Source of the DNA: Mucilaginibacter daejeonensis
GTDB lineage: Bacteria > Bacteroidota > Bacteroidia > Sphingobacteriales > Sphingobacteriaceae
DNA: 64,000 nt
Reading direction: 5' to 3'
Assembly: GCF_020783335.1 (NCBI RefSeq)
Contig: NZ_CP086068.1
Span: 3,534,001 to 3,598,000 of the forward strand
The notes under the pieces were generated by a model. It was not told the DNA's origin. It did not search any database and worked only from the letters and a program-made list of their open reading frames with translations. Both the position numbers and the translations under genes were made by a program. Below, piece by piece: positions 1-64,000 of the stretch. Within the stretch, counting starts at the first letter, position 1, and every line of letters begins with the position of its first letter.

Positions 1-2
1 GC

Positions 3-2531
3 CTCAACGAAGAGAAGCTGCAGGAAGAAGAGAACCTACAGACCATAACCAGCAAAGTGGCCGACCTTAAACAGGCCGTCGATGACCTGCGCCAGGACCA
101 GGCCGCCCTCCGCGGCGAGTTGAACGAGCTGACCAGCATCAACAACCGTTTGCAGAACCAGATCTACCAGACCGAGAAGGACCTCGACATCTTGCGTATA
201 CAACAGCAGGCCCTGGAGCAGGAAAGCCAGCGCAATATGGAAGATACGGCCAGCCGCGAGGTGGAGCTATCGCACTTTAATCAACTGGTGGCCGAACTGG
301 AAAGCCGCACCGGTACCGCTGAAAGCGAGATGCAGGCGGCGGTAGAGTTCGAGGCACAACTGCAACAACAGATCCGCGATACGGATGACGAGATCAACCT
401 GACCAAGGACCAGCTATCCAAGCAAAGCCGCCAGCTGGATGCCAAGCAGAACGAGTACAACCTCACCAAAAGCATGGTGGATAACCTGGAAGGCTTCCCC
501 GAAAGTATCCGCTTCCTAAAAAAACAAGCCGATTGGGCTAAGAACGTACCGCTGTTCAGCGATATCCTTTTTTGCCAGGAAGATTACCGCATCACCATCG
601 AGAACTATCTCGAACCATTGATGAACTACTTTGTGGTGGAGGACCGTGAGAGCGCCATCAAAGCCATTGGGCTGTTGCGCAATGCCTCTCGCGGCCGCGC
701 CCAGTTCTTCATTTTGAATGAGTTCAAAGATCTGGCCAATGGACCAGTGCATGTCCAACAAGGTTGGGTACCTGCCTTGCAGGTGATCGAGGTAGATGCG
801 CGTTACCGCCCCCTGTGCGACCACTTGTTAAGGAACGTTTACCTGATCGATGACACGGCCGAGACCGCACTTAATGCGTCACCAGTGCCTGATGATGTGG
901 TGTTGTTGGGAACAAGCGGCAAGTTCAGCAAAACACGGCTGATCATGGCCGGCGGATCAGTGGGTTTATTTGAAGGTAAACGGATAGGCCGCGCCAAGAA
1001 CCTCGAGAACTTAGCCAAGGAGATACGCCAGAGCGAACAGCAGATCGGACAACTCAAGGCCAGCCAGGAGACCTTGCAAAGCAAACTCGCGGCCCTGAAA
1101 GCATCAGGAAAGGCGCCCGACATTTTACAAAAACAGCAGGAACTGAACCGCCTGCATACCGAACTGGTAACCGTGACCACCCGCCGCGAGCAGTACCAAA
1201 CCTTTATTACCAATAGCCGCAACCGTAAGGACGACATTGCCCGCAAGATCGCCACCATACAGGAGGACGAGCAAAAACTCATCCCTCAATTGGCAGAGCT
1301 GCGGACGCAAAAAGAGATACAGTCGGACCAGTTGCTGGACAAGCAGCAGGCATTTAATGAGTTGAACGAGTATACTACCGTTCAAAGCAATGCCTACAAC
1401 CAGGAGAATATCCGCTTTCACCAACAGCAGAACAAGGTATCGGGCCTGGTGAAAGACCTCGAATACCGCGAAAGCCAGCAGGATAATTTGGAAGGCCGCA
1501 TCAGGACCAATTCGGCAGAGATGGAAAAGGTGCAGGCAGCCTTGCTGGAGACCCTACAGCACAGCGACCTGTCAGACGATGAACTGTTAGACATGTACAC
1601 CCAGCGCGAGGCTTTGGAAAAGGCCACCAAGACCGCCGAAGAGGAATATTACAAGGGTCGTGGCGCCATCAACGAGACCGAGAACGATATAGCCCTGCTG
1701 CGTCGTCAAAAGGACCAGGCCGATGTGATCGAAAACGACTTGAAGGACAAGCGCAACAACTTAAAACTCGAATTGAACGCCTTAAAAGAGCGCCTGGCCG
1801 TGGAGTTCAGCATTGATATCAATGACCTAATGGAGACCGAAGTGCCGGCTGATGAAAGCGAGCAGGACCTGCGCGAACGTACCGACAAACTCAAAAAGCA
1901 ACTGGATGATTTTGGCGCCATCAACCCAATGGCTCTCGAGGCTTTCCAGGAAATGAACGAACGCTACGAGTTCATCCAAAACCAAAAGAAAGACCTCATG
2001 GAGGCCAAGGCCTCGCTCCTATCTACCATTCAGGAAATAGATGATACGGCCAAGGAGAAATTCATGGGAGCCTTTACGTTGGTGAGGGAAAATTTCATCA
2101 AAGTGTTCCGCTCGCTGTTCAACGAAGAGGACTCGTGTGACCTCATCCTGACCGAGCCGGATAGCCCGCTGGAGTCGGACATTGACATCATTGCTAAGCC
2201 CAAAGGTAAGCGCCCACTGTCCATCAACCAGCTATCAGGCGGCGAAAAGACCTTGACCGCTACCGCGATCCTATTCTCGCTGTACCTGCTCAAACCAGCC
2301 CCCTTCTGTATATTTGATGAGGTGGACGCACCTCTTGATGATACCAACATCGATAAGTTCAATAATATCATTCGCAAGTTCTCGTCAAGCTCGCAATTCA
2401 TCATCGTATCGCACAACAAACGCACCATCGCCAGTACCGATGTGGTTTATGGAGTCACCATGGTCGAGCAAGGTATATCGCGCGTGGTACCAGTAGATCT
2501 TCGCCAACTGGCCGATCAGCCTGCCGCATAA
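3..2531 (+). CDS. smc: Chromosome segregation protein SMC, C-terminal part (5' end outside window)
   Basis: SMC is the ATPase core of the condensin that compacts and segregates the chromosome. The frame is open to the left edge, so only about 840 residues are present; the family is usually near 1,180, so the N-terminal Walker A head is missing. Long Gln/Glu/Lys-rich coiled coil flanks the hinge (about residues 165-315). The C-terminal head has the signature LSGGEK near residue 744, Walker B CIFDEVDAP near 769 and the D-loop that follows. A GTG at 57 is not the true start, since coding continues upstream. A hairpin terminator follows directly. Identification is firm. Confidence 0.97.
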   Translation, partial: LNEEKLQEEENLQTITSKVADLKQAVDDLRQDQAALRGELNELTSINNRLQNQIYQTEKDLDILRIQQQALEQESQRNMEDTASREVELSHFNQLVAELESRTGTAESEMQAAVEFEAQLQQQIRDTDDEINLTKDQLSKQSRQLDAKQNEYNLTKSMVDNLEGFPESIRFLKKQADWAKNVPLFSDILFCQEDYRITIENYLEPLMNYFVVEDRESAIKAIGLLRNASRGRAQFFILNEFKDLANGPVHVQQGWVPALQVIEVDARYRPLCDHLLRNVYLIDDTAETALNASPVPDDVVLLGTSGKFSKTRLIMAGGSVGLFEGKRIGRAKNLENLAKEIRQSEQQIGQLKASQETLQSKLAALKASGKAPDILQKQQELNRLHTELVTVTTRREQYQTFITNSRNRKDDIARKIATIQEDEQKLIPQLAELRTQKEIQSDQLLDKQQAFNELNEYTTVQSNAYNQENIRFHQQQNKVSGLVKDLEYRESQQDNLEGRIRTNSAEMEKVQAALLETLQHSDLSDDELLDMYTQREALEKATKTAEEEYYKGRGAINETENDIALLRRQKDQADVIENDLKDKRNNLKLELNALKERLAVEFSIDINDLMETEVPADESEQDLRERTDKLKKQLDDFGAINPMALEAFQEMNERYEFIQNQKKDLMEAKASLLSTIQEIDDTAKEKFMGAFTLVRENFIKVFRSLFNEEDSCDLILTEPDSPLESDIDIIAKPKGKRPLSINQLSGGEKTLTATAILFSLYLLKPAPFCIFDEVDAPLDDTNIDKFNNIIRKFSSSSQFIIVSHNKRTIASTDVVYGVTMVEQGISRVVPVDLRQLADQPAA

Positions 2532-2534
2532 AAA

Positions 2535-2559
2535 AGGCCATCCTGTATCAGGACGGCCT
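2535..2559 (+). terminator. Hairpin after smc
   Basis: Arms AGGCC-A-TCCTG and CAGGA-C-GGCCT pair around TAT with one mismatch, starting 4 bases after the smc stop codon and ending before the convergent protease gene. It could serve both strands. Confidence 0.7.
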
Positions 2560-2587
2560 CTCTCAATATTATTTCTTTAAATATTTG

Positions 2588-4093
2588 TTATGGCCTTAAT
2601 AATTTAAGATCACGTTCGTGGATCGCGCCATTGAACTGCTGCTTGGTATCCAGTAATTCGTTAGCGTTACGCAGGCTTGCAGCATCGTTATTGCTGTTAA
2701 GTGATGCTGAGGTCTTGATCGGGTAGCTGCCCTTGTCTATAAAATTCAGCGCGGCGGCCAGCATGGTCTCCAGCGGATCGCCAAAGTCGTGGGTAAGGTC
2801 ATCGGTGGCGGTAGTGCCCGGCGCATAAGTGCCCGGGATCATGCCCTGATAAAAATCGGCCTTACCTTCTGAGTTGCGGCTCTCGATCTCAGACAAATAA
2901 AGATCATACTCCGACTTAGTACCCAGCGGGATGCCGAAAAAGCCTACCGGTTTACCGTAGCTGGTAGCGCCAATGATCTGCACACCACCCGAAAGCGCTG
3001 GTTTGATGTTATTGATCGTAAGCTCACTGGCCGAGGCGGTGCTGCCGGTGATCAGGAAAAACACGCGGTTGAGGTTCAATGAACCTTTCTTGCTAAAGTT
3101 ATAAGTGTTCTTGGCTATGCTGAAATCACCTGCATTGATCTTGTATTTTTTTGATAGCAGCGGGTGGTCGCCTTTTTGTAGCCTATCATTGAACGCCTCA
3201 ACGAACATCAGCGAGCCGTTCTTGGCGCTTGGCACCAAATAATTGTCAATGTATTGTGCGGTCTCGATAGCGCCGCCGCCGTTATAGCGCAGATCGATCA
3301 CCAATTCGGTAATGCCATCCGAAGCGAATTTGTTAAATGCCGCATCGATCGACGCCCTGGCGTTATCCAAAACGGTGAAACGGCTAAAGGCAAAGTAACC
3401 GACCTTAGTACCACCCGCAGTGGTGATCGTGGTAGCCTTGATCACCGGGTTAACGGTGTAGGTGGTCTTGCTCACGGTAGCCGTAAATACCGAGTTATCC
3501 GGACGTTGCAGGGTCAATTTGATGGAGTTGCTGCTCAACGCCTGATTAATACGTACGATAGCCGGATCGGTGCTGGTGTTGGTGGTAAGCGTAACTGAAC
3601 CATCATTAACAGCTGTTACACGATAGCCACGGGCCAAACCCTGTGTCGCAGCCGATGAGTTAGGATACACATAACGAATGCGCAGGTCATCGGTACTTAC
3701 GTATTTTAAAGCAAAACCCAGGTCGCCGCCGGTACCGCCAATGGCTGTGGCCGCCTGGCCGCCATCGATGTATGAATACTTTGAAGTATTTGGATAGCTG
3801 GCGTTATACTCGTATGGCTTGTTGGTGGTCGGGTTGATCTTGATCTGCGAAAGTGCATCGATCTCGTTCTGCAAAGCATCAAGATCAGAGCTGCCGGTGA
3901 ACCGGGCCGTATTGAAAGTGCTGGCGCTTGGCAATGCATCATACCACAAGTATTCTTCCTGGGCGTAGGCGTAAAGGGAGTCCTTCAGTAACTGTAAGGT
4001 CTTTCCGTTATCAGCCTCACCATTATTCTTATCTTTTTTACACGACGCAAAAACACCCGCGAACAGGAACAGGAACGGTAAGAACTTCTTCAT
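2588..4093 (-). CDS. S41 family (C-terminal processing type) protease, lipoprotein
   Basis: Probable periplasmic serine protease of family S41, 501 residues. It begins with a lipoprotein signal peptide whose lipobox is FASC followed by Lys-Lys-Asp, so it is likely anchored in the outer or inner membrane. An N-terminal helical region is followed by a PDZ-like domain (about residues 125-215) and the S41 core, with the STASASE stretch near residue 350 carrying the catalytic serine. C-terminal residues are low in known motifs. It is a single-gene unit convergent with smc. Substrates cannot be told from sequence; the family trims C-termini of exported proteins or degrades peptides. Confidence 0.88.
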   Translation of the reverse strand: MKKFLPFLFLFAGVFASCKKDKNNGEADNGKTLQLLKDSLYAYAQEEYLWYDALPSASTFNTARFTGSSDLDALQNEIDALSQIKINPTTNKPYEYNASYPNTSKYSYIDGGQAATAIGGTGGDLGFALKYVSTDDLRIRYVYPNSSAATQGLARGYRVTAVNDGSVTLTTNTSTDPAIVRINQALSSNSIKLTLQRPDNSVFTATVSKTTYTVNPVIKATTITTAGGTKVGYFAFSRFTVLDNARASIDAAFNKFASDGITELVIDLRYNGGGAIETAQYIDNYLVPSAKNGSLMFVEAFNDRLQKGDHPLLSKKYKINAGDFSIAKNTYNFSKKGSLNLNRVFFLITGSTASASELTINNIKPALSGGVQIIGATSYGKPVGFFGIPLGTKSEYDLYLSEIESRNSEGKADFYQGMIPGTYAPGTTATDDLTHDFGDPLETMLAAALNFIDKGSYPIKTSASLNSNNDAASLRNANELLDTKQQFNGAIHERDLKLLRP

Positions 4094-4162
4094 GAAAATT
4101 AGATTTGTTTAGTAACGTACAATATAGCAATAAATTATACGAATAAACAGACCGTTCGGATG

Positions 4163-4762
4163 TTATATTTTGATCAGGTCTATGCCACATGCTTCGGCAC
4201 AAAGCTGGTCGGTCTCGGTGTGTCCGATCATGACCACATCACGTCGTTGAAACTGATGTTTTTCCAACAGTAAATGGATCATATCTGGCTCTGGCTTAGG
4301 TACCAGTTCGTTGGCAAAGTAGCAGGTCAAATAAGCCTCCAGGCCTTGCCAGTCGGTATGTTTGATCTTGTTGAGCTGTGTTTTGGGGGCACCGTTGGTC
4401 ACGATGAAGATCTGTTTGCGGTCCACCACGATATCTTGCAGCAGCGTCAGCATCTCGGGGTACAGCATGATGCGCAACGGGATCTGTGCGGTGGTGTGCA
4501 AATGCTCAAAGTTTTCGCGATATTTCTCGTCTATCTTGAAGCGCTCCTGCAACACATCAAAAACCTTAGCGGCACCCTGCTCCTCATGTGTGGCCACCAT
4601 CAGGTTCACCAACACCTTGGCGTCAAGCAGTTCGGTATATTCTAAATAACCGGCAAAGAGGTAGTACACCTGGTACAGGTACTCCTTTTCAGGGAAAAGC
4701 ACATTATCCAGCTCAAATATAAAAGCCTGCTTACGGGGGTCGATGTTACTATAGCTGATCAT
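4163..4762 (-). CDS. HAD-like protein with substituted catalytic motifs
   Basis: A 199-residue protein with the fold signals of the haloacid dehalogenase superfamily: motif I region FIFELDNVLF (residues 14-23), motif II IVTNG, motif III Lys in VPKPEPD and a C-terminal IGHTETD in place of the usual GDxxxD. The nucleophile position of DxD reads Glu17-Leu-Asp19, and motif IV has His for Asp. Both changes would impair normal phosphoaspartate chemistry, so it may be a pseudoenzyme or act differently (inference). It is the last gene of a three-gene unit and overlaps the preceding gene by 14 bases. Confidence 0.75.
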   Translation of the reverse strand: MISYSNIDPRKQAFIFELDNVLFPEKEYLYQVYYLFAGYLEYTELLDAKVLVNLMVATHEEQGAAKVFDVLQERFKIDEKYRENFEHLHTTAQIPLRIMLYPEMLTLLQDIVVDRKQIFIVTNGAPKTQLNKIKHTDWQGLEAYLTCYFANELVPKPEPDMIHLLLEKHQFQRRDVVMIGHTETDQLCAEACGIDLIKI

Positions 4763-5057
4763 ACGCTGCGGTTAGTTTGATGCCATACTCGCTGAACAAC
4801 AATTCGGCAGGGGCCAGCGCGGCCATCTCCTCAGGCCGTAGCAAATATACTTCACCGATATGGTGATCCAGACACAGGGCCAGCATCTCGTGCGGGTAAG
4901 TATCGCTTTGGGGTTTGGGTGTGGTGATCATGGCACCGCTTTTAAGCATCACCTCGGGCAGATCGGTGTGATCACCTAATAAGACGTCATGGCCGTTCAA
5001 CTGGCCTTTTAACTGGTAAGCTTTGGCCGTTGCGGCCGCTGTGATCAATATACGCAC
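4749..5057 (-). CDS. Conserved-looking hypothetical protein, Rossmann-like
   Basis: A 102-residue protein I do not recognise. It opens MRILITAAATAKAYQL, a beta-strand/helix start that looks like the pre-ATP-grasp or Rossmann folds seen at the N-terminus of carboxylate ligases, but no ATP-grasp domain follows. It lies 7 bases after the LolD-like gene and overlaps the HAD-like gene, so the three are co-transcribed and probably translationally coupled. No signal peptide or membrane segment is visible. The function is unknown. Confidence 0.6.
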   Translation of the reverse strand: MRILITAAATAKAYQLKGQLNGHDVLLGDHTDLPEVMLKSGAMITTPKPQSDTYPHEMLALCLDHHIGEVYLLRPEEMAALAPAELLFSEYGIKLTAAYDQL

Positions 5058-5064
5058 TGTTTAT

Positions 5065-5718
5065 CTACTGAACTATTAATCCATCTTTCATCATCACCTT
5101 GCGGTCGCTCAGGTCGGCCAGGTCCTCGTTGTGGGTAACGATGATGAAGCTTTGATCGAACTCATTACGAAGATCGATGAACAACTGGTGCAGATCCCGG
5201 GCGTTGGCCGAGTCAAGGTTTCCTGAAGGCTCATCGGCCAGTACGATGGCCGGCTCATTGATCAGCGCACGGGCCACGGCCACGCGCTGCTGCTCGCCTC
5301 CTGAAAGCTGGTTGGGCTTATGATAGGCCCGGCTGCTGAGGCCAAGCTTACTTAACAATGCTGCTGCACGCTTTTGCGCATCGGCCTTGCTCACACCGGC
5401 TATAAAGGCGGGTATACACACGTTCTCGATGGCGTTGAATTCGGCCAGCAAATGGTGGAACTGGAAAATGAAACCGATCTGCTTATTGCGCACCTGGCTC
5501 AGCTGCTTGTTGTTAAGCTTGCTGATCTCCTGTCCTTTTAAATAGAGCTGACCAGCATCGGGCTTGTCTAACGTGCCAATAATGTTGAGCAGCGAGCTTT
5601 TACCGGCGCCCGATGCGCCCACAATGGTCACGATCTCGCCCTGCGCTACCTCAAGGTCAACGCCCTTGAGTATTTGTAACGACCCATAAGTTTTTTGGAT
5701 ACCCAACGCTTTAAGCAT
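5065..5718 (-). CDS. ABC transporter ATP-binding protein, LolD/MacB type
   Basis: A 217-residue ATPase of the LolD/MacB family, which powers lipoprotein release or export by FtsX-like permeases. It shows Walker [10 protein letters not shown] (about residue 35), Q-loop FQFHHLL, signature LSGGEQQR and Walker [13 protein letters not shown] followed by the His switch in VTHNE. I chose ATG at 5718; the TTG six bases upstream gives a longer frame but an exact TACATTTG -7 box lies 3 bases upstream of the ATG, suggesting a leaderless message. No permease gene is adjacent, so the partner must be encoded elsewhere. The exact substrate is not shown. Confidence 0.88.
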
Positions 5719-5721
5719 GTG

Positions 5722-5729
5722 CAAATGTA
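5722..5729 (-). promoter_or_regulatory. TAnnTTTG -7 box abutting the LolD-like start
   Basis: TACATTTG matches the Bacteroidota -7 consensus exactly and ends 3 bases before the ATG at 5718. No good -33 element lies at the usual spacing (a TTTG is 23 bases upstream). If used, the transcript would be leaderless or nearly so. Confidence 0.4.
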
Positions 5730-5732
5730 GGA

Positions 5733-5826
5733 AACCTCACCTAAATCCTCTCCAAAGGAGAGGACTTTAAAACACATAGACATTATAAATTAAAATGTCC
5801 TCCCCTTGGGAGGGTTGGGTGGGGTT
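5733..5826. repeat. Inverted pair of GC-rich intergenic repeats
   Basis: Two units face each other: left 5733-5768 (AACCTCACC...GAGAGGAC) and right 5794-5826 (GTCCTCCCC...GGTGGGGTT). The reverse complement of the right unit aligns to the left along its whole length with scattered differences. Each unit also has an internal palindrome of the CTCTCC-GGAGAG kind. They fill the space between the divergent LolD-like gene and sucC. Confidence 0.75.
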
Positions 5827-5904
5827 GCTAATTTCATAAAATCGGCTTTCAAATTTTATTACTCCGACTGAAATTGTAGATTTACCGCAAATTCTTCACA
5901 AAAC

Positions 5905-7095
5905 ATGAATATTCACGAATATCAGGGCAAAGCGATACTAAAAAGCTTTGGCGTAAGGGTACAGGAAGGCATTGTGGCCGATACTGTGGAACAGGCTGTT
6001 GAGGCTGCCCAAAAAATGAAAGAAGATTTCGGCTCGAGCTGGGTAGTTGTTAAGGCCCAGATCCATGCCGGTGGTCGTGGTAAAGGAGGCGGTGTTAAAT
6101 TAGCCAAGAACCTTGATGAGGTGAAAGAAAAAGCAGAGGCCATTTTAGGCATGCAACTGGTTACTCCACAAACCGGACCTGAAGGTAAAAAAGTACATAA
6201 AGTATTGATCGCTCAGGATGTTTACTACCCTGGCGACAGCGAGACCAAAGAGTTTTACATGAGCGTATTGTTGGATCGTGCCAAAGGCCGCAACATTATC
6301 ATGTACAGCACCGAGGGTGGTATGGACATTGAAGAAGTAGCACACGCTACCCCTCACCTGATCCACAAAGAAGAGATCGATCCTAAAGTTGGTCTGCAAG
6401 GTTTCCAGGCACGTAAGATCGCCTTTAACCTGGGCCTTTCGGGCGATGCTTTTAAAGATATGGTGAAGTTCATCACCGCTTTGTACAAAGCTTATGATGC
6501 TACCGATTCATCTCAATTTGAGATCAACCCGGTATTGAAAACATCTGACAATAAGATCCTGGCCGTTGACGCTAAGGTTAACCTTGACGATAACGCTTTA
6601 TACCGCCATGCTGATTACGCGGCCATGCGCGATACCAACGAGGAAGATCCAACCGAGGTTGAAGCAAGCCACTCGAACCTGAACTACGTGAAACTGGATG
6701 GTAACGTAGGTTGTATGGTGAACGGTGCCGGTTTAGCGATGGCCACTATGGACATCATCAAGATCGCTGGTGGCGAGCCTGCTAACTTTTTGGACGTAGG
6801 TGGTACCGCAAACGCACAAACCGTTAAAGCTGGTTTTAACATCATTTTGAGCGATCCTAAAGTGAAAGCTATTTTGATCAACATCTTTGGTGGTATCGTT
6901 CGTTGTGATCGTGTTGCTCAAGGTGTGATCGATGCTTACCAGGAGATCGGTAATATCCCTGTGCCGATCATCGTACGCTTACAAGGCACTAACGCTAAAG
7001 AAGCTAAAGACCTGATCGATAACTCAGGTTTGAAAGTGTTCTCGGCCATACTGCTTAAAGAAGCTGCTGAAAAAGTAAAAGAAGTGTTGGCCTAA
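5905..7095 (+). CDS. sucC: Succinate-CoA ligase (ADP-forming) beta subunit
   Basis: The beta subunit of succinyl-CoA synthetase, which makes ATP or GTP from succinyl-CoA in the citric acid cycle. At 396 residues it has full family length. The N-terminal ATP-grasp domain begins [17 protein letters not shown] and carries the [18 protein letters not shown] nucleotide-binding segment; the C-terminal ligase-CoA domain has [15 protein letters not shown] and [10 protein letters not shown]. The alpha subunit gene sucD is not adjacent. It is flanked by inverted repeat pairs on both sides and followed by a 16-bp terminator. Confidence 0.97.
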
Positions 7096-7104
7096 TATCC
7101 AACG

Positions 7105-7234
7105 GCCCCACCCCGGCCCTCCCCAGGAGGGAGGGAGTAATAATTATAGCAAAGAAGCCCCGTCTAGTTTAGACGGGGCTTCTTTGTATCATGAAATTTA
7201 AAGCCCTCCCTCCCGGGGAGGGCCGGGGTGGGGC
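7105..7234. repeat. 31-bp inverted repeat pair enclosing the sucC terminator
   Basis: Units at 7105-7135 and 7204-7234 are reverse complements at 30 of 31 positions (GCCCCACCCCGGCCC core). Between them lies the sucC terminator hairpin. A transcript could fold into a nested structure with the terminator at its tip. The units share sequence with the pair at 5733-5826 and the single unit at 8056-8088. Confidence 0.85.
7151..7185 (+). terminator. sucC terminator, 16-bp perfect stem
   Basis: Arms 7151-7166 and 7170-7185 (AAAGAAGCCCCGTCTA and its complement) enclose the loop GTT, followed by a short T-containing tract. It is symmetrical and could act on both strands. Confidence 0.88.
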
Positions 7235-7319
7235 TGCGGGCAATTTTTCTTAACCTACATTAAGTGTCATTATTCAAATAGTGCGTTCCTTTGTTAATAG
7301 ATAATTGACATTAAAATTA

Positions 7320-7350
7320 TTTGTTTAAACATACGAATCGTTTATACTTG
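7320..7350 (+). promoter_or_regulatory. Promoter of the yceI-like gene
   Basis: TTTG at 7320-7323, 19 bases, then TATACTTG at 7343-7350, one mismatch from TAnnTTTG. The predicted start lies about 15-18 bases before the ATG at 7373. Confidence 0.6.
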
Positions 7351-7372
7351 TAAATACTTAAACATCATACAT

Positions 7373-7906
7373 ATGGCAACTAATAAATGGGTAATGGACC
7401 CAATGCACTCAGAGGTACAATTCAAGGTTAAACACCTGGTGATATCTACCGTTACTGGCTCGTTCCGTAAATTTGAAGGAACCGTGACCAGTGAGAATGA
7501 TGATTTTCAAGGCGCCGACATTCAATTCTCATTGGATGTGGACAGCATTGACACCACTCAAGAGGCTCGCGACCAACATTTGAAAGGCGAAGATTTCTTT
7601 AACTCTGCCGCTCACCCGAACATCAGCTTCAAGTCTACCTCGTTCACCAAAGTAAGTGGCGACGACTACAAACTGACCGGCGACCTGACCGTTAAAGGTG
7701 TGACCAAACCAGTTACCCTGGATGTTGAATTTGGTGGATCAGCTACCGATTTTTACGGCAACACCAAAGCCGGATTTGAGATCGCTGGCAAGATCAGCCG
7801 TAAAGAATTTGGCCTGACCTGGGACGGCGTTACCGAAGCCGGCTCGATCGTGGTTGGCGACGAGGTGAAACTGATCATTAACGCTCAATTCGCTAAAGAG
7901 GCGTAA
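7373..7906 (+). CDS. YceI family lipid-binding-fold protein
   Basis: A 177-residue YceI-family protein, a lipocalin-like barrel that in studied members binds polyisoprenoid lipids. Recognisable family segments are KWVMDPMHSEVQFKVKH at the start, VTGSFRKFEGTV, the HLKGEDFFNSAAHPNISFKS block, LTVKGVTKPVTLDVEF and ISRKEFGLTW. No signal peptide is seen, so a cytoplasmic location is likely, unlike the periplasmic E. coli form. It has its own promoter and terminator and is monocistronic. The physiological ligand cannot be inferred. Confidence 0.92.
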   Translation: MATNKWVMDPMHSEVQFKVKHLVISTVTGSFRKFEGTVTSENDDFQGADIQFSLDVDSIDTTQEARDQHLKGEDFFNSAAHPNISFKSTSFTKVSGDDYKLTGDLTVKGVTKPVTLDVEFGGSATDFYGNTKAGFEIAGKISRKEFGLTWDGVTEAGSIVVGDEVKLIINAQFAKEA

Positions 7907-7919
7907 GAAGATAAAACAT

Positions 7920-8001
7920 CGTCATCGCGAGGTACGAAGCGATCCCTACGCAGATTTATTAGCTAACATAGCTGAGAGATCGCACCACCTTCGCAGTGAC
8001 G
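7920..8001. repeat. Imperfect long hairpin of the GTCATCGCGAGG type
   Basis: The ends CGTCATCGCGAGGTACGAAG and (reverse complement) CGTCACTGCGAAGGTGGTG face each other about 30 bases apart. Similar hairpins are scattered between genes in many bacterial genomes. It lies between the YceI stop codon and its terminator. Confidence 0.65.
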
Positions 8002-8007
8002 TAACAA

Positions 8008-8035
8008 AAAGCCCTGTCTACTATGACAGGGCTTT
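8008..8035 (+). terminator. Terminator after the YceI-like gene
   Basis: Arms AAAGCCCTGTC (8008-8018) and GACAGGGCTTT (8025-8035) with a 6-base loop, 11 bp perfect. Confidence 0.8.
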
Positions 8036-8055
8036 GCTATTTGACATGATCTTTT

Positions 8056-8088
8056 AGCCCTTCCCCATGGGGAGGGCCAGGGTGGGCC
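8056..8088. repeat. Single unit of the GC-rich intergenic repeat
   Basis: The unit AGCCCTTCCCCATGGGGAGG plus GCCAGGGTGGGCC resembles the right-hand units at 5794-5826 and 7204-7234. Here it is unpaired. Confidence 0.6.
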
Positions 8089-8122
8089 GCAAACTTATTT
8101 TGCCGATATTTGCTTAATCATT

Positions 8123-8743
8123 ATGCTGATCAGAATATATCCCGAAAATCCAAATCCTAAGGCCATAGAACAGGTGGTGCAGGTTTTACGCCGCGGCGGG
8201 ATCATCATCTACCCTACTGATACCGTTTATGGTCTCGGTTGCGATATCACTAACCACCGCGCCATTGAGGCGGTGGCCCGCATTCGTAACATCAAGCCTG
8301 AGAAAGCTAACTTTTCGTTCATTTGCCATGACCTGAGCAACCTGGCCGATTATACCAAACCGATCGATAATGCCGTGTTCAGGGTATTGAAAAAGGCTCT
8401 CCCTGGTCCTTTCACGTTCATCCTGAATGCCAGCGGACTGGTTCCGAAGCTATTGAGCTCCAACAAGAAGACGGTGGGTATACGTGTGCCTGATAACAAT
8501 GTAGCGCGCGAGATCGTGAGGCAACTGGGCAATCCTATACTGTCCACTTCCATCCGCGATGATGATGATATTATTGAGTACTCCACCGACCCTGAGCTGA
8601 TACACGAGAAATATCAGGACCTCGTGGATATTGTGATCGATGGCGGATACGGCGGCAACGTGGCTTCTACAGTGGTGGATGTCACCTCAGGCGACTTCGA
8701 GGTGATACGGGAAGGCAAGGGCGACCTGGATGCTTATTTATAG
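8123..8743 (+). CDS. YrdC/Sua5 domain protein, YciO-like
   Basis: A 206-residue protein of the YrdC/Sua5/YciO family, whose best-known members make threonylcarbamoyl-AMP for tRNA t6A. Family segments are GGIIIYPTDTVYGLGCD, ALPGPFTFIL and VGIRVPDN. The position that reads SSAN or similar in YrdC/Sua5 reads STSI here, as in the YciO branch, so the protein may not be the essential t6A synthase. No C-terminal Sua5 domain is present. It is a monocistronic gene bounded by repeats on both sides. Confidence 0.85.
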   Translation: MLIRIYPENPNPKAIEQVVQVLRRGGIIIYPTDTVYGLGCDITNHRAIEAVARIRNIKPEKANFSFICHDLSNLADYTKPIDNAVFRVLKKALPGPFTFILNASGLVPKLLSSNKKTVGIRVPDNNVAREIVRQLGNPILSTSIRDDDDIIEYSTDPELIHEKYQDLVDIVIDGGYGGNVASTVVDVTSGDFEVIREGKGDLDAYL

Positions 8744-8769
8744 CCCCCCAGCCCCCTGAAGGGGGAGCC
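8742..8769. repeat. CCCCCAGCCCCCTGAAGGGGG-type palindromic repeat
   Basis: A C-rich run followed by CCCCCTGAAGGGGG, a perfect short palindrome, beginning inside the stop codon of the YciO-like gene. A related, decayed form occurs at 13022-13065. Confidence 0.6.
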
Positions 8770-8794
8770 AATGGTTATCACCTTAAAAAAGAAC

Positions 8795-8888
8795 GGTCAT
8801 CCCGAACTTGTTTCGGCATCCCACAGATAGGTAATGGAATTGACCTGTTACCTTGCAAGAGAGATGCCGATATGCATCGGCATGACGG
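8795..8888. repeat. Imperfect hairpin of the GTCATCCCGAACTTGTTTCGG type
   Basis: The left end carries GTCATCCCGAAC-TTG-TTTCGGCATC and the right end GATGCCGATATGCATCGGCATGAC. Each end is a small palindrome and the ends are inverted to one another. It fills the space between two convergent genes. The rho terminator at 53816-53846 contains the same GCCGAACTTGTTTCGGC core. Confidence 0.65.
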
Positions 8889-8898
8889 ATCTCAGTGT

Positions 8899-9669
8899 TT
8901 ATTCTCTTACGCCTTTGACGAACTCACCTATCCGCTCTAAATAGTTCTCTTCGCCTAAAAACTTCACGAAGGCACTGCCTACGATGGCACCGTTAGCATA
9001 TGAGGTAGCTTTATCAAAAGCCGCTTTATTGCCAATACCGAAGCCGATCACCACAGGGTTGTTCAACTGCATGTCCTTGATGCGTTGAAAATAGGTCTCC
9101 ACCGAATCATTGATCTCCAGGCTGCGGCCGGTGATCGATGCTGATGATAGCAGGTAGATGAAGCTGTTGCTCAACTCATCGATCTTGCGAATGCGTGCCT
9201 CGGCGGTTTGCGGCGTCACCAGGAAGATGTTGCTGATGTTGTGTTTGGCAAAGCAGTCCTTATAAAGGGTCTCGTACTCATACATGGGCAGGTCGGGCAC
9301 GATCACACCATCTACCCCCACCTCGGCTGCCTTGGCACAAAAGTTCTCTACGCCGTACTGTACCATTGGGTTGGCATAGCCCATCAGCAGCACCGGGATG
9401 CTCACTCGCTTACGCAGATCAGCCAGTTGTTCGAACAGCAACTTGAGCGTCATGCCATTATCCAGCGCTTTTTGCGAGCTGTTTTGGATGGTAGGTCCGT
9501 CGGCTACCGGATCAGAGTACGGGAAACCGATCTCTAAAAAATCCACACCGGCCTTTTCCAAGGCTTCAGCGATATCTAAAGTAGTATTCAGTTCAGGATA
9601 GCCGGCAGTAAAATATACCGATAGCAAGTTGTTCTTTTTAGTAGCGAACAGTTGGTTAAGGCGGTTCAT
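8899..9669 (-). CDS. trpA: Tryptophan synthase alpha subunit
   Basis: The alpha subunit cleaves indole-3-glycerol phosphate to indole, which is channelled to TrpB. At 256 residues it is of normal length. The catalytic Glu46 lies in FLEIGFPYSDPVADGP with the second acid at Asp57; VIVPDLP, FLVTPQT and GFGIG phosphate-binding segments are present. It is the last gene of the trp unit, 27 bases beyond the inserted 148-residue gene rather than directly beyond trpB as is usual. Confidence 0.97.
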   Translation of the reverse strand: MNRLNQLFATKKNNLLSVYFTAGYPELNTTLDIAEALEKAGVDFLEIGFPYSDPVADGPTIQNSSQKALDNGMTLKLLFEQLADLRKRVSIPVLLMGYANPMVQYGVENFCAKAAEVGVDGVIVPDLPMYEYETLYKDCFAKHNISNIFLVTPQTAEARIRKIDELSNSFIYLLSSASITGRSLEINDSVETYFQRIKDMQLNNPVVIGFGIGNKAAFDKATSYANGAIVGSAFVKFLGEENYLERIGEFVKGVRE

Positions 9670-9696
9670 TGTTTGTCTAATTAATACGGTCGATCG

Positions 9697-10143
9697 TTAA
9701 CGAGTTCTTATCATGAAGACCATCTCTATCAGATCAACTTGGGTTGCTTTGAAGTAAGTATCGCTTACGCGGCGTGAAAAGCCTATTTCAAATGAATCGG
9801 TTATGGCTTCAAGTTCAAAAATAAATTGGTTGTTCTTTACAGGAATGGAGCAATCCTTTCCAGATATAAGCTTGCCTGCAAATTGAAAGCATCCTCCGTA
9901 CAAGTGCTCCTCGTTTCCATAATCCGTGAGCTCTGCTTCTTTTGCGAGATCGACGCCTAAATCTTCAAAGAGTTGCTTTATTTCAAGTGGATATAAACGG
10001 TCTTTTATTTCGATGAAATAACTACAATTGCTGCAGTTGCACTTCTCTGCATCGGTCACAGTAATATTGTTATATAACAATTGAGTTAACGGTCGATCAA
10101 CTTCCATTACCCATCCTCTATATCTAACAATTTTAAGAGGCAT
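9697..10143 (-). CDS. Unknown protein inserted between trpB and trpA
   Basis: A 148-residue soluble protein with no known role in tryptophan synthesis. It has a Cys cluster CNCSNC (residues 36-41), a LYPLEIKQLFEDLGVD helix and a YGGCFQFAGKL segment; the Cys cluster could bind metal. It starts 4 bases after the trpB stop codon and ends 27 bases before trpA, so it must be co-transcribed. The gene is visibly more AT-rich than trpB and trpA, which suggests later acquisition (inference). It resembles small DUF-type cytoplasmic proteins, but I cannot name the family. Confidence 0.65.
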   Translation of the reverse strand: MPLKIVRYRGWVMEVDRPLTQLLYNNITVTDAEKCNCSNCSYFIEIKDRLYPLEIKQLFEDLGVDLAKEAELTDYGNEEHLYGGCFQFAGKLISGKDCSIPVKNNQFIFELEAITDSFEIGFSRRVSDTYFKATQVDLIEMVFMIRTR

Positions 10144-10147
10144 TTAG

Positions 10148-11329
10148 CTAAAATCCGAAATGTTTGATATAAGTGCTCAGGTCCTTATCTCCACGGCCTG
10201 ACAGGCATACTACTACGTTATCGGTAGGTTCAAATTTCATTTTCTCGAGGTAGGCAAAAGCGTGGGCCGATTCAATGGCCGGGATGATGCCTTCCAGTTG
10301 CGATAACAGTAGGCCGGCATCTAATGATTCTTCATCGGTAATGTTCACATACTGTGCACGCTGTATCTTGTGCAAATGCGCATGCTGCGGACCAATGCCT
10401 GGGTAATCCAGGCCTGCTGATATGGAATATGGTTCTACCACCTGCCCGTCATCGGTCTGCATCAATATGGTACGGCTACCGTGCAGGATGCCTTCGCGGC
10501 CCAGTACTGAGGTTGCTGCAGAATGACCGCTATCTACCCCTTTTCCGGCGGCCTCAACGGCGATCAGTTTCACGCTTTCATCCTCTAAAAAGTGGTAGAA
10601 CATGCCCATGGCGTTGCTGCCACCACCCACGCAGGCCAGCACGTATTGCGGCAATTCGCTGCCGGTATGCTCGAGTAATTGTTTCTTGGTCTCTAACGAG
10701 ATAATGGACTGGAACTTAGCCACCATTTCGGGGTATGGGTACGGGCCCACCACCGAGCCGATGATGTAGTGAGTATCTACCGGGTTATTGATCCAGTCGC
10801 GCATGGCCTCATTGGTGGCGTCCTTCAGGGTCTTGCTGCCTGAGGTGGCCGGCACTACGGTAGCACCCAGCATTTTCATACGGGCCACGTTAGGGGCCTG
10901 GCGCTCCATGTCGATCTCGCCCATGTATACCACGCATTCGATACCCATTAGGGCGCAAACGGTGGCGGTGGCCACGCCATGCTGACCGGCACCGGTCTCT
11001 GCTATGATACGTTTTTTGCCCAGGCGCTGGGCTAACAGGATCTGCCCGATGGCGTTATTGATCTTGTGCGATCCGGTATGGTTTAGATCCTCGCGCTTGA
11101 GGAAGATGTTGGCACTATACTTTTCAGACAGCCGCTTGGCATGGTACAAAGGCGAAGGGCGGCCTACATAATCCTTCAGCAGGCTTTCGAACTCGGCCTT
11201 GAAGCTTTCGTCGGTAATGATGGCCTGATATTGCTGGCGCAGCTCTTCAATGTTGGGGTACAACATCTCGGGGATGTACGCTCCGCCAAAATCACCATAA
11301 TATCCCTGCTCGTTAACTGAATACTTCAT
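10148..11329 (-). CDS. trpB: Tryptophan synthase beta subunit
   Basis: PLP enzyme that joins indole and serine to tryptophan. At 393 residues it has normal length. The PLP lysine is Lys89 in [20 protein letters not shown] and the glycine-rich phosphate site [10 protein letters not shown] are intact, as is SGRGDKD near the C-terminus. It begins 2 bases after the trpF stop codon. It forms an alpha2beta2 complex with TrpA, encoded one gene downstream. Confidence 0.97.
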
Positions 11330-11331
11330 CG

Positions 11332-11949
11332 TTATGCTCGTAATATTTCGAATGCTTTACGCAATCTGTCAATGTCCTTAATTCCGGGCCCGGTCTCGAA
11401 CCTGCTGTTGAGGTCAACACCATAAAAGGCCGGATGTTGCAAATTTTTCACGCTTTCAAGGTTCTCTAAGCTCAAACCGCCTGATAAAAAGAAGGGCACC
11501 TCAAGCTGATAGCTATCAAGCACCCGCCAATCGAACGTTACGCCAGATCCACCGTGCGCTTCGGTCTTGGTGTCGAACAGGAAGTGATCCACCACACCCA
11601 CGTATGGCTTCAGCACCTGCATATCGAACTGTTCGTTAACACCAAAGGCCTTGATCACCTTGGCACGATCACGAAGTGCAGCGCAAACCTCCGGGCTTTC
11701 GGCTCCATGAAGTTGTACCGCATCAAGGCCATGTGCATCGATCAGCTGGTCAATGGTGTCGATGTCCTCGTTCACAAAAACACCAGTTTTGATGATCGGT
11801 TCGTGTGCCGCGCTCAGGGCTTCCTGTATCCATTCTCCCACATACCTGGGCGATCGGCTGTAAAAAATGAAGCCGAGCAGGTCAGGATGCAGCGCTGCTA
11901 CTTTCCTTATGTTAGCCGGGTCTCTCATCCCGCAAACCTTGATCTTCAT
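11332..11949 (-). CDS. trpF: Phosphoribosylanthranilate isomerase
   Basis: Converts phosphoribosylanthranilate to CdRP, the step after TrpD. The 205-residue TIM barrel begins [14 protein letters not shown], with the catalytic Cys in KVCGM; the [22 protein letters not shown] and FFLSGGLS segments are typical. It lies 34 bases beyond trpD. The trpC gene that would normally sit between trpD and trpF is missing from this unit. Confidence 0.95.
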
Positions 11950-11983
11950 ACAATAAGTGATCTAAACGTTTGGCCTTGCTTAA

Positions 11984-12973
11984 TTATTGATCCAATAATA
12001 GCTTGAAGCTTTTCAGCGCCTTGCCGCTTAGCAAAGCATCCTCGGCCTCATAAAAACTATCGGCAAAGGTCTTTTCAGGCGTGATAGTGCGTATGGCCAG
12101 TGCAGCGTTGCACAATACTACGTTATTTTGCGCAGTGGAGGCCTCGCCGTTCAATACTTTCATAAAGATCTCGGCCGATCCGGCTACCGTGTGGCCACCT
12201 GCTATCTCGTTCGGGTCCAGTTTATCAAAGCCTAATCCGGCAATGCTGTTAATCTGCTCGCCCTGGCTCGAAAAGGTCTTGAAGTCGCCTGTTAACGATA
12301 TTTCATCATAACCATCCAGCGCGTTAACGATCGTATACTTCACGTCCGACCGTTGATACAGGTAAGCATACAAGCGGGCCAATTCCAAGTTATACACCCC
12401 TACCATCTGGTTCTTAGGCCTGGCCGGGTTCACCATGGGGCCCAACATGTTAAAAAAGGTCTTCACGCTGAGCTCGCGGCGTATCGGCGCCACGGTCTTC
12501 ATGGCTGGATGGAACAACGGGGCATGCAAAAAGCAGATGCCTGCTCTGTCCAACCCACGGCTTAGCTCGTCCATATCGTTGGTGAACTGGTAACCCAGGT
12601 ACTCCATCACGTTGGATGAACCACAGCCTGATGACACGCCGTAGTTACCATGCTTAGCCACCTTATACCCCGCTCCTGCCACCACGAACGATGCCAGGGT
12701 AGAGATGTTAAAAGTATCCTTGCCGTCGCCGCCGGTACCGCAAAGGTCGATCAGGTCGCCGGCGTCCAGTTGTACGGGCAGGCAAAGCTCCAGCATCGCA
12801 TCTCTGAAACCTTCCAGTTCGTGCACCGTGATGGTGCGCATACAATAGGCGGTCATAAAGGCAGCCATTTGCGTGGCGTTATATTGGCCCTGGGCAATGT
12901 TGGTCAGTATCTCTTTCGATTGCTCGCGGCTAAAGGTCTTGTGCTCAAATAAATGGTTCAGTATGGCTTTCAT
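11984..12973 (-). CDS. trpD: Anthranilate phosphoribosyltransferase
   Basis: Transfers phosphoribose from PRPP to anthranilate. At 329 residues it is standard length. The PRPP site LCGTGGDGKDTFNISTL and the KHGNYGVSSGCGSSNVME block are clear, followed by GPMVNPA. It is the first structural gene of the unit and lies downstream of the Trp attenuator, with about 100 bases holding a decayed repeat between the attenuator and the ATG. The anthranilate synthase genes trpE and trpG are not upstream. Confidence 0.96.
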   Translation of the reverse strand: MKAILNHLFEHKTFSREQSKEILTNIAQGQYNATQMAAFMTAYCMRTITVHELEGFRDAMLELCLPVQLDAGDLIDLCGTGGDGKDTFNISTLASFVVAGAGYKVAKHGNYGVSSGCGSSNVMEYLGYQFTNDMDELSRGLDRAGICFLHAPLFHPAMKTVAPIRRELSVKTFFNMLGPMVNPARPKNQMVGVYNLELARLYAYLYQRSDVKYTIVNALDGYDEISLTGDFKTFSSQGEQINSIAGLGFDKLDPNEIAGGHTVAGSAEIFMKVLNGEASTAQNNVVLCNAALAIRTITPEKTFADSFYEAEDALLSGKALKSFKLLLDQ

Positions 12974-13021
12974 TACCCAGTGCCCTTTTTAAGGGGACTT
13001 ATATCGTTAGTGTTGTTATTT

Positions 13022-13065
13022 CCCCTGGATATTCACCCGCTTCTCCGTCAGGGGGCCGGAGGGCA
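13022..13065. repeat. Decayed palindromic repeat between attenuator and trpD
   Basis: On the minus strand GCCCTCCGGCCCCCTGACGG followed by AGAAGCGGG resembles the repeat at 8742-8769. It may have been inserted into the trp leader after the attenuator was in place. Confidence 0.45.
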
Positions 13066-13072
13066 TGGACAC

Positions 13073-13103
13073 AAAAAAAGGGCTGCCTGATGGCAACCCT
13101 TTT
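13073..13103 (-). terminator. trp attenuator (Rho-independent) hairpin
   Basis: On the minus strand arms AAAAGGGTTGCC (13103-13092) and GGCAGCCCTTTT (13087-13076) pair over 12 bp with one G-U, loop ATCA, followed by a run of T. It lies between trpL and trpD, so it must be bypassed for trp expression. Confidence 0.9.
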
Positions 13104-13132
13104 GTATACGTTCACATAAACAGGAAGTTGCC
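13092..13132 (-). promoter_or_regulatory. Competing antiterminator pairing of the trp leader
   Basis: GGCAAC (13132-13127), directly after the trpL stop codon, is perfectly complementary to GTTGCC (13097-13092) in the 5' arm of the terminator; two further G-U pairs extend it to 8 bp. A ribosome at the stop codon would cover GGCAAC and let the terminator form, while one stalled at the Trp codons would leave it free. Confidence 0.85.
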
Positions 13133-13180
13133 TTACGATCTCTCGTTCAGCCACCACCAGTTGTTGTTCATTAGTTTCAT
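13133..13180 (-). CDS. trpL: trp operon leader peptide with three consecutive Trp codons
   Basis: The 15-codon frame reads MKLMNNNWWWLNERS and ends in TAA. Three TGG codons lie in a row at 13159-13151. It is the first open frame after a strong promoter and is followed immediately by the antiterminator segment and then the terminator, the arrangement of a ribosome-mediated attenuator. Translation may begin at the first or fourth codon. Stalling at the Trp codons when charged tRNA-Trp is scarce would favour antitermination and expression of trpD-F-B-A. This reading comes from the sequence alone but is strongly supported by the arrangement. Confidence 0.92.
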   Translation of the reverse strand: MKLMNNNWWWLNERS

Positions 13181-13192
13181 TTCTGTATGCGG

Positions 13193-13223
13193 CAAATATG
13201 ATGATAGTTTTTGAAAATGCAAA
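13193..13223 (-). promoter_or_regulatory. trp operon promoter
   Basis: On the minus strand TTTG (13223-13220), 19 bases, then CATATTTG (13200-13193), one mismatch from TAnnTTTG. The predicted start falls a few bases before the trpL ATG at 13180. Confidence 0.75.
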
Positions 13224-13352
13224 TATGATCGCACTTTTTACCATCACCAAAATTTCAAACCGCTTGGGCGAATCTTGTGGGTTAATTAAATAAACTATTA
13301 ATAAACATGCACCCCATCATAAGGGTTATATTCAAAACATCAACAAAAGCTT

Positions 13353-14213
13353 ATGTCGAACTATCCAGAAAAATTCCCTGCCGAAACACAAGATCATCAG
13401 CCCGGCACCGAGGCCGAAATGACGCCAAGGCCCGAATACATCAAACCCGATTACCGCGCCGCCGGCAAGTTACAGGGCAAAGTAGCACTGATCACCGGTG
13501 GCGACAGTGGCATTGGCCGCGCAGTGGCCATACATTACGCTACGGAAGGTGCCGATGTGGCCATCGTGTATCTTGACGAGGATGAAGATGCCAAAGAGAC
13601 CCAACGGCTGGTGCAGGAAGCCGGGAGACAATGCCTGCTCATCAAAGGCGATATCAGGCAAAGCAGCTTTTGCAAGGAGGCGGTCGAACGTACGGCCAGC
13701 GAGCTAAACGGACTGAATATATTGGTGAATAATGCCGCCGTACAATATCCGCAAGAGGACTTCGAGGCCATTGATGAGGAACAGTTACAGCGCACGTTCC
13801 AAACCAATATCCTGTCGCATTTCCACTTTTCATCAGCGGCCATGAAGTATTTAAAAGAGGGCGACAGCATCATCAATACCACATCGGTAACGGCTTACCG
13901 CTCATCGCCCCATTTGATCGATTATTCGACCACCAAAGGCGCTATCGTGACCTTTACACGGTCATTATCCAAGAACCTGGCCGAGAAAAAGATCCGCGTG
14001 AACGGCGTGGCACCCGGCCCGGTATGGACACCGCTGATCGTATCGAGTTTTGACGAGGAGAAGATCGCCAAATTTGGCCAGGACGTGCCGCTGGGCCGTG
14101 CCGGACAACCATCAGAAGTTGGTCCTGCGTACGTGTTCCTGGCTTCGGATGACGCCTCGTACATCACTGGCCAGATCATTCACGTAAACGGTGGCGAGAT
14201 CATTAACGGCTGA
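13353..14213 (+). CDS. SDR family oxidoreductase, general-stress (YhdF/GspA39-like) type
   Basis: A 286-residue NAD(P)-dependent short-chain dehydrogenase with the N-terminal extension (about 40 residues, ending PDYRAAGKLQGKVALITGG) of the subgroup that includes Bacillus general stress protein 39. The nucleotide site is TGGDSGIGRA, NNAA follows, and the catalytic set is Ser in TTSVTAY with Tyr and Lys in YSTTKGA. The C-terminus ends ITGQIIHVNGG. The substrate is unknown. It is divergent from the trp operon and stands alone. Confidence 0.9.
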   Translation: MSNYPEKFPAETQDHQPGTEAEMTPRPEYIKPDYRAAGKLQGKVALITGGDSGIGRAVAIHYATEGADVAIVYLDEDEDAKETQRLVQEAGRQCLLIKGDIRQSSFCKEAVERTASELNGLNILVNNAAVQYPQEDFEAIDEEQLQRTFQTNILSHFHFSSAAMKYLKEGDSIINTTSVTAYRSSPHLIDYSTTKGAIVTFTRSLSKNLAEKKIRVNGVAPGPVWTPLIVSSFDEEKIAKFGQDVPLGRAGQPSEVGPAYVFLASDDASYITGQIIHVNGGEIING

Positions 14214-14335
14214 TCACGCGGCTTATTGCGTTCACACATTTAGGGAGTAAGGAATATCGGTTCACAGCCAGGCCAACGACAACAATGTAGCGGCTATATT
14301 CGTATCATTGTGCCTTTCCGTCGTCCCCTGATCTG

Positions 14336-16258
14336 ATGAACCGATATCTTTCACTTTTGCTGATACCTTGTATCACGCTGGCGGCACAAGCTGCACGGGT
14401 GAAAGTAGCTGCCAGCCAGGGCATGAGTGCTATAGCTGCACATGACCAAGTGGACAGCTTGAACAACGCTGCCTTCAAGCTCTTGATGTCGCGACCGGCC
14501 CTGGCGCGTGAGCTGGCGCAAAAGGCGCTGTTACTGGCCCGTCGCCAACGATGGGACAAAGGCATTGGCGAGAGCTTTTTGAATATCGGTAAAACCTACT
14601 GGACGCAGAACCACTTCCACATCAGTCTTTTTTCATACAGCACGGCGTTGACCTACCTGCAACGAACGCGCGATAGCACGTTACTGTCTGACTGTTACCG
14701 CTGCCTGGGCCGCAACTACATTGACCTGAAAACGCTTGATGCTGCGCCCGGCTACCTTGATAAGGCTCTCCATTACGCCGGTAAGGACGATGCCTTGCGT
14801 GAACTGGCCTTACGTGAGCGCTCGCAATATTTTATCTATAAAAAGCAGTTCGACCGGGCACTGGCCGATATTAACGTGGCTATGGCCATTAGTCGTAAGG
14901 CCGACCGCAAGATCAGCTTAGGTGTGTTGTACGCACGCCTGCTTGACCTCAGCGTGCATAAAGGCCAACTGACCCAGGCCCTTACCTATGCCGACACTGC
15001 CATACAACTCAGCTACGCCGCCAATAACAAGCGTTTACGGGCCGTAGTGTTGGTAGATGAGGCTGGTATTTATCTAAAGCAAGGCCGCCAGGCAAACGCC
15101 ATTAAACTGGGTAAAGAAGCAGCCACCCTGGCGCGAGCCATTGGCAACACCGAAGTGTACAAACGCGCGAGTCGTTTGCTGTACGAAATTTATGCGCATA
15201 TAGGCAATAAGGACATGACGCTAAAGTACCAGCATGATTACATTGCCATGCAGGATAGCCTAAGCCTGCTATCGGCCCAAAGTAATACGCGTTTGATACA
15301 AGAGTACCTGGCTTTGAACTCCAAGCTGCACAGCATCGATAAGATCACGCATCAGAACGAGGTTGGCGGACTGCTCATCCGCTCGCAGCGCATCACGATC
15401 ATTAACCTGGCGGTCACCGTGCTGATATTGACCATACTGATGTATGTGCTTTACCGCAGCTACCGCTCAAAGAACCGGCTATCAAAACAATTGCACGCCG
15501 AGCACCAGGAAGTGACCGAGCAAAAGCGACTGATCGAACTGCAAAGCCGCGACCTTAACGAGCTGAACTTGCAGAAGAACAACCTGCTGGCCATTATAGG
15601 CCATGACCTGAGAACTCCTATGGCCAACATTAACATGATCATTGAGCTTTTTGAGGAGCAGGAAGTGGACGAGCAGGAAGTGAAGAACCTGATCAGGGAC
15701 ATGGCCCCGGCCATAAAAGGTGCCGAACTGACCTTGAACAACCTGATGGACTGGGCCGGTAGCCAGATCCGCGGTGCACAGATCAACATCACTCGTGTGG
15801 ATGTGACCGCCGTAGTGAAGGACACGCTGAGCGCCTTTACCCTGCCATTATCACGCAAGCAGATCGCCACCGAGGTACGGGTGCCCGCCGAGGCAATGGT
15901 AATGGCCGATGAGTACCAACTCAAGACCATATTGCGCAACTTTTTAAGCAACGCCATCAAATTCACGCCCGATCAGGGCGCCATATGCATTTATGCCGAA
16001 CCCAAAGCCGACCGCTGGATCATAGCCGTAAAAGATACCGGCAAAGGCATGACCGAAGCCGACATCGATCGGTTGTTCAAGGCCAGTTCTCACTTCAGTA
16101 AGACCGGTACCCGGGGCGAGAAAGGCTCGGGCATAGGCCTGCTGCTATGCCGGCAGTTGGCCGAGGCCAATGGTGGTACTATAGGCGCATCGTCCAACGG
16201 TGGCCAGGGCGGTGTGTTCTATGTTTCGTTACCCGCTGCGGTACTCATTACGGCCTGA
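14336..16258 (+). CDS. TPR sensor histidine kinase
   Basis: A 640-residue membrane sensor kinase. A signal peptide is followed by a periplasmic region of TPR-like helical repeats (about residues 45-320), one transmembrane segment near 353-372, a short coiled coil and the kinase core. The phosphorylated His423 lies in GHDLRTP; the N box NFLSNAIKF (near 540), DTGKGM and GSGIGLLLC ATP-binding motifs are intact. No response regulator is adjacent, so its partner is encoded elsewhere. This architecture is common in Bacteroidota. The signal sensed is unknown. Confidence 0.92.
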   Translation: MNRYLSLLLIPCITLAAQAARVKVAASQGMSAIAAHDQVDSLNNAAFKLLMSRPALARELAQKALLLARRQRWDKGIGESFLNIGKTYWTQNHFHISLFSYSTALTYLQRTRDSTLLSDCYRCLGRNYIDLKTLDAAPGYLDKALHYAGKDDALRELALRERSQYFIYKKQFDRALADINVAMAISRKADRKISLGVLYARLLDLSVHKGQLTQALTYADTAIQLSYAANNKRLRAVVLVDEAGIYLKQGRQANAIKLGKEAATLARAIGNTEVYKRASRLLYEIYAHIGNKDMTLKYQHDYIAMQDSLSLLSAQSNTRLIQEYLALNSKLHSIDKITHQNEVGGLLIRSQRITIINLAVTVLILTILMYVLYRSYRSKNRLSKQLHAEHQEVTEQKRLIELQSRDLNELNLQKNNLLAIIGHDLRTPMANINMIIELFEEQEVDEQEVKNLIRDMAPAIKGAELTLNNLMDWAGSQIRGAQINITRVDVTAVVKDTLSAFTLPLSRKQIATEVRVPAEAMVMADEYQLKTILRNFLSNAIKFTPDQGAICIYAEPKADRWIIAVKDTGKGMTEADIDRLFKASSHFSKTGTRGEKGSGIGLLLCRQLAEANGGTIGASSNGGQGGVFYVSLPAAVLITA

Positions 16259-16269
16259 TCACAAAAAAG

Positions 16270-16297
16270 AACGGGCAAGCCTGATGGCCTGCCCGTT
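16270..16297. terminator. Terminator between convergent kinase and LOG genes
   Basis: AACGGGCA and TGCCCGTT arms with an inner GCC/GGC pairing lie 12 bases after the kinase stop codon. The stem is symmetrical enough to serve the convergent LOG gene too. Confidence 0.75.
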
Positions 16298-16321
16298 AGA
16301 TATATTCCGGTATATCCGCTA

Positions 16322-17029
16322 TTAAAAGTTGGGTTTAAGCAGATATTTATTGTAAAAGCGGAAGATGTGCTCCACGGCTTCTTCGGCGGTATCCACCACA
16401 CGGTAAAGGTGCAGGTCATCAGGGCTTATGTTGTTCTCGGCTTTGAGCATCTTCTCTTCAACCCAGTCAAATAAACCTTTCCAATAATCCACACCGATGA
16501 ACACGATCGGGAAACGCGCGATCTTACCGGTTTGGATGAGAGTGATGGCCTCGAATGATTCGTCCATGGTACCAAAACCGCCAGGTAACACGATGAAACC
16601 TTGCGAGTACTTCATGAACATTACTTTACGCACAAAAAAGTAATCGAACTCGAGTAGTTTATCACGGTCGATGTACTTATTATGGAACTGTTCGAAAGGA
16701 AGTTCGATATTCAAACCTACTGATTTGCCACCGGCCTCGTAAGCGCCCTTATTGGCCGCCTCCATAATACCAGGGCCACCGCCCGATATCACGCCGTAAC
16801 CCTGCTCGGTCAACAAGCGGGCACATTCTACCGCACACTCGTAGTACGGGTTCTCGTTCTTAGTACGTGCCGACCCGAATATGGACACGCACGGGCCTAT
16901 CTTGGCCAGTTTCTCAAAACCGTCCACGAACTCGGCCATGATCTTGAAGATCGACCAGCTATCCGTCACTTTGATCTCGTGCCAATCCTGGTTCCTGAAG
17001 GCTTGTCTTATTTTTTCATCACCTGTCAT
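16322..17029 (-). CDS. LOG family (TIGR00730) protein, probable nucleotide phosphoribohydrolase
   Basis: A 235-residue member of the LOG family, whose studied members cleave N-glycosidic bonds in nucleoside monophosphates, including cytokinin ribotides. The defining PGGFGTMDE motif is present near residue 155, preceded by SGGGPGIMEAANKGA, both forming the nucleotide pocket. There is no signal peptide. It lies 20 bases downstream of the symporter gene and is probably co-transcribed with it. Substrate is not predictable; a housekeeping AMP-type activity is as likely as hormone production. Confidence 0.9.
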   Translation of the reverse strand: MTGDEKIRQAFRNQDWHEIKVTDSWSIFKIMAEFVDGFEKLAKIGPCVSIFGSARTKNENPYYECAVECARLLTEQGYGVISGGGPGIMEAANKGAYEAGGKSVGLNIELPFEQFHNKYIDRDKLLEFDYFFVRKVMFMKYSQGFIVLPGGFGTMDESFEAITLIQTGKIARFPIVFIGVDYWKGLFDWVEEKMLKAENNISPDDLHLYRVVDTAEEAVEHIFRFYNKYLLKPNF

Positions 17030-17049
17030 TATCTGTCTTGTCTAAGTTG

Positions 17050-18534
17050 TTATAACGCTAATACCCTCGTTTTTGCTTTAGAGGTAAGCAGCAAACTTAC
17101 AAAAGTGATCAGACCATTCACAATGATCAACTCATTATCGAAAACATAGCCTCCTAAAATGTTCTTCGACTCGGTGCTCAAGAAGTAACAAACAGCTGGC
17201 GAAATGAGACAAATGAACGGCACCAGCTTATCATTCACCTGGCGGCTACTCATGAACAGGCCAAAACCATAAAGCCCTAATAGCGGCCCGTAAGTGTACG
17301 AAGCCACCTTGAATATGGCGCTTACCACAGCATCGTTGTTAACCGCGTTGAACAAAATAATGGTGAGGAACATGAGTGCCGAAAAGGCGATATGCACATA
17401 ATGACGGGTGCGTACCATGGCCTTACTATTCTTGTCCTCTTTTTTATCAAAGTTCAAAAAGTCAACGCAGAACGAAGTAGTGAGGGCCGTTAACGCCGAA
17501 TCGGTAGTGGCAAAAGTGGCAGCCGTAAGCCCAAGCATGAACACGATGGCCGGTGCCAAGCCCAGGTATTTTAAAGCGATGGTCGGGTACAGATAATCGG
17601 TCTTCTCTACCGTGATGCCATTTTTTGCGGCATACAGGTATAACAATGCACCCACACTCAGGAAGAAGATGTTGATCACCACGAACACCGCGGTAAAGCT
17701 GAACATGTTCTTTTGTGCTTCGCCGATGTTCTTACAGCTCAGGTTCTTTTGCATCAGGTCCTGGTCAAGGCCGGTCATGGCCACGGTGATGAACAAACCA
17801 CCCAGGAACTGTTTGCTCAGATGCAGCTTACTGCTCAGGAAATCATTGGTGAAGAATATCTTGCTGTAGCTGCTCTCTTTGATCGCCTCGGCCGCCTGGA
17901 AGATGTTCATATCCAAACTGCGGCAAATGAAGTATATGGAAAGGAACACCGACGACACCAGGAACAGCGTTTGCAAGCTGTCGGTAATGATGATCGTTTT
18001 TAACCCGCCCTTGAACGTGTACGACCAGATGAGCAGCAGGCAGAATAGCACCGTTGCCCAGAATGGGATGCCATAGCTATCAAAAATGAAGCGCTGCAAT
18101 ACGATCACCACCAGGTACAACCTGAACGATGAACCGATGGTACGGCTGATCAAAAATATGGTAGCCGCTGTTTTATAGCTCCACCGGCCCAATGCGCTTT
18201 CAATGTAGCTGTAGATAGACGTTAGCTTCATGCGGTAGTACAAAGGAAGCAGCACCGTAGCAATGATGATAAACCCCGCCGCATTACCCAGCACGAATTG
18301 AAAGTAAGCGAACTGATCACCGCCGGGCGCCCCTACCTTGCCCGGAACGGATATGAATGTCACACCACTGAGCGCTGTACCGATCATACCAAAGGCCACC
18401 AGGTACCATTTGGAATTACGGTTGGCCACAAAAAAGGCATCATTATCTGACGAGTTGCGCGACGTGAGGTACGAGATCAGGATCAGTACCAAAAAATATC
18501 CGGCGATGAATAATAGTAATACTCCGGGCGACAT
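17050..18534 (-). CDS. Sodium:solute symporter (SSS family)
   Basis: A 494-residue membrane transporter with about 13 hydrophobic segments. The family segments GTALSGVTFISVPG (near residue 55) and TAATFATTDSALTALTTSF (near residue 340) are characteristic of the sodium/solute symporter fold, which couples sodium entry to uptake of sugars, amino acids or similar solutes. It precedes the LOG gene by 20 bases. No catabolic genes that would reveal its solute are nearby. Confidence 0.9.
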   Translation of the reverse strand: MSPGVLLLFIAGYFLVLILISYLTSRNSSDNDAFFVANRNSKWYLVAFGMIGTALSGVTFISVPGKVGAPGGDQFAYFQFVLGNAAGFIIIATVLLPLYYRMKLTSIYSYIESALGRWSYKTAATIFLISRTIGSSFRLYLVVIVLQRFIFDSYGIPFWATVLFCLLLIWSYTFKGGLKTIIITDSLQTLFLVSSVFLSIYFICRSLDMNIFQAAEAIKESSYSKIFFTNDFLSSKLHLSKQFLGGLFITVAMTGLDQDLMQKNLSCKNIGEAQKNMFSFTAVFVVINIFFLSVGALLYLYAAKNGITVEKTDYLYPTIALKYLGLAPAIVFMLGLTAATFATTDSALTALTTSFCVDFLNFDKKEDKNSKAMVRTRHYVHIAFSALMFLTIILFNAVNNDAVVSAIFKVASYTYGPLLGLYGFGLFMSSRQVNDKLVPFICLISPAVCYFLSTESKNILGGYVFDNELIIVNGLITFVSLLLTSKAKTRVLAL

Positions 18535-18696
18535 GGGCTACTTGGTTTAAATATGTTTAGTAAAAGTAAGGGTTAAAACTAATACAAAAGAGTTGAACTG
18601 CCTAATAAGCGATCGCATTATTATGCATGTTGTGTAAAACAACAGGCAACAACTGGCGACACCCATGAAACATCCCGCTGTTCGGCCTATTTTTTG

Positions 18697-18704
18697 TAAA
18701 TTTG
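18697..18704 (+). promoter_or_regulatory. TAnnTTTG -7 box directly before recR
   Basis: TAAATTTG matches the consensus exactly and ends 5 bases before the recR ATG at 18710. A convincing -33 TTG is not seen. If used, the recR message would be leaderless or nearly so. Confidence 0.45.
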
Positions 18705-18709
18705 AACTT

Positions 18710-19327
18710 ATGAATTTTTCTTCGAAGTTGTTGGAAAATGCGGTGACCGAATTTGCTAAACTGCCCGGTGTTGGGCCTAAGACCGCGCTCAGGCTGGTGC
18801 TGCACCTGCTTGATCAGGACAAGCCCGACGTGGAGCGCTTTAGCACGGCGATCACCAAGCTGCGCAACGAGATACAGCACTGCCGCGTTTGCCACAACAT
18901 CTCTGACCATTCCATTTGCGAGATATGCAGCTCCAAGAAGCGCGATCACACCACCATATGTGTAGTAGAAGATACACGCGATGTGATGGCTATTGAGAAC
19001 ACTGATCAGTATAATGGTGTGTACCATGTGCTGGGAGGCCTCATTTCGCCTATGGATGGCGTGGGCCCGGCCGACCTGGAAGTGACCTCTTTGGTGACCC
19101 GCATCAGCGAGAATGAGGTCAAAGAAGTGATATTTGCCCTGAGTGCGACCATGGAGGGCGATACCACCATTTTTTATTTGCATAAAAAGCTTAAAGATCA
19201 GCAAATAAGCATCTCGACCATTGCCCGTGGCATAGCGTTTGGAGGTGAACTGGAGTACGTGGATGAGATAACCTTAGGCAGGTCTATCGCCACCCGCGTA
19301 CCTTACGAAGGTTCGCTCTCCAAATAA
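18710..19327 (+). CDS. recR: Recombination mediator protein RecR
   Basis: RecR acts with RecO and RecF in loading RecA at gaps. The 205-residue protein has the helix-hairpin-helix KLPGVGPKTALRLV, a four-cysteine zinc finger (CRVC...CEIC near residues 57-72) and a Toprim domain starting ICVVEDTRDV, with GGLISPMDGVGP. An in-frame ATG at 18665 gives 15 more residues, but the ATG at 18710 fits the family N-terminus and lies just after a -7 box. The next gene follows at 5 bases. Confidence 0.96.
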   Translation: MNFSSKLLENAVTEFAKLPGVGPKTALRLVLHLLDQDKPDVERFSTAITKLRNEIQHCRVCHNISDHSICEICSSKKRDHTTICVVEDTRDVMAIENTDQYNGVYHVLGGLISPMDGVGPADLEVTSLVTRISENEVKEVIFALSATMEGDTTIFYLHKKLKDQQISISTIARGIAFGGELEYVDEITLGRSIATRVPYEGSLSK

Positions 19328-19332
19328 CACAC

Positions 19333-20178
19333 ATGCAACTATCTGTCATCATCGTCAACCACAACCAATGCAGGCTGCTACACCGCTCGTTAACGGCTCT
19401 CCGCCCTGCGTTGCAACACCTGGAGGCCGAGATCATGGTGATAGATAATGCCTCTTCAGACCGCTCACTGCACATGCTGCAAGCCGAGTTCGGCGAGGTG
19501 CAGGTGATGCCTAACAGCACCGACGAAGGCTTTTCCGCACCGGTGAACCGGGCCATCAAAAAAGCCAAAGGCAGTTACGTGCTGGTGATGCATCCCAGCA
19601 TCGTGAATGGTGAGGACACCCTCGACAAAACACTCAGCTTTATGGACGAGCATCAGCACACCGCAGGGATCACCGTACGTGTGTTGGATGCCGAAGGCCA
19701 CTTTGTGAAAGGCTCCAAAAAGGCCATGCCCGAGGAATGGGTCAAGTTCTTCCGCTTCACCGGGCTTTCCAGATTGTTCTCCAGGTCAAAGCTATTCAGT
19801 CCGCACTACGAGCCAGGTTGGGATGAGGAATTTGAAAATACCGAGACCGACGTGCTTAACAGCTGCTTTATGCTGCTCAGGCGCTCGGCACTGATGGAAG
19901 TGGACGCCTTTGATGAGCGTTTCCCGATATTCGGTTACGATATCGACCTCTCTTACCGTTTAAGGCTGGCCGGTTACCAGACCTACTATTTCGCCCGCAC
20001 GTTTGTGATCCAACAAGCCATGGCACCGGCGGCGCAATTTAGCCTGCGGTACGTCCGCAACTTTTACGGTGCAATGCTTACTTTTGCTGCTAAATACTTG
20101 TTCAGGATGCCCGAGCTGCGTTTAAAGACCATGCCGGGTGCCCCTACCACAGCAGCAGCATATGGCATCAAACAATAA
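19333..20178 (+). CDS. Glycosyltransferase family 2 protein
   Basis: A 281-residue GT-A fold enzyme of family GT2 (rhamnosyltransferase-like group). The N-terminus MQLSVIIVNHNQ, the nucleotide site VIDNASSD and FGYDIDLSYRLRLAGY, which carries the acidic catalytic region, are typical. The DxD metal site seems replaced by VMHPS, which some GT2 members also vary. It follows recR closely and overlaps the next SDR gene by 17 bases. It probably transfers a sugar in surface polysaccharide or lipid synthesis; donor and acceptor are unknown. Confidence 0.85.
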   Translation: MQLSVIIVNHNQCRLLHRSLTALRPALQHLEAEIMVIDNASSDRSLHMLQAEFGEVQVMPNSTDEGFSAPVNRAIKKAKGSYVLVMHPSIVNGEDTLDKTLSFMDEHQHTAGITVRVLDAEGHFVKGSKKAMPEEWVKFFRFTGLSRLFSRSKLFSPHYEPGWDEEFENTETDVLNSCFMLLRRSALMEVDAFDERFPIFGYDIDLSYRLRLAGYQTYYFARTFVIQQAMAPAAQFSLRYVRNFYGAMLTFAAKYLFRMPELRLKTMPGAPTTAAAYGIKQ

Positions 20179-20977
20179 AGTAGCGATCATTACCGGCGCA
20201 TCGTCGGGTATAGGCAAGGCGTTGGCTTATGAAATGGCTCGTCGCGGTTATGACCTTGTACTTGGCGCACGCCAGTTCGTTACCTTGTGTGAGATAACCC
20301 AAGACATCGAGAAAAATTTCAGTACCAAAGCCGTTGCAGTGCAATGTGATGTGAGCGTGGAAGAGGACTGTGCCCACCTGATCAAGCAGACCATCCTGAC
20401 CTTTGGCCGCATCGATGTATTGGTGAACAATGCCGGCATCTCTATGCGTGCCCTGTTTAAAGACCTCGACCTCGACGTTCTACGCAAGTTGATGGATGTT
20501 AACTTTTGGGGTACGGTTTACTGCACCAAATACGCCATACCCGAGCTGCTGAAAAGCAAAGGCACCGTGGTCGGTGTATCTTCCATAGCTGGCTTTAAAG
20601 GTTTGCCGGGCCGTACGGGTTACTCAGCCTCTAAATTTGCCATGAATGGTTTTTTGGATGCGCTACGAGTTGAAAATCTCAAGACCGGCGTACACGTCAT
20701 GACCGCCTGCCCGGGTTTCACGGCTTCCAACATCCGTAACACGGCCCTCAACAGCGAAGCCAAACAACAGGGCGAAAGCAGCATGGACGAGGACAAAATG
20801 ATGAGCGCCGAAGAAGTGGCCGCCAAGATCGCCGATGGCATCGATAAACGTACCCGCACGCTCATCCTCACCAGCCAGGGCAAGCTGACCGCGCTGCTCA
20901 CCAAGTTCATCCCCGGCTTTGTAGATAAGAAAGTGTATGAGCTATTCTCGAAAGAAAAGAACTCATTATTAAAGTGA
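20162..20977 (+). CDS. SDR family NAD(P)-dependent oxidoreductase
   Basis: A 271-residue classical short-chain dehydrogenase. The cofactor site is TGASSGIGKA, NNAG follows, and the catalytic residues are Ser in SSIAG with Tyr and Lys in YSASKFA. A longer GTG-initiated frame exists at 20138, but the ATG at 20162 gives the standard MASNNKVAIITG start. It overlaps the glycosyltransferase gene in another frame, so the two are translationally linked. The substrate is unknown; the C-terminal hydrophobic helix suggests a lipid-like or membrane-associated substrate (inference). Confidence 0.88.
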   Translation: MASNNKVAIITGASSGIGKALAYEMARRGYDLVLGARQFVTLCEITQDIEKNFSTKAVAVQCDVSVEEDCAHLIKQTILTFGRIDVLVNNAGISMRALFKDLDLDVLRKLMDVNFWGTVYCTKYAIPELLKSKGTVVGVSSIAGFKGLPGRTGYSASKFAMNGFLDALRVENLKTGVHVMTACPGFTASNIRNTALNSEAKQQGESSMDEDKMMSAEEVAAKIADGIDKRTRTLILTSQGKLTALLTKFIPGFVDKKVYELFSKEKNSLLK

Positions 20978-21063
20978 TACACGCCTGATACCGCTGGCAG
21001 AGATAGGCAGTGGTCACTTCAGATAAGCCGCCTCGTTTCTGTTTTTTTTGGTAATTTGCCCCC

Positions 21064-22335
21064 ATGGAACAACCTGCACAACCTAAACGTGAGGCTGCTT
21101 TAGGCTTTATTTTTATCACTCTCCTGATCGATATCACAGGCTTCGGCATCGTGATACCGGTATTCCCCAAGCTTATCCAGCATCTCATTCATGGTGACCT
21201 GAGCCAGGCCTCACGCTACAGCGGTTGGTTGCTGGCCATCTATTCGATCATGCAATTTATCTTTTCGCCGGTGATCGGTAACCTGAGCGATAAATATGGC
21301 CGCCGCCCCGTGCTGCTGGCCTCGCTGTTAGGTTTCAGTATCGATTATGTGTTCCTGGCCTTTGCACCCAACATTTGGTGGCTATTCGTGGGTCGAATGA
21401 TCGCGGGTATCACCGGGGCCAGCTTCACCACGGCATCTGCCTACATTGCCGATGTGAGCGCGCCTGAAAAACGCGCACAGAACTTCGGTATCATCGGTGC
21501 GGCCTTTGGTCTGGGCTTCATCATTGGCCCGGTGCTGGGCGGTGTATTGGGTGCTTACAGCACTAAATTACCGTTCCTGACCGCTGCCGGTTTAGCGATC
21601 CTGAATGCTATATATGGCTACTTCATCCTGCCCGAATCATTATCCAAAGAGAACCGTCGTCCGTTCGATTGGAAACGCGCCAACCCGGTAGGTTCGCTCA
21701 TGCAACTCAAGAAGCATTCGGAAGTGAGTGGGTTGGTAGCTTCTCTTATCCTCATTTACATCGCCGGCCATGCCGTGCAAAGCACCTGGACCTATTTCAC
21801 CATGGAGCGTTTCAACTGGGGCGAAAAGACCGTTGGTTATTCGCTGGGCTTAGTGGGTTTACTATCGGGCCTCGTACAAGGTTTGCTCATTAGGGCCACC
21901 CTGCCTAAACTGGGCATGAAAAAGAGCATTGCTATTGGCCTGCTGCTGTATAGCATCGGCTTGTTCCTGTTCGCTTTCGCTAACCAAAGCTGGATGATGT
22001 TCGCCATATTGGTGCCTTACTGCCTGGGCGGTATAGCCGGACCGGCCTTGCAAGGGCTGATCAGCAACCAGATCCCACCTAACGAGCAGGGCGAATTGCA
22101 AGGCGGATTGACCAGTTTGATGAGCGTGACATCGATAGTTGGTCCGCCGTTAATGACCACGCTTTTTGCCTGGTTCACCAGCAAGAACGCGCCGGTGGCC
22201 TTCCCTGGGGCACCGTTCTTAGCGGGTGGTATATTGATGCTGCTGAGCACTTTGTTGGCCATCCGTAGCTTCCGCAAAGCACGTATCGTTGATGCCACCC
22301 AACCATCATCTGCTGATATTCCTGCACATGGTTAA
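21064..22335 (+). CDS. TetA-like MFS transporter, copy 1
   Basis: A 423-residue major facilitator with 12 predicted membrane helices, of the TetA/TCR drug-antiporter group. Motif [15 protein letters not shown] lies in the first cytoplasmic loop and the motif C-like [15 protein letters not shown] in helix 5. It is a tandem paralogue of the next gene: most motifs, including FDWKRANP in the central loop and GPALQG near the end, are shared. A TAATTTG stretch sits 5 bases before the ATG. It probably exports a small toxic compound; tetracycline is not demonstrated. Confidence 0.88.
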
Positions 22336-22382
22336 AACAAACCGCCCTTAACCACCTTTAAAAATGGTTATGATATATCAAA

Positions 22383-23621
22383 ATGACCGAGACCGTTAAG
22401 CACAAGCGCCCCGCCGCACTAAGTTTCATCTTTGTGACGGTATTTGTTGATACGCTTGGCTTAGGGGTGATCATCCCGGTGTTGCCCAAGTTATTGGAAA
22501 TATTGGGCCATGCCGATATAAGCGGGGCCACCCAATTGAGCGGCTACCTTACCTTCGCTTATGCGGCCATGCAGTTCATCTTTTCGCCGGTGCTGGGCAA
22601 CCTGAGCGATCGCTATGGCCGCAGGCCGGTGCTGCTTACCTCACTGGTAGGTTTCGGTATCGATTACCTGTTCATGGCCTTTGCCCCTTCCCTGTTCTGG
22701 CTTTTTGTGGGACGCATCGTGGCGGGCATAGCCGGTGCCAGCAGTACCACAGCTACCGCTTACATTGCCGATGTAAGTACCGGCGATAACCGCGCGGCCA
22801 ACTTTGGCCTGGTAGGCGCCGCCACTGGTTTGGGTTTTATTTGCGGGATAGGTTTGGGTGGATACCTGGGCGATGTAGGCATCAAGATACCTTTTATGGC
22901 CGCGGCCGGTATGGCGTTGCTTAACGCACTTTACGGCTTTTTTGTACTGCCCGAATCATTACCGGTAGAGCATCGCCGGGCGTTCGACTGGAAACGCGCC
23001 AACCCGATCAGCTCCCTTACCCGTTTGGGCATGTACCCAACCATAGCCGGACTGATCAGCGCATTCACCCTGGTATACGTAGCCACCAAAGCGGTAGAGA
23101 CCGTGCTGGCCTTCTTTTTGATCGAGAAATTTCATTGGACCATGAGCAGCATCAGTACGCTGGGAATCTTCATTGGTGTGCTGCTGGTGGGTATACAAGG
23201 CTTTTTGATCCGCTGGGTGATACCCCGTTTGGGTCAGGAACGCAGCATCACTTTCGGGTTATTATTTTACGCCATAGGGCTCATCCTGATCGCTTTTGCC
23301 AACCATGGTTGGTTAATGTACCTGTACATGATCCCGTATTGCCTTGGCGGTATATCGGGCCCGGCCTTGCAGGGTATGATCACCAGCCATGTACCCTCTA
23401 ATGAGCAGGGCGAATTGCAGGGGGCGCTTACCAGTTTGCAAAGTATCACCACGGTCATCGGTCCGCTGCTAATGACCAGTTTGTTCGCGCATTTCACCAA
23501 CCCTAAGCTGTCGTCCATTTACTTCCCGGGGGCACCGTACCTTTTGGGAGCCATACTGATGCTGATCAGTACACTGATCGCGGCACGTAATTTTAAACGC
23601 TCGGCACCGGCCAACTCATGA
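22383..23621 (+). CDS. TetA-like MFS transporter, copy 2
   Basis: A 412-residue paralogue of the preceding transporter with the same motif A ([14 protein letters not shown]), [11 protein letters not shown] loop and GISGPALQGM segment. It starts 47 bases after copy 1 and is likely co-transcribed. The two differ most in helices 7-8, which could alter the substrate. Tandem duplication within a lineage is the simplest explanation. Confidence 0.88.
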   Translation: MTETVKHKRPAALSFIFVTVFVDTLGLGVIIPVLPKLLEILGHADISGATQLSGYLTFAYAAMQFIFSPVLGNLSDRYGRRPVLLTSLVGFGIDYLFMAFAPSLFWLFVGRIVAGIAGASSTTATAYIADVSTGDNRAANFGLVGAATGLGFICGIGLGGYLGDVGIKIPFMAAAGMALLNALYGFFVLPESLPVEHRRAFDWKRANPISSLTRLGMYPTIAGLISAFTLVYVATKAVETVLAFFLIEKFHWTMSSISTLGIFIGVLLVGIQGFLIRWVIPRLGQERSITFGLLFYAIGLILIAFANHGWLMYLYMIPYCLGGISGPALQGMITSHVPSNEQGELQGALTSLQSITTVIGPLLMTSLFAHFTNPKLSSIYFPGAPYLLGAILMLISTLIAARNFKRSAPANS

Positions 23622-23707
23622 AACCCGAGGCGTCCATCAGTCAGCAACATGACCGATTTGGCGGCCCTGAACTATTTATCTACATTAGTACATCTGTTCA
23701 GCCTTTC

Positions 23708-26149
23708 ATGAAGTTACTTAAAGCGTTATTATCGGTAGGGTTAACACTTGCCCTGATCTGGGCCTTGCAGACCAGGTTCGGCCCTGTGCCACCGGTGGGC
23801 AAGTTCCTGAACCCGCAAACCGGCTTCTGGCAAAATGCCGAAAGTCGGAACATCAAACCCGAGGAGGACCTGCAGCTTACCGGCCTCAATGACCAGGTGA
23901 CCATCAAATTCGATGAGCACCGCGTTCCCCACATATTTGCCCGTAACGAACATGACCTGTACTACGCCCAGGGTTACGTTACCGCGCGTGACCGACTTTG
24001 GCAAATGGACATGCAAACACGCGCCGCATCAGGCCGCTTATCGGAAGTGGTGGGCACACGTGCCCTTGAGCTCGACCGCTATCGCCGACGCATGGGCATG
24101 GGTTATGGTGCCGAGCAAGCCATTGCCGAAATGATGAAAGACCCGCGTACCCGCCGTAGCATCGAGGCTTATACCGATGGCATTAACCAATACATCCGTG
24201 ATCTGACCATCCGCAACTACCCTATCGAGTTCAAACTGCTCGACTATAAACCCGAGGAATGGAAGCCGATCAATTGTGCTTACCTGCTCAAGGCCATGAC
24301 CGAAACGCTGGCCGGTGGTACCGACGAACTGGCCATGACCAATACGCTGAACCATTTTGGCGCAGCCGTGACCAACGACCTCTTCCCTGATCAAAGCTTT
24401 CAGCAAGACCCGATCATTCCTGTGGGCACCAAGTGGAACTCTAAGCCGCTACCTATCCCCCAGCCTTCAAAGGCGTTCAAGGATATGATGATGACAGGCG
24501 GTAAATTATCCCAAGGAAAATCGGAGGGCATAGGCAGCAATAACTGGGCGGTATCGGGCAGTAAAACGGCCAGCGGCTTCCCTATACTGGCCAACGATCC
24601 GCATTTACATCTAACTTTCCCTTCCATTTGGTACCAGGTGCAGCTTACCGCACCGGGTGTGAACGTTTACGGTGCATCGTTACCTGGAGCGCCTAACGTG
24701 ATCATTGGCTATAACCAAAAAGTTAGCTGGGGCGTTACCAATGTGGATGCAGATGTGTTGGATTGGTACCGCATCAAATTCAAGGACAAGAGCCGCAATG
24801 AATACTGGTACAATGGCCGCTGGAACAAGACCACCCGCCGCAAGGAAGTGATCGGTGTGCGCGGCGAAACGCCCCACACCGAGGAAGTGATATACACTCG
24901 CTTTGGCCCGGTAGCTTATGAGGACGATGCCCAGAAGCCCACCAAGGCTCCCAATGATGTGCCCACCGGCGCAGCCGTTCGCTGGATAGCCCATGAACGC
25001 TCAAACGACCTGCTCACCTTTTACCTGCTCAACCGATCCGCCAATTATGCCGACTACCGCAAGGCGCTGGCCACCTACACTGCACCGGCCCAAAACTTTG
25101 TTTTTGCCAGTGCCGACAATGATATAGCCATTACGCCCAACGGCCGCTACCCGCTTAAGTACCGCGATCAGGGCAAATTTGTACTGGATGGCACCGACCC
25201 CGCCGACGATTGGCATGGCTGGATACCCGCCGACCAGAACCCGACAGTGAAGAACCCGCCACGTGGCTTTGTAAGTTCGGCCAACCAATCTTCTACCGAT
25301 GCCACTTACCCATACTACCTGAACTGGCAGTTTGGCCCCTACCAGCGTGGTGCCCGCATCAATGGCAGGCTGGCCGCCATGAACAAGATCACGATAGATA
25401 GCATGCGCACCCTGCAGACCGATAATTACAGCATCACCGCACGCGATATACTACCTACCCTGCTCAACAATCTGAAAGGTACTAAACTGGACACTGACCA
25501 GCAGCAGGCCCTTGATCTGTTGACCAAGTGGGACCTGTATTACAACGCAAACTCGGCCGCGGCCACCATATTTGACCGCTGGTGGGAAAACCTTTACCAA
25601 CTGATATGGAAGGATGAGTTTGAGGTGAAAGGCGTATCATTACAGATACCATCACGTGATCGAACCATCAAGTTGCTAACCACCGAGCCGGGCTCCAAAT
25701 GGTTCGATGAAGTGAGCACGCCAACCACCGAGACCTGTGCTGATATGGTACAAAAGGCCTTTAAGCGAACCGTGACCGACCTGGTGCGCGATCATGGCAA
25801 AAAGCCACAAGACTGGCAGTGGGGCACCGTAAGGCCGGTCGAGATCGGTCATTTGGCCAGTCTACCGGGTTTTGGGTCGGGCAAATTCGCCTCAGGAGGC
25901 AACCGTGGTATCGTGAACGCCATATCAGGCAGCAACGGCCCATCGTGGCGTATGGTGGTGCAGATGGGCCCGCAGGTGAAGGGTTATGGCATCTACCCTG
26001 GCGGGCAGTCAGGTAATCCGGGCAGTTTTTACTATACCGATATGCTGCAGACCTGGAAGAACGGCGAACTGAACGAACTGTTGTTCATGCGATCACCCGA
26101 TGAACGGTCGCAGCGCATCAGCTCCACCTTGATCATGACCAAAAAGTAA
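23708..26149 (+). CDS. Penicillin acylase family (Ntn) hydrolase
   Basis: An 813-residue exported Ntn hydrolase of family S45, which processes itself into alpha and beta chains and cleaves amide bonds in beta-lactams, acyl-homoserine lactones or related amides. An N-terminal signal or anchor (residues 1-20) is followed by the alpha part with DxxPHIFARNEHDLYYAQGY. The nucleophile is Ser277 at GSNNW; FVSSANQ and RWWENLYQ follow later. A GTG or ATG at 23618 gives 30 extra residues but hides the signal peptide, so 23708 is preferred. It follows the two MFS genes; its substrate is unknown. Confidence 0.9.
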   Translation: MKLLKALLSVGLTLALIWALQTRFGPVPPVGKFLNPQTGFWQNAESRNIKPEEDLQLTGLNDQVTIKFDEHRVPHIFARNEHDLYYAQGYVTARDRLWQMDMQTRAASGRLSEVVGTRALELDRYRRRMGMGYGAEQAIAEMMKDPRTRRSIEAYTDGINQYIRDLTIRNYPIEFKLLDYKPEEWKPINCAYLLKAMTETLAGGTDELAMTNTLNHFGAAVTNDLFPDQSFQQDPIIPVGTKWNSKPLPIPQPSKAFKDMMMTGGKLSQGKSEGIGSNNWAVSGSKTASGFPILANDPHLHLTFPSIWYQVQLTAPGVNVYGASLPGAPNVIIGYNQKVSWGVTNVDADVLDWYRIKFKDKSRNEYWYNGRWNKTTRRKEVIGVRGETPHTEEVIYTRFGPVAYEDDAQKPTKAPNDVPTGAAVRWIAHERSNDLLTFYLLNRSANYADYRKALATYTAPAQNFVFASADNDIAITPNGRYPLKYRDQGKFVLDGTDPADDWHGWIPADQNPTVKNPPRGFVSSANQSSTDATYPYYLNWQFGPYQRGARINGRLAAMNKITIDSMRTLQTDNYSITARDILPTLLNNLKGTKLDTDQQQALDLLTKWDLYYNANSAAATIFDRWWENLYQLIWKDEFEVKGVSLQIPSRDRTIKLLTTEPGSKWFDEVSTPTTETCADMVQKAFKRTVTDLVRDHGKKPQDWQWGTVRPVEIGHLASLPGFGSGKFASGGNRGIVNAISGSNGPSWRMVVQMGPQVKGYGIYPGGQSGNPGSFYYTDMLQTWKNGELNELLFMRSPDERSQRISSTLIMTKK

Positions 26150-26184
26150 GAACACGGGCATAAAGCCTTAATAAGAAACTATCA

Positions 26185-26538
26185 ATGCTTTTTTTCCTCA
26201 TATTCATCCTTTGTTTGGCCACCAGCTATGTGCTGCCGTGGTGGGCTGTGGCCATAATCGCTTTCGTGGCATCGGTATATGCAGGTAAGCGTCCCGGGCA
26301 GGCCTTTTGGTCGGGCTTTGGCTCGGTGTTTTTTGTGTGGATGATATTGGCCATCTTTAAAAGCATCCCTAACGATCACATGCTGGTGATGCGCGTTGCC
26401 GCGTTATTTGGGCTGCCTAACTGGATCCTCCTCTTACTGATGACAGCCATCATTGGCGGCTTAGTAGGCGGTATGTCGGCCCTGTCGGGATTGATGGTGA
26501 AACGGTTATTTGAGAAGGAACCGACGGTCGCAAATTGA
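26185..26538 (+). CDS. Small integral membrane protein
   Basis: A 117-residue protein with about three to four hydrophobic helices: MLFFLIFILCLATSYVLPWW, a FVVWM-type segment near residue 48 and a Gly-rich helix near 85-105. I do not recognise a family. It starts 35 bases after the acylase stop codon and is likely the last gene of that unit. Nothing points to a specific function. Confidence 0.6.
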   Translation: MLFFLIFILCLATSYVLPWWAVAIIAFVASVYAGKRPGQAFWSGFGSVFFVWMILAIFKSIPNDHMLVMRVAALFGLPNWILLLLMTAIIGGLVGGMSALSGLMVKRLFEKEPTVAN

Positions 26539-26557
26539 TCGGTGAGCAGCGTTACAG

Positions 26558-26701
26558 GTGTTACACCGATGTAACATAATTCCCCAACTTTCCCCACTTT
26601 CAGACATTACGAAATTCATAAAAACCCAACTTTTTCAAGAAAAAACAACATTTTTCAGGAATGTAACACCAAATGTAACACGCATTGGCGAAATGTAACA
26701 C
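26558..26701. repeat. Dispersed ATGTAACAC element, copy 1
   Basis: This element begins GTGTTACACCGATGTAACA (an inverted pair), continues with TTCCCCAACTTTCCCCAC and AAAAACCCAACTTTTTC, and ends with three direct copies of ATGTAACAC spaced by 12 and 20 bases. A second copy lies at 46029-46174 with the same order and spacing. It is in a convergent intergenic region. It is not a known insertion sequence or terminator as far as I can tell. Confidence 0.85.
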
Positions 26702-26736
26702 TCCAGACGAACGTTTCAGAAAGGCTGTTAAACACA

Positions 26737-26787
26737 AAAGATCTGACCATTACCCACTTTTACAAATTTGGCAATGATCAGATCTTT
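26737..26787. terminator. Long hairpin downstream of the SYLF gene
   Basis: Arms AAAGATCTGA and TCAGATCTTT are perfect over 10 bp; inner CATT/AATG extends the structure. It lies between two convergent genes and can terminate the SYLF transcript. Confidence 0.6.
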
Positions 26788-26814
26788 CGTATCAAGTACT
26801 AAGCTTGCTACGGC

Positions 26815-27486
26815 TTACAAACCTTTTAAAGCGGCGCGTAAAGCATTCACAGTAGCCGACGAGCTCTTGTTGGTCTCGAAGATCTGCTGTGAGGTGGTAC
26901 CCGTACCATAGAAATTAAAGTTCGACGATTTGTCGATACCCAGGTTGGCACCGTTAACGGTCACACCGGCAAACAAGCCTTTGCTGCGTGAGTATGAATA
27001 CACCTCGGCCTCGAACTTATGGTCGGTGCTGGCAGTTGAGCTGCGGCCTACCGGACCTGCAGTGGCCGAGATATCGCCACCGATGGTGAAATCGCCGTCC
27101 TTCACCTTGGTCAGTACACCACGGTTCTTGAACACCAACACCAGGTCTACCGATTGTACACCGATCTGCAAACCAAAGCTACCACCGGTAAGGGTAATGA
27201 ACACCGGGTTGCTCCAGCTACCATCGGCCAGTTTTACGACGGCCACACCTTTGCCACGTTTGGCGCCGGCCACAAAGCCGGCATTGATCATTTTCGGGAT
27301 GATCACGAAACCTTCCGTCTTCTTCAACAATTCCTGTGGTATCTTGCCGGTCATACCGGTGAAGGTCTTTAATACTTTGGTCGAGTTTTGGATACGCTCG
27401 GTCTCTTTACCGGCATCCTTGGCTGATGCCATCACGATCAATCCGCTTAACAGCAATGGGGCTAATAAAAATTTTATGGCTTTCAT
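26815..27486 (-). CDS. SYLF/Ysc84 domain protein, exported
   Basis: A 223-residue protein with a signal peptide (about 22 residues, ending VMASA) and one SYLF (Ysc84) domain, a lipid-binding module. Typical segments are GFVIIPKMINAGFVAGAKRGKG and GGSFGLQIGVQSVDLVLVFKN, with DFTIGGDISATAGPVGR. The ATG at 27486 is preferred to a start 13 codons upstream because it leaves a normal signal sequence. It is likely periplasmic. The gene is monocistronic. The biological role of bacterial SYLF proteins is unclear. Confidence 0.9.
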   Translation of the reverse strand: MKAIKFLLAPLLLSGLIVMASAKDAGKETERIQNSTKVLKTFTGMTGKIPQELLKKTEGFVIIPKMINAGFVAGAKRGKGVAVVKLADGSWSNPVFITLTGGSFGLQIGVQSVDLVLVFKNRGVLTKVKDGDFTIGGDISATAGPVGRSSTASTDHKFEAEVYSYSRSKGLFAGVTVNGANLGIDKSSNFNFYGTGTTSQQIFETNKSSSATVNALRAALKGL

Positions 27487-27571
27487 CTTGTAAATGTTTC
27501 CATCACAACACTTTAAAACAGCCAATGTTTACAGCAGCCGATCATCTTAGTGTTACAATAGCTAGGGTGCA

Positions 27572-27602
27572 TTGGCGGCTTGGGGCAGGGTCGTTATCTT
27601 TG
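27572..27602 (+). promoter_or_regulatory. Promoter abutting the LuxE-like start
   Basis: TTG at 27572-27574, 20 bases, then an exact TATCTTTG at 27595-27602. The -7 box ends 4 bases before the ATG at 27607, so a leaderless transcript is predicted. Confidence 0.6.
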
Positions 27603-27606
27603 CCCC

Positions 27607-28593
27607 ATGCAAAAGCCAACGCAGCAACAAGTATTCGGGATAAACAACGAGCGATCATTCGCTGAGGTGGCCTTGCGAACCTTCAGTTACCAGGCCCAGC
27701 ACTGCACCATATACCGGGAGTTCATCAACGGGCTAAGCATCGACCCTGAACAGGTGCGAACACTTGAACAGATACCCTTTTTACCGATCGAGTTCTTCAA
27801 GAATCACGCTGTAGTAAGCGATCCTGCCCAACCGCAGATCACCTTTACCAGTTCAGGCACCACCGGCATGATCACCAGCAGCCACCACCTTACTGATGTG
27901 AGCTGGTATACCGAAAGCTTCACGCGTGCCTTTGAGTTGTTCTATGGCAACATTGAGCAGTACTGCGTTCTGGCCGTGTTACCGGCGTACCTGGAGCGCG
28001 CAGGTTCATCCCTGGTTTACATGGCCGATGCGCTAATCAGGGCATCCAATAACCCCGATAGTGGCTTTTACCTCTACAATTACGAGGAACTGCACGACCA
28101 GTTACTGAAGCAACGGCAGGCCGGCAAGCCTACCCTGCTCATTGGCGTTACCTTTGCCCTGCTTGACCTGGTGGAAAGATACCAGTTCGAGTTCCCAGAA
28201 CTGATCGTGATGGAGACCGGTGGCATGAAAGGCCGCCGCAAAGAAATGATCCGCCAGGAACTGCATGACACGCTCTGCAAAGGCTTTGGTGTGGCCAAGA
28301 TCCATTCAGAGTACGGCATGACGGAGCTGTTATCGCAAGCCTATTCGAAAGGCGACGGTATATTTGCCTGCCCGCCGTGGATGCGCATTCTTACCCGCGA
28401 TACCAACGACCCCTTGAGCCCTGTAAGCAATGGCCGTACAGGGGGTGTTAACATCATAGACCTGGCCAACCAAAACTCCTGCTCCTTTTTAGCTACCCAG
28501 GACCTGGGCAAGCTTTATCCCGATGGCTCGTTCGAAATATTGGGGCGCTTTGATTCGTCGGACATTAGGGGTTGTAATTTGCTGATCGCTTAG
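27607..28593 (+). CDS. LuxE/acyl-protein synthetase-like protein
   Basis: A 328-residue protein of the LuxE acyl-protein synthetase group, part of the adenylate-forming superfamily. The phosphate-binding loop is TFTSSGTTGM (about residue 80); YGMTELLSQAY near residue 240 resembles the adenylation A5 region. In luminous bacteria LuxE activates fatty acids with LuxC and LuxD, but no luxC- or lux-type gene is nearby, so this orphan must have another acyl or aromatic substrate. The start ATG lies 4 bases after a -7 box; a GTG/ATG nine codons earlier is less likely. Confidence 0.82.
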   Translation: MQKPTQQQVFGINNERSFAEVALRTFSYQAQHCTIYREFINGLSIDPEQVRTLEQIPFLPIEFFKNHAVVSDPAQPQITFTSSGTTGMITSSHHLTDVSWYTESFTRAFELFYGNIEQYCVLAVLPAYLERAGSSLVYMADALIRASNNPDSGFYLYNYEELHDQLLKQRQAGKPTLLIGVTFALLDLVERYQFEFPELIVMETGGMKGRRKEMIRQELHDTLCKGFGVAKIHSEYGMTELLSQAYSKGDGIFACPPWMRILTRDTNDPLSPVSNGRTGGVNIIDLANQNSCSFLATQDLGKLYPDGSFEILGRFDSSDIRGCNLLIA

Positions 28594-28639
28594 TCGGATC
28601 AGCCTTAAAGGCTACTCGAATAGCAACATATGGCCTGCA

Positions 28640-28669
28640 TTTGCAAATAGCAGAATATTAGTACATTTG
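28640..28669 (+). promoter_or_regulatory. Promoter of the PH/SHOCT-like gene
   Basis: TTTG at 28640-28643, 18 bases, then an exact TACATTTG at 28662-28669. The ATG at 28696 is 26 bases downstream. Confidence 0.65.
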
Positions 28670-28695
28670 GGTCGACAAGACAATAACTTGATCTT

Positions 28696-29352
28696 ATGAT
28701 AGAGAAATTTTTGAACGACCAGCAAGATCCAAAAGCGGTCGAGAAAGTATACTCACGTTTGGTGGAACTGCTGCCGCCGGGCGAGGAGACCCTGTATATA
28801 GCCACTCAGAAAAAGCCATTGGTGAACCTCCTGCCTGATTGCGTAGTGGTGACCAATCGTCGCGTATTGTTCTTTACCCCGGCCAACCTGGGCCTATCCT
28901 TAAAATTCATCGATTTTGTGTGGAAGGACATTGCCGATGTGAACATGAAGGAAGAGATCATTGGGTCGGTATTCACCATACGCACCACTAAGGGCGCCGA
29001 AATGGGTGTTGACTATCTACCTAAGGTTCAAGGACGTAAGTTGTACAAGCAATCGCAGGAGTGCCGCGAGAACGAGCGCAAACGTGAGGAACTGCAAAAG
29101 ATACAGCACACCCCATCGCCTGCACCTGCTCCGGAACCAAAACCAGTTGAAGAACCGGTGGCACCACAGCCGCCGGTGTTCGAGGCGCCTAAACCAACGC
29201 CTCCGCCAGCCCCTGCCCCTGCCCCGGTGATCGAAGAAAAACCCGATGAGCTGACCGAGAAATTGAAGAAGCTGAAAACGTTGTTCGATAACGGCCTGAT
29301 CGCTCAGGAGGAGTACAACGCCAAAAAGATGGAACTACTTAGCGACCTATAA
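28696..29352 (+). CDS. PH-like domain protein with C-terminal SHOCT motif
   Basis: A 218-residue cytoplasmic protein. Residues 1-115 look like a bacterial PH-type domain (CVVVTNRRVLFFTP and VWKDIADVNMKEE are typical of that fold). A Pro/Ala-rich linker follows (about 135-180), then a C-terminal SHOCT motif LKTLFDNGLIAQEEYNAKKMELL, a short oligomerising or interaction helix pair found at the end of many unrelated proteins. The gene has its own promoter and a strong terminator. No partner is encoded nearby and the function is unknown. Confidence 0.75.
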   Translation: MIEKFLNDQQDPKAVEKVYSRLVELLPPGEETLYIATQKKPLVNLLPDCVVVTNRRVLFFTPANLGLSLKFIDFVWKDIADVNMKEEIIGSVFTIRTTKGAEMGVDYLPKVQGRKLYKQSQECRENERKREELQKIQHTPSPAPAPEPKPVEEPVAPQPPVFEAPKPTPPPAPAPAPVIEEKPDELTEKLKKLKTLFDNGLIAQEEYNAKKMELLSDL

Positions 29353-29371
29353 TACGGTCCATATAAAAAAC

Positions 29372-29406
29372 AAAAAAGCTCCTCAAGATCATTGAGGAGC
29401 TTTTTT
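29372..29406 (+). terminator. Terminator after the PH/SHOCT-like gene
   Basis: Arms of 15 bp (AAAAAAGCTCCTCAA and its complement) with a GATCA loop, ending in six T. Strong intrinsic terminator. Confidence 0.92.
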
Positions 29407-29455
29407 GTTGAATGAAAGGCCGAACTTTGACCTTATCCTCTCCGTACAAAGCTTC

Positions 29456-29599
29456 ATGCAGCACGACGACGAGGTGACCCTGAATATCCTGACCCATATC
29501 GCATTCTCGATGATCATTATCGCTCTGACCTTGCGGGTTTTCGTGATCTATATCGGTGGTACGGCGGCCGACCCATTCATCAGGATGCTCGACCGATAA
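29456..29599 (+). CDS. Possible 47-residue single-pass membrane protein
   Basis: The ATG at 29456 opens a 47-codon frame with a hydrophilic start MQHDDEVTLN, one membrane helix (about residues 12-32) and a charged tail. Longer TTG starts upstream begin inside the terminator stem and are unlikely. It ends 9 bases before the convergent ThuA gene. There is no homology evidence here, so it may be spurious. Confidence 0.35.
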   Translation: MQHDDEVTLNILTHIAFSMIIIALTLRVFVIYIGGTAADPFIRMLDR

Positions 29600-29607
29600 G
29601 GTTTCTG

Positions 29608-30333
29608 TTATAATTTTGTTTTCCCGATGGTGTACTGTATACCCGCAAGCAGATGTTGCAGGAACAGCGGATCGCTGTAACTTTCGTCAGTATGGCCCAG
29701 CGCGGTCACAAATACTTTGCTGCCTTCAAACTCCTGATACCAGCTCATGGGATGCTCAGCCCCGTTCTTGCCGCCGATGTACGAGGTCTCATCAATGGTT
29801 AGCACCGGATGTATCTTGTCAGATATCGACTTAAAATTATACCACTCATCGGTACGTGTCCAGCTGGCAGGCAGCATCTTGTTCAAAACATTGATAGGGC
29901 TTACTATCTTAAGGGTAGCTTGCTGTACTTTAGGATGATCGCTAAAGTATGCTCCGGCCAGTTGCCCGTACCATGGCCAATCGTACTCCGTATCAGTAGC
30001 GGCATGTATGCCGACAAAACCTTTTTTAGAGCGGATATAACGCTCAAATTCGGCCTGCTGCTGGTTGTTAAGCACATCGCCGGTGGTGTTCAGGAATACT
30101 ACGGCCGCATACTTTTTCAAATTAGCATAAGTGAATTTGGTGGCATCGGTGGTGGTGTCGACCGAAAAATTATTTTGTTTGCCCATCAGCATCAGGGCGT
30201 TTAGGCCAACGGGTATGCTTTTGTGGTGAAAGCCTGCCGTTTTGCTGAACACCAGTATACGCGGCATCGCCTGGGTGATCACTGTGGTGAAGGTAGCCAG
30301 CACGGCGATCATGAAGAATATCTTACGCATCAT
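29608..30333 (-). CDS. ThuA domain protein, exported
   Basis: A 241-residue protein with a signal peptide and a ThuA-like domain, a glutamine amidotransferase-like fold often linked to sugar metabolism. Segments are RILVFSKTAGFHHKSIP, GFVGIHAATDTEYDWPWYG, WYNF, HPMSWYQEFEGSKVF and ALGHTDESYSDP. The start is ATG at 30333, or the next codon, which places the signal sequence at the N-terminus. It follows the PAS kinase gene by 47 bases on the same strand. It is probably periplasmic and may act on trehalose or related glycosides, but the substrate is not established. Confidence 0.9.
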   Translation of the reverse strand: MMRKIFFMIAVLATFTTVITQAMPRILVFSKTAGFHHKSIPVGLNALMLMGKQNNFSVDTTTDATKFTYANLKKYAAVVFLNTTGDVLNNQQQAEFERYIRSKKGFVGIHAATDTEYDWPWYGQLAGAYFSDHPKVQQATLKIVSPINVLNKMLPASWTRTDEWYNFKSISDKIHPVLTIDETSYIGGKNGAEHPMSWYQEFEGSKVFVTALGHTDESYSDPLFLQHLLAGIQYTIGKTKL

Positions 30334-30380
30334 TTCAAGTTTGTTGGTCGTAGGCAAAGCTGATCAATTTTATCTGAATA

Positions 30381-32222
30381 TCAAGTGATGCTATTCAACC
30401 AGGCGATCGCATCAGCCTCGTTATCGAACTCGCGCGCCACGATGCCTGATCCTAACTCCCTCATCATGTATTGAGCCGATAGCTTGCTGAACGTACTGGG
30501 CGAGGTTACCCAGGCCAGGTATTTCAACCCACTGGCTTCAGCCACAGGGAACCAATCATTCACCAGCCAGTTGCAGGCGTCCAGCCATCCCCCTACCACG
30601 TTCTTATTCACATTGAGCAAGCGGCCGTTATTATGCGTGGTGATATGGCTCAGGATCAGTTCGCAGCCGTCGCGTATGGTGAATTTGTTATGGAACGAGG
30701 TCCAATCGGCACGGGTAAAGCAGTGCATACGATCGAACGTGACCTTGATGCCGGGATCTTGATACACCGAAAAATCAGTGCGGCCTGATACGATATACTG
30801 GGCCACGTTAGACAATGGGAATCGTAGATAGAAAGACGTACCCGCACCGGGCGCGCTCTCGAGCCACATGCTGCCGTTATGGCGCCGGCATATCTCGCTG
30901 ATCTTAGGTAACCCCATCTCTATCGATATGCCGCGCATCTGATTCATGCGCTCAAATTGTTCCCTCACCTGATCGGCGGTCATGCCCCGGCCCTCGTCGG
31001 TAACAGAAAGTACGATGTTCTGATCCATGACCTGTGTCTCGATGGTGATCCGCGAGCCTGGCTTGGAGTAGCGGGCCGCGTTATCGATCAGGTACATCAG
31101 CGCCAGTTCGATGCTTTGGCATATGCCGTAATGGTCGCGGTAAATGTTGTTCTTGACAACAATGGGCGACGGCCTGTACAGCAGTTCCACCTCTTTAACG
31201 GCACCATCTACCATGCGGCCGAAGTTGAACACACCGGGGGCGTGTTCCAGTATCTGAAAATGGTCCTCGTCACTTACACGGCGGTTCACATCCTTCACCA
31301 CCTCATCCAACTCGGCCACACACTCCTTGATCAGCACATTGATCTGGCTGTATTCATCGGGCGGAATGATGCCATCACTTACCAAATGCGTCAACCCGAT
31401 CAAACTGGCCACCGGTTTGCGCAATGAGTGTGAGTTGATGAACGATATCTCTTTCAACTGATCCACTTTTTCCATCAAGGCCCAGCGCGAAAGACGTTTA
31501 TGGGTGATGTCCATAAAATGAACGATGATGCCCGACCCGATCGGGTAAGCATGGCACTGGAACCAGCGCTGCCTGGGCCAGTAATAGTCCGCCACGTCGG
31601 CGGGTTTATGGGTAAGCATGGTGCGTTCGAACTGCTCGTACAGGTCTGAATGGCGCATTTCGGGCAGTACAGCCCAAAGGTTGCGGCCCATCACATGTAC
31701 CCGTTGGTAGCCGATCAGGTCCTCAGCGGCCTTGTTCCAGTATACGATGTTCCAGTCGGGGTCAAGCTGCAAAAAGCCGATAACGGTACTCTCGAGTATG
31801 TGCAACAACTTGCGCTGGGTGAGAATGAGCCGCCCGGCCAGTTCCTTTCGGTCATCGATGCTGCGGGCGTAGATCACGCGTGCGGCCCGGCCTTTGTATT
31901 CCATATGGTAAGATACGATGGTGGCCTGGATCACCACGCCACTTTTGGTGATGTGGCGCATATCGCGGTAATGAACCTCCCGGTCGCGGCGCATGGAGGG
32001 CAACAGGTGCTCCACAAAGATGCGATCTTGCGGCGGACTCAGATCAAGCACGTCCATTTGCAATAGTTCCTGTCGGTCATATCCATAGATCCTCAAGGCA
32101 GCCTCGTTCGCATCCAAAATATGGAGCGTCTCCACATCGAACACCCACATAGGTTGCGGGTTGGAATAGAACAGCGCGCTGAAATCTACAGTTCCGGGTT
32201 GGGTACTAACTTCGATGCTCAT
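30381..32222 (-). CDS. PAS sensor histidine kinase with an extra C-terminal domain
   Basis: A 613-residue soluble kinase with no membrane segment. Two PAS domains (about residues 12-125 and 135-245; the first has NPQPMWVFDVETLHILDAN) precede a short dimerisation helix with His265 in NSHSLRKP. The ATPase part has YLIDNAARYS, DEGRGM and GLPKISEICRRHNG. Residues about 480-613 form an additional alpha/beta domain, probably SpoIIAA/STAS-like (LKYLAWVTSPSTFSKLSA and a C-terminal DEADAIAWL). No response regulator gene is adjacent. The combination suggests a signalling hub rather than a classical two-component pair (inference). Confidence 0.88.
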   Translation of the reverse strand: MSIEVSTQPGTVDFSALFYSNPQPMWVFDVETLHILDANEAALRIYGYDRQELLQMDVLDLSPPQDRIFVEHLLPSMRRDREVHYRDMRHITKSGVVIQATIVSYHMEYKGRAARVIYARSIDDRKELAGRLILTQRKLLHILESTVIGFLQLDPDWNIVYWNKAAEDLIGYQRVHVMGRNLWAVLPEMRHSDLYEQFERTMLTHKPADVADYYWPRQRWFQCHAYPIGSGIIVHFMDITHKRLSRWALMEKVDQLKEISFINSHSLRKPVASLIGLTHLVSDGIIPPDEYSQINVLIKECVAELDEVVKDVNRRVSDEDHFQILEHAPGVFNFGRMVDGAVKEVELLYRPSPIVVKNNIYRDHYGICQSIELALMYLIDNAARYSKPGSRITIETQVMDQNIVLSVTDEGRGMTADQVREQFERMNQMRGISIEMGLPKISEICRRHNGSMWLESAPGAGTSFYLRFPLSNVAQYIVSGRTDFSVYQDPGIKVTFDRMHCFTRADWTSFHNKFTIRDGCELILSHITTHNNGRLLNVNKNVVGGWLDACNWLVNDWFPVAEASGLKYLAWVTSPSTFSKLSAQYMMRELGSGIVAREFDNEADAIAWLNSIT

Positions 32223-32417
32223 AAGGGTTACCTTTCGGCTATAATTGGTGACACACGAATAGAAATGACCAGTGCGTAAGACCGTCAGATACAGATCATG
32301 GCCTATACAAACTTACTGATTTAACTGATAAGAGAACAGTTATTTCACCCTATGAAAAAAAGTATTTTAACCTATATGGCTCTGTCTACGAAGAAGATAC
32401 AGATAAGCGGGATCCGA

Positions 32418-33017
32418 CTACCGGTCAAGATCAGTGACCCCGCCCGAGATAACGAACTTCATGATATCGGCAGCGCTGCGGTCGATGTGCTTCACCTTAT
32501 CAGCCGGTACGATGACCACCTGGCCGGCAAAGGAGTATGAGTACGGGAAATAAACGGCCACTTCGCCAGGCAAGCCAATGGACGACATATCCTTACGGGT
32601 CAGGAACCCGATCTTTTTGATGCCTGATGAGCCCACTTCTACGATCACCGGCTCGTTAAATTTCTTTTCTTCTCCTACAAAGGCCTCGGTAAGATCTTTA
32701 ATGGACGAATAAAGGAATTTGAACAACGGCAAGCGGTTGAGCCAATAGCTCATCCATTTTTTGATAGGATCGGTGATCACATTGGTGACCAGCACGCCCG
32801 CTATCATGATGAGCACCACTACCGTCATGATACCCAGACCGGGGATGTAGATGCCCTTGCCGGTCTTGGGGTTTACCCACAATACGTCACTCAGGTTCAG
32901 CGCATAGTCAAGCTTAGCTACGGCCCATACGATCAGGAATATGGCCACGCCCAAAGGCACCACTACCAGGAGGCCTTTGATAAAATAATTAACTATACCG
33001 CGCACGAACCTGTTCAT
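32418..33017 (-). CDS. DUF502 family membrane protein
   Basis: A 199-residue inner membrane protein of the DUF502 family. Two hydrophobic helices near residues 14-36 and 62-85 are followed by a soluble domain with GFLTRKDMSSIGLPGEVAVYFPYSYSFAGQVVIVP, the family hallmark. I prefer ATG at 33017 to a TTG three codons upstream. It starts 11 bases after the murF-alr stop codon and is probably co-transcribed. No molecular function is established for the family. Confidence 0.85.
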   Translation of the reverse strand: MNRFVRGIVNYFIKGLLVVVPLGVAIFLIVWAVAKLDYALNLSDVLWVNPKTGKGIYIPGLGIMTVVVLIMIAGVLVTNVITDPIKKWMSYWLNRLPLFKFLYSSIKDLTEAFVGEEKKFNEPVIVEVGSSGIKKIGFLTRKDMSSIGLPGEVAVYFPYSYSFAGQVVIVPADKVKHIDRSAADIMKFVISGGVTDLDR

Positions 33018-33028
33018 CAGGTGCAATT

Positions 33029-35494
33029 TTACTCATAAAAATACACTCTTTTTACCCGCTGCGAAATATTGGTCAATATTTCATACGGTATGGTGCCTAT
33101 CTGCTGCGCCAGATCTTCGATGGTTTGCTGCTCATTAAAGATGATCACCTCGTCGCCTTCCTTCACCTCTACGGCACTCACATCGATCATGCACATATCC
33201 ATGGCAATGTTGCCAACAGTAGGGACCAGCACGCCCTTTACCAGCATCTTGCCTACGCCATTACCAAAGGCCCGCAAGTAACCATCAGCATAACCAATGC
33301 GTACCGTGGCAATACGGCCGTCATGTAACAGGCTGCCCTTGCGGTTGTAGCCCACGGTCTCGCCGGCGGTGATGTACTTTACCTGCGATATACTGGTCTT
33401 GAGTGTGGCAATGGGCTGCAGGCCGTTCAAATGCTGAGGCACGGCACTATCGATGCCATAGAGGCCTATACCCAAACGTACCATATCAAAATGGGCATCG
33501 GGCCAGCGCATAATGGCCGATGTGTTGGCGATATGTTTGATCACTGGGTGACCCAACGCGGCCTCGATCCTGGCCGCCGCATCACGGTAGGCCTTGATCT
33601 GCTTGCGGGTAAAATCATCATGGGCCTCGGCATCGCTGGCCACCAGGTGCGAGAACACCGAGTTGACCTTGATGTATGGGTTGTCTTCCAGCAACTCGCA
33701 AAGCATATCCCATTCGGCGTATTCAAAGCCCAAGCGGTGCATGCCTGTATCGATCTTGATGTGTACGGGGTAACCCTTCAGATCGTGCTGCTGCGCGTAG
33801 CGTACGAACTTGTCGAGTATACCGAAGCTGTACAGTTCCGGTTCAAGGCGGTACTCGGTCATTTTATCGAACGCTGAAGGCTCGGGGTTAAGCACCATGA
33901 TGGGCAGTTTGATATCGGCCTCGCGCAGGGCAACACCCTCATCAATGTACGCCACGGCCAGGTAGTCCACCTTTTGATGCTGCAGGATGTTGGCTACCTC
34001 GAAAGTGCCGCTACCGTATGAAAAGGCCTTTACCATGGCCATCATTTTAACGCCCGACTGTAATTTGGAACGATAAAAGCTCAGGTTACCCAGCAGCCCG
34101 GTCAGGCTGATCTCGAGCATGGTCTCATGAGCTTTTTGCGACAGCGCCTTACTAATGCGCTCAAACTCAAAACTGCGCGACCCCTTGATTAGGATCGCCT
34201 CGTTATTAAAGTTGATCTCCTTGCGGTGGCGCAGCATATCGGCCGTATCGGCGTAAAAGAACGTCTGCGGACCATCTTCAAAGTAGCTGCGGTGCTTGCT
34301 CAGCGCCTCGCCTACGCCAATAAAGCGGTTCACGCCCTTGGCTTTAACCATATCGGCCACCTGGCGGTACAACACATCCTCCTGCAGTCCCGACTGAAAT
34401 ATATCGGACAGGATCAGCGTATGTACCTTATGCTGATTTTGCTGCTGCAAAAAGTTGAGGGCGATCTCGAGCGAGCGCACATCAGAGTTGTACGTATCAT
34501 CGATCACCGAGCAATCGTTGATACCTGTGCGCATCTCCAACCGCATACTTACCGGGGCCAGGTGCTCCAGGCGTTTATCGGCCTCAACGGGGCTATAGCC
34601 AATAGCCAGCAGCGTTGCCCAGCAGGTGATCGCATTCTCCACCGAGGCTTCATCCAAAAACGGGATCAGACACTCGATCTCCTTACCCTGGTAACGGGCG
34701 CGCAGGTAATAACGTTTGGAGATGATGGTCTCGCTGAACACCTGCAGATCGGCCTGTTTACTGCGGCTCCAGCTAAAGGTACGCGCGGTAGATGGTAGCT
34801 CCTGCTGATATTCGATCAGTTGATCGGCGTTGTGAATGATCAGCTCACAGTCTTTAAATAGTTTCAGTTTTTCGACCACCTTTTGTCGCCTGTCGGCAAA
34901 GCCTTCATCATGTGCCGAACCCAAATGGGTAAGCACGCCAATGGTAGGCCTGATCATGGCTTGCAGCGCTTCCATCTCACCAACGGTGGATATACCCGCC
35001 TCAAAGATGCCCAGATCATGATCAGGACCGATCTGCCATAACGACAATGGCACTCCTATCTGTGAATTGAAGCTCTTGGGATTGCGTACGATGTTATGCC
35101 CTGAGGCCATCAACTGGTAAAGCCATTCTTTAACAATGGTTTTCCCGTTGCTGCCCGTGATACCGATCACCTGGATATTAAAACGGCTGCGATGGTGTGC
35201 TGCCAGCGTTTGCAGCGCCCTCAACACATTAGGCACCACCAGGAAGTTTGCCGCGGTGTAGGAGTTGGCAGGTATGTGCTGCACCACAAAATTGCGGACA
35301 CCATGCGCATATGCCTCATCAATAAAATCGTGTCCATCGCGGCGGCCTTGCAGGGCAAAGAACAGGCTTTCGGCCGGGTGAGCGATCTGCCGGCTATCGG
35401 TCAGGAGTATGCTGATGCTGTTCTCGCGTACGATGGTAGCGGTGGCGTTAATGATCTGCTGTATGTCAACAATAGGGTACGGAGTGCTCAACAT
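33029..35494 (-). CDS. murF-alr: Bifunctional MurF / alanine racemase
   Basis: An 821-residue fusion of UDP-MurNAc-tripeptide:D-Ala-D-Ala ligase (about residues 1-445) with a PLP-dependent alanine racemase (about 455-821). The Mur ligase ATP loop GSNGKT is at 114-119. The racemase PLP lysine is Lys489 in MVKAFSYGSG, and the second-base tyrosine lies in VGYNRKG near residue 715. Such fusions are typical of Bacteroidota; they couple supply of D-Ala to use in peptidoglycan precursor synthesis. Both catalytic halves look intact. It begins the unit with DUF502. Confidence 0.96.
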   Translation of the reverse strand: MLSTPYPIVDIQQIINATATIVRENSISILLTDSRQIAHPAESLFFALQGRRDGHDFIDEAYAHGVRNFVVQHIPANSYTAANFLVVPNVLRALQTLAAHHRSRFNIQVIGITGSNGKTIVKEWLYQLMASGHNIVRNPKSFNSQIGVPLSLWQIGPDHDLGIFEAGISTVGEMEALQAMIRPTIGVLTHLGSAHDEGFADRRQKVVEKLKLFKDCELIIHNADQLIEYQQELPSTARTFSWSRSKQADLQVFSETIISKRYYLRARYQGKEIECLIPFLDEASVENAITCWATLLAIGYSPVEADKRLEHLAPVSMRLEMRTGINDCSVIDDTYNSDVRSLEIALNFLQQQNQHKVHTLILSDIFQSGLQEDVLYRQVADMVKAKGVNRFIGVGEALSKHRSYFEDGPQTFFYADTADMLRHRKEINFNNEAILIKGSRSFEFERISKALSQKAHETMLEISLTGLLGNLSFYRSKLQSGVKMMAMVKAFSYGSGTFEVANILQHQKVDYLAVAYIDEGVALREADIKLPIMVLNPEPSAFDKMTEYRLEPELYSFGILDKFVRYAQQHDLKGYPVHIKIDTGMHRLGFEYAEWDMLCELLEDNPYIKVNSVFSHLVASDAEAHDDFTRKQIKAYRDAAARIEAALGHPVIKHIANTSAIMRWPDAHFDMVRLGIGLYGIDSAVPQHLNGLQPIATLKTSISQVKYITAGETVGYNRKGSLLHDGRIATVRIGYADGYLRAFGNGVGKMLVKGVLVPTVGNIAMDMCMIDVSAVEVKEGDEVIIFNEQQTIEDLAQQIGTIPYEILTNISQRVKRVYFYE

Positions 35495-35611
35495 AAGTGC
35501 GAAGGTGAAACTTTTTAGCTAAACACCCAAACGCGCAAAGTGATGAGCGATCGTTAGAAAAAAACAGCGAACGCGATACCTGTATCGTACCGGCAATGGC
35601 AAGCGAAATGC

Positions 35612-35803
35612 TTATTTGGAATTAGCCTTCAGCATCACACGGCCTTTTTTGGTCAGCGCACACTCTGGCACCCGCTCTTCAGGGTTGGTGATGTCCACAA
35701 GGGTGTAAGAGCGGAGCGTTTCCAGGTCCTCCTTACTGATGCCTTTGGCTTTCCCGGTCTCGGCAATGATCTTTAATGCGGCAACTACCTCTTCGTGTTT
35801 CAT
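35612..35803 (-). CDS. Small hypothetical cytoplasmic protein
   Basis: A 63-residue protein with helical content (MKHEEVVAALKIIAETGKAK) and a C-terminal LTKKGRVMLKANSK that resembles the wing of a winged helix. It has no signal peptide. The gene stands alone between murF-alr and the small membrane protein gene. The function is unknown. Confidence 0.55.
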   Translation of the reverse strand: MKHEEVVAALKIIAETGKAKGISKEDLETLRSYTLVDITNPEERVPECALTKKGRVMLKANSK

Positions 35804-35910
35804 GTATGATACTTATCAATAACAGTTATGACCTGCAAAATTGCTGTTTTTTAAGCGAATAGCCAAGCGCCTTGTTCTATGGTGCCACATCTTCCAGCAT
35901 TCTTAAGACT

Positions 35911-35943
35911 GAAAAAGCCGCCCTCCGGCGGAAGACAGCTTTA
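35911..35943 (-). terminator. Hairpin downstream of the small membrane protein gene
   Basis: On the minus strand CCGCC-GGAG-GGCGG with outer AAAG/CTTT pairing across a bulge, followed by a T run. It fits termination of the gene ending at 35972. Confidence 0.55.
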
Positions 35944-35971
35944 TAGATCGTTTATGAACAGACGACGGCGA

Positions 35972-36298
35972 TCAATGCCAAAGCATACCTACAAGGCCCA
36001 ACACGGTGCCCATCCACAATCCAATGATGTATATCACGATGCTTAAGATCACGGCAACTGCCTTGTAGCGATCAAGATACCAATTGATCAGGTAAGCAAA
36101 GGCGCCACCGGTAGCACCGGCCAGTGCGATCATCACGAACGGCCGCAACATCCACATAGGCCCCCACTCGGGCTTTGGATGCTTTACCGGTAAAAGGAAT
36201 AGGGCCATGAGGAGCAGGCCAAGGCCGGCACCGGCAGCTGCAAGGTTCAAAAGCTTACGGTAGTTAATAGCTCGGGGTACAAGGGTGTTCGGTGTCAT
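35972..36298 (-). CDS. Small integral membrane protein
   Basis: A 108-residue protein with three predicted membrane helices: near 21-38 (LLNLAAAGAGLGLLLMALFLL), 52-72 and 80-105, with KHPKPEWGPMWMLRP in the first loop. A start 21 codons upstream is possible, but ATG at 36298 gives a better N-terminus. Similar proteins are sometimes labelled as potassium-transporter-like, but I see no such motif. The function is unknown. Confidence 0.65.
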   Translation of the reverse strand: MTPNTLVPRAINYRKLLNLAAAGAGLGLLLMALFLLPVKHPKPEWGPMWMLRPFVMIALAGATGGAFAYLINWYLDRYKAVAVILSIVIYIIGLWMGTVLGLVGMLWH

Positions 36299-36456
36299 GA
36301 TGATTTGAATTGATGAACAAATATAGAAAAGTACTTTCAAAATAAAAGTACAATTAAACAAAATATTTTTCCTTTAATATCGCTGCAAAAGAAATGTCAT
36401 TTGAGAACGCCTCGAGAACAAGTGAAAGGATGCAAAGTAAACCGTGATATATAAAA

Positions 36457-36485
36457 AAAGCCTTCCTGAGAACCAGGAAGGCTTT
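36457..36485 (-). terminator. Decayed-copy terminator downstream of pseudo-tRNA-Gly
   Basis: AAAGCCTTCCTG and CAGGAAGGCTTT, loop of 5, followed on the minus strand by T7. It is a near copy of the hairpin at 36934-36962 and belongs to the duplicated tRNA segment. Between 36299 and 36456 I see no gene or other structure. Confidence 0.8.
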
Positions 36486-36489
36486 GATG

Positions 36490-36560
36490 AGCGAAAGACG
36501 AGATCCACTCGCGACCTCGACATTGGCAAGGTCGTGCTCTACTAACTGAGCTACTTTCGC
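36490..36560 (-). pseudogene. Decayed tRNA-Gly(GCC)
   Basis: The sequence is a 71-base copy of the tRNA-Gly genes at 36967 and 37219. It has TTAG for TTGG in the D loop, a mispaired anticodon stem (GGTCG changed to TGTCG), and a T loop shortened by two bases that has lost TTCG. It cannot be a normal tRNA, though the anticodon GCC and acceptor stem are intact. Confidence 0.88.
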
Positions 36561-36599
36561 GTTGGCTTATAAAAAACCCGATACATCATGTCGGGTAAG

Positions 36600-36641
36600 T
36601 ACCTGGGGCGGGAATCGAACCCGCACTCGCCTTAAGGCGAA
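36600..36641 (-). pseudogene. 3' remnant of a tRNA-Leu(TAA) gene
   Basis: About 42 bases match the 3' part of the tRNA-Leu at 37080-37165 (variable arm, T arm, acceptor 3' strand), with one difference. The anticodon arm and 5' half are missing and replaced by a CCCCGAC-ATTG-GTCGGGG hairpin, directly beside the end of the GIY-YIG gene. Confidence 0.85.
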
Positions 36642-36659
36642 CCCCGACATTGGTCGGGG
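36642..36659. terminator. 7-bp hairpin beside the GIY-YIG stop codon
   Basis: CCCCGAC and GTCGGGG pair around ATTG, 17 bases from the end of the GIY-YIG gene. It could be a terminator lacking a T run, or a relic of recombination. Confidence 0.4.
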
Positions 36660-36676
36660 CGTAACTACCATAATGC

Positions 36677-36922
36677 TTAGTGATCGGCGACCAAACGTTC
36701 AATGTAGACCCGGCTCTTCATCTTTTTGATATACAATTCCCGGGCATTAGCCTCTTGCTTGGTAGTAAAGGTCTCGATGTACTTGACTTCCCACGGTCCT
36801 TTGTTGCGTGTGGCTGTTACCATGCCGCTATTATAACGACACGAACGCTCATCCATATCAGCTTTATGGCCGATATAATAACGACCACCTTTTTGCGACC
36901 AAAGAATGTAAGTGTAGAACAT
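36677..36922 (-). CDS. Small GIY-YIG nuclease domain protein
   Basis: An 81-residue GIY-YIG nuclease-like protein of the UPF0213 size class. The motif appears as FYTYILWS and RYYIGHKADMDERSCRYNSG, with TKQEANARELYIKKMKSR carrying the family Glu in EANARE. The start ATG at 36922 lies just after the tRNA-Gly terminator; longer frames upstream are translated tRNA sequence and not real. It is flanked by the functional tRNA operon on one side and a decayed copy on the other. It may be a mobile or domesticated nuclease with a role in the duplication (inference). Confidence 0.85.
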   Translation of the reverse strand: MFYTYILWSQKGGRYYIGHKADMDERSCRYNSGMVTATRNKGPWEVKYIETFTTKQEANARELYIKKMKSRVYIERLVADH

Positions 36923-36933
36923 AGCGCATAAAA

Positions 36934-36962
36934 AAAGCCTTCCTGATGACCAGGAAGGCTTT
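36934..36962 (-). terminator. Terminator of the tRNA operon
   Basis: AAAGCCTTCCTG and CAGGAAGGCTTT, 12-bp perfect stem, loop of 5, followed on the minus strand by T7. It lies 4 bases after the distal tRNA-Gly. Confidence 0.9.
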
Positions 36963-36966
36963 TGTG

Positions 36967-37039
<73 letters not shown>

Positions 37040-37079
37040 GTTGGCTGATAAAAAAACCCGATACGTCATATCGGGTAAG

Positions 37080-37165
37080 TACCTGGGGCGGGAATCGAAC
37101 CCGCACTCGCTTTAAGGCGAACAGGATTTTAAGTCCTGCGTGTCTACCAGTTCCACCACCCAGGC
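37080..37165 (-). tRNA. tRNA-Leu(TAA)
   Basis: An 86-base class II tRNA. Acceptor GCCTGGG pairs with CCCAGGT, anticodon loop CTTAAAA gives TAA, and a long variable arm (TTCGCCTTAAAGCGAG) is present, followed by T arm GTTCGATTC. It lies between the two tRNA-Gly genes. Confidence 0.96.
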
Positions 37166-37218
37166 AGGTGATATACCTTTTAAAAAACAGATCCCTTCTG
37201 AACTCAGGAGGGATCGTG

Positions 37219-37291
<73 letters not shown>

Positions 37292-37344
37292 ATTTTCGTA
37301 AGTGATACTTGCCGTAACGTGTACCCCTTTCGTTTTTGGTGATG

Positions 37345-37375
37345 CAAATATAGGCACAAAAGCGTACTGTGCAAA
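37345..37375 (-). promoter_or_regulatory. Promoter of the tRNA operon
   Basis: On the minus strand TTTG (37375-37372), exactly 19 bases, then TATATTTG (37352-37345). This is a perfect match to the Bacteroidota -33/-7 consensus, about 50 bases upstream of the first tRNA. Confidence 0.88.
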
Positions 37376-37403
37376 TAAAAAATTTAAAAGTTTTTTAACT
37401 TTC

Positions 37404-37904
37404 CTATAACTCGCTGGCTTTCAAAACATCGTTGATCAGGTCATTTTCAAAACCCCGGCACATGGCATACTGCATCAACTTATACCGGCGTTTGTACGGA
37501 TCTTTTTCGGTCACCTGGGTGGCTTTTTTGGTGAGCACATTGGTAAGCAGGCGCAGGTATTCGTCGCCATCGATGGCGCGCAGTGCCTTACTGATCAGTT
37601 TATCTGGTACCCGTTTTAGCTTCAAGCCCTGCTTGATCTTGATGCGCCCCCACCCTTTCATCCTGAATTTGCCCTGTGCGTAGGCATTAGCGAAACGCTC
37701 CTCATTCAAAAAGTTGTTAGCGATCAGCTCGCCGATCACCTGCTCAACACCGGTCGGGTACATGCCCATATCGTACAGCTTATCACGCACTTCCTGTTGT
37801 GATCGCTCCTGGTAGGCACAAAAGTGCTCGGCCTTGGCCAGGGCGGTCTTTACATCGGTGATACGTTTCTTTTTGGGCTCGTCCATCGGTACAAATTTAG
37901 CCAT
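37404..37904 (-). CDS. recX: Regulatory protein RecX
   Basis: A 166-residue helical RecX protein, which binds RecA filaments and modulates recombination. Typical three-helix repeats are visible: AKAEHFCAYQERSQQEVRDKL, GELIANNFLNEERFANAYA and GRIKIKQGLKLKRVPDKLI. It reads away from the tRNA operon promoter in the same direction, with 112 bases between. recA is not nearby. Confidence 0.9.
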   Translation of the reverse strand: MAKFVPMDEPKKKRITDVKTALAKAEHFCAYQERSQQEVRDKLYDMGMYPTGVEQVIGELIANNFLNEERFANAYAQGKFRMKGWGRIKIKQGLKLKRVPDKLISKALRAIDGDEYLRLLTNVLTKKATQVTEKDPYKRRYKLMQYAMCRGFENDLINDVLKASEL

Positions 37905-37952
37905 CAGCTAACAAAAAGCAGCAGCTGATCTTAAGCCTTTACCGTGCCGTGA

Positions 37953-39644
37953 TCACTTATTAGCCGTCACCCTGAACCAGTCTACATCGGCGTAGCCCGA
38001 ATCATTGGTTCGCCCTTCCCGTGTGCAGAACAGGCCCACTTTGGCGCCTTTCCAGCGGCCTACTTCGGCTGTGAACACGTCGACTACTTCTTTAAAGCTA
38101 TTGCCATCGGTACTGTAACTGAACCGGCACTTACCGCCTGCCTGCACCACTACTCGCAGGTACACGGGCACTTTGCTTTCCAGTTCGGTGATCACCGTTT
38201 CTTGTTCGGTTTTGCCTTTCTCGGCGTCTTGACAAAGGGTGTACACCAGGTATTGGCCGTCCTTTTTGCTTTTGACCGCTATGTTGGCGTAACTGAAACC
38301 CATAATGGTGAGTCCGGCCTTCTCGTTCTCCACTTTGGGGTTAGGCGTAAAAGTGAGTTTGACGGTAACGGTGAACTCATCGGCCATGAACTTTTGCAGC
38401 AACACATTAGGGGCACGCCAAAGGTTAGGCGCGCCTTCGGGCCATTGATCGCTGTAGAGCCTTAAGGTGCCTTTGGCTGCGTTCAGGTACAGCCAGGTGG
38501 GTTTGGGATTGGCCTGCCACTGCCATTGCATACCAAGTGTGGTGGTGTTGAACTCATCGCTCTCAACCGGGGTATTAACAGGGTACACCTTACCTACATT
38601 GGGCTTTTTGTAGGTGAGCACCGGCTCGCCTTTACCATCGCCGTCCTTATCGATGCCGATCACCGGCCAATCGTTCTTCCAGGTCATGGGTTGCAGGTGT
38701 ACTACGCGGCCGTAGGCCTCTTTATCCTGAAAGTGCATGAACCAGTCCTCACCTGTGGTGGTGTTCACCCAGGCGCCCTGGTGCGGGCCGTTGGTAGTAC
38801 TTTTGCCCTGATCCATTACCACCTTGCGCTCGTAGGGGCCATACAGGTTCCTGGAACGCAGCACTAATTGCCATCCGGTAGGCACACCCCCTGCCGGAGC
38901 GAAGATGTAGTAGTAGCCATTCCGCTTATAGAATTTAGGACCTTCGATGGTGGGGTCGGTCTCGTGGCCGTCGTATACGATCACGCCATCATCGGTCACA
39001 CGGGTGCCTTCCTTATTGAGCTTATTGATGGCGATCACACTCTTAATACCCGCCCGGCTGCCTGCAAAGGCATGTACGAGGTACATCTGACCGTCATCGT
39101 CCAATAGCGGACAAGGGTCAATGATACCTTTACCTGCCATGACCAGCACAGGCGCGCTCCACGGGCCAGCGGGATCTTTGGCTTTCACGAGGTAGATGCC
39201 GTGATCAGGGTCGGGATAGTAAATGCAGAAATCGCCTTTATAGAACCGGATGGCGGGAGCCCATACCCCATCGCCGTGACGCGGTACGCTGAAATGCTCG
39301 AAAGGAGGCTGCTTTAATAACGCATGCCCGATGATCTTCCAGTTCACCAGATCTTTAGAATGCAAGATGGGCAGGCCTGGAATATCCTCAAAACTCGACG
39401 AAACGAGATAGAAGTCGCTTCCTACACGGATCACATCAGGGTCGGAGTAGTCAGCGTTGAGGACCGGGTTCTTGTAGGTGCCGTTACCCTGATCGGCCGA
39501 CCATACTTTTGAGATGTATCCGCTGGGCGCTGGTCTTCCTGTCGTCTTTTGCGCAAAGACCGCCTGACCGGCCATTATCATACCGCCCAGCAGAACGAGA
39601 ACGTTGATCTTTTGCCTGATATTAATGAAGTTAGATAGGTTCAA
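37953..39644 (-). CDS. Glycoside hydrolase family 43 protein, exported
   Basis: A roughly 560-residue GH43 enzyme (arabinofuranosidase/xylosidase-type family). The catalytic base Asp lies in DYSDPDVI, the pKa-modulating Asp in GIIDPCPLL and the acid Glu in DPTIEGPKFY. The five-bladed propeller spans about residues 50-340 and a C-terminal beta-sandwich (MQWQWQANPKPTWL to the end) follows. The start is uncertain: no ATG lies at the expected point; the TTG at 39644 gives MNLSNFINIRQKINVLVLLG, a normal signal peptide. The frame stays open up to 39710. Hydrolysis of hemicellulose side chains is likely. Confidence 0.9.
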   Translation of the reverse strand: MNLSNFINIRQKINVLVLLGGMIMAGQAVFAQKTTGRPAPSGYISKVWSADQGNGTYKNPVLNADYSDPDVIRVGSDFYLVSSSFEDIPGLPILHSKDLVNWKIIGHALLKQPPFEHFSVPRHGDGVWAPAIRFYKGDFCIYYPDPDHGIYLVKAKDPAGPWSAPVLVMAGKGIIDPCPLLDDDGQMYLVHAFAGSRAGIKSVIAINKLNKEGTRVTDDGVIVYDGHETDPTIEGPKFYKRNGYYYIFAPAGGVPTGWQLVLRSRNLYGPYERKVVMDQGKSTTNGPHQGAWVNTTTGEDWFMHFQDKEAYGRVVHLQPMTWKNDWPVIGIDKDGDGKGEPVLTYKKPNVGKVYPVNTPVESDEFNTTTLGMQWQWQANPKPTWLYLNAAKGTLRLYSDQWPEGAPNLWRAPNVLLQKFMADEFTVTVKLTFTPNPKVENEKAGLTIMGFSYANIAVKSKKDGQYLVYTLCQDAEKGKTEQETVITELESKVPVYLRVVVQAGGKCRFSYSTDGNSFKEVVDVFTAEVGRWKGAKVGLFCTREGRTNDSGYADVDWFRVTANK

Positions 39645-39752
39645 ATCGGTGATGTTGATGATGGCCGTGCGGCCTAAGCAAGTATAGCGAATAAGTTGGA
39701 CGCGCAGCAACGCTGCTCAACGCTATCTTCAACATTCTGATCATTTTAAAAC

Positions 39753-39775
39753 AAAAAAGGCCTACGGAGAGGCCT
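39753..39775 (-). terminator. Terminator after msrB
   Basis: On the minus strand AGGCCT-CTCCGT-AGGCCT followed by T6, 9 bases after the msrB stop codon. Confidence 0.7.
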
Positions 39776-39783
39776 CGATATGG

Positions 39784-40311
39784 TTATGAACCGAACGGCT
39801 CGAAGTCGAGCGATACGGAGTTCATACAGAAGCGCTTGTAAGTGGGCGCCGGACCGTCGTCAAAAATGTGGCCCAGGTGCGAGTTACAACGGGCACACTC
39901 CACTTCGGTACGTTCCATCCCGAACGACTTGTCTACCTTGTAGATCACCGCGTTCTTGCGTACGGGCTCAAAAAAGCTGGGCCAACCGCACTCGCTGGCA
40001 AACTTAGCGGTAGATAGGAACAGCTTATTGCCGCATACCGCGCAGTAATAGGTGCCTTTGGCATTGGCGTTCCAGTACTTGCCGGTAAAGGCGCGCTCGG
40101 TGTTTTGCTCGCGGGCCACAGCGTACAATTGCGGCGACAGGATCTTCTTCCACTCGGCATTGCTCACCTTGAGCGGGCGGGTATCGGTGTTGGAATAGTA
40201 AGGATTGTTCTGGTGTCCTTTGGAGCTTTTGATCTGCTGCGCCATCACACCACCTGCAGTAGCGATCAGTAAGCAGCAAATGAATATCATCTTTTTGATC
40301 ATGGTCATCAT
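39784..40311 (-). CDS. msrB: Peptide-methionine (R)-S-oxide reductase, exported
   Basis: A 175-residue MsrB that reduces the R-form of methionine sulfoxide. The N-terminus MMTMIKKMIFICCLLIATAGG is a signal peptide, so repair takes place in the envelope. Two zinc-binding CxxC pairs (CAVC and CARC), CGWPSF, HLGHIFDDGPAPT and the catalytic Cys in RFCMNS are all present. Frames extending to 40470 overlap the next gene and lack a signal peptide at the N-terminus, so 40311 is preferred. It is monocistronic. Confidence 0.94.
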   Translation of the reverse strand: MMTMIKKMIFICCLLIATAGGVMAQQIKSSKGHQNNPYYSNTDTRPLKVSNAEWKKILSPQLYAVAREQNTERAFTGKYWNANAKGTYYCAVCGNKLFLSTAKFASECGWPSFFEPVRKNAVIYKVDKSFGMERTEVECARCNSHLGHIFDDGPAPTYKRFCMNSVSLDFEPFGS

Positions 40312-40391
40312 TGTTTGTACACATATACGGCGTTTCCTCACATAGCGTATCTCAAAACTCCCGTGTTTGACAATTTTATTACACAACATAG

Positions 40392-40421
40392 AAAAGGGTA
40401 GTGCCAATGCACTACTCTTTT
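40392..40421 (-). terminator. Terminator after the SDR gene
   Basis: AAAAGGGTAGTGC and GCACTACTCTTTT arms with one mismatch and loop CAAT, 20 bases beyond the SDR stop codon on the minus strand. Confidence 0.7.
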
Positions 40422-40441
40422 TCAGATCTTTGCGATGATCG

Positions 40442-41296
40442 TTACCTCTCGTTCTCCGGGAAATCGGCACCTAAGGTGAGGTCCTTTAACTCCTCAAAGT
40501 TCTTACGTTGTGTGTCCAGTTTTTCAATGGCCATGTCAAAGGCCATCTTGCCTAACAGTAAACGCAATTGGTCACTGCCCGAGGTCACTACCTCGATGAT
40601 AGCCTCGCAACCGCGTACAGGGTCGCCCACCTGCTTACCGCTGTTGGCCTGACTGGCCTGCATGCGCTTGCCCACAGTGTCTTGGTAATCATCGATCTGC
40701 ACTTCGGTACGCGCGGTAGACCGGCCTGCCCAATCGGTACGGAACGGACCCGGCTCTACGATCAGCACCTTGATACCCAGCGGACCAACCTCTTGCGATA
40801 ACGACTCGGAAAGGCCCTCCACCGCAAATTTAGTAGCGTGATAATAGCCGGTAGACGTAAACGCCCTCAAACCACCAATGGACGAGAAGTTGACGATATG
40901 CCCGCTGCGTTGTTCACGCATCACTGGTAACACAGCTTGCGTCATGCTGATCAGGCCGAAAACATTGGTCTCGAACTGGGCACGGATCTTTTCATCCTCA
41001 CCCTCTTCAATACTGCTGAAATAGCCATAGCCGGCATTATTCACCAACACATCGATGCGGCCAAATTTGTCGAGCGTCTGCTTTACGGCAGCGTCCACCT
41101 GCGCTTTGTCGGTCACGTCTAACGACAGTACCAGCGCGTTATCTTCATGCCCTTGGGCCAGATCCTTCACCTGGTCGGGCTTGCGGGCCGTGATCACGGC
41201 CTTCCATCCCTTGTTCAGTATCAATTTTACCAACTCGCGGCCAAAACCGGTAGAACAACCGGTGATGAACCATACTGGAGTGCTTGTGTTTTCCAT
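40442..41296 (-). CDS. SDR family oxidoreductase (17beta-HSD-like group)
   Basis: A 284-residue short-chain dehydrogenase. The cofactor site is TGCSTGFGRELV, followed by NNAGYGYFSSIEE, Ser in NFSSIGG and Tyr/Lys in YYHATKFAVEG. This pattern is the common oxidoreductase group often labelled 17-beta-HSD-like. ATG at 41296 gives a standard N-terminus; a longer frame adds 28 unlikely residues. The substrate is unknown. It lies downstream of the GDSL gene terminator. Confidence 0.88.
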   Translation of the reverse strand: MENTSTPVWFITGCSTGFGRELVKLILNKGWKAVITARKPDQVKDLAQGHEDNALVLSLDVTDKAQVDAAVKQTLDKFGRIDVLVNNAGYGYFSSIEEGEDEKIRAQFETNVFGLISMTQAVLPVMREQRSGHIVNFSSIGGLRAFTSTGYYHATKFAVEGLSESLSQEVGPLGIKVLIVEPGPFRTDWAGRSTARTEVQIDDYQDTVGKRMQASQANSGKQVGDPVRGCEAIIEVVTSGSDQLRLLLGKMAFDMAIEKLDTQRKNFEELKDLTLGADFPENER

Positions 41297-41383
41297 CAGG
41301 TAGTTTGTTTCAGTTTGTTTGCTAACATAACTGATGGTATGGCCGTGGGTTTTGATCCGCATGCAAATTGACCGTGACATTAA

Positions 41384-41416
41384 AAAGGCCGGTAGTGTTC
41401 AGTACTACCGGCCTTT
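41384..41416 (-). terminator. Terminator after the GDSL gene
   Basis: AAAGGCCGGTAGT and ACTACCGGCCTTT, 13 bp perfect, loop GTTCAGT, 22 bases after the GDSL stop codon. Confidence 0.85.
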
Positions 41417-41438
41417 CAGGTCGTTCAATATCTTATGC

Positions 41439-42113
41439 TTACTTTAATAGGTAAGGCTTTAAGGCCTTCTCCCACAAGGCATATCCTTCAGGCTTCATGT
41501 GCAGGCGGTCGCCTCTAAAAAGTTCTTCTTTAATGTTGCCCTTACCATCTACCATTAGCGGGTAGATGTCCACAAAAGCGATGTTCTTTTCTGTTTTGAT
41601 GAACTGGCTGATCAGCTGGTTAGTGGCCTTCACCTTATCAATGAATTGCACACGGCTTGGGCTGGGTTTCATGGCAATATACACCAATGGCACGGTAGGC
41701 AGCTTGGTCCTGATGGTGCTGTACAGGGTCTTGAAACGGGCAAATATGCTGTCGGCGTTCAGGGTGTTGTCGCTAATGTCGTTCTCACCCACATAGATCA
41801 CCACCTGTTTGGGCGCGTAAGGCACGATCAGATCATCCACATAGCGGGTGATATCGTTAGTGCGGGTGCCGCCCACTCCCCTGTTCAGTACCGTGTACTG
41901 CGGAAAAGCCTTGGCCATGCCGCTCCATAAACGTATGGACGAGCTGCCGGTAAAAACGATGCCGCCTTTGGGCGCCTCGTATATCTTATCGTACTTTTTA
42001 ATGGTTTGCACATCATCATAAAATGGCGGCAGTTGCTGCGCCGATGAATGTGCAGTGCCTATGGCCATCATGACCAAGGCAATGGCCCATGACCGTAAGA
42101 TCGTTCTTCTCAT
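41439..42113 (-). CDS. SGNH/GDSL-type esterase, exported
   Basis: A 224-residue SGNH hydrolase with a signal peptide ending near SSAQ. Block I is GSSSIRLW (catalytic Ser), block II NRGVGGT (Gly), block III VGENDI (Asn) and block V DRLHMKPEGY (Asp and His). All four catalytic blocks are intact. Such enzymes deacetylate sugars or cleave lipids; the substrate is not evident. It is an isolated gene between hairpin terminators. Confidence 0.92.
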   Translation of the reverse strand: MRRTILRSWAIALVMMAIGTAHSSAQQLPPFYDDVQTIKKYDKIYEAPKGGIVFTGSSSIRLWSGMAKAFPQYTVLNRGVGGTRTNDITRYVDDLIVPYAPKQVVIYVGENDISDNTLNADSIFARFKTLYSTIRTKLPTVPLVYIAMKPSPSRVQFIDKVKATNQLISQFIKTEKNIAFVDIYPLMVDGKGNIKEELFRGDRLHMKPEGYALWEKALKPYLLK

Positions 42114-42162
42114 TTTGGTAAAATATTATCAGTTAGATGGGCGGCAATATACGAACATAAAC

Positions 42163-42196
42163 CACAAAGGCGACCCTTTGCCGGGCCGCCTTTGTG
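42163..42196 (-). terminator. Terminator-like hairpin between esterase genes
   Basis: CACAAAGGCG and CGCCTTTGTG arms, 10 bp, with inner ACC/GG pairing, 23 bases after the stop codon of the phytase-like gene. Confidence 0.7.
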
Positions 42197-42219
42197 CATA
42201 GGTAGATGGCAATAAGCCT

Positions 42220-43506
42220 TTACAACCTGATCTTTACAAAATAGATACGGTTACGGTCCAACGAGTTGGTTGCCGGTAGGATCTTGGGCGCAAAGGTGTT
42301 GGAGCCATTGTCCACCACGCTAAAATCATCATCGTTGGAGATGGCCAGTATATTGCCGGGCAGCAAAGCCAGGCCTTCGGCCTTATCATGCGGGTAAACG
42401 GTGGGCAGGTCCTTCAGCAAATCAAGCACCTGAGTTTTGGTGACGGCGTTAATGCCTGCTGCGGTAAGGCCGGCGTTATCGTTCAGCTCTTCCACCGTTT
42501 TACCACCGTACAGTTTGCCGTTGGCACCGTTGGAGGCATCAGATATATCGGTAGCGTTACTGATATCGATCTTGAATACCTTTTTAAAGGTGGCCGGGCT
42601 GGTAGATGCACCGCCGTAAAGACCATCGCGCTCAAGGGTCAAAAAGGTGGTGGCGTTAACGGCAATGATCTCGCTCACGCCGGTCAACGATTTGTTGTCC
42701 ATCAGATAAGCGTACTGTTTGGTAGCGCCCGAAGCGATATCAAAGGTCACGATGCTCAACACCGTCGAGTTAGCCACCGCGTTTTTCGATGGATTGTACA
42801 TGGGCGATTGCATCATCCCCACCAAAGTTTTACCATCGGGTGTGATGGCCAAGCCTTCCATGCCACGGTTGGCACGGCGGGTCATGAACACGGCCGGTAT
42901 CTTGCGGCCGCCAGTACCGGTACCAAATGGGTTGATACGTTCGATAGTTTTGCCAGTAGCATCAAAATGCACGATGTGCGGGCCGTACTCGTCACTGATC
43001 CAGAATGAGCCATCGGCCATGCGTACCATCCCTTCCGAGTCGATACCATCGGCGCTTGGGGCGATCACCTGGCCATTCAAGTCATAGGCGGTCTCGCCCG
43101 AGGCGCCCATACCGGCCGGGTTAGGCAGTCCGTTCAATTTGCCGCCATTAGCGTTCTTCAGTTCGATGGTCTGCTCCAATACCAACTTGCCATCCTTTAA
43201 CCTGAACTTGCCGATCTGCGGGCAAAAATCAGGACGGCCGATAATGATCGAGTTGGCGGCAGTGCCCGCCACATTGGGGCCACGATCGGTAAGCAGGTAA
43301 AATACATCGGCCTCGGTGGGATCAGCCGCCAGGGATGATCCGAATCCGCCGTTGTATACCTTCACGCCCTGCGCGGTGGTGTACAACAAAGCCGGATCTG
43401 ACGCCTCGGCCATATCAGGGTAAGTAAAATTGTCGTTGTGGTGCTTTTTGCAGGATGCAAAGCATACGGCAGCCAGTGCCAGTGTAGCCAAAAGTGATCT
43501 GTTCAT
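42220..43506 (-). CDS. Esterase-like/phytase-like lipoprotein (PF13449 type)
   Basis: A 428-residue lipoprotein: signal ending CFASC followed by Lys-Lys-His-His. The domain is of the esterase-like activity of phytase group, a beta-propeller with FWISDEYGPHIVHFD, RANRGMEGLAITPDGKTLVGMMQSP and AEGLALLPGNILAISNDDDF. Members are found in phosphate- and sugar-related contexts; the true substrate is not settled. It is an outer-membrane or periplasmic-facing protein, with no co-transcribed gene. Confidence 0.85.
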   Translation of the reverse strand: MNRSLLATLALAAVCFASCKKHHNDNFTYPDMAEASDPALLYTTAQGVKVYNGGFGSSLAADPTEADVFYLLTDRGPNVAGTAANSIIIGRPDFCPQIGKFRLKDGKLVLEQTIELKNANGGKLNGLPNPAGMGASGETAYDLNGQVIAPSADGIDSEGMVRMADGSFWISDEYGPHIVHFDATGKTIERINPFGTGTGGRKIPAVFMTRRANRGMEGLAITPDGKTLVGMMQSPMYNPSKNAVANSTVLSIVTFDIASGATKQYAYLMDNKSLTGVSEIIAVNATTFLTLERDGLYGGASTSPATFKKVFKIDISNATDISDASNGANGKLYGGKTVEELNDNAGLTAAGINAVTKTQVLDLLKDLPTVYPHDKAEGLALLPGNILAISNDDDFSVVDNGSNTFAPKILPATNSLDRNRIYFVKIRL

Positions 43507-43590
43507 TGTTGTTTAGTGTTCGATCCGCAAAACAAGTGCGGCAATATGAACACACCATTAACTTATGAACAAGTGTTGGCTCAGCTGCGC

Positions 43591-44838
43591 TTACTGATCG
43601 GCCAAGTAGCTGATCGTTTGCTCAATGATGTCGCAGCATTCGGTCATTTGCTCGGCCGTGATCACCAGCGGTGGCGAAAAGCGGACCGTATGGCCATGAG
43701 TAGGTTTAGCCAGCAGTCCGTTACGCGACAGCGCCATACATACATCCCAGGCGGTAAAGGTCAGGTCAGTGGCTATATCGATGGCATTAAGCAGTCCACG
43801 GCCCCTAACAGCGGTAATAATGTTGGGGTACCGCTCCTGCAATTGGTACATACGCCCGCGAAACACCATGCCCTGTGCATTGGCATTGGCCGGAAGTTCT
43901 TCTTGCTGGATCACTTCCATTGCGGCAATGCTCACCACGGCGGCCAGCGGGTTGCCTCCAAAGGTGGACCCATGCTCACCGGGCTGTATACACAGCATGA
44001 TATCATTATTAGCCAGCACGGCCGATACTGGTAACACGCCACCGGCCAGGGCCTTACCAACGATCAGCACATCAGCCTGTACCTCATCATAATAACTGGC
44101 CAGCAGCTTGCCGGTACGGCCAATGCCGGTCTGTATCTCATCGGCCAGGAGTAACACGTTATATTGTTTACAAAGGGCATGTACCGCGGCCAGGTAGCCC
44201 TCATCCGGTACGATCACGCCGGCCTCTCCCTGAATGGGTTCTACCAAAAAGGCACAAATATCAGGGTCAGCCTTCAGGGCTTGTTCAAGCGCATCTACAT
44301 CGTTATACGGGATGATGCTGAAGCCCGGCAGGTAAGGCCCAAAACCCTCGCGCGATTCGGCACTGTCAGAAAATGAGATAATGCCTGTGGTACGGCCATG
44401 GAAGTTGCCCGAGGCCGTCAGTATCCTGGCCTTGCCTTCCTGAACACCCTTGCGCAAGTAGGCCCATTTACGGGCCAGCTTGATGGCGGTCTCCACGGCT
44501 TCGGCACCCGAGTTCATGAACAGGGCCTTATCATAATTGAACAGGCGGCAAACGAATTCTTCAACGCTGCCCAGCTTATCGTTATAAAAAGCACGCGATG
44601 TAAGGGTAAGTTGCGCGGCCTGCTGCGTGAGGGCACCAATGATGTGCGGATGGCAATGACCCTGATTAACGGCACTATAGGCCGACAGGAAGTCGAAGTA
44701 CTGCTTGCCTTCCACGTCCCACACGTGCACGCCTGAACCACGGCTCAGCACCACAGGCAGCGGATGATAGTTATGAGCGCCAAAGCGTTCTTCGGTATCG
44801 ATATAATGCTGCGGATCGGTGGTGATATTGGTCGTCAT
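43591..44838 (-). CDS. rocD: Ornithine--oxo-acid transaminase
   Basis: A 415-residue class III aminotransferase that converts ornithine and 2-oxoglutarate to glutamate semialdehyde. The PLP lysine is Lys262 in VGKALAGG; NSGAEAVETAIKLARKW, ASGNFHGRTTGIISF and LLADEIQTGIGRTGK are typical of ornithine aminotransferases. The N-terminus contains RFGAHNYHPLPVVL, which separates it from acetylornithine aminotransferases. It follows the DUF47 gene by about 100 bases on the same strand. It likely serves arginine/proline interconversion. Confidence 0.95.
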   Translation of the reverse strand: MTTNITTDPQHYIDTEERFGAHNYHPLPVVLSRGSGVHVWDVEGKQYFDFLSAYSAVNQGHCHPHIIGALTQQAAQLTLTSRAFYNDKLGSVEEFVCRLFNYDKALFMNSGAEAVETAIKLARKWAYLRKGVQEGKARILTASGNFHGRTTGIISFSDSAESREGFGPYLPGFSIIPYNDVDALEQALKADPDICAFLVEPIQGEAGVIVPDEGYLAAVHALCKQYNVLLLADEIQTGIGRTGKLLASYYDEVQADVLIVGKALAGGVLPVSAVLANNDIMLCIQPGEHGSTFGGNPLAAVVSIAAMEVIQQEELPANANAQGMVFRGRMYQLQERYPNIITAVRGRGLLNAIDIATDLTFTAWDVCMALSRNGLLAKPTHGHTVRFSPPLVITAEQMTECCDIIEQTISYLADQ

Positions 44839-44938
44839 ACGCCTTAGAGTGTTGAAATTGTGGCCGCAATATACCTTTTTAGTGAATAGTGACCGGCCCT
44901 TTTATCATCAACGCTGAGGGGTACCTTCGCCGTATATT

Positions 44939-45580
44939 TTAGGTGTTCTTGACAATGATGCTTTCGATGATGTCGGTCGCATCTTCGCACTTGTCTGTCG
45001 CATCTTCCAGTGCGGCCAGTATCTCGGTATATTTGATGAGTTCGATGGAGTTGGTCTCGGTATGTACGATGGCCGACATGGCCTTGTCATACACCTTATC
45101 GGCGTAATTTTCTAACTGCTTCACCTTGCTGCAATGGCCGGCCATCACCGGCGCGTTATGCAGATCACGCAGTGCCTGTATGCAGTGGTCAAGCTCGATA
45201 CTGGCCTCTATCAGGATGCCCGCTATCTCACGGATGGCCGGTTCCACAAAGTCGAGCTTGTACAGGCTGATGCGCCTGGCGGCCACGTTCATGCTATCGC
45301 AAACCTGGTTCATGGCTGATGCCAGCGCATACATATCGTTACGCTCGAACGGCGAGATAAGCGCACGCGACGAGCGCAGGTACACCTGGTGCTTAATGTC
45401 GTTCCCTACCGTTTTTAACCTGCTGATCTGGTTAAAGTGCATCTTTTCGTCGTGCGGCGAATCGCTGCAAACGGCCTTGTACAGCAACTGGCTCATTTGC
45501 ACGTTGTTGGTGGCCGACCGGCCGAAAAGGTCATAAAAAATTTGATTGCGCGGAACGAAAAAGCTTAACAGGCCAGACAT
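44939..45580 (-). CDS. DUF47/PhoU-like phosphate-transport accessory protein
   Basis: A 213-residue all-helical PhoU-related protein of the DUF47 family, usually encoded directly beside a PiT phosphate transporter and thought to regulate it. Helices are rich in Glu and Asp, and the C-terminal LEDATDKCEDATDIIESI is the family hallmark. Here the next gene is rocD and no PiT gene is in view, so it is an orphan in this window. An exact TACTTTTG box lies 17 bases upstream of the ATG. Confidence 0.88.
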   Translation of the reverse strand: MSGLLSFFVPRNQIFYDLFGRSATNNVQMSQLLYKAVCSDSPHDEKMHFNQISRLKTVGNDIKHQVYLRSSRALISPFERNDMYALASAMNQVCDSMNVAARRISLYKLDFVEPAIREIAGILIEASIELDHCIQALRDLHNAPVMAGHCSKVKQLENYADKVYDKAMSAIVHTETNSIELIKYTEILAALEDATDKCEDATDIIESIIVKNT

Positions 45581-45597
45581 TGAAATGGTGTATGCAC

Positions 45598-45605
45598 CAA
45601 AAGTA
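45598..45605 (-). promoter_or_regulatory. -7 box upstream of the DUF47 gene
   Basis: TACTTTTG on the minus strand is an exact TAnnTTTG match, 17 bases before the ATG. No -33 TTTG lies at N19. Confidence 0.4.
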
Positions 45606-45695
45606 TGTGCACCTTGTTAAGCCTGCGTATACCCTGCTTTACCATTTTGTAAGCATCCGTTCCGCGCAGTGATCAGGCCTGAGCCCGGCAGATCT

Positions 45696-45905
45696 TTACC
45701 GTTTTTTGTCAAGCGCTACCAATGCTATACCACCGATCAGCAGTATGCCACCGGCATATGGGGGCCATGATACGGTCTTTTCCTTATCGGCAGATACCTC
45801 GATCGGTCCTGCATCAATGATCTTTTCTTTTTTAGTGTAGGTGAATCCGGTCCAGATGAGCATGATGGCTCCGATCACGATAAATACGATACCTGCTGTT
45901 CTCAT
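45696..45905 (-). CDS. Small two-helix membrane protein
   Basis: A 69-residue protein with two membrane helices (residues 2-21 and about 50-65), a cytoplasmic KKEKIIDAGPIEVSADKEK loop and WPPYAGG before the second helix. This pattern occurs in many bacterial small DUF proteins of unknown function. ATG at 45905 is preferred; the upstream extension has no membrane-protein character. Confidence 0.7.
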   Translation of the reverse strand: MRTAGIVFIVIGAIMLIWTGFTYTKKEKIIDAGPIEVSADKEKTVSWPPYAGGILLIGGIALVALDKKR

Positions 45906-46028
45906 ATCAGTAAAGGTTGTTTTTGATACCAAAGTACCAACGGCCATAATTGTTTGCAAAGGCAAGCGCAAGCCAGCGTTCCAAGCTACCGAACAGTGGT
46001 TCTTTATGAAGACTTAGTGTACCGAATC

Positions 46029-46174
46029 GTGTTACATCAATGTAACAGAATTCCCCAAATTTCCCCACTTTCCAGCATTACGAATTTCGCAAAAACCCAA
46101 CTTTTTCCAGAAAAAGCATACAAAATACCGAAATGTAACACCTGATGTAACACTTTTGACCCTATATGTAACAC
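46029..46174. repeat. Dispersed ATGTAACAC element, copy 2
   Basis: The element begins GTGTTACATCAATGTAACA, has TTCCCCAAATTTCCCCAC and AAAAACCCAACTTTTTC in the middle, and ends with three ATGTAACAC direct copies spaced by 12 and 21 bases. Copy 1 at 26558-26701 has the same order. This one lies in a 435-base divergent intergenic region (45906-46340), in which I see no other gene. Confidence 0.85.
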
Positions 46175-46340
46175 TGCGATCGTGTATCGAGCAGTGCGCA
46201 TTACTCCTAAAAGTGGTGAAACTTCAGTTTTTTGCGGATCTCATAATTATCAGAGACCTGATCAGATTTTAAGTGCCCGACAAAACCAGGGAGCATTGAT
46301 ATTGGTTAACTGACTATTAATATACATCAACCGAAAAATT

Positions 46341-46469
46341 ATGGCCGACCTAAGCGTACAACCTAAAAGAAGAACACCCTGGTGGTTATGGATCATATTA
46401 CTGGTGCTTACCCTGGCCATACTGATATTTTTTATGCGTGGCTGCGGTAATGTGGCCATTGGTGCCTAA
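46341..46469 (+). CDS. 42-residue single-pass membrane protein
   Basis: A short frame with a basic, Pro-rich N-terminus (QPKRRTPWW), one membrane helix of about 18 residues and a short tail with GCGN. It begins with ATG and ends 55 bases before the PRC-barrel gene. The clear helix and basic start support a real gene, but no homology was tested. It is probably co-transcribed with the PRC-barrel gene. Confidence 0.6.
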   Translation: MADLSVQPKRRTPWWLWIILLVLTLAILIFFMRGCGNVAIGA

Positions 46470-46524
46470 GCATTAATAACATTAACTATTCACTAAAGCC
46501 ATATCCTGGCCCACTGACATACCT

Positions 46525-47073
46525 ATGGACGATACCGTATACAGCCGCCTTGAAGAGCTAAGCGGCAGCGATTATGAGATGACCGACGGACAGCCTAACA
46601 TTAAAGGCTGGGACGTTAAGAACGACAAGAACGAGGTGATCGGCGATATAGAAGAACTCCTTTTCGACCCGCATACCCGTAAAGTGCGCTACATTATCGT
46701 TGATACCGACGCCAACGACCTCAAATTGGAAGCACGCAAGATCCTGATCCCGATCGGTGTGGTAGAATTGCATGCCGACCATGATTTTGTGGTGGTGCCA
46801 CAGGTTGAGGTATCACACCTGGAAACGCTACCCGCATATACCAAAGGCAGTGTGACCGCTGAGCACGAGGGACACATCCGCAATGTTTTCTCGAGCCTTG
46901 GCGCCGCCGGCATGGGCATGGGCGCTGTTACCGCCACCCCCACCGAAGACTTTTACGAGCACGAGCAGTTCAACCAGAACCGCATTTACAACCGCCGCAA
47001 GCAAGAGACCAACCCGGAAAAGTTGTTGCCCGAAAAAGGTACGGCTGATGAGGATAACCGCGACATCTTTTAA
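46525..47073 (+). CDS. PRC-barrel domain protein
   Basis: A 182-residue cytoplasmic protein with an N-terminal PRC barrel (about residues 27-100; NIKGWDVKNDKNEVIGDIEELLFDP and RKVRYIIVDTD are typical). The rest is a polar tail with EHEQFNQNRIYNRR and a Glu-rich end. PRC barrels occur in photosynthetic reaction centre subunit H and in RNA-processing proteins, but this group is of unknown function and often induced by stress (family knowledge, not shown here). Confidence 0.88.
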   Translation: MDDTVYSRLEELSGSDYEMTDGQPNIKGWDVKNDKNEVIGDIEELLFDPHTRKVRYIIVDTDANDLKLEARKILIPIGVVELHADHDFVVVPQVEVSHLETLPAYTKGSVTAEHEGHIRNVFSSLGAAGMGMGAVTATPTEDFYEHEQFNQNRIYNRRKQETNPEKLLPEKGTADEDNRDIF

Positions 47074-47077
47074 TAAC

Positions 47078-47113
47078 AAAAAAGGCGGGCCGAATAATCG
47101 GCCCGCCTTTTTT
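47078..47113. terminator. Bidirectional terminator between PRC-barrel and TonB receptor genes
   Basis: A perfect 16-bp stem (AAAAAAGGCGGGCCGA and its complement) with loop ATAA, lying between convergent stop codons. Both strands have A and T tracts, so it can act in both directions. Confidence 0.93.
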
Positions 47114-47131
47114 ATGGTCATTCAATACTTA

Positions 47132-49417
47132 TTACCGGATATTGAACGGTAAAAAGAAACCGAACGTGATGTTACGGCCCGGATTAAATACGCCCAGGTC
47201 AAGGTTCTCCTGGCTGATGCGGCCTGGTTTCAGGCGGCTCAGTGCATCATAGTAACGTTTGTTGGTCAGGTTAGCGCCCGACACGTAGATCTTAAGCGGC
47301 TGCGAACCTAATTTGATCGTGGTACCGATACCTGCATTCAACAAGGTATATGAATCGGTGGGTGTTTCAAAGGTGGCATCTACACGGGTCTGCTTGAAGT
47401 AATTATCCAAACCTACGTAGAAGTATAAAGAGTTCAGTCCTTTTACCTTTGGCTCAAAACGCAGGGTGTTGTGCACCGCACCGGCAGGTGTAAATGGCAG
47501 CGGACGATCGAACGAGCGGTTCTGCGCATGAGTATAGTTAAAGGTATTCTCGAAGTGGATGAAAGATACCGGGTGCAGGGTCAGGGCTGCTTCAGCACCG
47601 TATAAATTGGCGTTCACCTGTCCGTAGCGGTATACCGGGTAATCTACCAGCGGTTCGTCAGGTATATTTACCGATTCGCCATTGGTCGATGCATAAATGA
47701 AGTTGTGCACATAGTTCTCATACACACCAACACTACCGGTCACGATACCCGAACCGAACTCTAAAGTAGCATCGGCCTGGTAGCTGCGCTCAGGGCTCAG
47801 GTTACCATTACCTACCTCATACCTGAAAGTACCTTCGTGAACACCATTTGAGCCTAATTCGGCCGGGTTAGGTGCACGGAAAGCCGTACCTGCATTGGCT
47901 TTGAAGTTCAGGTTATCATTAAAGATGTGGGTGTATCCCAAGGCACCGCTCACACTGTTAAAAGTGTTCTTGAAGCCGGTGAACTTTTGCTCACCATCTT
48001 CGGTCAGTTGTTTACCGTTGTTCTTGATATAGTCGTAACGCAAACCGGCGCTCACGGTATTTTGTCCGTAGGTCTTCTTCACGAAACCGAACACACCGGC
48101 CGCATAGGCGGTATATTCAGGGATCAGCTTCTCTTCGGCCTTGTTCAAACTATTGCCAATGCTACCACTCAAACCGATCACCGGTTCCCATCCATTCTTA
48201 GCAGGTAATGAATATTTGGTGTCTAATGAGTAGGTATTAAGGTCGAAGAACAGTGATGGATCAGGGCCATCTTCCAGCTCGCGGCGCTGGTTCTTTTGAT
48301 ATCCCAGATCAACTTTCAGGGAACCTTCGCCAATCACAAAGTTATTGTTCAGTGCGATCTTATAATGACGAATGTCCTGACGAGGGAAATCCAGCGTACG
48401 TGAGCGCTCGGTGGTATACAGGTCATCTACCGACTCAGGGTCGAAGAAACCGATGTTGTTCTTGTAATAAGAAAAGTTCAGATGTGAGTAGCCCCAGCTT
48501 TTATTCAGGCCTACCATACCGCTTAGGTTAGTATTGTTATAACCACTATTAGGGAAATAACCGGCTGGGGTCTTGAATGAATAGGCATTCTGGTAAGAGC
48601 CTCTTCCACGCCATACAAAGCCATTTTCGTTACCGGTCAACATCAATGACGAACCGGTCAGGCCGTTGTTGGTGGAATAGTTGCTCAACACCTCACCTTT
48701 GATCAGGCCTGGTGCTGGAGCCAAGGGCTCAACTAGGTTGATCACACCGCCGATCGCGTCCGATCCGTATTGTAAAGAAGCTGCACCACGCAATACCTCC
48801 ACTTTATCGGCCTGGTACTGATCCAACTCGATACCGTGCTCATCGCCCCATTGCTGGCCTTGTTGTTTAACACCATCGCTGATGGTCACTACGCGGTTGT
48901 AGCCTAAACCGCGGATCACCGGTTTGGATATACCCGGGCCGGTAGTGATCTGGCTTACACCAGGCACTTGTTTGGCCAAGGCATCGATCAGGTTGGTGTA
49001 AGGACCTTGCAGGTCTTCTTTATCCACCACCGTGGCCGATGTACTGTTGTTCTTGCTGGTCGATGTGATCAGCGTGCCGGTGACCACCACCTCCCGCGTT
49101 TCGATCATGCTTGGTGTAAGGGCCAAGTTCAAAGCCGTTGGCGACGAAAGATCGACCGTGCGGGCTAAGGTCTGGTAACCTAAATAACGTACCTCAACCA
49201 CGTAGCGGCCACGGGCTGGTAAGGTACTAAAGCTGAACTGACCATTGGCGTCGGTGCTGGTACTGATCTTTAATTGTGGAATGGTAACGGTAGCGCCAAC
49301 GATCGGGTCATTGGTCTTGGCATCGGTAACTTTTCCGGTAAATGCGGCTAAACCCGCGGCATATATATATACAGGTAATAACAGCAGCAATAAGCTGCCT
49401 AAGAATTTTGATCTCAT
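47132..49417 (-). CDS. TonB-dependent receptor, likely for a metal or metal complex
   Basis: A 761-residue outer membrane receptor. A signal peptide (about 24 residues) is followed by a CarboxypepD_reg-like domain (about 25-105), a plug domain with VRGLGYNRVVTISDGVKQQGQQWGDEHG and GSDAIGGVINLV, and a 22-strand barrel ending in FGFFLPFNIR with a terminal aromatic pattern. It is preceded by a small exported His/Cys-rich protein and faces a CDF exporter gene, which suggests a metal ligand such as zinc (inference). No siderophore genes are nearby. Confidence 0.93.
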   Translation of the reverse strand: MRSKFLGSLLLLLLPVYIYAAGLAAFTGKVTDAKTNDPIVGATVTIPQLKISTSTDANGQFSFSTLPARGRYVVEVRYLGYQTLARTVDLSSPTALNLALTPSMIETREVVVTGTLITSTSKNNSTSATVVDKEDLQGPYTNLIDALAKQVPGVSQITTGPGISKPVIRGLGYNRVVTISDGVKQQGQQWGDEHGIELDQYQADKVEVLRGAASLQYGSDAIGGVINLVEPLAPAPGLIKGEVLSNYSTNNGLTGSSLMLTGNENGFVWRGRGSYQNAYSFKTPAGYFPNSGYNNTNLSGMVGLNKSWGYSHLNFSYYKNNIGFFDPESVDDLYTTERSRTLDFPRQDIRHYKIALNNNFVIGEGSLKVDLGYQKNQRRELEDGPDPSLFFDLNTYSLDTKYSLPAKNGWEPVIGLSGSIGNSLNKAEEKLIPEYTAYAAGVFGFVKKTYGQNTVSAGLRYDYIKNNGKQLTEDGEQKFTGFKNTFNSVSGALGYTHIFNDNLNFKANAGTAFRAPNPAELGSNGVHEGTFRYEVGNGNLSPERSYQADATLEFGSGIVTGSVGVYENYVHNFIYASTNGESVNIPDEPLVDYPVYRYGQVNANLYGAEAALTLHPVSFIHFENTFNYTHAQNRSFDRPLPFTPAGAVHNTLRFEPKVKGLNSLYFYVGLDNYFKQTRVDATFETPTDSYTLLNAGIGTTIKLGSQPLKIYVSGANLTNKRYYDALSRLKPGRISQENLDLGVFNPGRNITFGFFLPFNIR

Positions 49418-49494
49418 GGTAATAGAAAATACTTAACAGATGATTGAAAACAGAAATACACAGCTACGCCAGGGCAGCTGTTATGGTCAGCACA

Positions 49495-49815
49495 TCAAAC
49501 TGTCGGTGGACCTCTGTTACCTGATAGCAGCAGCTGGATACTCTGATATTGTACAGCATGCGCTACCGGCCGGTATGAGCTGGTAAGTGTCCAGAACTGG
49601 AAAACGTCGTTCTGTGGGAGTAATAGCTGAAAGTTGCCATGCTGCGCACAAACGGGGCAATCATCGTCGCTTAAACGAGAGCGGTCCTTTTGGGCAAAGT
49701 GCTTGGCAGTGCGTGTGTCAAACTTGTGCGTATGTGCGAACAGGATGAGCTGCCCCGCCACGAACGTGAACAGGAGCATCATCGACACCCATAACTTTGC
49801 ACTCTTTTTATTCAC
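49495..49815 (-). CDS. Small exported His/Cys-rich protein upstream of the TonB receptor
   Basis: A 106-residue protein with an N-terminal hydrophobic helix (LWVSMMLLFTFVAGQLILFA) followed by HTHKFDTRTAKHFAQ and a DDDCPVC motif, which are plausible metal ligands. The GTG at 49815 is chosen because the perfect -7 box at 49826-49833 lies upstream of it, whereas the ATG at 49857 lies before that box. It ends 77 bases before the receptor gene and shares its promoter. It resembles small accessory proteins seen beside metal receptors in Bacteroidota; the function is unproven. Confidence 0.65.
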   Translation of the reverse strand: MNKKSAKLWVSMMLLFTFVAGQLILFAHTHKFDTRTAKHFAQKDRSRLSDDDCPVCAQHGNFQLLLPQNDVFQFWTLTSSYRPVAHAVQYQSIQLLLSGNRGPPTV

Positions 49816-49825
49816 AACTTTGTTG

Positions 49826-49857
49826 CAAATATATCGCTCCGACCGGCTTTTTCGCAA
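49826..49857 (-). promoter_or_regulatory. Promoter of the receptor operon
   Basis: On the minus strand TTG, 21 bases, then an exact TATATTTG (49833-49826). It lies just upstream of the GTG start at 49815. Confidence 0.6.
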
Positions 49858-49970
49858 TTAATTCTCATCATAACTGTTTTATTACAAATTCAGGGCTTCA
49901 TCGTCGCTATTGCTAAGGTCTTTCTTGCAAAGCCATCCAAACCCATCAGGCGTTACCCTGTTAAGGCTGT

Positions 49971-50864
49971 ATGGCCGCATCCAAGACCCCGATATATACC
50001 GCACTTGCTGCAAATCTGCTCATTGCAGCCACCAAATTGACAGCGGCCATATTCACCGGCAGCTCGGCCATGGTATCTGAGGGGATACACTCACTGGTGG
50101 ATACCAGCAACGAGGTGTTATTGCTTTTAGGGATCAGCAAAAGTCAACGCCCTGCCGATGAGCAACGCCCCTTCGGTTATGGCAAGGAGCTTTATTTCTG
50201 GTCGTTCGTGGTGTCGTTGCTATTCTTTGCGCTGGGCGGCGGCTTTTCGATATATGAAGGTATCGAGCACCTGATCAACCCACAGGAAGTGACCAACCCT
50301 ATCTGGAATTACGCCGTGTTAGGCATAGCGTTCATATTTGATGGCATATCATTCATAACCGCCATGAAGGAGTTCAAGCGGCAGCGTGGCGAAACTCCAT
50401 TTTGGAAGGCGGTACGGCAGAGTAAAGACCCATCTACCTTTGTGGTGCTGTTCGAGGATGCGGCCGACGTGATAGGTATACTGATCGCCTTTAGCGGTAT
50501 CCTGATCGGCCAATTGACCGGCAACCACTATATAGATGGCATAGCATCGGTATTGATCGGCTTGCTGTTAACCGCCGTAGCTATCATATTGGTACGGGAG
50601 AGCCGCAGCCTGCTCATGGGCGAAACGGTTGACCAAGCCGAAATGGAAGAGGTTTTAGCGATAGCAAAAAGCCACCCGGCGGTAGAACGCATCATCCATC
50701 AACAATCGATGTACCTTGCCCCCGAAGAAGTGATCCTCTTATTGCGCATCGACCTTAAGCAGACCAACGCCTCCTCCATCGTTAAGAGCATTAACGAGAT
50801 ACGCGATAGCATCAGGCAACGCTATCCGCATTATAAGCAACTGTATATAGAGCCGGCGAGTTGA
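49971..50864 (+). CDS. Cation diffusion facilitator, ZnT9-like group
   Basis: A 297-residue CDF metal/proton antiporter with six membrane helices. Helix 2 carries SEGIHSLVDTSNE, containing the His and Asp of the metal site, and helix 5 carries FEDAADVIG. This HSxxDT pattern is that of the SLC30A9 (ZnT9)-like branch rather than typical ZitB/YiiP. The C-terminal domain is a ferredoxin-like cytoplasmic module. It is divergent from the TonB receptor operon and probably exports zinc, cobalt or iron. Confidence 0.9.
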   Translation: MAASKTPIYTALAANLLIAATKLTAAIFTGSSAMVSEGIHSLVDTSNEVLLLLGISKSQRPADEQRPFGYGKELYFWSFVVSLLFFALGGGFSIYEGIEHLINPQEVTNPIWNYAVLGIAFIFDGISFITAMKEFKRQRGETPFWKAVRQSKDPSTFVVLFEDAADVIGILIAFSGILIGQLTGNHYIDGIASVLIGLLLTAVAIILVRESRSLLMGETVDQAEMEEVLAIAKSHPAVERIIHQQSMYLAPEEVILLLRIDLKQTNASSIVKSINEIRDSIRQRYPHYKQLYIEPAS

Positions 50865-50870
50865 GGTGAA

Positions 50871-50958
50871 ATGTGCAGATGTGCGGATGCGAATATGTGC
50901 ATATGCAGGAATCGGGACCGGTGTTCAGCACATCCGCACATTCATCATCCGCACATCA
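50871..50958. repeat. GATGTGCGGATG inverted repeat
   Basis: GATGTGCGGATG (50878-50889) has its reverse complement at 50946-50957, with further ATGTGCA units between. It fills the gap between convergent CDF and pyrF genes and overlaps the pyrF stop codon by a few bases. Likely a hairpin repeat of the kind found between convergent genes. Confidence 0.6.
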
Positions 50959-51789
50959 AATGATCCCCGCCTTCTCCAGTTCCTCGGCCATTTGCTGTTG
51001 GAGCTTTAAGGCTTCGGCGCGGGCGGCTTCCGCAAAATCCTCGCCGTTGGAGGCATAGATGATCGAGCGGGATGCGTTCACTAACAAACCGCAATCTTTG
51101 GTCATACCATAGCGGCATACGTCCTCCAGGCTTCCGCCCTGGGCGCCTACGCCGGGAACCAGCAAAAAGTTATCGGGCGCGTAACGGCGTATGTTCTCAA
51201 ATTCGGTGCTTTTGGTAGCACCAACCACGTACATAATGCGGTCGGCACCGGCCAAAGTATTCATTTTTTTGATCACGGCCTCGTATAAAAAGCCTTTATT
51301 GGTTTGCAGGTATTGCAGATCCAGGCTACCTATTGATGAAGTTAGCGCCAGGATGATCACCCATTTACCGTCATATGCCAGGTAAGGCGTCACACTATCG
51401 TGGCCCATATAAGGGGTGATGGTGATCGCATCGAAGCCCATCCCTCCGCTTTGCTCATCAAAAAAGGCACGGGCATAACGATCGCTGGTGTTGCCTATAT
51501 CGCCACGCTTGGCGTCAATGATGCTCAGGCAGTCTTTAGGTAAATATTCGTAAGTACGGGTGAGCGCCTGGAGGCCTTTTACGCCATAAGTTTCATAAAA
51601 TGCGGCGTTAGGTTTGTAGGCCACACAAAGGTCACGAGTGGCGTCAATGATACGCTTATTGAATTCGAATATAGGGTCTTCATGATCGTGCAAAAAGGCG
51701 GGTATCTTATCCAAGTCGGTATCCAGACCAACACATAAAAACGTTCTTTTTTGCTTGATCTGATCAATGAGGTCCTGTCGTGACAGCAT
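50956..51789 (-). CDS. pyrF: Orotidine 5'-phosphate decarboxylase (type 2)
   Basis: Final step of UMP synthesis. The 277-residue protein belongs to the longer type 2 group. The catalytic set is in SIIDAKRGDIGNTSDRYA (Asp-x-Lys-x-x-Asp), LCVGLDTDLDKIP is the N-terminal signature and LLVPGVGAQGG is the phosphate-binding region. Other pyrimidine genes are not adjacent. The gene is divergent from rho. Confidence 0.95.
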   Translation of the reverse strand: MLSRQDLIDQIKQKRTFLCVGLDTDLDKIPAFLHDHEDPIFEFNKRIIDATRDLCVAYKPNAAFYETYGVKGLQALTRTYEYLPKDCLSIIDAKRGDIGNTSDRYARAFFDEQSGGMGFDAITITPYMGHDSVTPYLAYDGKWVIILALTSSIGSLDLQYLQTNKGFLYEAVIKKMNTLAGADRIMYVVGATKSTEFENIRRYAPDNFLLVPGVGAQGGSLEDVCRYGMTKDCGLLVNASRSIIYASNGEDFAEAARAEALKLQQQMAEELEKAGII

Positions 51790-52077
51790 ACTTATAAATT
51801 ATATATATGACTTTTTTTGAGATCAAAAAAACTAAAAATCATTGGGAGTGTTAGCCAATTGCAAGTATTTTTTAAAATAATTGCGGATCTTGAAATAAAT
51901 GGTTACTATTGCAGCGTTTCCAACACAGATTTTTCTTGCGCTAAAGAAAAGTTGTAAAAAATCCCACGTTGCATACCATTATTTGATAGAGTATTTTTCC
52001 GAAGGTACGTTACAGCCGCAAGAGCGATTTTCTTATACATTTCTTACAGAATCCCATATTGAATTATAATTCATAGC

Positions 52078-53790
52078 ATGCCTGATACACTTGAATTGAA
52101 TGACAAATTAGTGTCTGAATTACGTCAAATGGCTAAAGAACTGGGCATTGCCGAAGCAGACGAGCTGCGTAAGGCCCAACTCATTACCCGCATTGTTGAA
52201 CAAGAAAAAATGATCGATGCGGCCCGCGCCCAACGATCTACCTTAGATAGTAATTACGGTGGCGCAGAAGCTGCCACTGCCGAAACTCCTGCCGAAGCAC
52301 CCGCAGCCGAAGATAAACCACGCAAAAGAACACGTACCGTTAAAGGCAAGACCGCCGCACCGGCCCCTGCCCCGACCGCAGAGGAGGTCGGCGCCGACCT
52401 TTTTGCAGCTCCGGAGCCTGTGGTACAGGCCGAGACCGCACAAGCCGGTACACCAAATGATGTAGAGGCTGTAGAGGCCTTGAGTGAGCAAGCCGCGCCT
52501 ATTGCACCTGCCGCCCTCACTGAGAACACTACTCCTGCCGCGCCTGTTGCACGTCCTCAAAAATTTGAGCGCAGACAGAACGACCGCGACAACAATAACA
52601 ACAACAATAATCAGCCGAAGCAGAACCGCGAAAAGAACGACCAGAACGCTAAAAAAGAAGAGATCAACCTTGACTTTGATAACGTGATCGTTAACGAAGG
52701 CGTGCTCGAGATCATGCCTGATGGTTACGGCTTCCTGCGTTCTTCTGACTATAATTACCTGACCTCGCCCGATGATATCTATGTATCACAGTCGCAGATC
52801 AAACTTTTTGGCTTAAAAACAGGCGACACCGTTCGTGGTAGCATACGCCCGCCAAAAGAGGGTGAAAAATATTTCCCGCTGGTACGTGTAGAGGCCATTA
52901 ATGGCCGTATACCTGCCGAGGTTCGTGATCGTGTGCCATTTGATCACTTGACCCCGCTTTTCCCGTCTGAGCGTTTGAACCTGTTCACTGATGCCGGTAA
53001 CTATTCTACCCGTATCATGGACCTGTTCTCGCCAATAGGTAAAGGACAACGTGGTTTGATCGTGGCCCAACCTAAAACAGGTAAGACCATGTTATTAAAG
53101 GACGTGGCTAACGCCATTGCCAAAAATCACCCTGAGGTTTACCTGATCATCTTACTGATCGATGAACGCCCCGAGGAGGTTACCGATATGGCCCGCAGCG
53201 TACGCGCCGAGGTGGTATCATCAACCTTTGATGAGCCGGCCGAGCGCCACGTCAAGATCGCTAACATCGTTTTAGAGAAAGCTAAACGCATGGTAGAGTG
53301 CGGTCATGACGTAGTGATCCTGCTCGACTCGATCACCCGTTTGGCCCGTGCATATAACACCGTTGCACCTGCCTCAGGTAAGATCTTATCGGGTGGTGTG
53401 GATGCTAACGCCCTGCACAAGCCTAAGCGCTTTTTTGGTGCGGCCCGTAACATTGAGGATGGCGGCTCGCTTACCATTATCGCTACCGCACTGACCGAGA
53501 CCGGCTCTAAAATGGACGAGGTGATATTCGAAGAGTTCAAGGGTACCGGTAACATGGAGTTACAATTGGATCGCAAACTCTCGAACAAACGTATATTCCC
53601 GGCTATCGATATCACTGCTTCAAGCACCCGTCGCGACGACCTATTATTGGATCGCGACACCTTGCAACGCATCTGGATCCTGCGCAACCACCTGGCCGAC
53701 ATGAACTCATTGGAATCAATGGAGTTCTTGCAAGCACAGATCCGTGGTACCCGCTCAAACGAGGAATTCCTGGTATCGATGAACTCATAA
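52078..53790 (+). CDS. rho: Transcription termination factor Rho with long N-terminal insert
   Basis: Hexameric RNA helicase that terminates transcription. The 570-residue protein has a Rho_N helical domain (residues 1-45), an Ala/Glu/Pro-rich stretch (about 55-165) and an Asn run with Arg/Lys/Gln (about 166-195), then the cold-shock RNA-binding domain ([16 protein letters not shown]) and the ATPase. The P-loop is PKTGKT (332-337), Walker [13 protein letters not shown], and R-loop [15 protein letters not shown]. The insert is known in Bacteroidota and predicted disordered. The 288 bases upstream (51790-52077) show no gene; they could hold an autoregulatory leader. Confidence 0.97.
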
Positions 53791-53815
53791 GCGAGTCACA
53801 CGATAATGATACTGT

Positions 53816-53846
53816 AAGTAATGCCGAACTTGTTTCGGCATTACTT
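53816..53846 (+). terminator. rho terminator, 13-bp hairpin
   Basis: AAGTAATGCCGAA and TTCGGCATTACTT around CTTGT form a perfect stem 25 bases after the rho stop codon. Its centre GCCGAACTTGTTTCGGC also occurs in the intergenic repeat at 8795-8888. Confidence 0.8.
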
Positions 53847-53949
53847 ATTTATACCCACCTGCTGCGCAAACAATTGAAGTTAAGATCTGCTTAAAAGGTT
53901 ATGCTATTCATGCACCATATCTATTTATTGGCTATCTTCAACCCCTGAA

Positions 53950-54663
53950 ATGAGGAAACGCGTTCAAAAGCATGTGCCCAACGCCATTACCTGCGCTAAC
54001 CTGTTCAGCGGTTGTGTGGGCATCGTTTGTGTTACTTTTCAGGACAACCTGATCTTTGCATCCTACTGTATATTCCTGGCGGCCATCTTTGATTTTTTTG
54101 ACGGACTGGCCTCACGCGTGCTACGCTCCTTCTCACTGATCGGTAAAGATCTTGATTCCCTGGCCGATGTAGTAAGCTTTGGCGTACTTCCGGCCTTTAT
54201 CATGTACCGGTTGTTCCTGCAGGCACCGCAGATCGAGCATGTGAGCAACTACCTTAACTACATCGCGTTCCTGATACCGGTATTCTCGGCTTTACGATTG
54301 GCTAAATTTAACAATGATGAGCGGCAGACCGATAGCTTTATTGGCTTACCTACTCCGGCCAACGCCATACTGATCGGCTCGTTCCCACTCATTTTGAAAG
54401 ACAATTACACCTTCTTCAACGATTTTATCCTCAACCCCTTTTTCCTGGCGTTCTTTGTGGTGATCATGTGCGCCCTGCTGGTGATGGAGTTGCCGCTCAT
54501 GTCGTTAAAGTTCAAGGACAGGGACCTCCAACGAAATTTTTACCGCTATTTATTGCTGCTGTTCTCTGCTATTTTGATATTGTTTTTTAAATTTGCGGCC
54601 ATTCCGGCGGTCATCATAATGTATATCGCCCTATCATTTATTCAAATAAGACTCGCTAAATAG
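53950..54663 (+). CDS. pssA: CDP-diacylglycerol--serine O-phosphatidyltransferase
   Basis: A 237-residue membrane enzyme of the CDP-alcohol phosphatidyltransferase family that makes phosphatidylserine, precursor of phosphatidylethanolamine. The catalytic motif reads DFFDGLASRVLRSFSLIGKDLDSLAD (residues near 38-63), the usual DG-AR-G-D-D pattern except that Ser takes the place of the Ala before Arg. Six or so membrane helices follow. purS follows by 1 base, so the two are co-transcribed. Confidence 0.92.
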   Translation: MRKRVQKHVPNAITCANLFSGCVGIVCVTFQDNLIFASYCIFLAAIFDFFDGLASRVLRSFSLIGKDLDSLADVVSFGVLPAFIMYRLFLQAPQIEHVSNYLNYIAFLIPVFSALRLAKFNNDERQTDSFIGLPTPANAILIGSFPLILKDNYTFFNDFILNPFFLAFFVVIMCALLVMELPLMSLKFKDRDLQRNFYRYLLLLFSAILILFFKFAAIPAVIIMYIALSFIQIRLAK

Positions 54664-54664
54664 T

Positions 54665-54916
54665 ATGAAATTCCAGGCCGAAATTGATGTAATGCCCAAA
54701 AAAGAGATCTTGGATCCTCAAGGTAAAGCTGTTACCGGCAGCATGAAGAATCTTGGTCTTGCCGAGATACAGAACGTACGCATCGGTAAACACATCAGTT
54801 TAGAGATAGAGGCTGAGAATGAAGAAATAGCTAACGCGAAGACCGAGCAAGCCTGTAAAAGCCTGTTAGCTAATCTTATTATGGAGAGCTATACCTTCAC
54901 GGTAACTCCTGCTTAA
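54665..54916 (+). CDS. purS: Phosphoribosylformylglycinamidine synthase, PurS subunit
   Basis: An 83-residue PurS, the small structural subunit of the FGAM synthase complex with PurQ and PurL in purine synthesis. Typical segments are MKFQAEIDVMPKKEILDPQGKAV, LGLAEIQNVRIGK and a C-terminal ANLIMESYTF. PurQ and purL are not adjacent. It starts 1 base after the pssA stop codon and is followed by a strong terminator. Confidence 0.93.
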   Translation: MKFQAEIDVMPKKEILDPQGKAVTGSMKNLGLAEIQNVRIGKHISLEIEAENEEIANAKTEQACKSLLANLIMESYTFTVTPA

Positions 54917-54962
54917 GTCAAGCGCATTTCAAGATATTCTTTAAAACGAATATAGCCCATAC

Positions 54963-54999
54963 AAAAAGGGTGTCAGCCGATAAGACTGACACCCTTTTT
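54963..54999 (+). terminator. purS terminator
   Basis: AAAAAGGGTGTCAG and CTGACACCCTTTTT, 14 bp perfect, loop CCGATAAGA, followed by T. It lies between the convergent purS and Hpt genes. Confidence 0.92.
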
Positions 55000-55018
55000 T
55001 CATCAAATACTAAACTTA

Positions 55019-55387
55019 TCATTGCTTTTCAGCTTTGATCTCCTGTAGCTTTACCAGGTTGGCTTCGATCTGTGCCTTGGCGGTATCGAACTTTTGAACC
55101 ACGGCACCTTCATCGGGTGCACCACTTTTGGCCATCATCTCAATATCCTGCATCATGCTTTGCAAGGTCAGCATTCCAAAAAAGCCCATGTTAGGTTTCA
55201 ATTTATGAGCAGCAGCACCTACAACAGGCCAGTTCTTATCGGCAATGCCCTGGCTGATCTCAGTAACTAACTGAGGGGTCTGCTGCATGAACATATCTAT
55301 CGATTCAACAATGAACTCATCGCTTCCATCGGCGATCTCGTACAAAAAAGAAAGGTCAAGGTCTGGGTTGGGTAGGGCTTCTGCCAT
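55019..55387 (-). CDS. Hpt (histidine phosphotransfer) domain protein
   Basis: A 122-residue stand-alone Hpt protein. The phosphorylated His lies in AAHKLKPNMGFFGM (about residue 63), with the preceding SIDMFMQQTPQLV helix. No kinase or response regulator gene is adjacent, so it probably relays phosphate within a phosphorelay encoded elsewhere. A SixA-type phosphatase lies 6 kb downstream; E. coli SixA acts on an Hpt domain, but a link here is speculative. Confidence 0.85.
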   Translation of the reverse strand: MAEALPNPDLDLSFLYEIADGSDEFIVESIDMFMQQTPQLVTEISQGIADKNWPVVGAAAHKLKPNMGFFGMLTLQSMMQDIEMMAKSGAPDEGAVVQKFDTAKAQIEANLVKLQEIKAEKQ

Positions 55388-55414
55388 GAGGTTTAATAAT
55401 AGTTTATATCAAAA

Positions 55415-55894
55415 TTAATTTTTTTTTACTTCCAAAGTATCGGTCAGCTCATTTTTTAATTGGCTTATGTCCTTTTGAAGTATTGGGTGTATAAGATCAG
55501 GCGCGATCTGTGCTAAAGGCTCCATTGTAAAGCGCCTGTTATGCAAGTGCGGGTGCGGTACGATAAGGTCTGGCTCATTGATCACCTGATCGCCATAAAA
55601 TAGGATATCGATATCCAGCGTTCGTGAACCCCATTTTTCTTCACGCTTTCGTCCAAGTAACAATTCGATCGCTAATATCTCGTTCAATACTTGTCGGGCG
55701 GTCTTGTCGGTATGTATCAGGATGACCTGGTTCAGATAGTCGGGAGCATCGGTATTGCCCCAGCTCTGTGTACGATAAACGTCTGACGTGGTGACCACCT
55801 GCCCTACCCGGCTCTCGATGTGTTGAATGCCCTGTTGCAGGTATGCGGCGCGGTCGCCCAGGTTACTGCCCAACAGCAAATAAACGTTTACCAT
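55415..55894 (-). CDS. folK: 2-amino-4-hydroxy-6-hydroxymethyldihydropteridine diphosphokinase
   Basis: HPPK of folate synthesis, which adds pyrophosphate to hydroxymethyldihydropterin. The 159-residue protein has VYLLLGSNLGDRAAYL at the start, ELLLGRKREEKWGSRTLDIDILFYGD with the two metal-binding Asp residues, and PHPHLHNRRF. It stands between the Hpt gene and sppA, divergent from the latter; folP is not adjacent. Confidence 0.95.
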   Translation of the reverse strand: MVNVYLLLGSNLGDRAAYLQQGIQHIESRVGQVVTTSDVYRTQSWGNTDAPDYLNQVILIHTDKTARQVLNEILAIELLLGRKREEKWGSRTLDIDILFYGDQVINEPDLIVPHPHLHNRRFTMEPLAQIAPDLIHPILQKDISQLKNELTDTLEVKKN

Positions 55895-55980
55895 GTTGTA
55901 ACAAATAATAGATTATACGCTCTAAAGCTTATATTGTACCCGATCATTAAGTTTGCATAGATAAATATTTAAAATAGTTA

Positions 55981-57753
55981 ATGAAACAATTTTTCAAGTT
56001 CGTACTGGCCACCATGGTAGGCATCATTGTCATGAGTGTGATCCTGGTGTTCATGGTACTGGGACTGATCGCCTCGGCCGGCAGTGATAAGGAGGTGAAC
56101 GTGGACGACAACTCGGTACTGAACATCTCTTTCAAGACCGCCGTGACCGAGCGTACGCCTAATGATCCCCTAGCCAACCTACCGGTGCTTGGATTGAATA
56201 GGGAGAAAAGTATAGGCCTGAACGATATATTAGCCAGCATCAAAAAAGCCAAGACCGACGACCACATTAAAGGCATCTACCTGAATGATGGCTACATGCT
56301 GAGCGGTCAGGCCACTACCGAAGAGATACGTAATGCACTGATCGACTTTAAACGTTCTAAAAAGTTCGTTATCGCCTACTCGGAGGTTTATACTCAAGGC
56401 TTTTACTACCTGGCCTCCGTTGCTGATAAGGTATATCTTAACCCCAAAGGTTACTTTGATTTTAAAGGCTTAAGCCAGGAGATCACCTTTTTTAAAGGTG
56501 CGCTTGATAAGTTGGGCATCGAAGCACAGGTTATCAAGGTAGGCACCTATAAAAGTGCCGTTGAGCCGTACATCCTGAATAAAATGAGCGATGCCAACCG
56601 CATGCAAGTGAATGCTTACCTGGGCTCACTTTACCAGCAATTCCTGACCAATATAGCCAAAAGCCGTAAGCTTGATAAGGATAGCCTTTATAACATTGCC
56701 AACGAATTGAAGATACAAGCACCGGAAGATGCCGTGAAGTATAAAATGATCGACGGCCTGAAGTACAAAGATGAGGTACTGGACGAGCTGAAGAAACTCA
56801 CCAACATTAAGCTGAACAAGGACCTGAAAAGCATCGACCTGGCCGATTACGCTGATAGTAAGGGTGATAGCGATAGCAAAGGTGACAAAAGCGACAGCAA
56901 CCAGATCGCTATGATCTATGCCTCGGGCGAGATCAACGGCGGCGACGGCGACGACAACTCGATAGGATCTGACAAGATATCGGCGGCTTTACGCAAAGTG
57001 CGTTTGGATGATAAGGTGAAAGCTGTTGTTCTACGTGTCAATTCTCCGGGCGGCAGTTCGCTGGCTTCTGATGTGATCTGGCGCGAGGTATACCTTACGA
57101 AAAAAGTGAAACCGGTGATCGTATCTATGGGTGACTACGCGGCATCAGGCGGTTATTACATCTCCTGTGCGGCCGATTCTATCTTTGCTCAGCCAAATAC
57201 TATTACCGGCTCCATCGGCATCTTCGCCATATTACCTAACATGCAAAAACTGCTTAACGATAAGCTGGGCCTCACCTTTGATGGTGTAAAGACCGGCAAA
57301 TATGCCGACCTGGGCGATGTTAGTCGTCCGCTTACCCCAGAGGAGCGCGCCATATTGCAAAATGAAGTGAACCGCGGTTACGACGACTTCACAAAAGCCG
57401 TTGCGCAAGGCCGTAACAAGACCCAGGCTTACATAAACAGCATTGGCCAGGGCCGTGTATGGACAGGCGAACAAGCCATCAAGATCGGTTTGGTGGACCG
57501 CTTAGGCAGCATCAATGATGCGATAGCCAGTGCGGCCAAAAAAGCCAAGCTGAAAGATTACAAAGTGGTGGGCTACCCTGAGCAAAAAAGCCTGTTCAAA
57601 AAATTTGGTGCCGATATTGAGAGCCGCGTAAGCGAGCACTTCATGAAGGCGGAACTGGGTGACAATTACAGCTACTTCCAGCAGATCAAAGGTTTACAAA
57701 AAATGATGCGTACACCGCAGGCTCGCCTGCCTTTCGTGGCCGAGATCAAATAA
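55981..57753 (+). CDS. sppA: Signal peptide peptidase SppA, long (67 kDa) type
   Basis: A 590-residue membrane-anchored serine protease that degrades cleaved signal peptides. One N-terminal membrane helix (about residues 6-32) precedes two tandem S49 domains. The catalytic Lys lies in VIKVGTYKSAVEPY (first domain) and the Ser in GDYAASGGYYIS (second domain), as in E. coli SppA. A low-complexity Asp/Ser/Lys linker (SKGDSDSKGDKSDSN) joins the two domains. It has its own terminator. Confidence 0.94.
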   Translation: MKQFFKFVLATMVGIIVMSVILVFMVLGLIASAGSDKEVNVDDNSVLNISFKTAVTERTPNDPLANLPVLGLNREKSIGLNDILASIKKAKTDDHIKGIYLNDGYMLSGQATTEEIRNALIDFKRSKKFVIAYSEVYTQGFYYLASVADKVYLNPKGYFDFKGLSQEITFFKGALDKLGIEAQVIKVGTYKSAVEPYILNKMSDANRMQVNAYLGSLYQQFLTNIAKSRKLDKDSLYNIANELKIQAPEDAVKYKMIDGLKYKDEVLDELKKLTNIKLNKDLKSIDLADYADSKGDSDSKGDKSDSNQIAMIYASGEINGGDGDDNSIGSDKISAALRKVRLDDKVKAVVLRVNSPGGSSLASDVIWREVYLTKKVKPVIVSMGDYAASGGYYISCAADSIFAQPNTITGSIGIFAILPNMQKLLNDKLGLTFDGVKTGKYADLGDVSRPLTPEERAILQNEVNRGYDDFTKAVAQGRNKTQAYINSIGQGRVWTGEQAIKIGLVDRLGSINDAIASAAKKAKLKDYKVVGYPEQKSLFKKFGADIESRVSEHFMKAELGDNYSYFQQIKGLQKMMRTPQARLPFVAEIK

Positions 57754-57826
57754 GGCTACTTGCCAGCAATGCTGATGCGTTATCAGCCGCTGCATAGGCA
57801 GTAACCATTTTCAACAAAATAAGACC

Positions 57827-57852
57827 AAAAGCTGTTCATTAGAATGGCTTTT
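57827..57852 (+). terminator. sppA terminator
   Basis: AAAAGCTGTTC and GAATGGCTTTT pair over 11 bp (two G-U) around ATTA, followed by GTATTTTT. It argues against a TTG start at 57851 for the next gene. Confidence 0.75.
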
Positions 57853-57877
57853 GTATTTTTACAGCCTCACACCTCGT

Positions 57878-59557
57878 ATGGAAAATAAACCTATTGCCGG
57901 CCGGCTTAAGCTTTTAGCGCAACTGATGGAACTGCATGAGCAGAACGCATTCAAGATCCGTTCGGTGGCCAATGCGGCCTTTAAGGTGGATAAACTGCCT
58001 TTTAAGCTTGCCGGTAAAAGCATCGAGGAGATGAACCAGATCGATGGGATCGGCAAAAGCATATCGGCCTACATCACAGAGTTACTGGATACCGGCTCCA
58101 TTGCCGACCTGGAGGACCTGCTCAAGGCCACACCTGATGGCGTGGTAGAGATGCTGCACATCAAAGGCATAGGTCCAAAAAAGGTAGCCATCATTTGGAA
58201 TCAGTTAGGTATCGAGAACACTGGCGAGTTATATTACGCCTGCAACGAGAACCGCCTGGTAGAGGCCAAAGGTTTTGGCATCAAGACCCAGGACGAGATC
58301 AAACGCGCCCTGGAGTTCAGGATGGCCAGCAACGGTAAGTTCCTTTATGCACAGGCCAAACACGAGGCACACGAGCTCATGACCTTGCTTAAAGGTATGT
58401 TCCCCGGAGCGTTGCTTGAATTTGCGGGCGATTATCGCCGCTGCTGCGATGTGATATCTGAACTGAACATCGTATTAGGGACCCGAGATGCGGAGATGGG
58501 CCTGAATAACCTGAGCACCTCTGCCCTGTTACAAAATATCACCGTGAACAGCGACCATATCAACGGCGAAACCGCTAATGGGCTGCTGGTAGATATTCAG
58601 GTGACCGAAAAACGCTTCTTTTATCTCGAGTTGTTCAAAGCCACTGGCAGCGATGACCATGTGAAAGCTGTGCAGGCCCGGTTGAATGATATCGTTGACC
58701 AGCCCGACAGCGAGGAGTTCATCTACAAGAAAGCGAGCTTGCCTTGGATACCACCTGAATTGCGGGAAGGTGACAGCTTCATGAACAAGGCCATCCTCCC
58801 CGACCTGATCGATGTTTACGACCTTAAGGGTTCAATACACAACCACAGTACCTGGAGCGATGGTATCAACACCCTGAAAGAAATGGCCCTGTACTGCCGC
58901 GACGAGATGAAGCTGGAGTACCTGGGTATTTGTGACCATAGCAAAAGCGCGGTGTACGCCAAAGGCCTCAGCATTGAGCGCGTGTTGCAGCAACATGAGG
59001 AGATAGACCGACTGAACCAGGAACTCGACGGCTTCCATATATTTAAAGGTATCGAGTCTGACATCCTGAACGATGGCTCGCTCGATTATCCTGACGAGAT
59101 ATTGGAACGCTTTGACCTCGTGGTAGCCTCGGTGCATTCGAACCTGAAAATGGATGTGGATAAGGCTACCGCCCGTATCATCAAGGCGGTAGAGAATCCT
59201 TATACTACTATATTAGGTCACCCTACGGGCCGCTTATTGCTGAGCCGTAAAGGGTATGAGATAGACCACCAAAAAGTGATCGATGCCTGCGCCGCCAACG
59301 GCGTTGTGATCGAGATCAATGCCAACCCGCTCAGGCTCGATTTGGACTGGCGCTGGCATCAATATGCGATCGAGAAGGGCGTACTGCTATCCATTAATCC
59401 CGATGCGCACCGTGTAGAAGGCTTCAAAGACATGGAATTTGGTATACTGGCTGCCCGTAAAGGCGGCGTGACCAAGACCAATTGCCTGAACGCGTTATCA
59501 TTAGAACAGATCACCGCTTACCTGGCAGAGCGCCGCACTAAACGATCAGCCAAATGA
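57878..59557 (+). CDS. PolX-like protein with HhH and PHP domains; polymerase site substituted
   Basis: A 559-residue protein with the architecture of bacterial DNA polymerase X: N-terminal helix-hairpin-helix region (IDGIGKSI, IKGIGPKK), a nucleotidyltransferase core and a C-terminal PHP phosphoesterase (IHNHSTWSDG, ICDHS, GIESDILNDG, SVHSN, GHP, NPDAH, all metal ligands present). In the core the usual metal-binding DxD after GSYRR is Glu195-Leu-Asn197 following GDYRRCC. Polymerase activity is therefore doubtful, while nuclease activity of the PHP domain is probable. ATG at 57878 is preferred to the TTG at 57851. It overlaps rfaE2 by 4 bases. Confidence 0.88.
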   Translation: MENKPIAGRLKLLAQLMELHEQNAFKIRSVANAAFKVDKLPFKLAGKSIEEMNQIDGIGKSISAYITELLDTGSIADLEDLLKATPDGVVEMLHIKGIGPKKVAIIWNQLGIENTGELYYACNENRLVEAKGFGIKTQDEIKRALEFRMASNGKFLYAQAKHEAHELMTLLKGMFPGALLEFAGDYRRCCDVISELNIVLGTRDAEMGLNNLSTSALLQNITVNSDHINGETANGLLVDIQVTEKRFFYLELFKATGSDDHVKAVQARLNDIVDQPDSEEFIYKKASLPWIPPELREGDSFMNKAILPDLIDVYDLKGSIHNHSTWSDGINTLKEMALYCRDEMKLEYLGICDHSKSAVYAKGLSIERVLQQHEEIDRLNQELDGFHIFKGIESDILNDGSLDYPDEILERFDLVVASVHSNLKMDVDKATARIIKAVENPYTTILGHPTGRLLLSRKGYEIDHQKVIDACAANGVVIEINANPLRLDLDWRWHQYAIEKGVLLSINPDAHRVEGFKDMEFGILAARKGGVTKTNCLNALSLEQITAYLAERRTKRSAK

Positions 59558-60060
59558 GGGATAATTTAGAAGCACAGCTCCTGCACAAGATCACCGACCT
59601 GGCCACCTTGCAAGGCCGGGTGAAGGACTGGCAACAGAACGGTCAAAAGGTGGTGTTTACCAATGGCGTTTTTGATCTGTTGCACATTGGGCACCTCACC
59701 TACATGGCCAAAGCTGCCGAAATGGGCGATAAACTTATCATTGGCCTCAATGCCGACAGTTCGGTGAAACGCCTCAAAGGCCCTGACCGACCGGTAAATG
59801 GTCAGGACAGCCGGGCCATGCTGCTCGCTGCACTGTATTTTGTGGATGCGGTGGTATCGTTCGAGGAGGATACCCCACTTGAACTGATCAAAGCCCTGTT
59901 ACCCGACATCTTGGTAAAAGGTGCTGATTATGCCATTGAGAATATAGTTGGCGGTAAAGAGGTATTGGCCAATGGCGGTGAGGTCAAGACCATCACTTTT
60001 GTAGAAGGGTATTCTTCTACCTCGATCATCCAAAAGATCCGCAACCAATTAGGTCAATAG
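59554..60060 (+). CDS. rfaE2: D-glycero-beta-D-manno-heptose 1-phosphate adenylyltransferase
   Basis: A 168-residue cytidylyltransferase-fold enzyme that makes ADP-heptose for lipopolysaccharide or capsule. The nucleotide motif HIGH is in VFTNGVFDLLHIGHL, NADSSVKRLKGPDRPV is the substrate loop and GYSSTSIIQKI ends the protein. The kinase half (rfaE1) is not fused and not adjacent. It shares ATGA with the end of the PolX gene and precedes a heptosyltransferase-like gene by 10 bases, in keeping with a heptose pathway. Confidence 0.93.
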   Translation: MRDNLEAQLLHKITDLATLQGRVKDWQQNGQKVVFTNGVFDLLHIGHLTYMAKAAEMGDKLIIGLNADSSVKRLKGPDRPVNGQDSRAMLLAALYFVDAVVSFEEDTPLELIKALLPDILVKGADYAIENIVGGKEVLANGGEVKTITFVEGYSSTSIIQKIRNQLGQ

Positions 60061-60070
60061 CACGCTGAAC

Positions 60071-61045
60071 ATGAAGATACTGGTGATCCGCTTCAGCTCC
60101 ATGGGTGACATTATATATACCACTCCGGTGGTACGCTGTCTGAAACAGCAATTGCCCAATGCCGAAGTGCATTTCCTGACCAAGCCAGCGTTTCGCTACA
60201 TTTATGACAACAATCCGTACGTAGATAAGCTGTTGCTCTTGCAGCCCACCCTCGGCCAATCCATTGCCGATATCAAGGCCGAAGGTTACGACCTTATCGT
60301 CGACCTCCACAGCAACCTGCGCACCAGCATCATCAAGCTGCGCACCGGCATACGCTCGTACACGTATGACAAGCAGCGCCTGCGCAAATGGCTCAGCCTA
60401 AAGTTCAATTTAAAGCTGGTACCACCCGTACACCTGGTGGATCGTTACCTGAAAGCTGTGGCGCCTTTAGGTGTAGTGAACGATGGCCAGCCGATCAACT
60501 ATTACATCAAGAACCAATATCAACTGACCGATCTGCTGCCGGCCTCTCACCTGCAGGGCTATGTGGCTTTTGTGATAGGTGCCACACACAACACCAAGCG
60601 TATGCCTAACCATAAGATCATCAGCATATGCAATCAGATCAGCAAACCGATAATATTATTAGGCGGTAATGATGTAAAAGCCAATGGAGATGAGATCACA
60701 AATGCCGTTAGCGCAAGAGTTTATAACGCGTGTGGCGTCACCACACTGGACGAGTCGGTGTTTTTAGTATCACAGGCAGATAGCTTATTAGGTTTTGATA
60801 CCGGGCTTACCCACATCGCCGAAGCATTTGATATACCTATCGCTTCCATTTGGGGAAGTACGGTACCTGAGCTTTTAGGCGTACAGCCTTATATGGTGAA
60901 ACGGTCGTTGGTTGCCGGAGTTGAACTGCCGTGCCGTCCCTGCTCTAAATTCGGGCAGGAGAAATGCCCGCTCGGTCACTTCAAATGTATGAACGATATG
61001 CCCGAGCTACCGCTGATCACCTTCGCGGAGCAGAAGAACGCGTAA
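60071..61045 (+). CDS. Glycosyltransferase family 9, heptosyltransferase-like
   Basis: A 324-residue GT9 enzyme, probably adding heptose from ADP-heptose to a lipid or polysaccharide core. The N-terminus MKILVIRFSSMGDIIYTTPVV is diagnostic and the donor site includes GFDTGLTHIAEAF and IWGST. The C-terminal CRPCSKFGQEKCPLGHFKCM Cys cluster is common in this family. It follows rfaE2 by 10 bases, a functionally matching neighbour. Confidence 0.92.
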   Translation: MKILVIRFSSMGDIIYTTPVVRCLKQQLPNAEVHFLTKPAFRYIYDNNPYVDKLLLLQPTLGQSIADIKAEGYDLIVDLHSNLRTSIIKLRTGIRSYTYDKQRLRKWLSLKFNLKLVPPVHLVDRYLKAVAPLGVVNDGQPINYYIKNQYQLTDLLPASHLQGYVAFVIGATHNTKRMPNHKIISICNQISKPIILLGGNDVKANGDEITNAVSARVYNACGVTTLDESVFLVSQADSLLGFDTGLTHIAEAFDIPIASIWGSTVPELLGVQPYMVKRSLVAGVELPCRPCSKFGQEKCPLGHFKCMNDMPELPLITFAEQKNA

Positions 61046-61082
61046 TGGTCACTTTATAATTGTACTGGCAAATGCCTACATT

Positions 61083-61090
61083 TATTCTTG
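61083..61090 (+). promoter_or_regulatory. -7 box abutting sixA
   Basis: TATTCTTG, one mismatch from TAnnTTTG, ends 1 base before the sixA ATG. The -33 element is not clear. If used, the message would be leaderless. Confidence 0.3.
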
Positions 61091-61091
61091 T

Positions 61092-61574
61092 ATGAAGAAG
61101 CTACTATTGATACGTCATGCCGAAGCGGTATCCAGTTCTAACGATGGCGATATGGGTCGCCAGTTATCGGCACGGGGTGAAGCTGATGTGCAGGCTTTGG
61201 TGCAAAAGCTACAGGCTACGGGCAACGTACCGCAGTACTTTGTCAGCAGTCCATCGGTACGCACCATTAAAACAGCTACCACGCTTGCTCAGCAGTTGGG
61301 TGCACCTTCACCGCTATTAGCACCTGCTATATATGAGGCCAGCGAAAAGGCATTGTTAAAGACCATCAACCATTTTTCAGACCAGTATGACTTTGTGGCC
61401 ATGGTAGGTCACAATCCGGGTATTGCTTACCTATTACTCAACCTTACCGAAAAAGTTCGTGATGTGCTTCCCTGCACGGCCATATTGGTAGTTTTCGAAG
61501 ATGTTGACAGCTGGCAGGAAGTGACCCATGGCTCGGGGGTGATCACTTACTATACAACACCTGGTCACTCCTAA
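61092..61574 (+). CDS. sixA: SixA-type histidine phosphatase
   Basis: A 160-residue histidine phosphatase of the SixA group, which removes phosphate from Hpt domains in E. coli. The active site is LLIRHAEAVSS (Arg-His), with SSPSVRTIKTATTLAQQL and VGHNPG carrying the second Arg and His. The acid in the EAPxLY-type region is Glu in PAIYEASE. The gene ends just before the convergent dprA. The biological target is not known here. Confidence 0.9.
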   Translation: MKKLLLIRHAEAVSSSNDGDMGRQLSARGEADVQALVQKLQATGNVPQYFVSSPSVRTIKTATTLAQQLGAPSPLLAPAIYEASEKALLKTINHFSDQYDFVAMVGHNPGIAYLLLNLTEKVRDVLPCTAILVVFEDVDSWQEVTHGSGVITYYTTPGHS

Positions 61575-61624
61575 GGTGATCTTGAAACAGCCAAACATAT
61601 CTCTTTCCGGGCCTGACGATTGGA

Positions 61625-62731
61625 CTATCCGATCACATACATCTTACCGGGCTTGGCGCTTATGTAGCCCTGCATCTCCATGTTGAGCAGGTCCATGGCC
61701 AGTTTGCTCAACGGCATACTCAGCTTGATAGCCAGATCATCTATGCTTACCGGCGCCTTGGCGTGTTGCAAAATATCCCAAATATTCCTTTCATCAGCGG
61801 TGAGGTCAATTGGCAGCGCGAACTGTTTGGCCTTGGGTTTGGCAGCGTTATCTTTTTCGGTGTCCCAACCCATCAAGTGGGCCAGGTCGGCCGCACAGGT
61901 CAACAAGCCCGCTTTGTTGTGCCTGATCAGGAAATTGCATCCCTCCGAATACTCATCGGTGATACGACCGGGAAAAGCGAACACATCACGGTCGTAAGAG
62001 TTGGCTATCTCGGCCGTGATCAAAGCGCCCCCCTTGATACCTGCCTCGATCACCACTGTAACATCGGCCATACCGGCCACAATGCGGTTACGCGCAGGGA
62101 AGTTCTCGCGATCAGGCTTAGTGCCCGATGGGTACTCGGTGAGCAACCCACCGTTCAGCAACATCTTATCGGCCGTTTGTCGGTTCTGGCTCGGGTATAA
62201 GCGGTCTAACCCATGGCCTAAAACACCTACCGTAGGCAATTCTGCTCGCAAGCTTTCCTTATGTGCGGCCACATCTATACCAGCGGCAAGCCCGCTCACG
62301 ATCAGTACGCCGTATTGTTGCAGGTCGTCGATCAGTTGCTTACACAAGGCCCGGCCGTAGTCGGTCGCGTTACGGGTTCCTACGATGCTTACTGCGCGGC
62401 GGTTGTTCAGATCGGCGTTGCCTTTACTATATAATAAAATGGGGGCGTCATTACAGTTCTTAAGCCGCTTGGGATAGCGCTCATCGGTATAAAAGATCAC
62501 ATCGATCCCATGCTTCTTTACATAAGCTTCTTCAGCTTCGGCACGTTCCAGTGCCTGGGGTAGGTTGAGCTGCTCAATGATCCTGCTGCCAATGCCCGGC
62601 ACTTTGGCGAAACGTGCCGCAGGCACCTCAAAAATTTTTTCGGGATGGCCAAAATAAGCCAGTAGTGATCTTGATAAGGTTGGGCCTATGCCTTTAATAA
62701 AGGTGAGTGCCAATTGGTGTTTAAGTGACAT
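61625..62731 (-). CDS. dprA: DNA-processing protein DprA
   Basis: A 368-residue DprA, which protects incoming single strands and loads RecA in natural transformation. An N-terminal SAM/HhH-like region (FIKGIGPTLSRSLL) precedes the Rossmann domain with IVSGLAAGIDVAAHKESL, GHGLDRLYP, NFPARNRIVAGMADVTVVIEA and GALITAEIA, and a C-terminal winged helix (about 300-368). It is of full length, but no other competence genes are in the window. Confidence 0.95.
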   Translation of the reverse strand: MSLKHQLALTFIKGIGPTLSRSLLAYFGHPEKIFEVPAARFAKVPGIGSRIIEQLNLPQALERAEAEEAYVKKHGIDVIFYTDERYPKRLKNCNDAPILLYSKGNADLNNRRAVSIVGTRNATDYGRALCKQLIDDLQQYGVLIVSGLAAGIDVAAHKESLRAELPTVGVLGHGLDRLYPSQNRQTADKMLLNGGLLTEYPSGTKPDRENFPARNRIVAGMADVTVVIEAGIKGGALITAEIANSYDRDVFAFPGRITDEYSEGCNFLIRHNKAGLLTCAADLAHLMGWDTEKDNAAKPKAKQFALPIDLTADERNIWDILQHAKAPVSIDDLAIKLSMPLSKLAMDLLNMEMQGYISAKPGKMYVIG

Positions 62732-62827
62732 AAAAACGCGGCGCCACCAAAGTACAAAAACATATTACCCTTTAGGGTGAAAAAATTTTTTCTGAAAAAG
62801 GGCCGTTTCACGCTAAAAAGAGCACTC

Positions 62828-62938
62828 AACTACACAAATAGTTTGCAAACTATAAAAATAGTAGTATTTTCGTGTATTCGAACTATAAAAACAGTTGACC
62901 AACTATTCGGATAGTTTACCCAAACTACTGATATAGTT
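62828..62938 (+). promoter_or_regulatory. Five BlaI-type operator dyads before blaI
   Basis: AACTAT-N4-ATAGTT dyads occur at 62828-62843 (left half AACTAC), 62848-62863 (right half ATAGTA), 62881-62896 (right half ACAGTT), 62901-62916 (perfect) and 62923-62938 (left half AACTAC). Centres are spaced 20, 33, 20 and 22 bases, close to whole helical turns. The first two overlap the promoter. Binding by the BlaI-like product is inferred from position. Confidence 0.85.
62842..62872 (+). promoter_or_regulatory. blaI-blaR1 promoter
   Basis: TTTG at 62842-62845, exactly 19 bases, then TATTTTCG at 62865-62872, one mismatch from TAnnTTTG. It lies within operator dyads 1 and 2, so repression by occlusion is expected. 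Confidence 0.65.
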
Positions 62939-62961
62939 AGGGTTTTGGACCAAAAGAACGT

Positions 62962-63345
62962 ATGAAAGAATTGACTAAAGCAGAGGAAGAAGTAATGCAG
63001 ATCCTATGGAAACTGAAAGAGGGCATAGTGAAGCAGATACTGGAGAAAATGCCGGGCGACCCCAAGCCAGCGTACAACACAGTAAGCACGGTGGTGCGCG
63101 TATTGGAGACCAAAGGATTTGTTGACCACAAAGCCTACGGTAACTCCCATGTGTACTTCCCTATCGTGAGCGAGGAAGATTACAAGAAGTTCGCTTTTGA
63201 CAAAGTGATCAAGAGCTACTTCAACAACTCGTACAAAAGCCTGGTGTCATACCTGGTAAAAGAACAGAAACTTAACCTGAGCGAACTGGCAGAGCTGATC
63301 CTATTGGCCGAGCGCAGCCGCAAAAAGACCAACAACGATGAGTAA
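62962..63345 (+). CDS. blaI: BlaI/MecI/CopY family repressor
   Basis: A 127-residue winged-helix repressor of the BlaI family. The start LTKAEEEVMQILWKLKEGIVKQI and the recognition region PAYNTVSTVVRVLETKGFVDH are typical; the C-terminal part is the dimerisation helices. In the classical system the repressor is cleaved after BlaR1 senses a beta-lactam. The following blaR1 overlaps its 3' end by 8 bases. No beta-lactamase is visible before the window ends, and other targets are possible. Confidence 0.93.
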   Translation: MKELTKAEEEVMQILWKLKEGIVKQILEKMPGDPKPAYNTVSTVVRVLETKGFVDHKAYGNSHVYFPIVSEEDYKKFAFDKVIKSYFNNSYKSLVSYLVKEQKLNLSELAELILLAERSRKKTNNDE

Positions 63346-64000
63346 TTGGATGCGCTATTTGCTTGAGGCCAATGCTTACCTGTGCGTAAGCTACGGCCTC
63401 TATTGGCTACTGCTACGCAAGCAAACCTTTTACACCGCCAACAGGACATATCTGCTCCTGAGCATAATGGTGTGCTTTGCGCTGCCAGCCATAAAAGTGA
63501 GCTTTGAACCGGTAACCTCAGCAATGAAGGACCCGGTGGCTAAGGCGTCGACCATGGTCGTGCATGCTGATCAGCGCTCCACTACCCTATCGCAGCCGCC
63601 CGTTGTAAAGCCATTTAAAGCCGCTAAGGCGATCTATTTGCTTGGATGCGCATCAACGCTCGTCTTAACATCGATGAGGCTTTACAGCGTCTTAAAATTG
63701 ATCGCTGGCAGGAAGGTGTATGTTATGGGAAATTATACGGTCGTTAAGGTCGCTAACGCGAAGGTTCCATTCTCATTTCTGCACTACATGTTCGTGAGCG
63801 ATGAGGCCGATGTGGATGAGACCATACTGCGCCACGAATGCGTGCACATGCGGCAAAATCACAGCATTGATATTCTGATCACAGAAGCACTGAAAGCGCT
63901 GTGCTGGTTCAACCCGGTGGTATACCTGCTGCAGAACAGCCTGAAGGCGGTGCACGAGTACGAGGCCGACCGCTGTGCCGCGCTTGATGAGACCGACCGC
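63338..64000 (+). CDS. blaR1: BlaR1-type M56 metallopeptidase sensor (3' end outside window)
   Basis: The first 221 residues of an M56 family membrane peptidase. Membrane helices lie near residues 10-25, 36-48 and 93-108. The zinc motif HECVH is at 166-170, followed by LCWFNPVVYLLQ, another membrane helix, and YEADRCA carrying the third ligand Glu. It starts 8 bases before the blaI stop codon in another frame, so the pair is translationally coupled. In Bacteroidota such proteins often carry extra C-terminal domains, which lie past the edge. Confidence 0.9.
   Translation, partial: MSNWMRYLLEANAYLCVSYGLYWLLLRKQTFYTANRTYLLLSIMVCFALPAIKVSFEPVTSAMKDPVAKASTMVVHADQRSTTLSQPPVVKPFKAAKAIYLLGCASTLVLTSMRLYSVLKLIAGRKVYVMGNYTVVKVANAKVPFSFLHYMFVSDEADVDETILRHECVHMRQNHSIDILITEALKALCWFNPVVYLLQNSLKAVHEYEADRCAALDETDR

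Follow-up and report, generated by a model that had tools for sequence, protein, structure and literature searches.

The trpD leader of Mucilaginibacter

The window analysed here is a 64 kb stretch of the Mucilaginibacter daejeonensis genome, which carries on its minus strand a set of tryptophan biosynthesis genes headed by trpD (11984..12973), the first structural gene, with a match of 300.9 bits to TIGR01245 against a cut-off of 199. Behind it lie trpF (11332-11949), whose best matches are phosphoribosylanthranilate isomerase models, below their cut-offs, then trpB (10148-11329) and trpA (8899-9669), both above their NCBIfam cut-offs, and between the latter two a 148-aa open-reading frame (9697-10143) that belongs to no matched family (no NCBIfam match at E ≤ 0.001, no Pfam match at E ≤ 1). 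The four frames behind trpD (8899..11949) are presumably co-transcribed with it, and the gene order trpD-trpF-trpB-trpA is also present in named relatives. TrpD of the window shares 84% identity with the M. aquatilis protein, and its nearest named TrpD proteins are from Mucilaginibacter.

Upstream of trpD, and also on the minus strand, a promoter-like element of the Bacteroidota -33/-7 type, TTTG-N19-CATATTTG (13193..13223), differs by one mismatch from TTTG-N19-TAnnTTTG, which we take to be the promoter consensus of this phylum, and its -7 block, AT.TTTG, is invariant in all 30 aligned trpD leaders of the family (Sphingobacteriaceae). The original prediction had described a strong promoter at this place; what stands is the Bacteroidota-type element, whereas the list from a sigma-70 promoter scan lacks it (13223-13193). 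The element is followed by a leader peptide frame, MKLMNNNWWWLNERS, of 15 codons and a TAA stop (13133..13180, ATG at 13180), containing three putative regulatory Trp codons, TGGTGGTGG (13151..13159), a sequence that occurs a single time in the 64 kb window with both strands counted. The core of a 1:2 hairpin, ACGA gaga TCGT (13135..13146), is predicted by RNAalifold from the alignment and is weak in the window copy. Directly 3' of the leader stop lies segment 2 of the putative antiterminator, GGCAACTT (13125..13132), which pairs with the 5' arm of the terminator, where sequence and alignment place segment 3, GGGTTGCC (13092..13099), as both terminator 5' arm and antiterminator partner. The intrinsic terminator, identified from sequence and folding (13073..13103, stem-loop 13103-13076), consists of a 12-bp stem (six of the 12 pairs G-C), a 4-nt loop and a T-run reaching 13073, and lies ~100 nt upstream of the trpD start (12973). 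The 15-codon leader, a GGCAAC that adjoins its stop codon and the 12-bp terminator with its GTTGCC, all claimed originally to lie in this order before trpD, are present in the sequence.

Conservation of the leader before trpD

A trpD gene was detected in 135 of the 151 Sphingobacteriaceae genomes, and the 30 best loci out of these 135 genomes formed the family sample. All 30 possess a Trp-rich mini-ORF and a terminator, that is, a frame rich in codons for the regulated amino acid ahead of the genes for its biosynthesis, and the Trp run is WWW in 29 of them and WW in one. The terminator pattern, GGTTGC with a T-run, was derived from these same 30 loci, and a strict, pattern-free scan also gives a terminator at 30 of 30. 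A further 12 trpD loci were picked by hand across genera and are not a random draw, the remaining trpD matches lying outside the sample; nine of the 12 carry leader and terminator, and three are without a leader. As the original prediction had made the Trp codons and the pairing in related genomes the point on which it could fail, the 30 and the nine loci uphold it and the three do not. Two of these three, both from genus g3 (L211 and L212), have the promoter-like and terminator sequences and no Trp-rich frame, an arrangement that is possibly a decayed attenuator.

When the controls were scanned for a mini-ORF containing W.?W together with a terminator by the strict rule, none had both (0 of 110 reverse-strand regions, 0 of 550 shuffles), the mini-ORF alone being found in 5 of 110 and 31 of 550, respectively. 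These controls bear on a reading in which the Trp-rich frame is a chance open-reading frame and the hairpin serves either to end a transcript from upstream or as a terminator that acts constitutively in the 5'-UTR. Taken by itself the window locus supports attenuation only moderately, the energy of its antiterminator duplex being matched by 7% of shuffles (p = 0.07). However, the gene neighbouring the leader on the upstream side is divergent, the combination recurs at 30 of 30 and nine of 12 family loci against none of the 110 and 550 controls, and the Trp codons are kept whilst the adjacent Asn codons vary synonymously (see below), and we regard chance as exceedingly improbable.

RNA structure and ribosome position

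Folding of the leader RNA gives -36.5 kcal/mol, 3.7 sd better than shuffled sequences (z -3.7). The RNAalifold consensus of the 30 trpD leaders comprises the terminator (nine pairs) and a hairpin (11 pairs) that links segment 2 to the Trp codons. Changes on both sides of a pair were seen at four of the 20 predicted pairs, all in the 1:2 hairpin. Within the 30-leader trpD set the antiterminator helix showed no such both-sided changes, because both of its arms hardly vary; 94.6% of its cells are paired across the 30 sequences, compared with at most 47.9% when the segment is slid. At the 30 trpD loci the segment-to-arm pairing averaged -12.2 kcal/mol versus -6.9 kcal/mol in shuffles (p ≤ 0.05 in 22 of 30), with p ≤ 0.05 also at five of the nine further and 38 of 51 named trpD loci, and at 47 leaders found before trpE (see below) the values were -12.0 versus -8.0 kcal/mol (p ≤ 0.05 in 20 of 47). 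Identical leaders were removed before these calculations and those on ribosome position. Judged by sequence and prediction, the terminator and the antiterminator appear to be mutually exclusive.

To place the ribosome on the leader, we computed the upstream pairing of the terminator 5' arm before the 3' arm exists, with ribosome-covered bases hidden and the footprint assumed to reach 9 nt past the A-site codon. In the window copy, a ribosome stalled at the Trp codons gave a 5'-arm pairing of 0.96 and one at the stop codon 0.06, and the value without a ribosome was again 0.96. Since the antiterminator is predicted to be favoured there without a ribosome, the textbook 1:2 hairpin that should protect against it is weak in this copy, a correction to the original claim that the classical pairing rules are satisfied exactly. 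Mean pairing at the 30 trpD loci was 0.85 stalled, 0.23 at the stop and 0.43 without a ribosome, and at the 47 trpE loci 0.62, 0.19 and 0.45, respectively. The difference between stalled and stop positions exceeded 0.05 in every locus of the three trpD sets (30/30, 9/9 and 51/51) and in 39 of 47 trpE leaders, two of the 47 having the opposite sign (below -0.05). With the intervening sequence shuffled, the 30 trpD loci gave 0.50 stalled versus 0.42 at the stop, and the mean difference was only 0.06-0.10 over the sets; the real difference was reached by at most one of 20 shuffles at 23/30, 8/9 and 32/51 trpD loci and at 25/47 trpE loci. With the assumed footprint, the calculation predicts that the position of the ribosome decides the RNA structure, and taken together with the pairing results the geometry agrees with classical attenuation, more closely at trpD than at trpE.

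Two further readings keep the hairpin or the regulation and dispense with part of this model. In one, control would not involve stalling and would be exerted by a protein that binds Trp, similar to TRAP or TrpR, or else by a T-box or a Trp riboswitch; the loci L211 and L212, which keep the promoter-like and terminator sequences without a Trp frame, fit such control in that the hairpin is able to persist without the frame. Conservation of the Trp codons, however, points to translation, no match to the Trp repressor (TrpR) family or to the T-box (RF00230) was found in the genome, which makes both of these unlikely, and none of the leader's matches in Rfam is a known riboswitch; we consider non-stalling control very improbable as a whole. 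In the other reading, attenuation would rely on uncoupling and Rho, or act on how the downstream gene is translated, instead of using an intrinsic terminator. A leader start only 2-16 nt past the -7-like element is an unusual context for initiation and would suit that reading, but the perfect 12-bp stem with its T-run, ~100 nt ahead of the trpD start, and the retention of the terminator stem in the 30 aligned leaders speak against it, and it too seems highly unlikely.

Ribosome-mediated attenuation, as originally proposed, is the reading that best accounts for parts found in order in 30 of 30 relatives and for a predicted structure that depends on ribosome position, and we consider it very probable that the Mucilaginibacter trpDFBA operon is controlled here by a ribosome-mediated transcription attenuator. 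Transcription would begin a few bases ahead of the leader ATG. With ample charged tRNA-Trp, the ribosome would reach the stop codon and cover GGCAACTT, the terminator would form and transcription would stop before trpD. Under tryptophan shortage, a ribosome stalled on the three Trp codons would leave GGCAACTT free to pair with GGGUUGCC once this is made, so that no terminator would form and the polymerase would enter trpD-F-B-A.

Spread across the phylum

Similar leaders were found before trpE, which was sought in 128 genomes of the phylum and matched at E ≤ 1e-80 in 98, all 98 upstream regions being scanned. A Trp-rich mini-ORF precedes trpE at 71 of the 98 loci, with WWW in 61 of the 71, and at 47 of the 98 it is accompanied by a terminator under the strict rule. 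The other 27 loci are without a leader, 18 of them in a single family (f18). The trpE leaders of family f17 (L132-L135, L150, L154, L156 and L158) have three to five interleaved Trp codons, for example FTWAWFWF and WSFWAWWW.

A covariance model (R1), built solely from the 30 trpD leaders and searched against 395 phylum genomes irrespective of genes, found 70 places in 61 genomes at E ≤ 0.01. Ahead of trp genes were 51 of these 70 (39 before trpE, 11 before trpD and one before a trpB-trpE operon), and of the 19 others two are His-rich leaders and 17, judged by eye, resemble terminators with a similar sequence. Both His-rich leaders (L078 and L081) are from another family and are followed by what look by eye like terminator-like hairpins. 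His-rich mini-ORFs also occur ~300-420 nt before a HisG match at 20 of 22 loci of the Mucilaginibacter family (L301, L294-L315), the one in the window's own genome being MKGLTLHHLHMHHRPLWR; the same scan gave no simple terminator for these frames. By their sequence, the frames before hisG are possible his attenuators.

Relation to known leaders

The E. coli trpL leader has two adjacent Trp codons. Its family, RF00513 (Trp_leader), resembles the window leader in having Trp codons, a 2:3 antiterminator and a 3:4 terminator before trp genes, whereas the window copy has three adjacent Trp codons, a probable near-leaderless start and a weak 1:2 hairpin. No match to RF00513 was found at E ≤ 10 in positions 12980-13300 of the window, and two relatives (L098 and L044) match it below its cut-off.

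A search of the window at the Rfam gathering score gave no match to a leader of this type and suggested that nothing of the kind was known, but a sensitive search found RF01692 (Bacteroid-trp), with 29.7 bits and E 0.15 in 321 bases (12980-13300) over the full length of the model (positions 1-131), against a cut-off of 49. The window Trp codons fall on UGGuGGUG of the model and the terminator arm on its 3' end. At E ≤ 0.001, RF01692 has no match in the genome of the window copy, and within the family 16 of 17 places at this threshold are directly before trpD. The cut-off itself is passed in eight of 151 family genomes, with seven of the eight places directly before trpD, which puts the trpD copies within reach of Rfam, though rarely above its cut-off. 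Similarly, at 20 trpE loci the cut-off is passed at eight and the direct scan finds a Trp-rich leader at all 20. Given that the direct scan also yields leaders at 39 of 42 family trpD loci in total, far above the counts at the Rfam cut-off, the Bacteroid-trp annotation in Rfam covers only part of these leaders.

The window leader and RF01692 share the phylum, a leader frame with Trp codons before trp genes, a 5' hairpin and the terminator 5' arm; they differ in that the window antiterminator is GGCAAC/GTTGCC, whereas the top-scoring Flavobacterium-like trpE leaders use other sequences. How often such a leader had been noted in this phylum was left open originally, and the answer is that it is already catalogued, both as RF01692 in Rfam and in a 2010 paper (Weinberg et al. 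2010; PMC2864571), in which Bacteroid-trp is given as a cis-regulatory Bacteroidetes motif. In further papers, Bacteroid-Trp RNA is likened to the E. coli trp leader and located upstream of the Flavobacterium psychrophilum trp operon (2019; PMC6414381), hints of attenuation by leader peptides ahead of amino-acid operons are given for the same species (PMC9723704), and short frames reminiscent of leader peptides are mentioned for B. thetaiotaomicron, within its long 5' UTRs (PMC7366714). F. psychrophilum belongs to the same phylum, and the passages in question on its attenuators describe no separate one before trpD (PMC9723704, PMC6414381). By the account of a 2010 article, no leader-peptide system had then been demonstrated in groups other than Proteobacteria and Actinobacteria (PMC2965389). 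Among the open-licence papers that our searches listed, none was found to describe a separate attenuator before trpD.

The window copy is a subthreshold relative of the catalogued leader rather than a new kind. The present analysis adds the breadth of such leaders past the Rfam cut-off, the probable near-leaderless start, the conserved Asn codons and, as set out below, a separate attenuator before trpD that is tied to trpD heading its own operon.

Position of trpD and the second leader

Among the matches listed, the best 80 named trpD loci, which partly overlap the family trpD sets, have trpD first in its operon in 61 cases and behind trpE-trpG in 19. Leader and terminator lie within 500 nt at 57 of the 61 loci with trpD first, and at none of the 19 with trpD behind trpE-trpG. 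The four trpD-first loci that fail the strict scan are L236, where a leader is present and the stem is imperfect, L238 and L239, where TGG runs of a putative frame close to the 500-nt limit are followed by a terminator, and L275, where neither leader nor terminator is visible upstream of trpD.

The trpE gene of the window's genome (G000:C1:344167-345573) lies with trpG, named from its sequence, and trpC, placed by PF00218 alone, at a distance from trpD of 3.2 Mb on the single 4.81-Mb contig of this genome, or 1.6 Mb in the opposite direction should this contig be circular. A second leader, MINNNNKMFWWHLSDKLAR, precedes this trpE (L031/L104, G000:C1 about 344,000), with GTTGGC opposite GCCAAC and a G+C-rich terminator. 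The two operons of the split pathway each therefore have their own Trp leader, and with the leader ahead of trpE-trpG-trpC acting as an attenuator on the same principle, each half of the pathway would possess its own Trp sensor.

Leader start and conserved Asn codons

A -7-like motif was found in 76 of 86 trpD leaders (in overlapping sets), with an in-frame ATG 2-16 nt downstream, and was not found in the other 10; in the window leader the first in-frame ATG is 12 nt past the motif. In Bacteroides promoters the start site lies a few bases past the -7 motif, and such spacing suggests that the leader peptides are probably near-leaderless, beginning almost at the 5' end of the RNA.

The codons ahead of the Trp run were counted in 77 distinct WWW leaders before trpD, as raw counts that ignore kinship. 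Directly before WWW (position -1) there are 50 AAY and no AAR codons, at -2 there are 50 AAY and nine AAR, and at -3 there are 56 AAY and no AAR, with both C and T used in the AAY codons at each of the three positions. Asn kept despite synonymous change points to selection on the residue or on its tRNA. In the trpE leaders, at least two Asn are present among the six residues ahead of the Trp run in 35 of 71, and Asn makes up 24% of the six residues before the run and 7% after it. A more far-reaching reading would combine these features into a widespread, near-leaderless trp attenuator of Bacteroidota, in which a nascent Asn-Asn-x before Trp-Trp-Trp is part of the sensor, its peptide or codon context making the stall sharper, and of which the Sphingobacteriaceae gained a second copy when their trp operon was split; we put this forward as a speculation that is rather unlikely to hold in full.

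The coincidence of a trpD-first operon with a second attenuator offers a clean case of regulation tracking gene order. Classical attenuation requires the coupling of ribosome and polymerase, and translation initiation in Bacteroidota is unusual; conserved attenuation of this type makes both the coupling and a translation start near the 5' end directly testable in the phylum.
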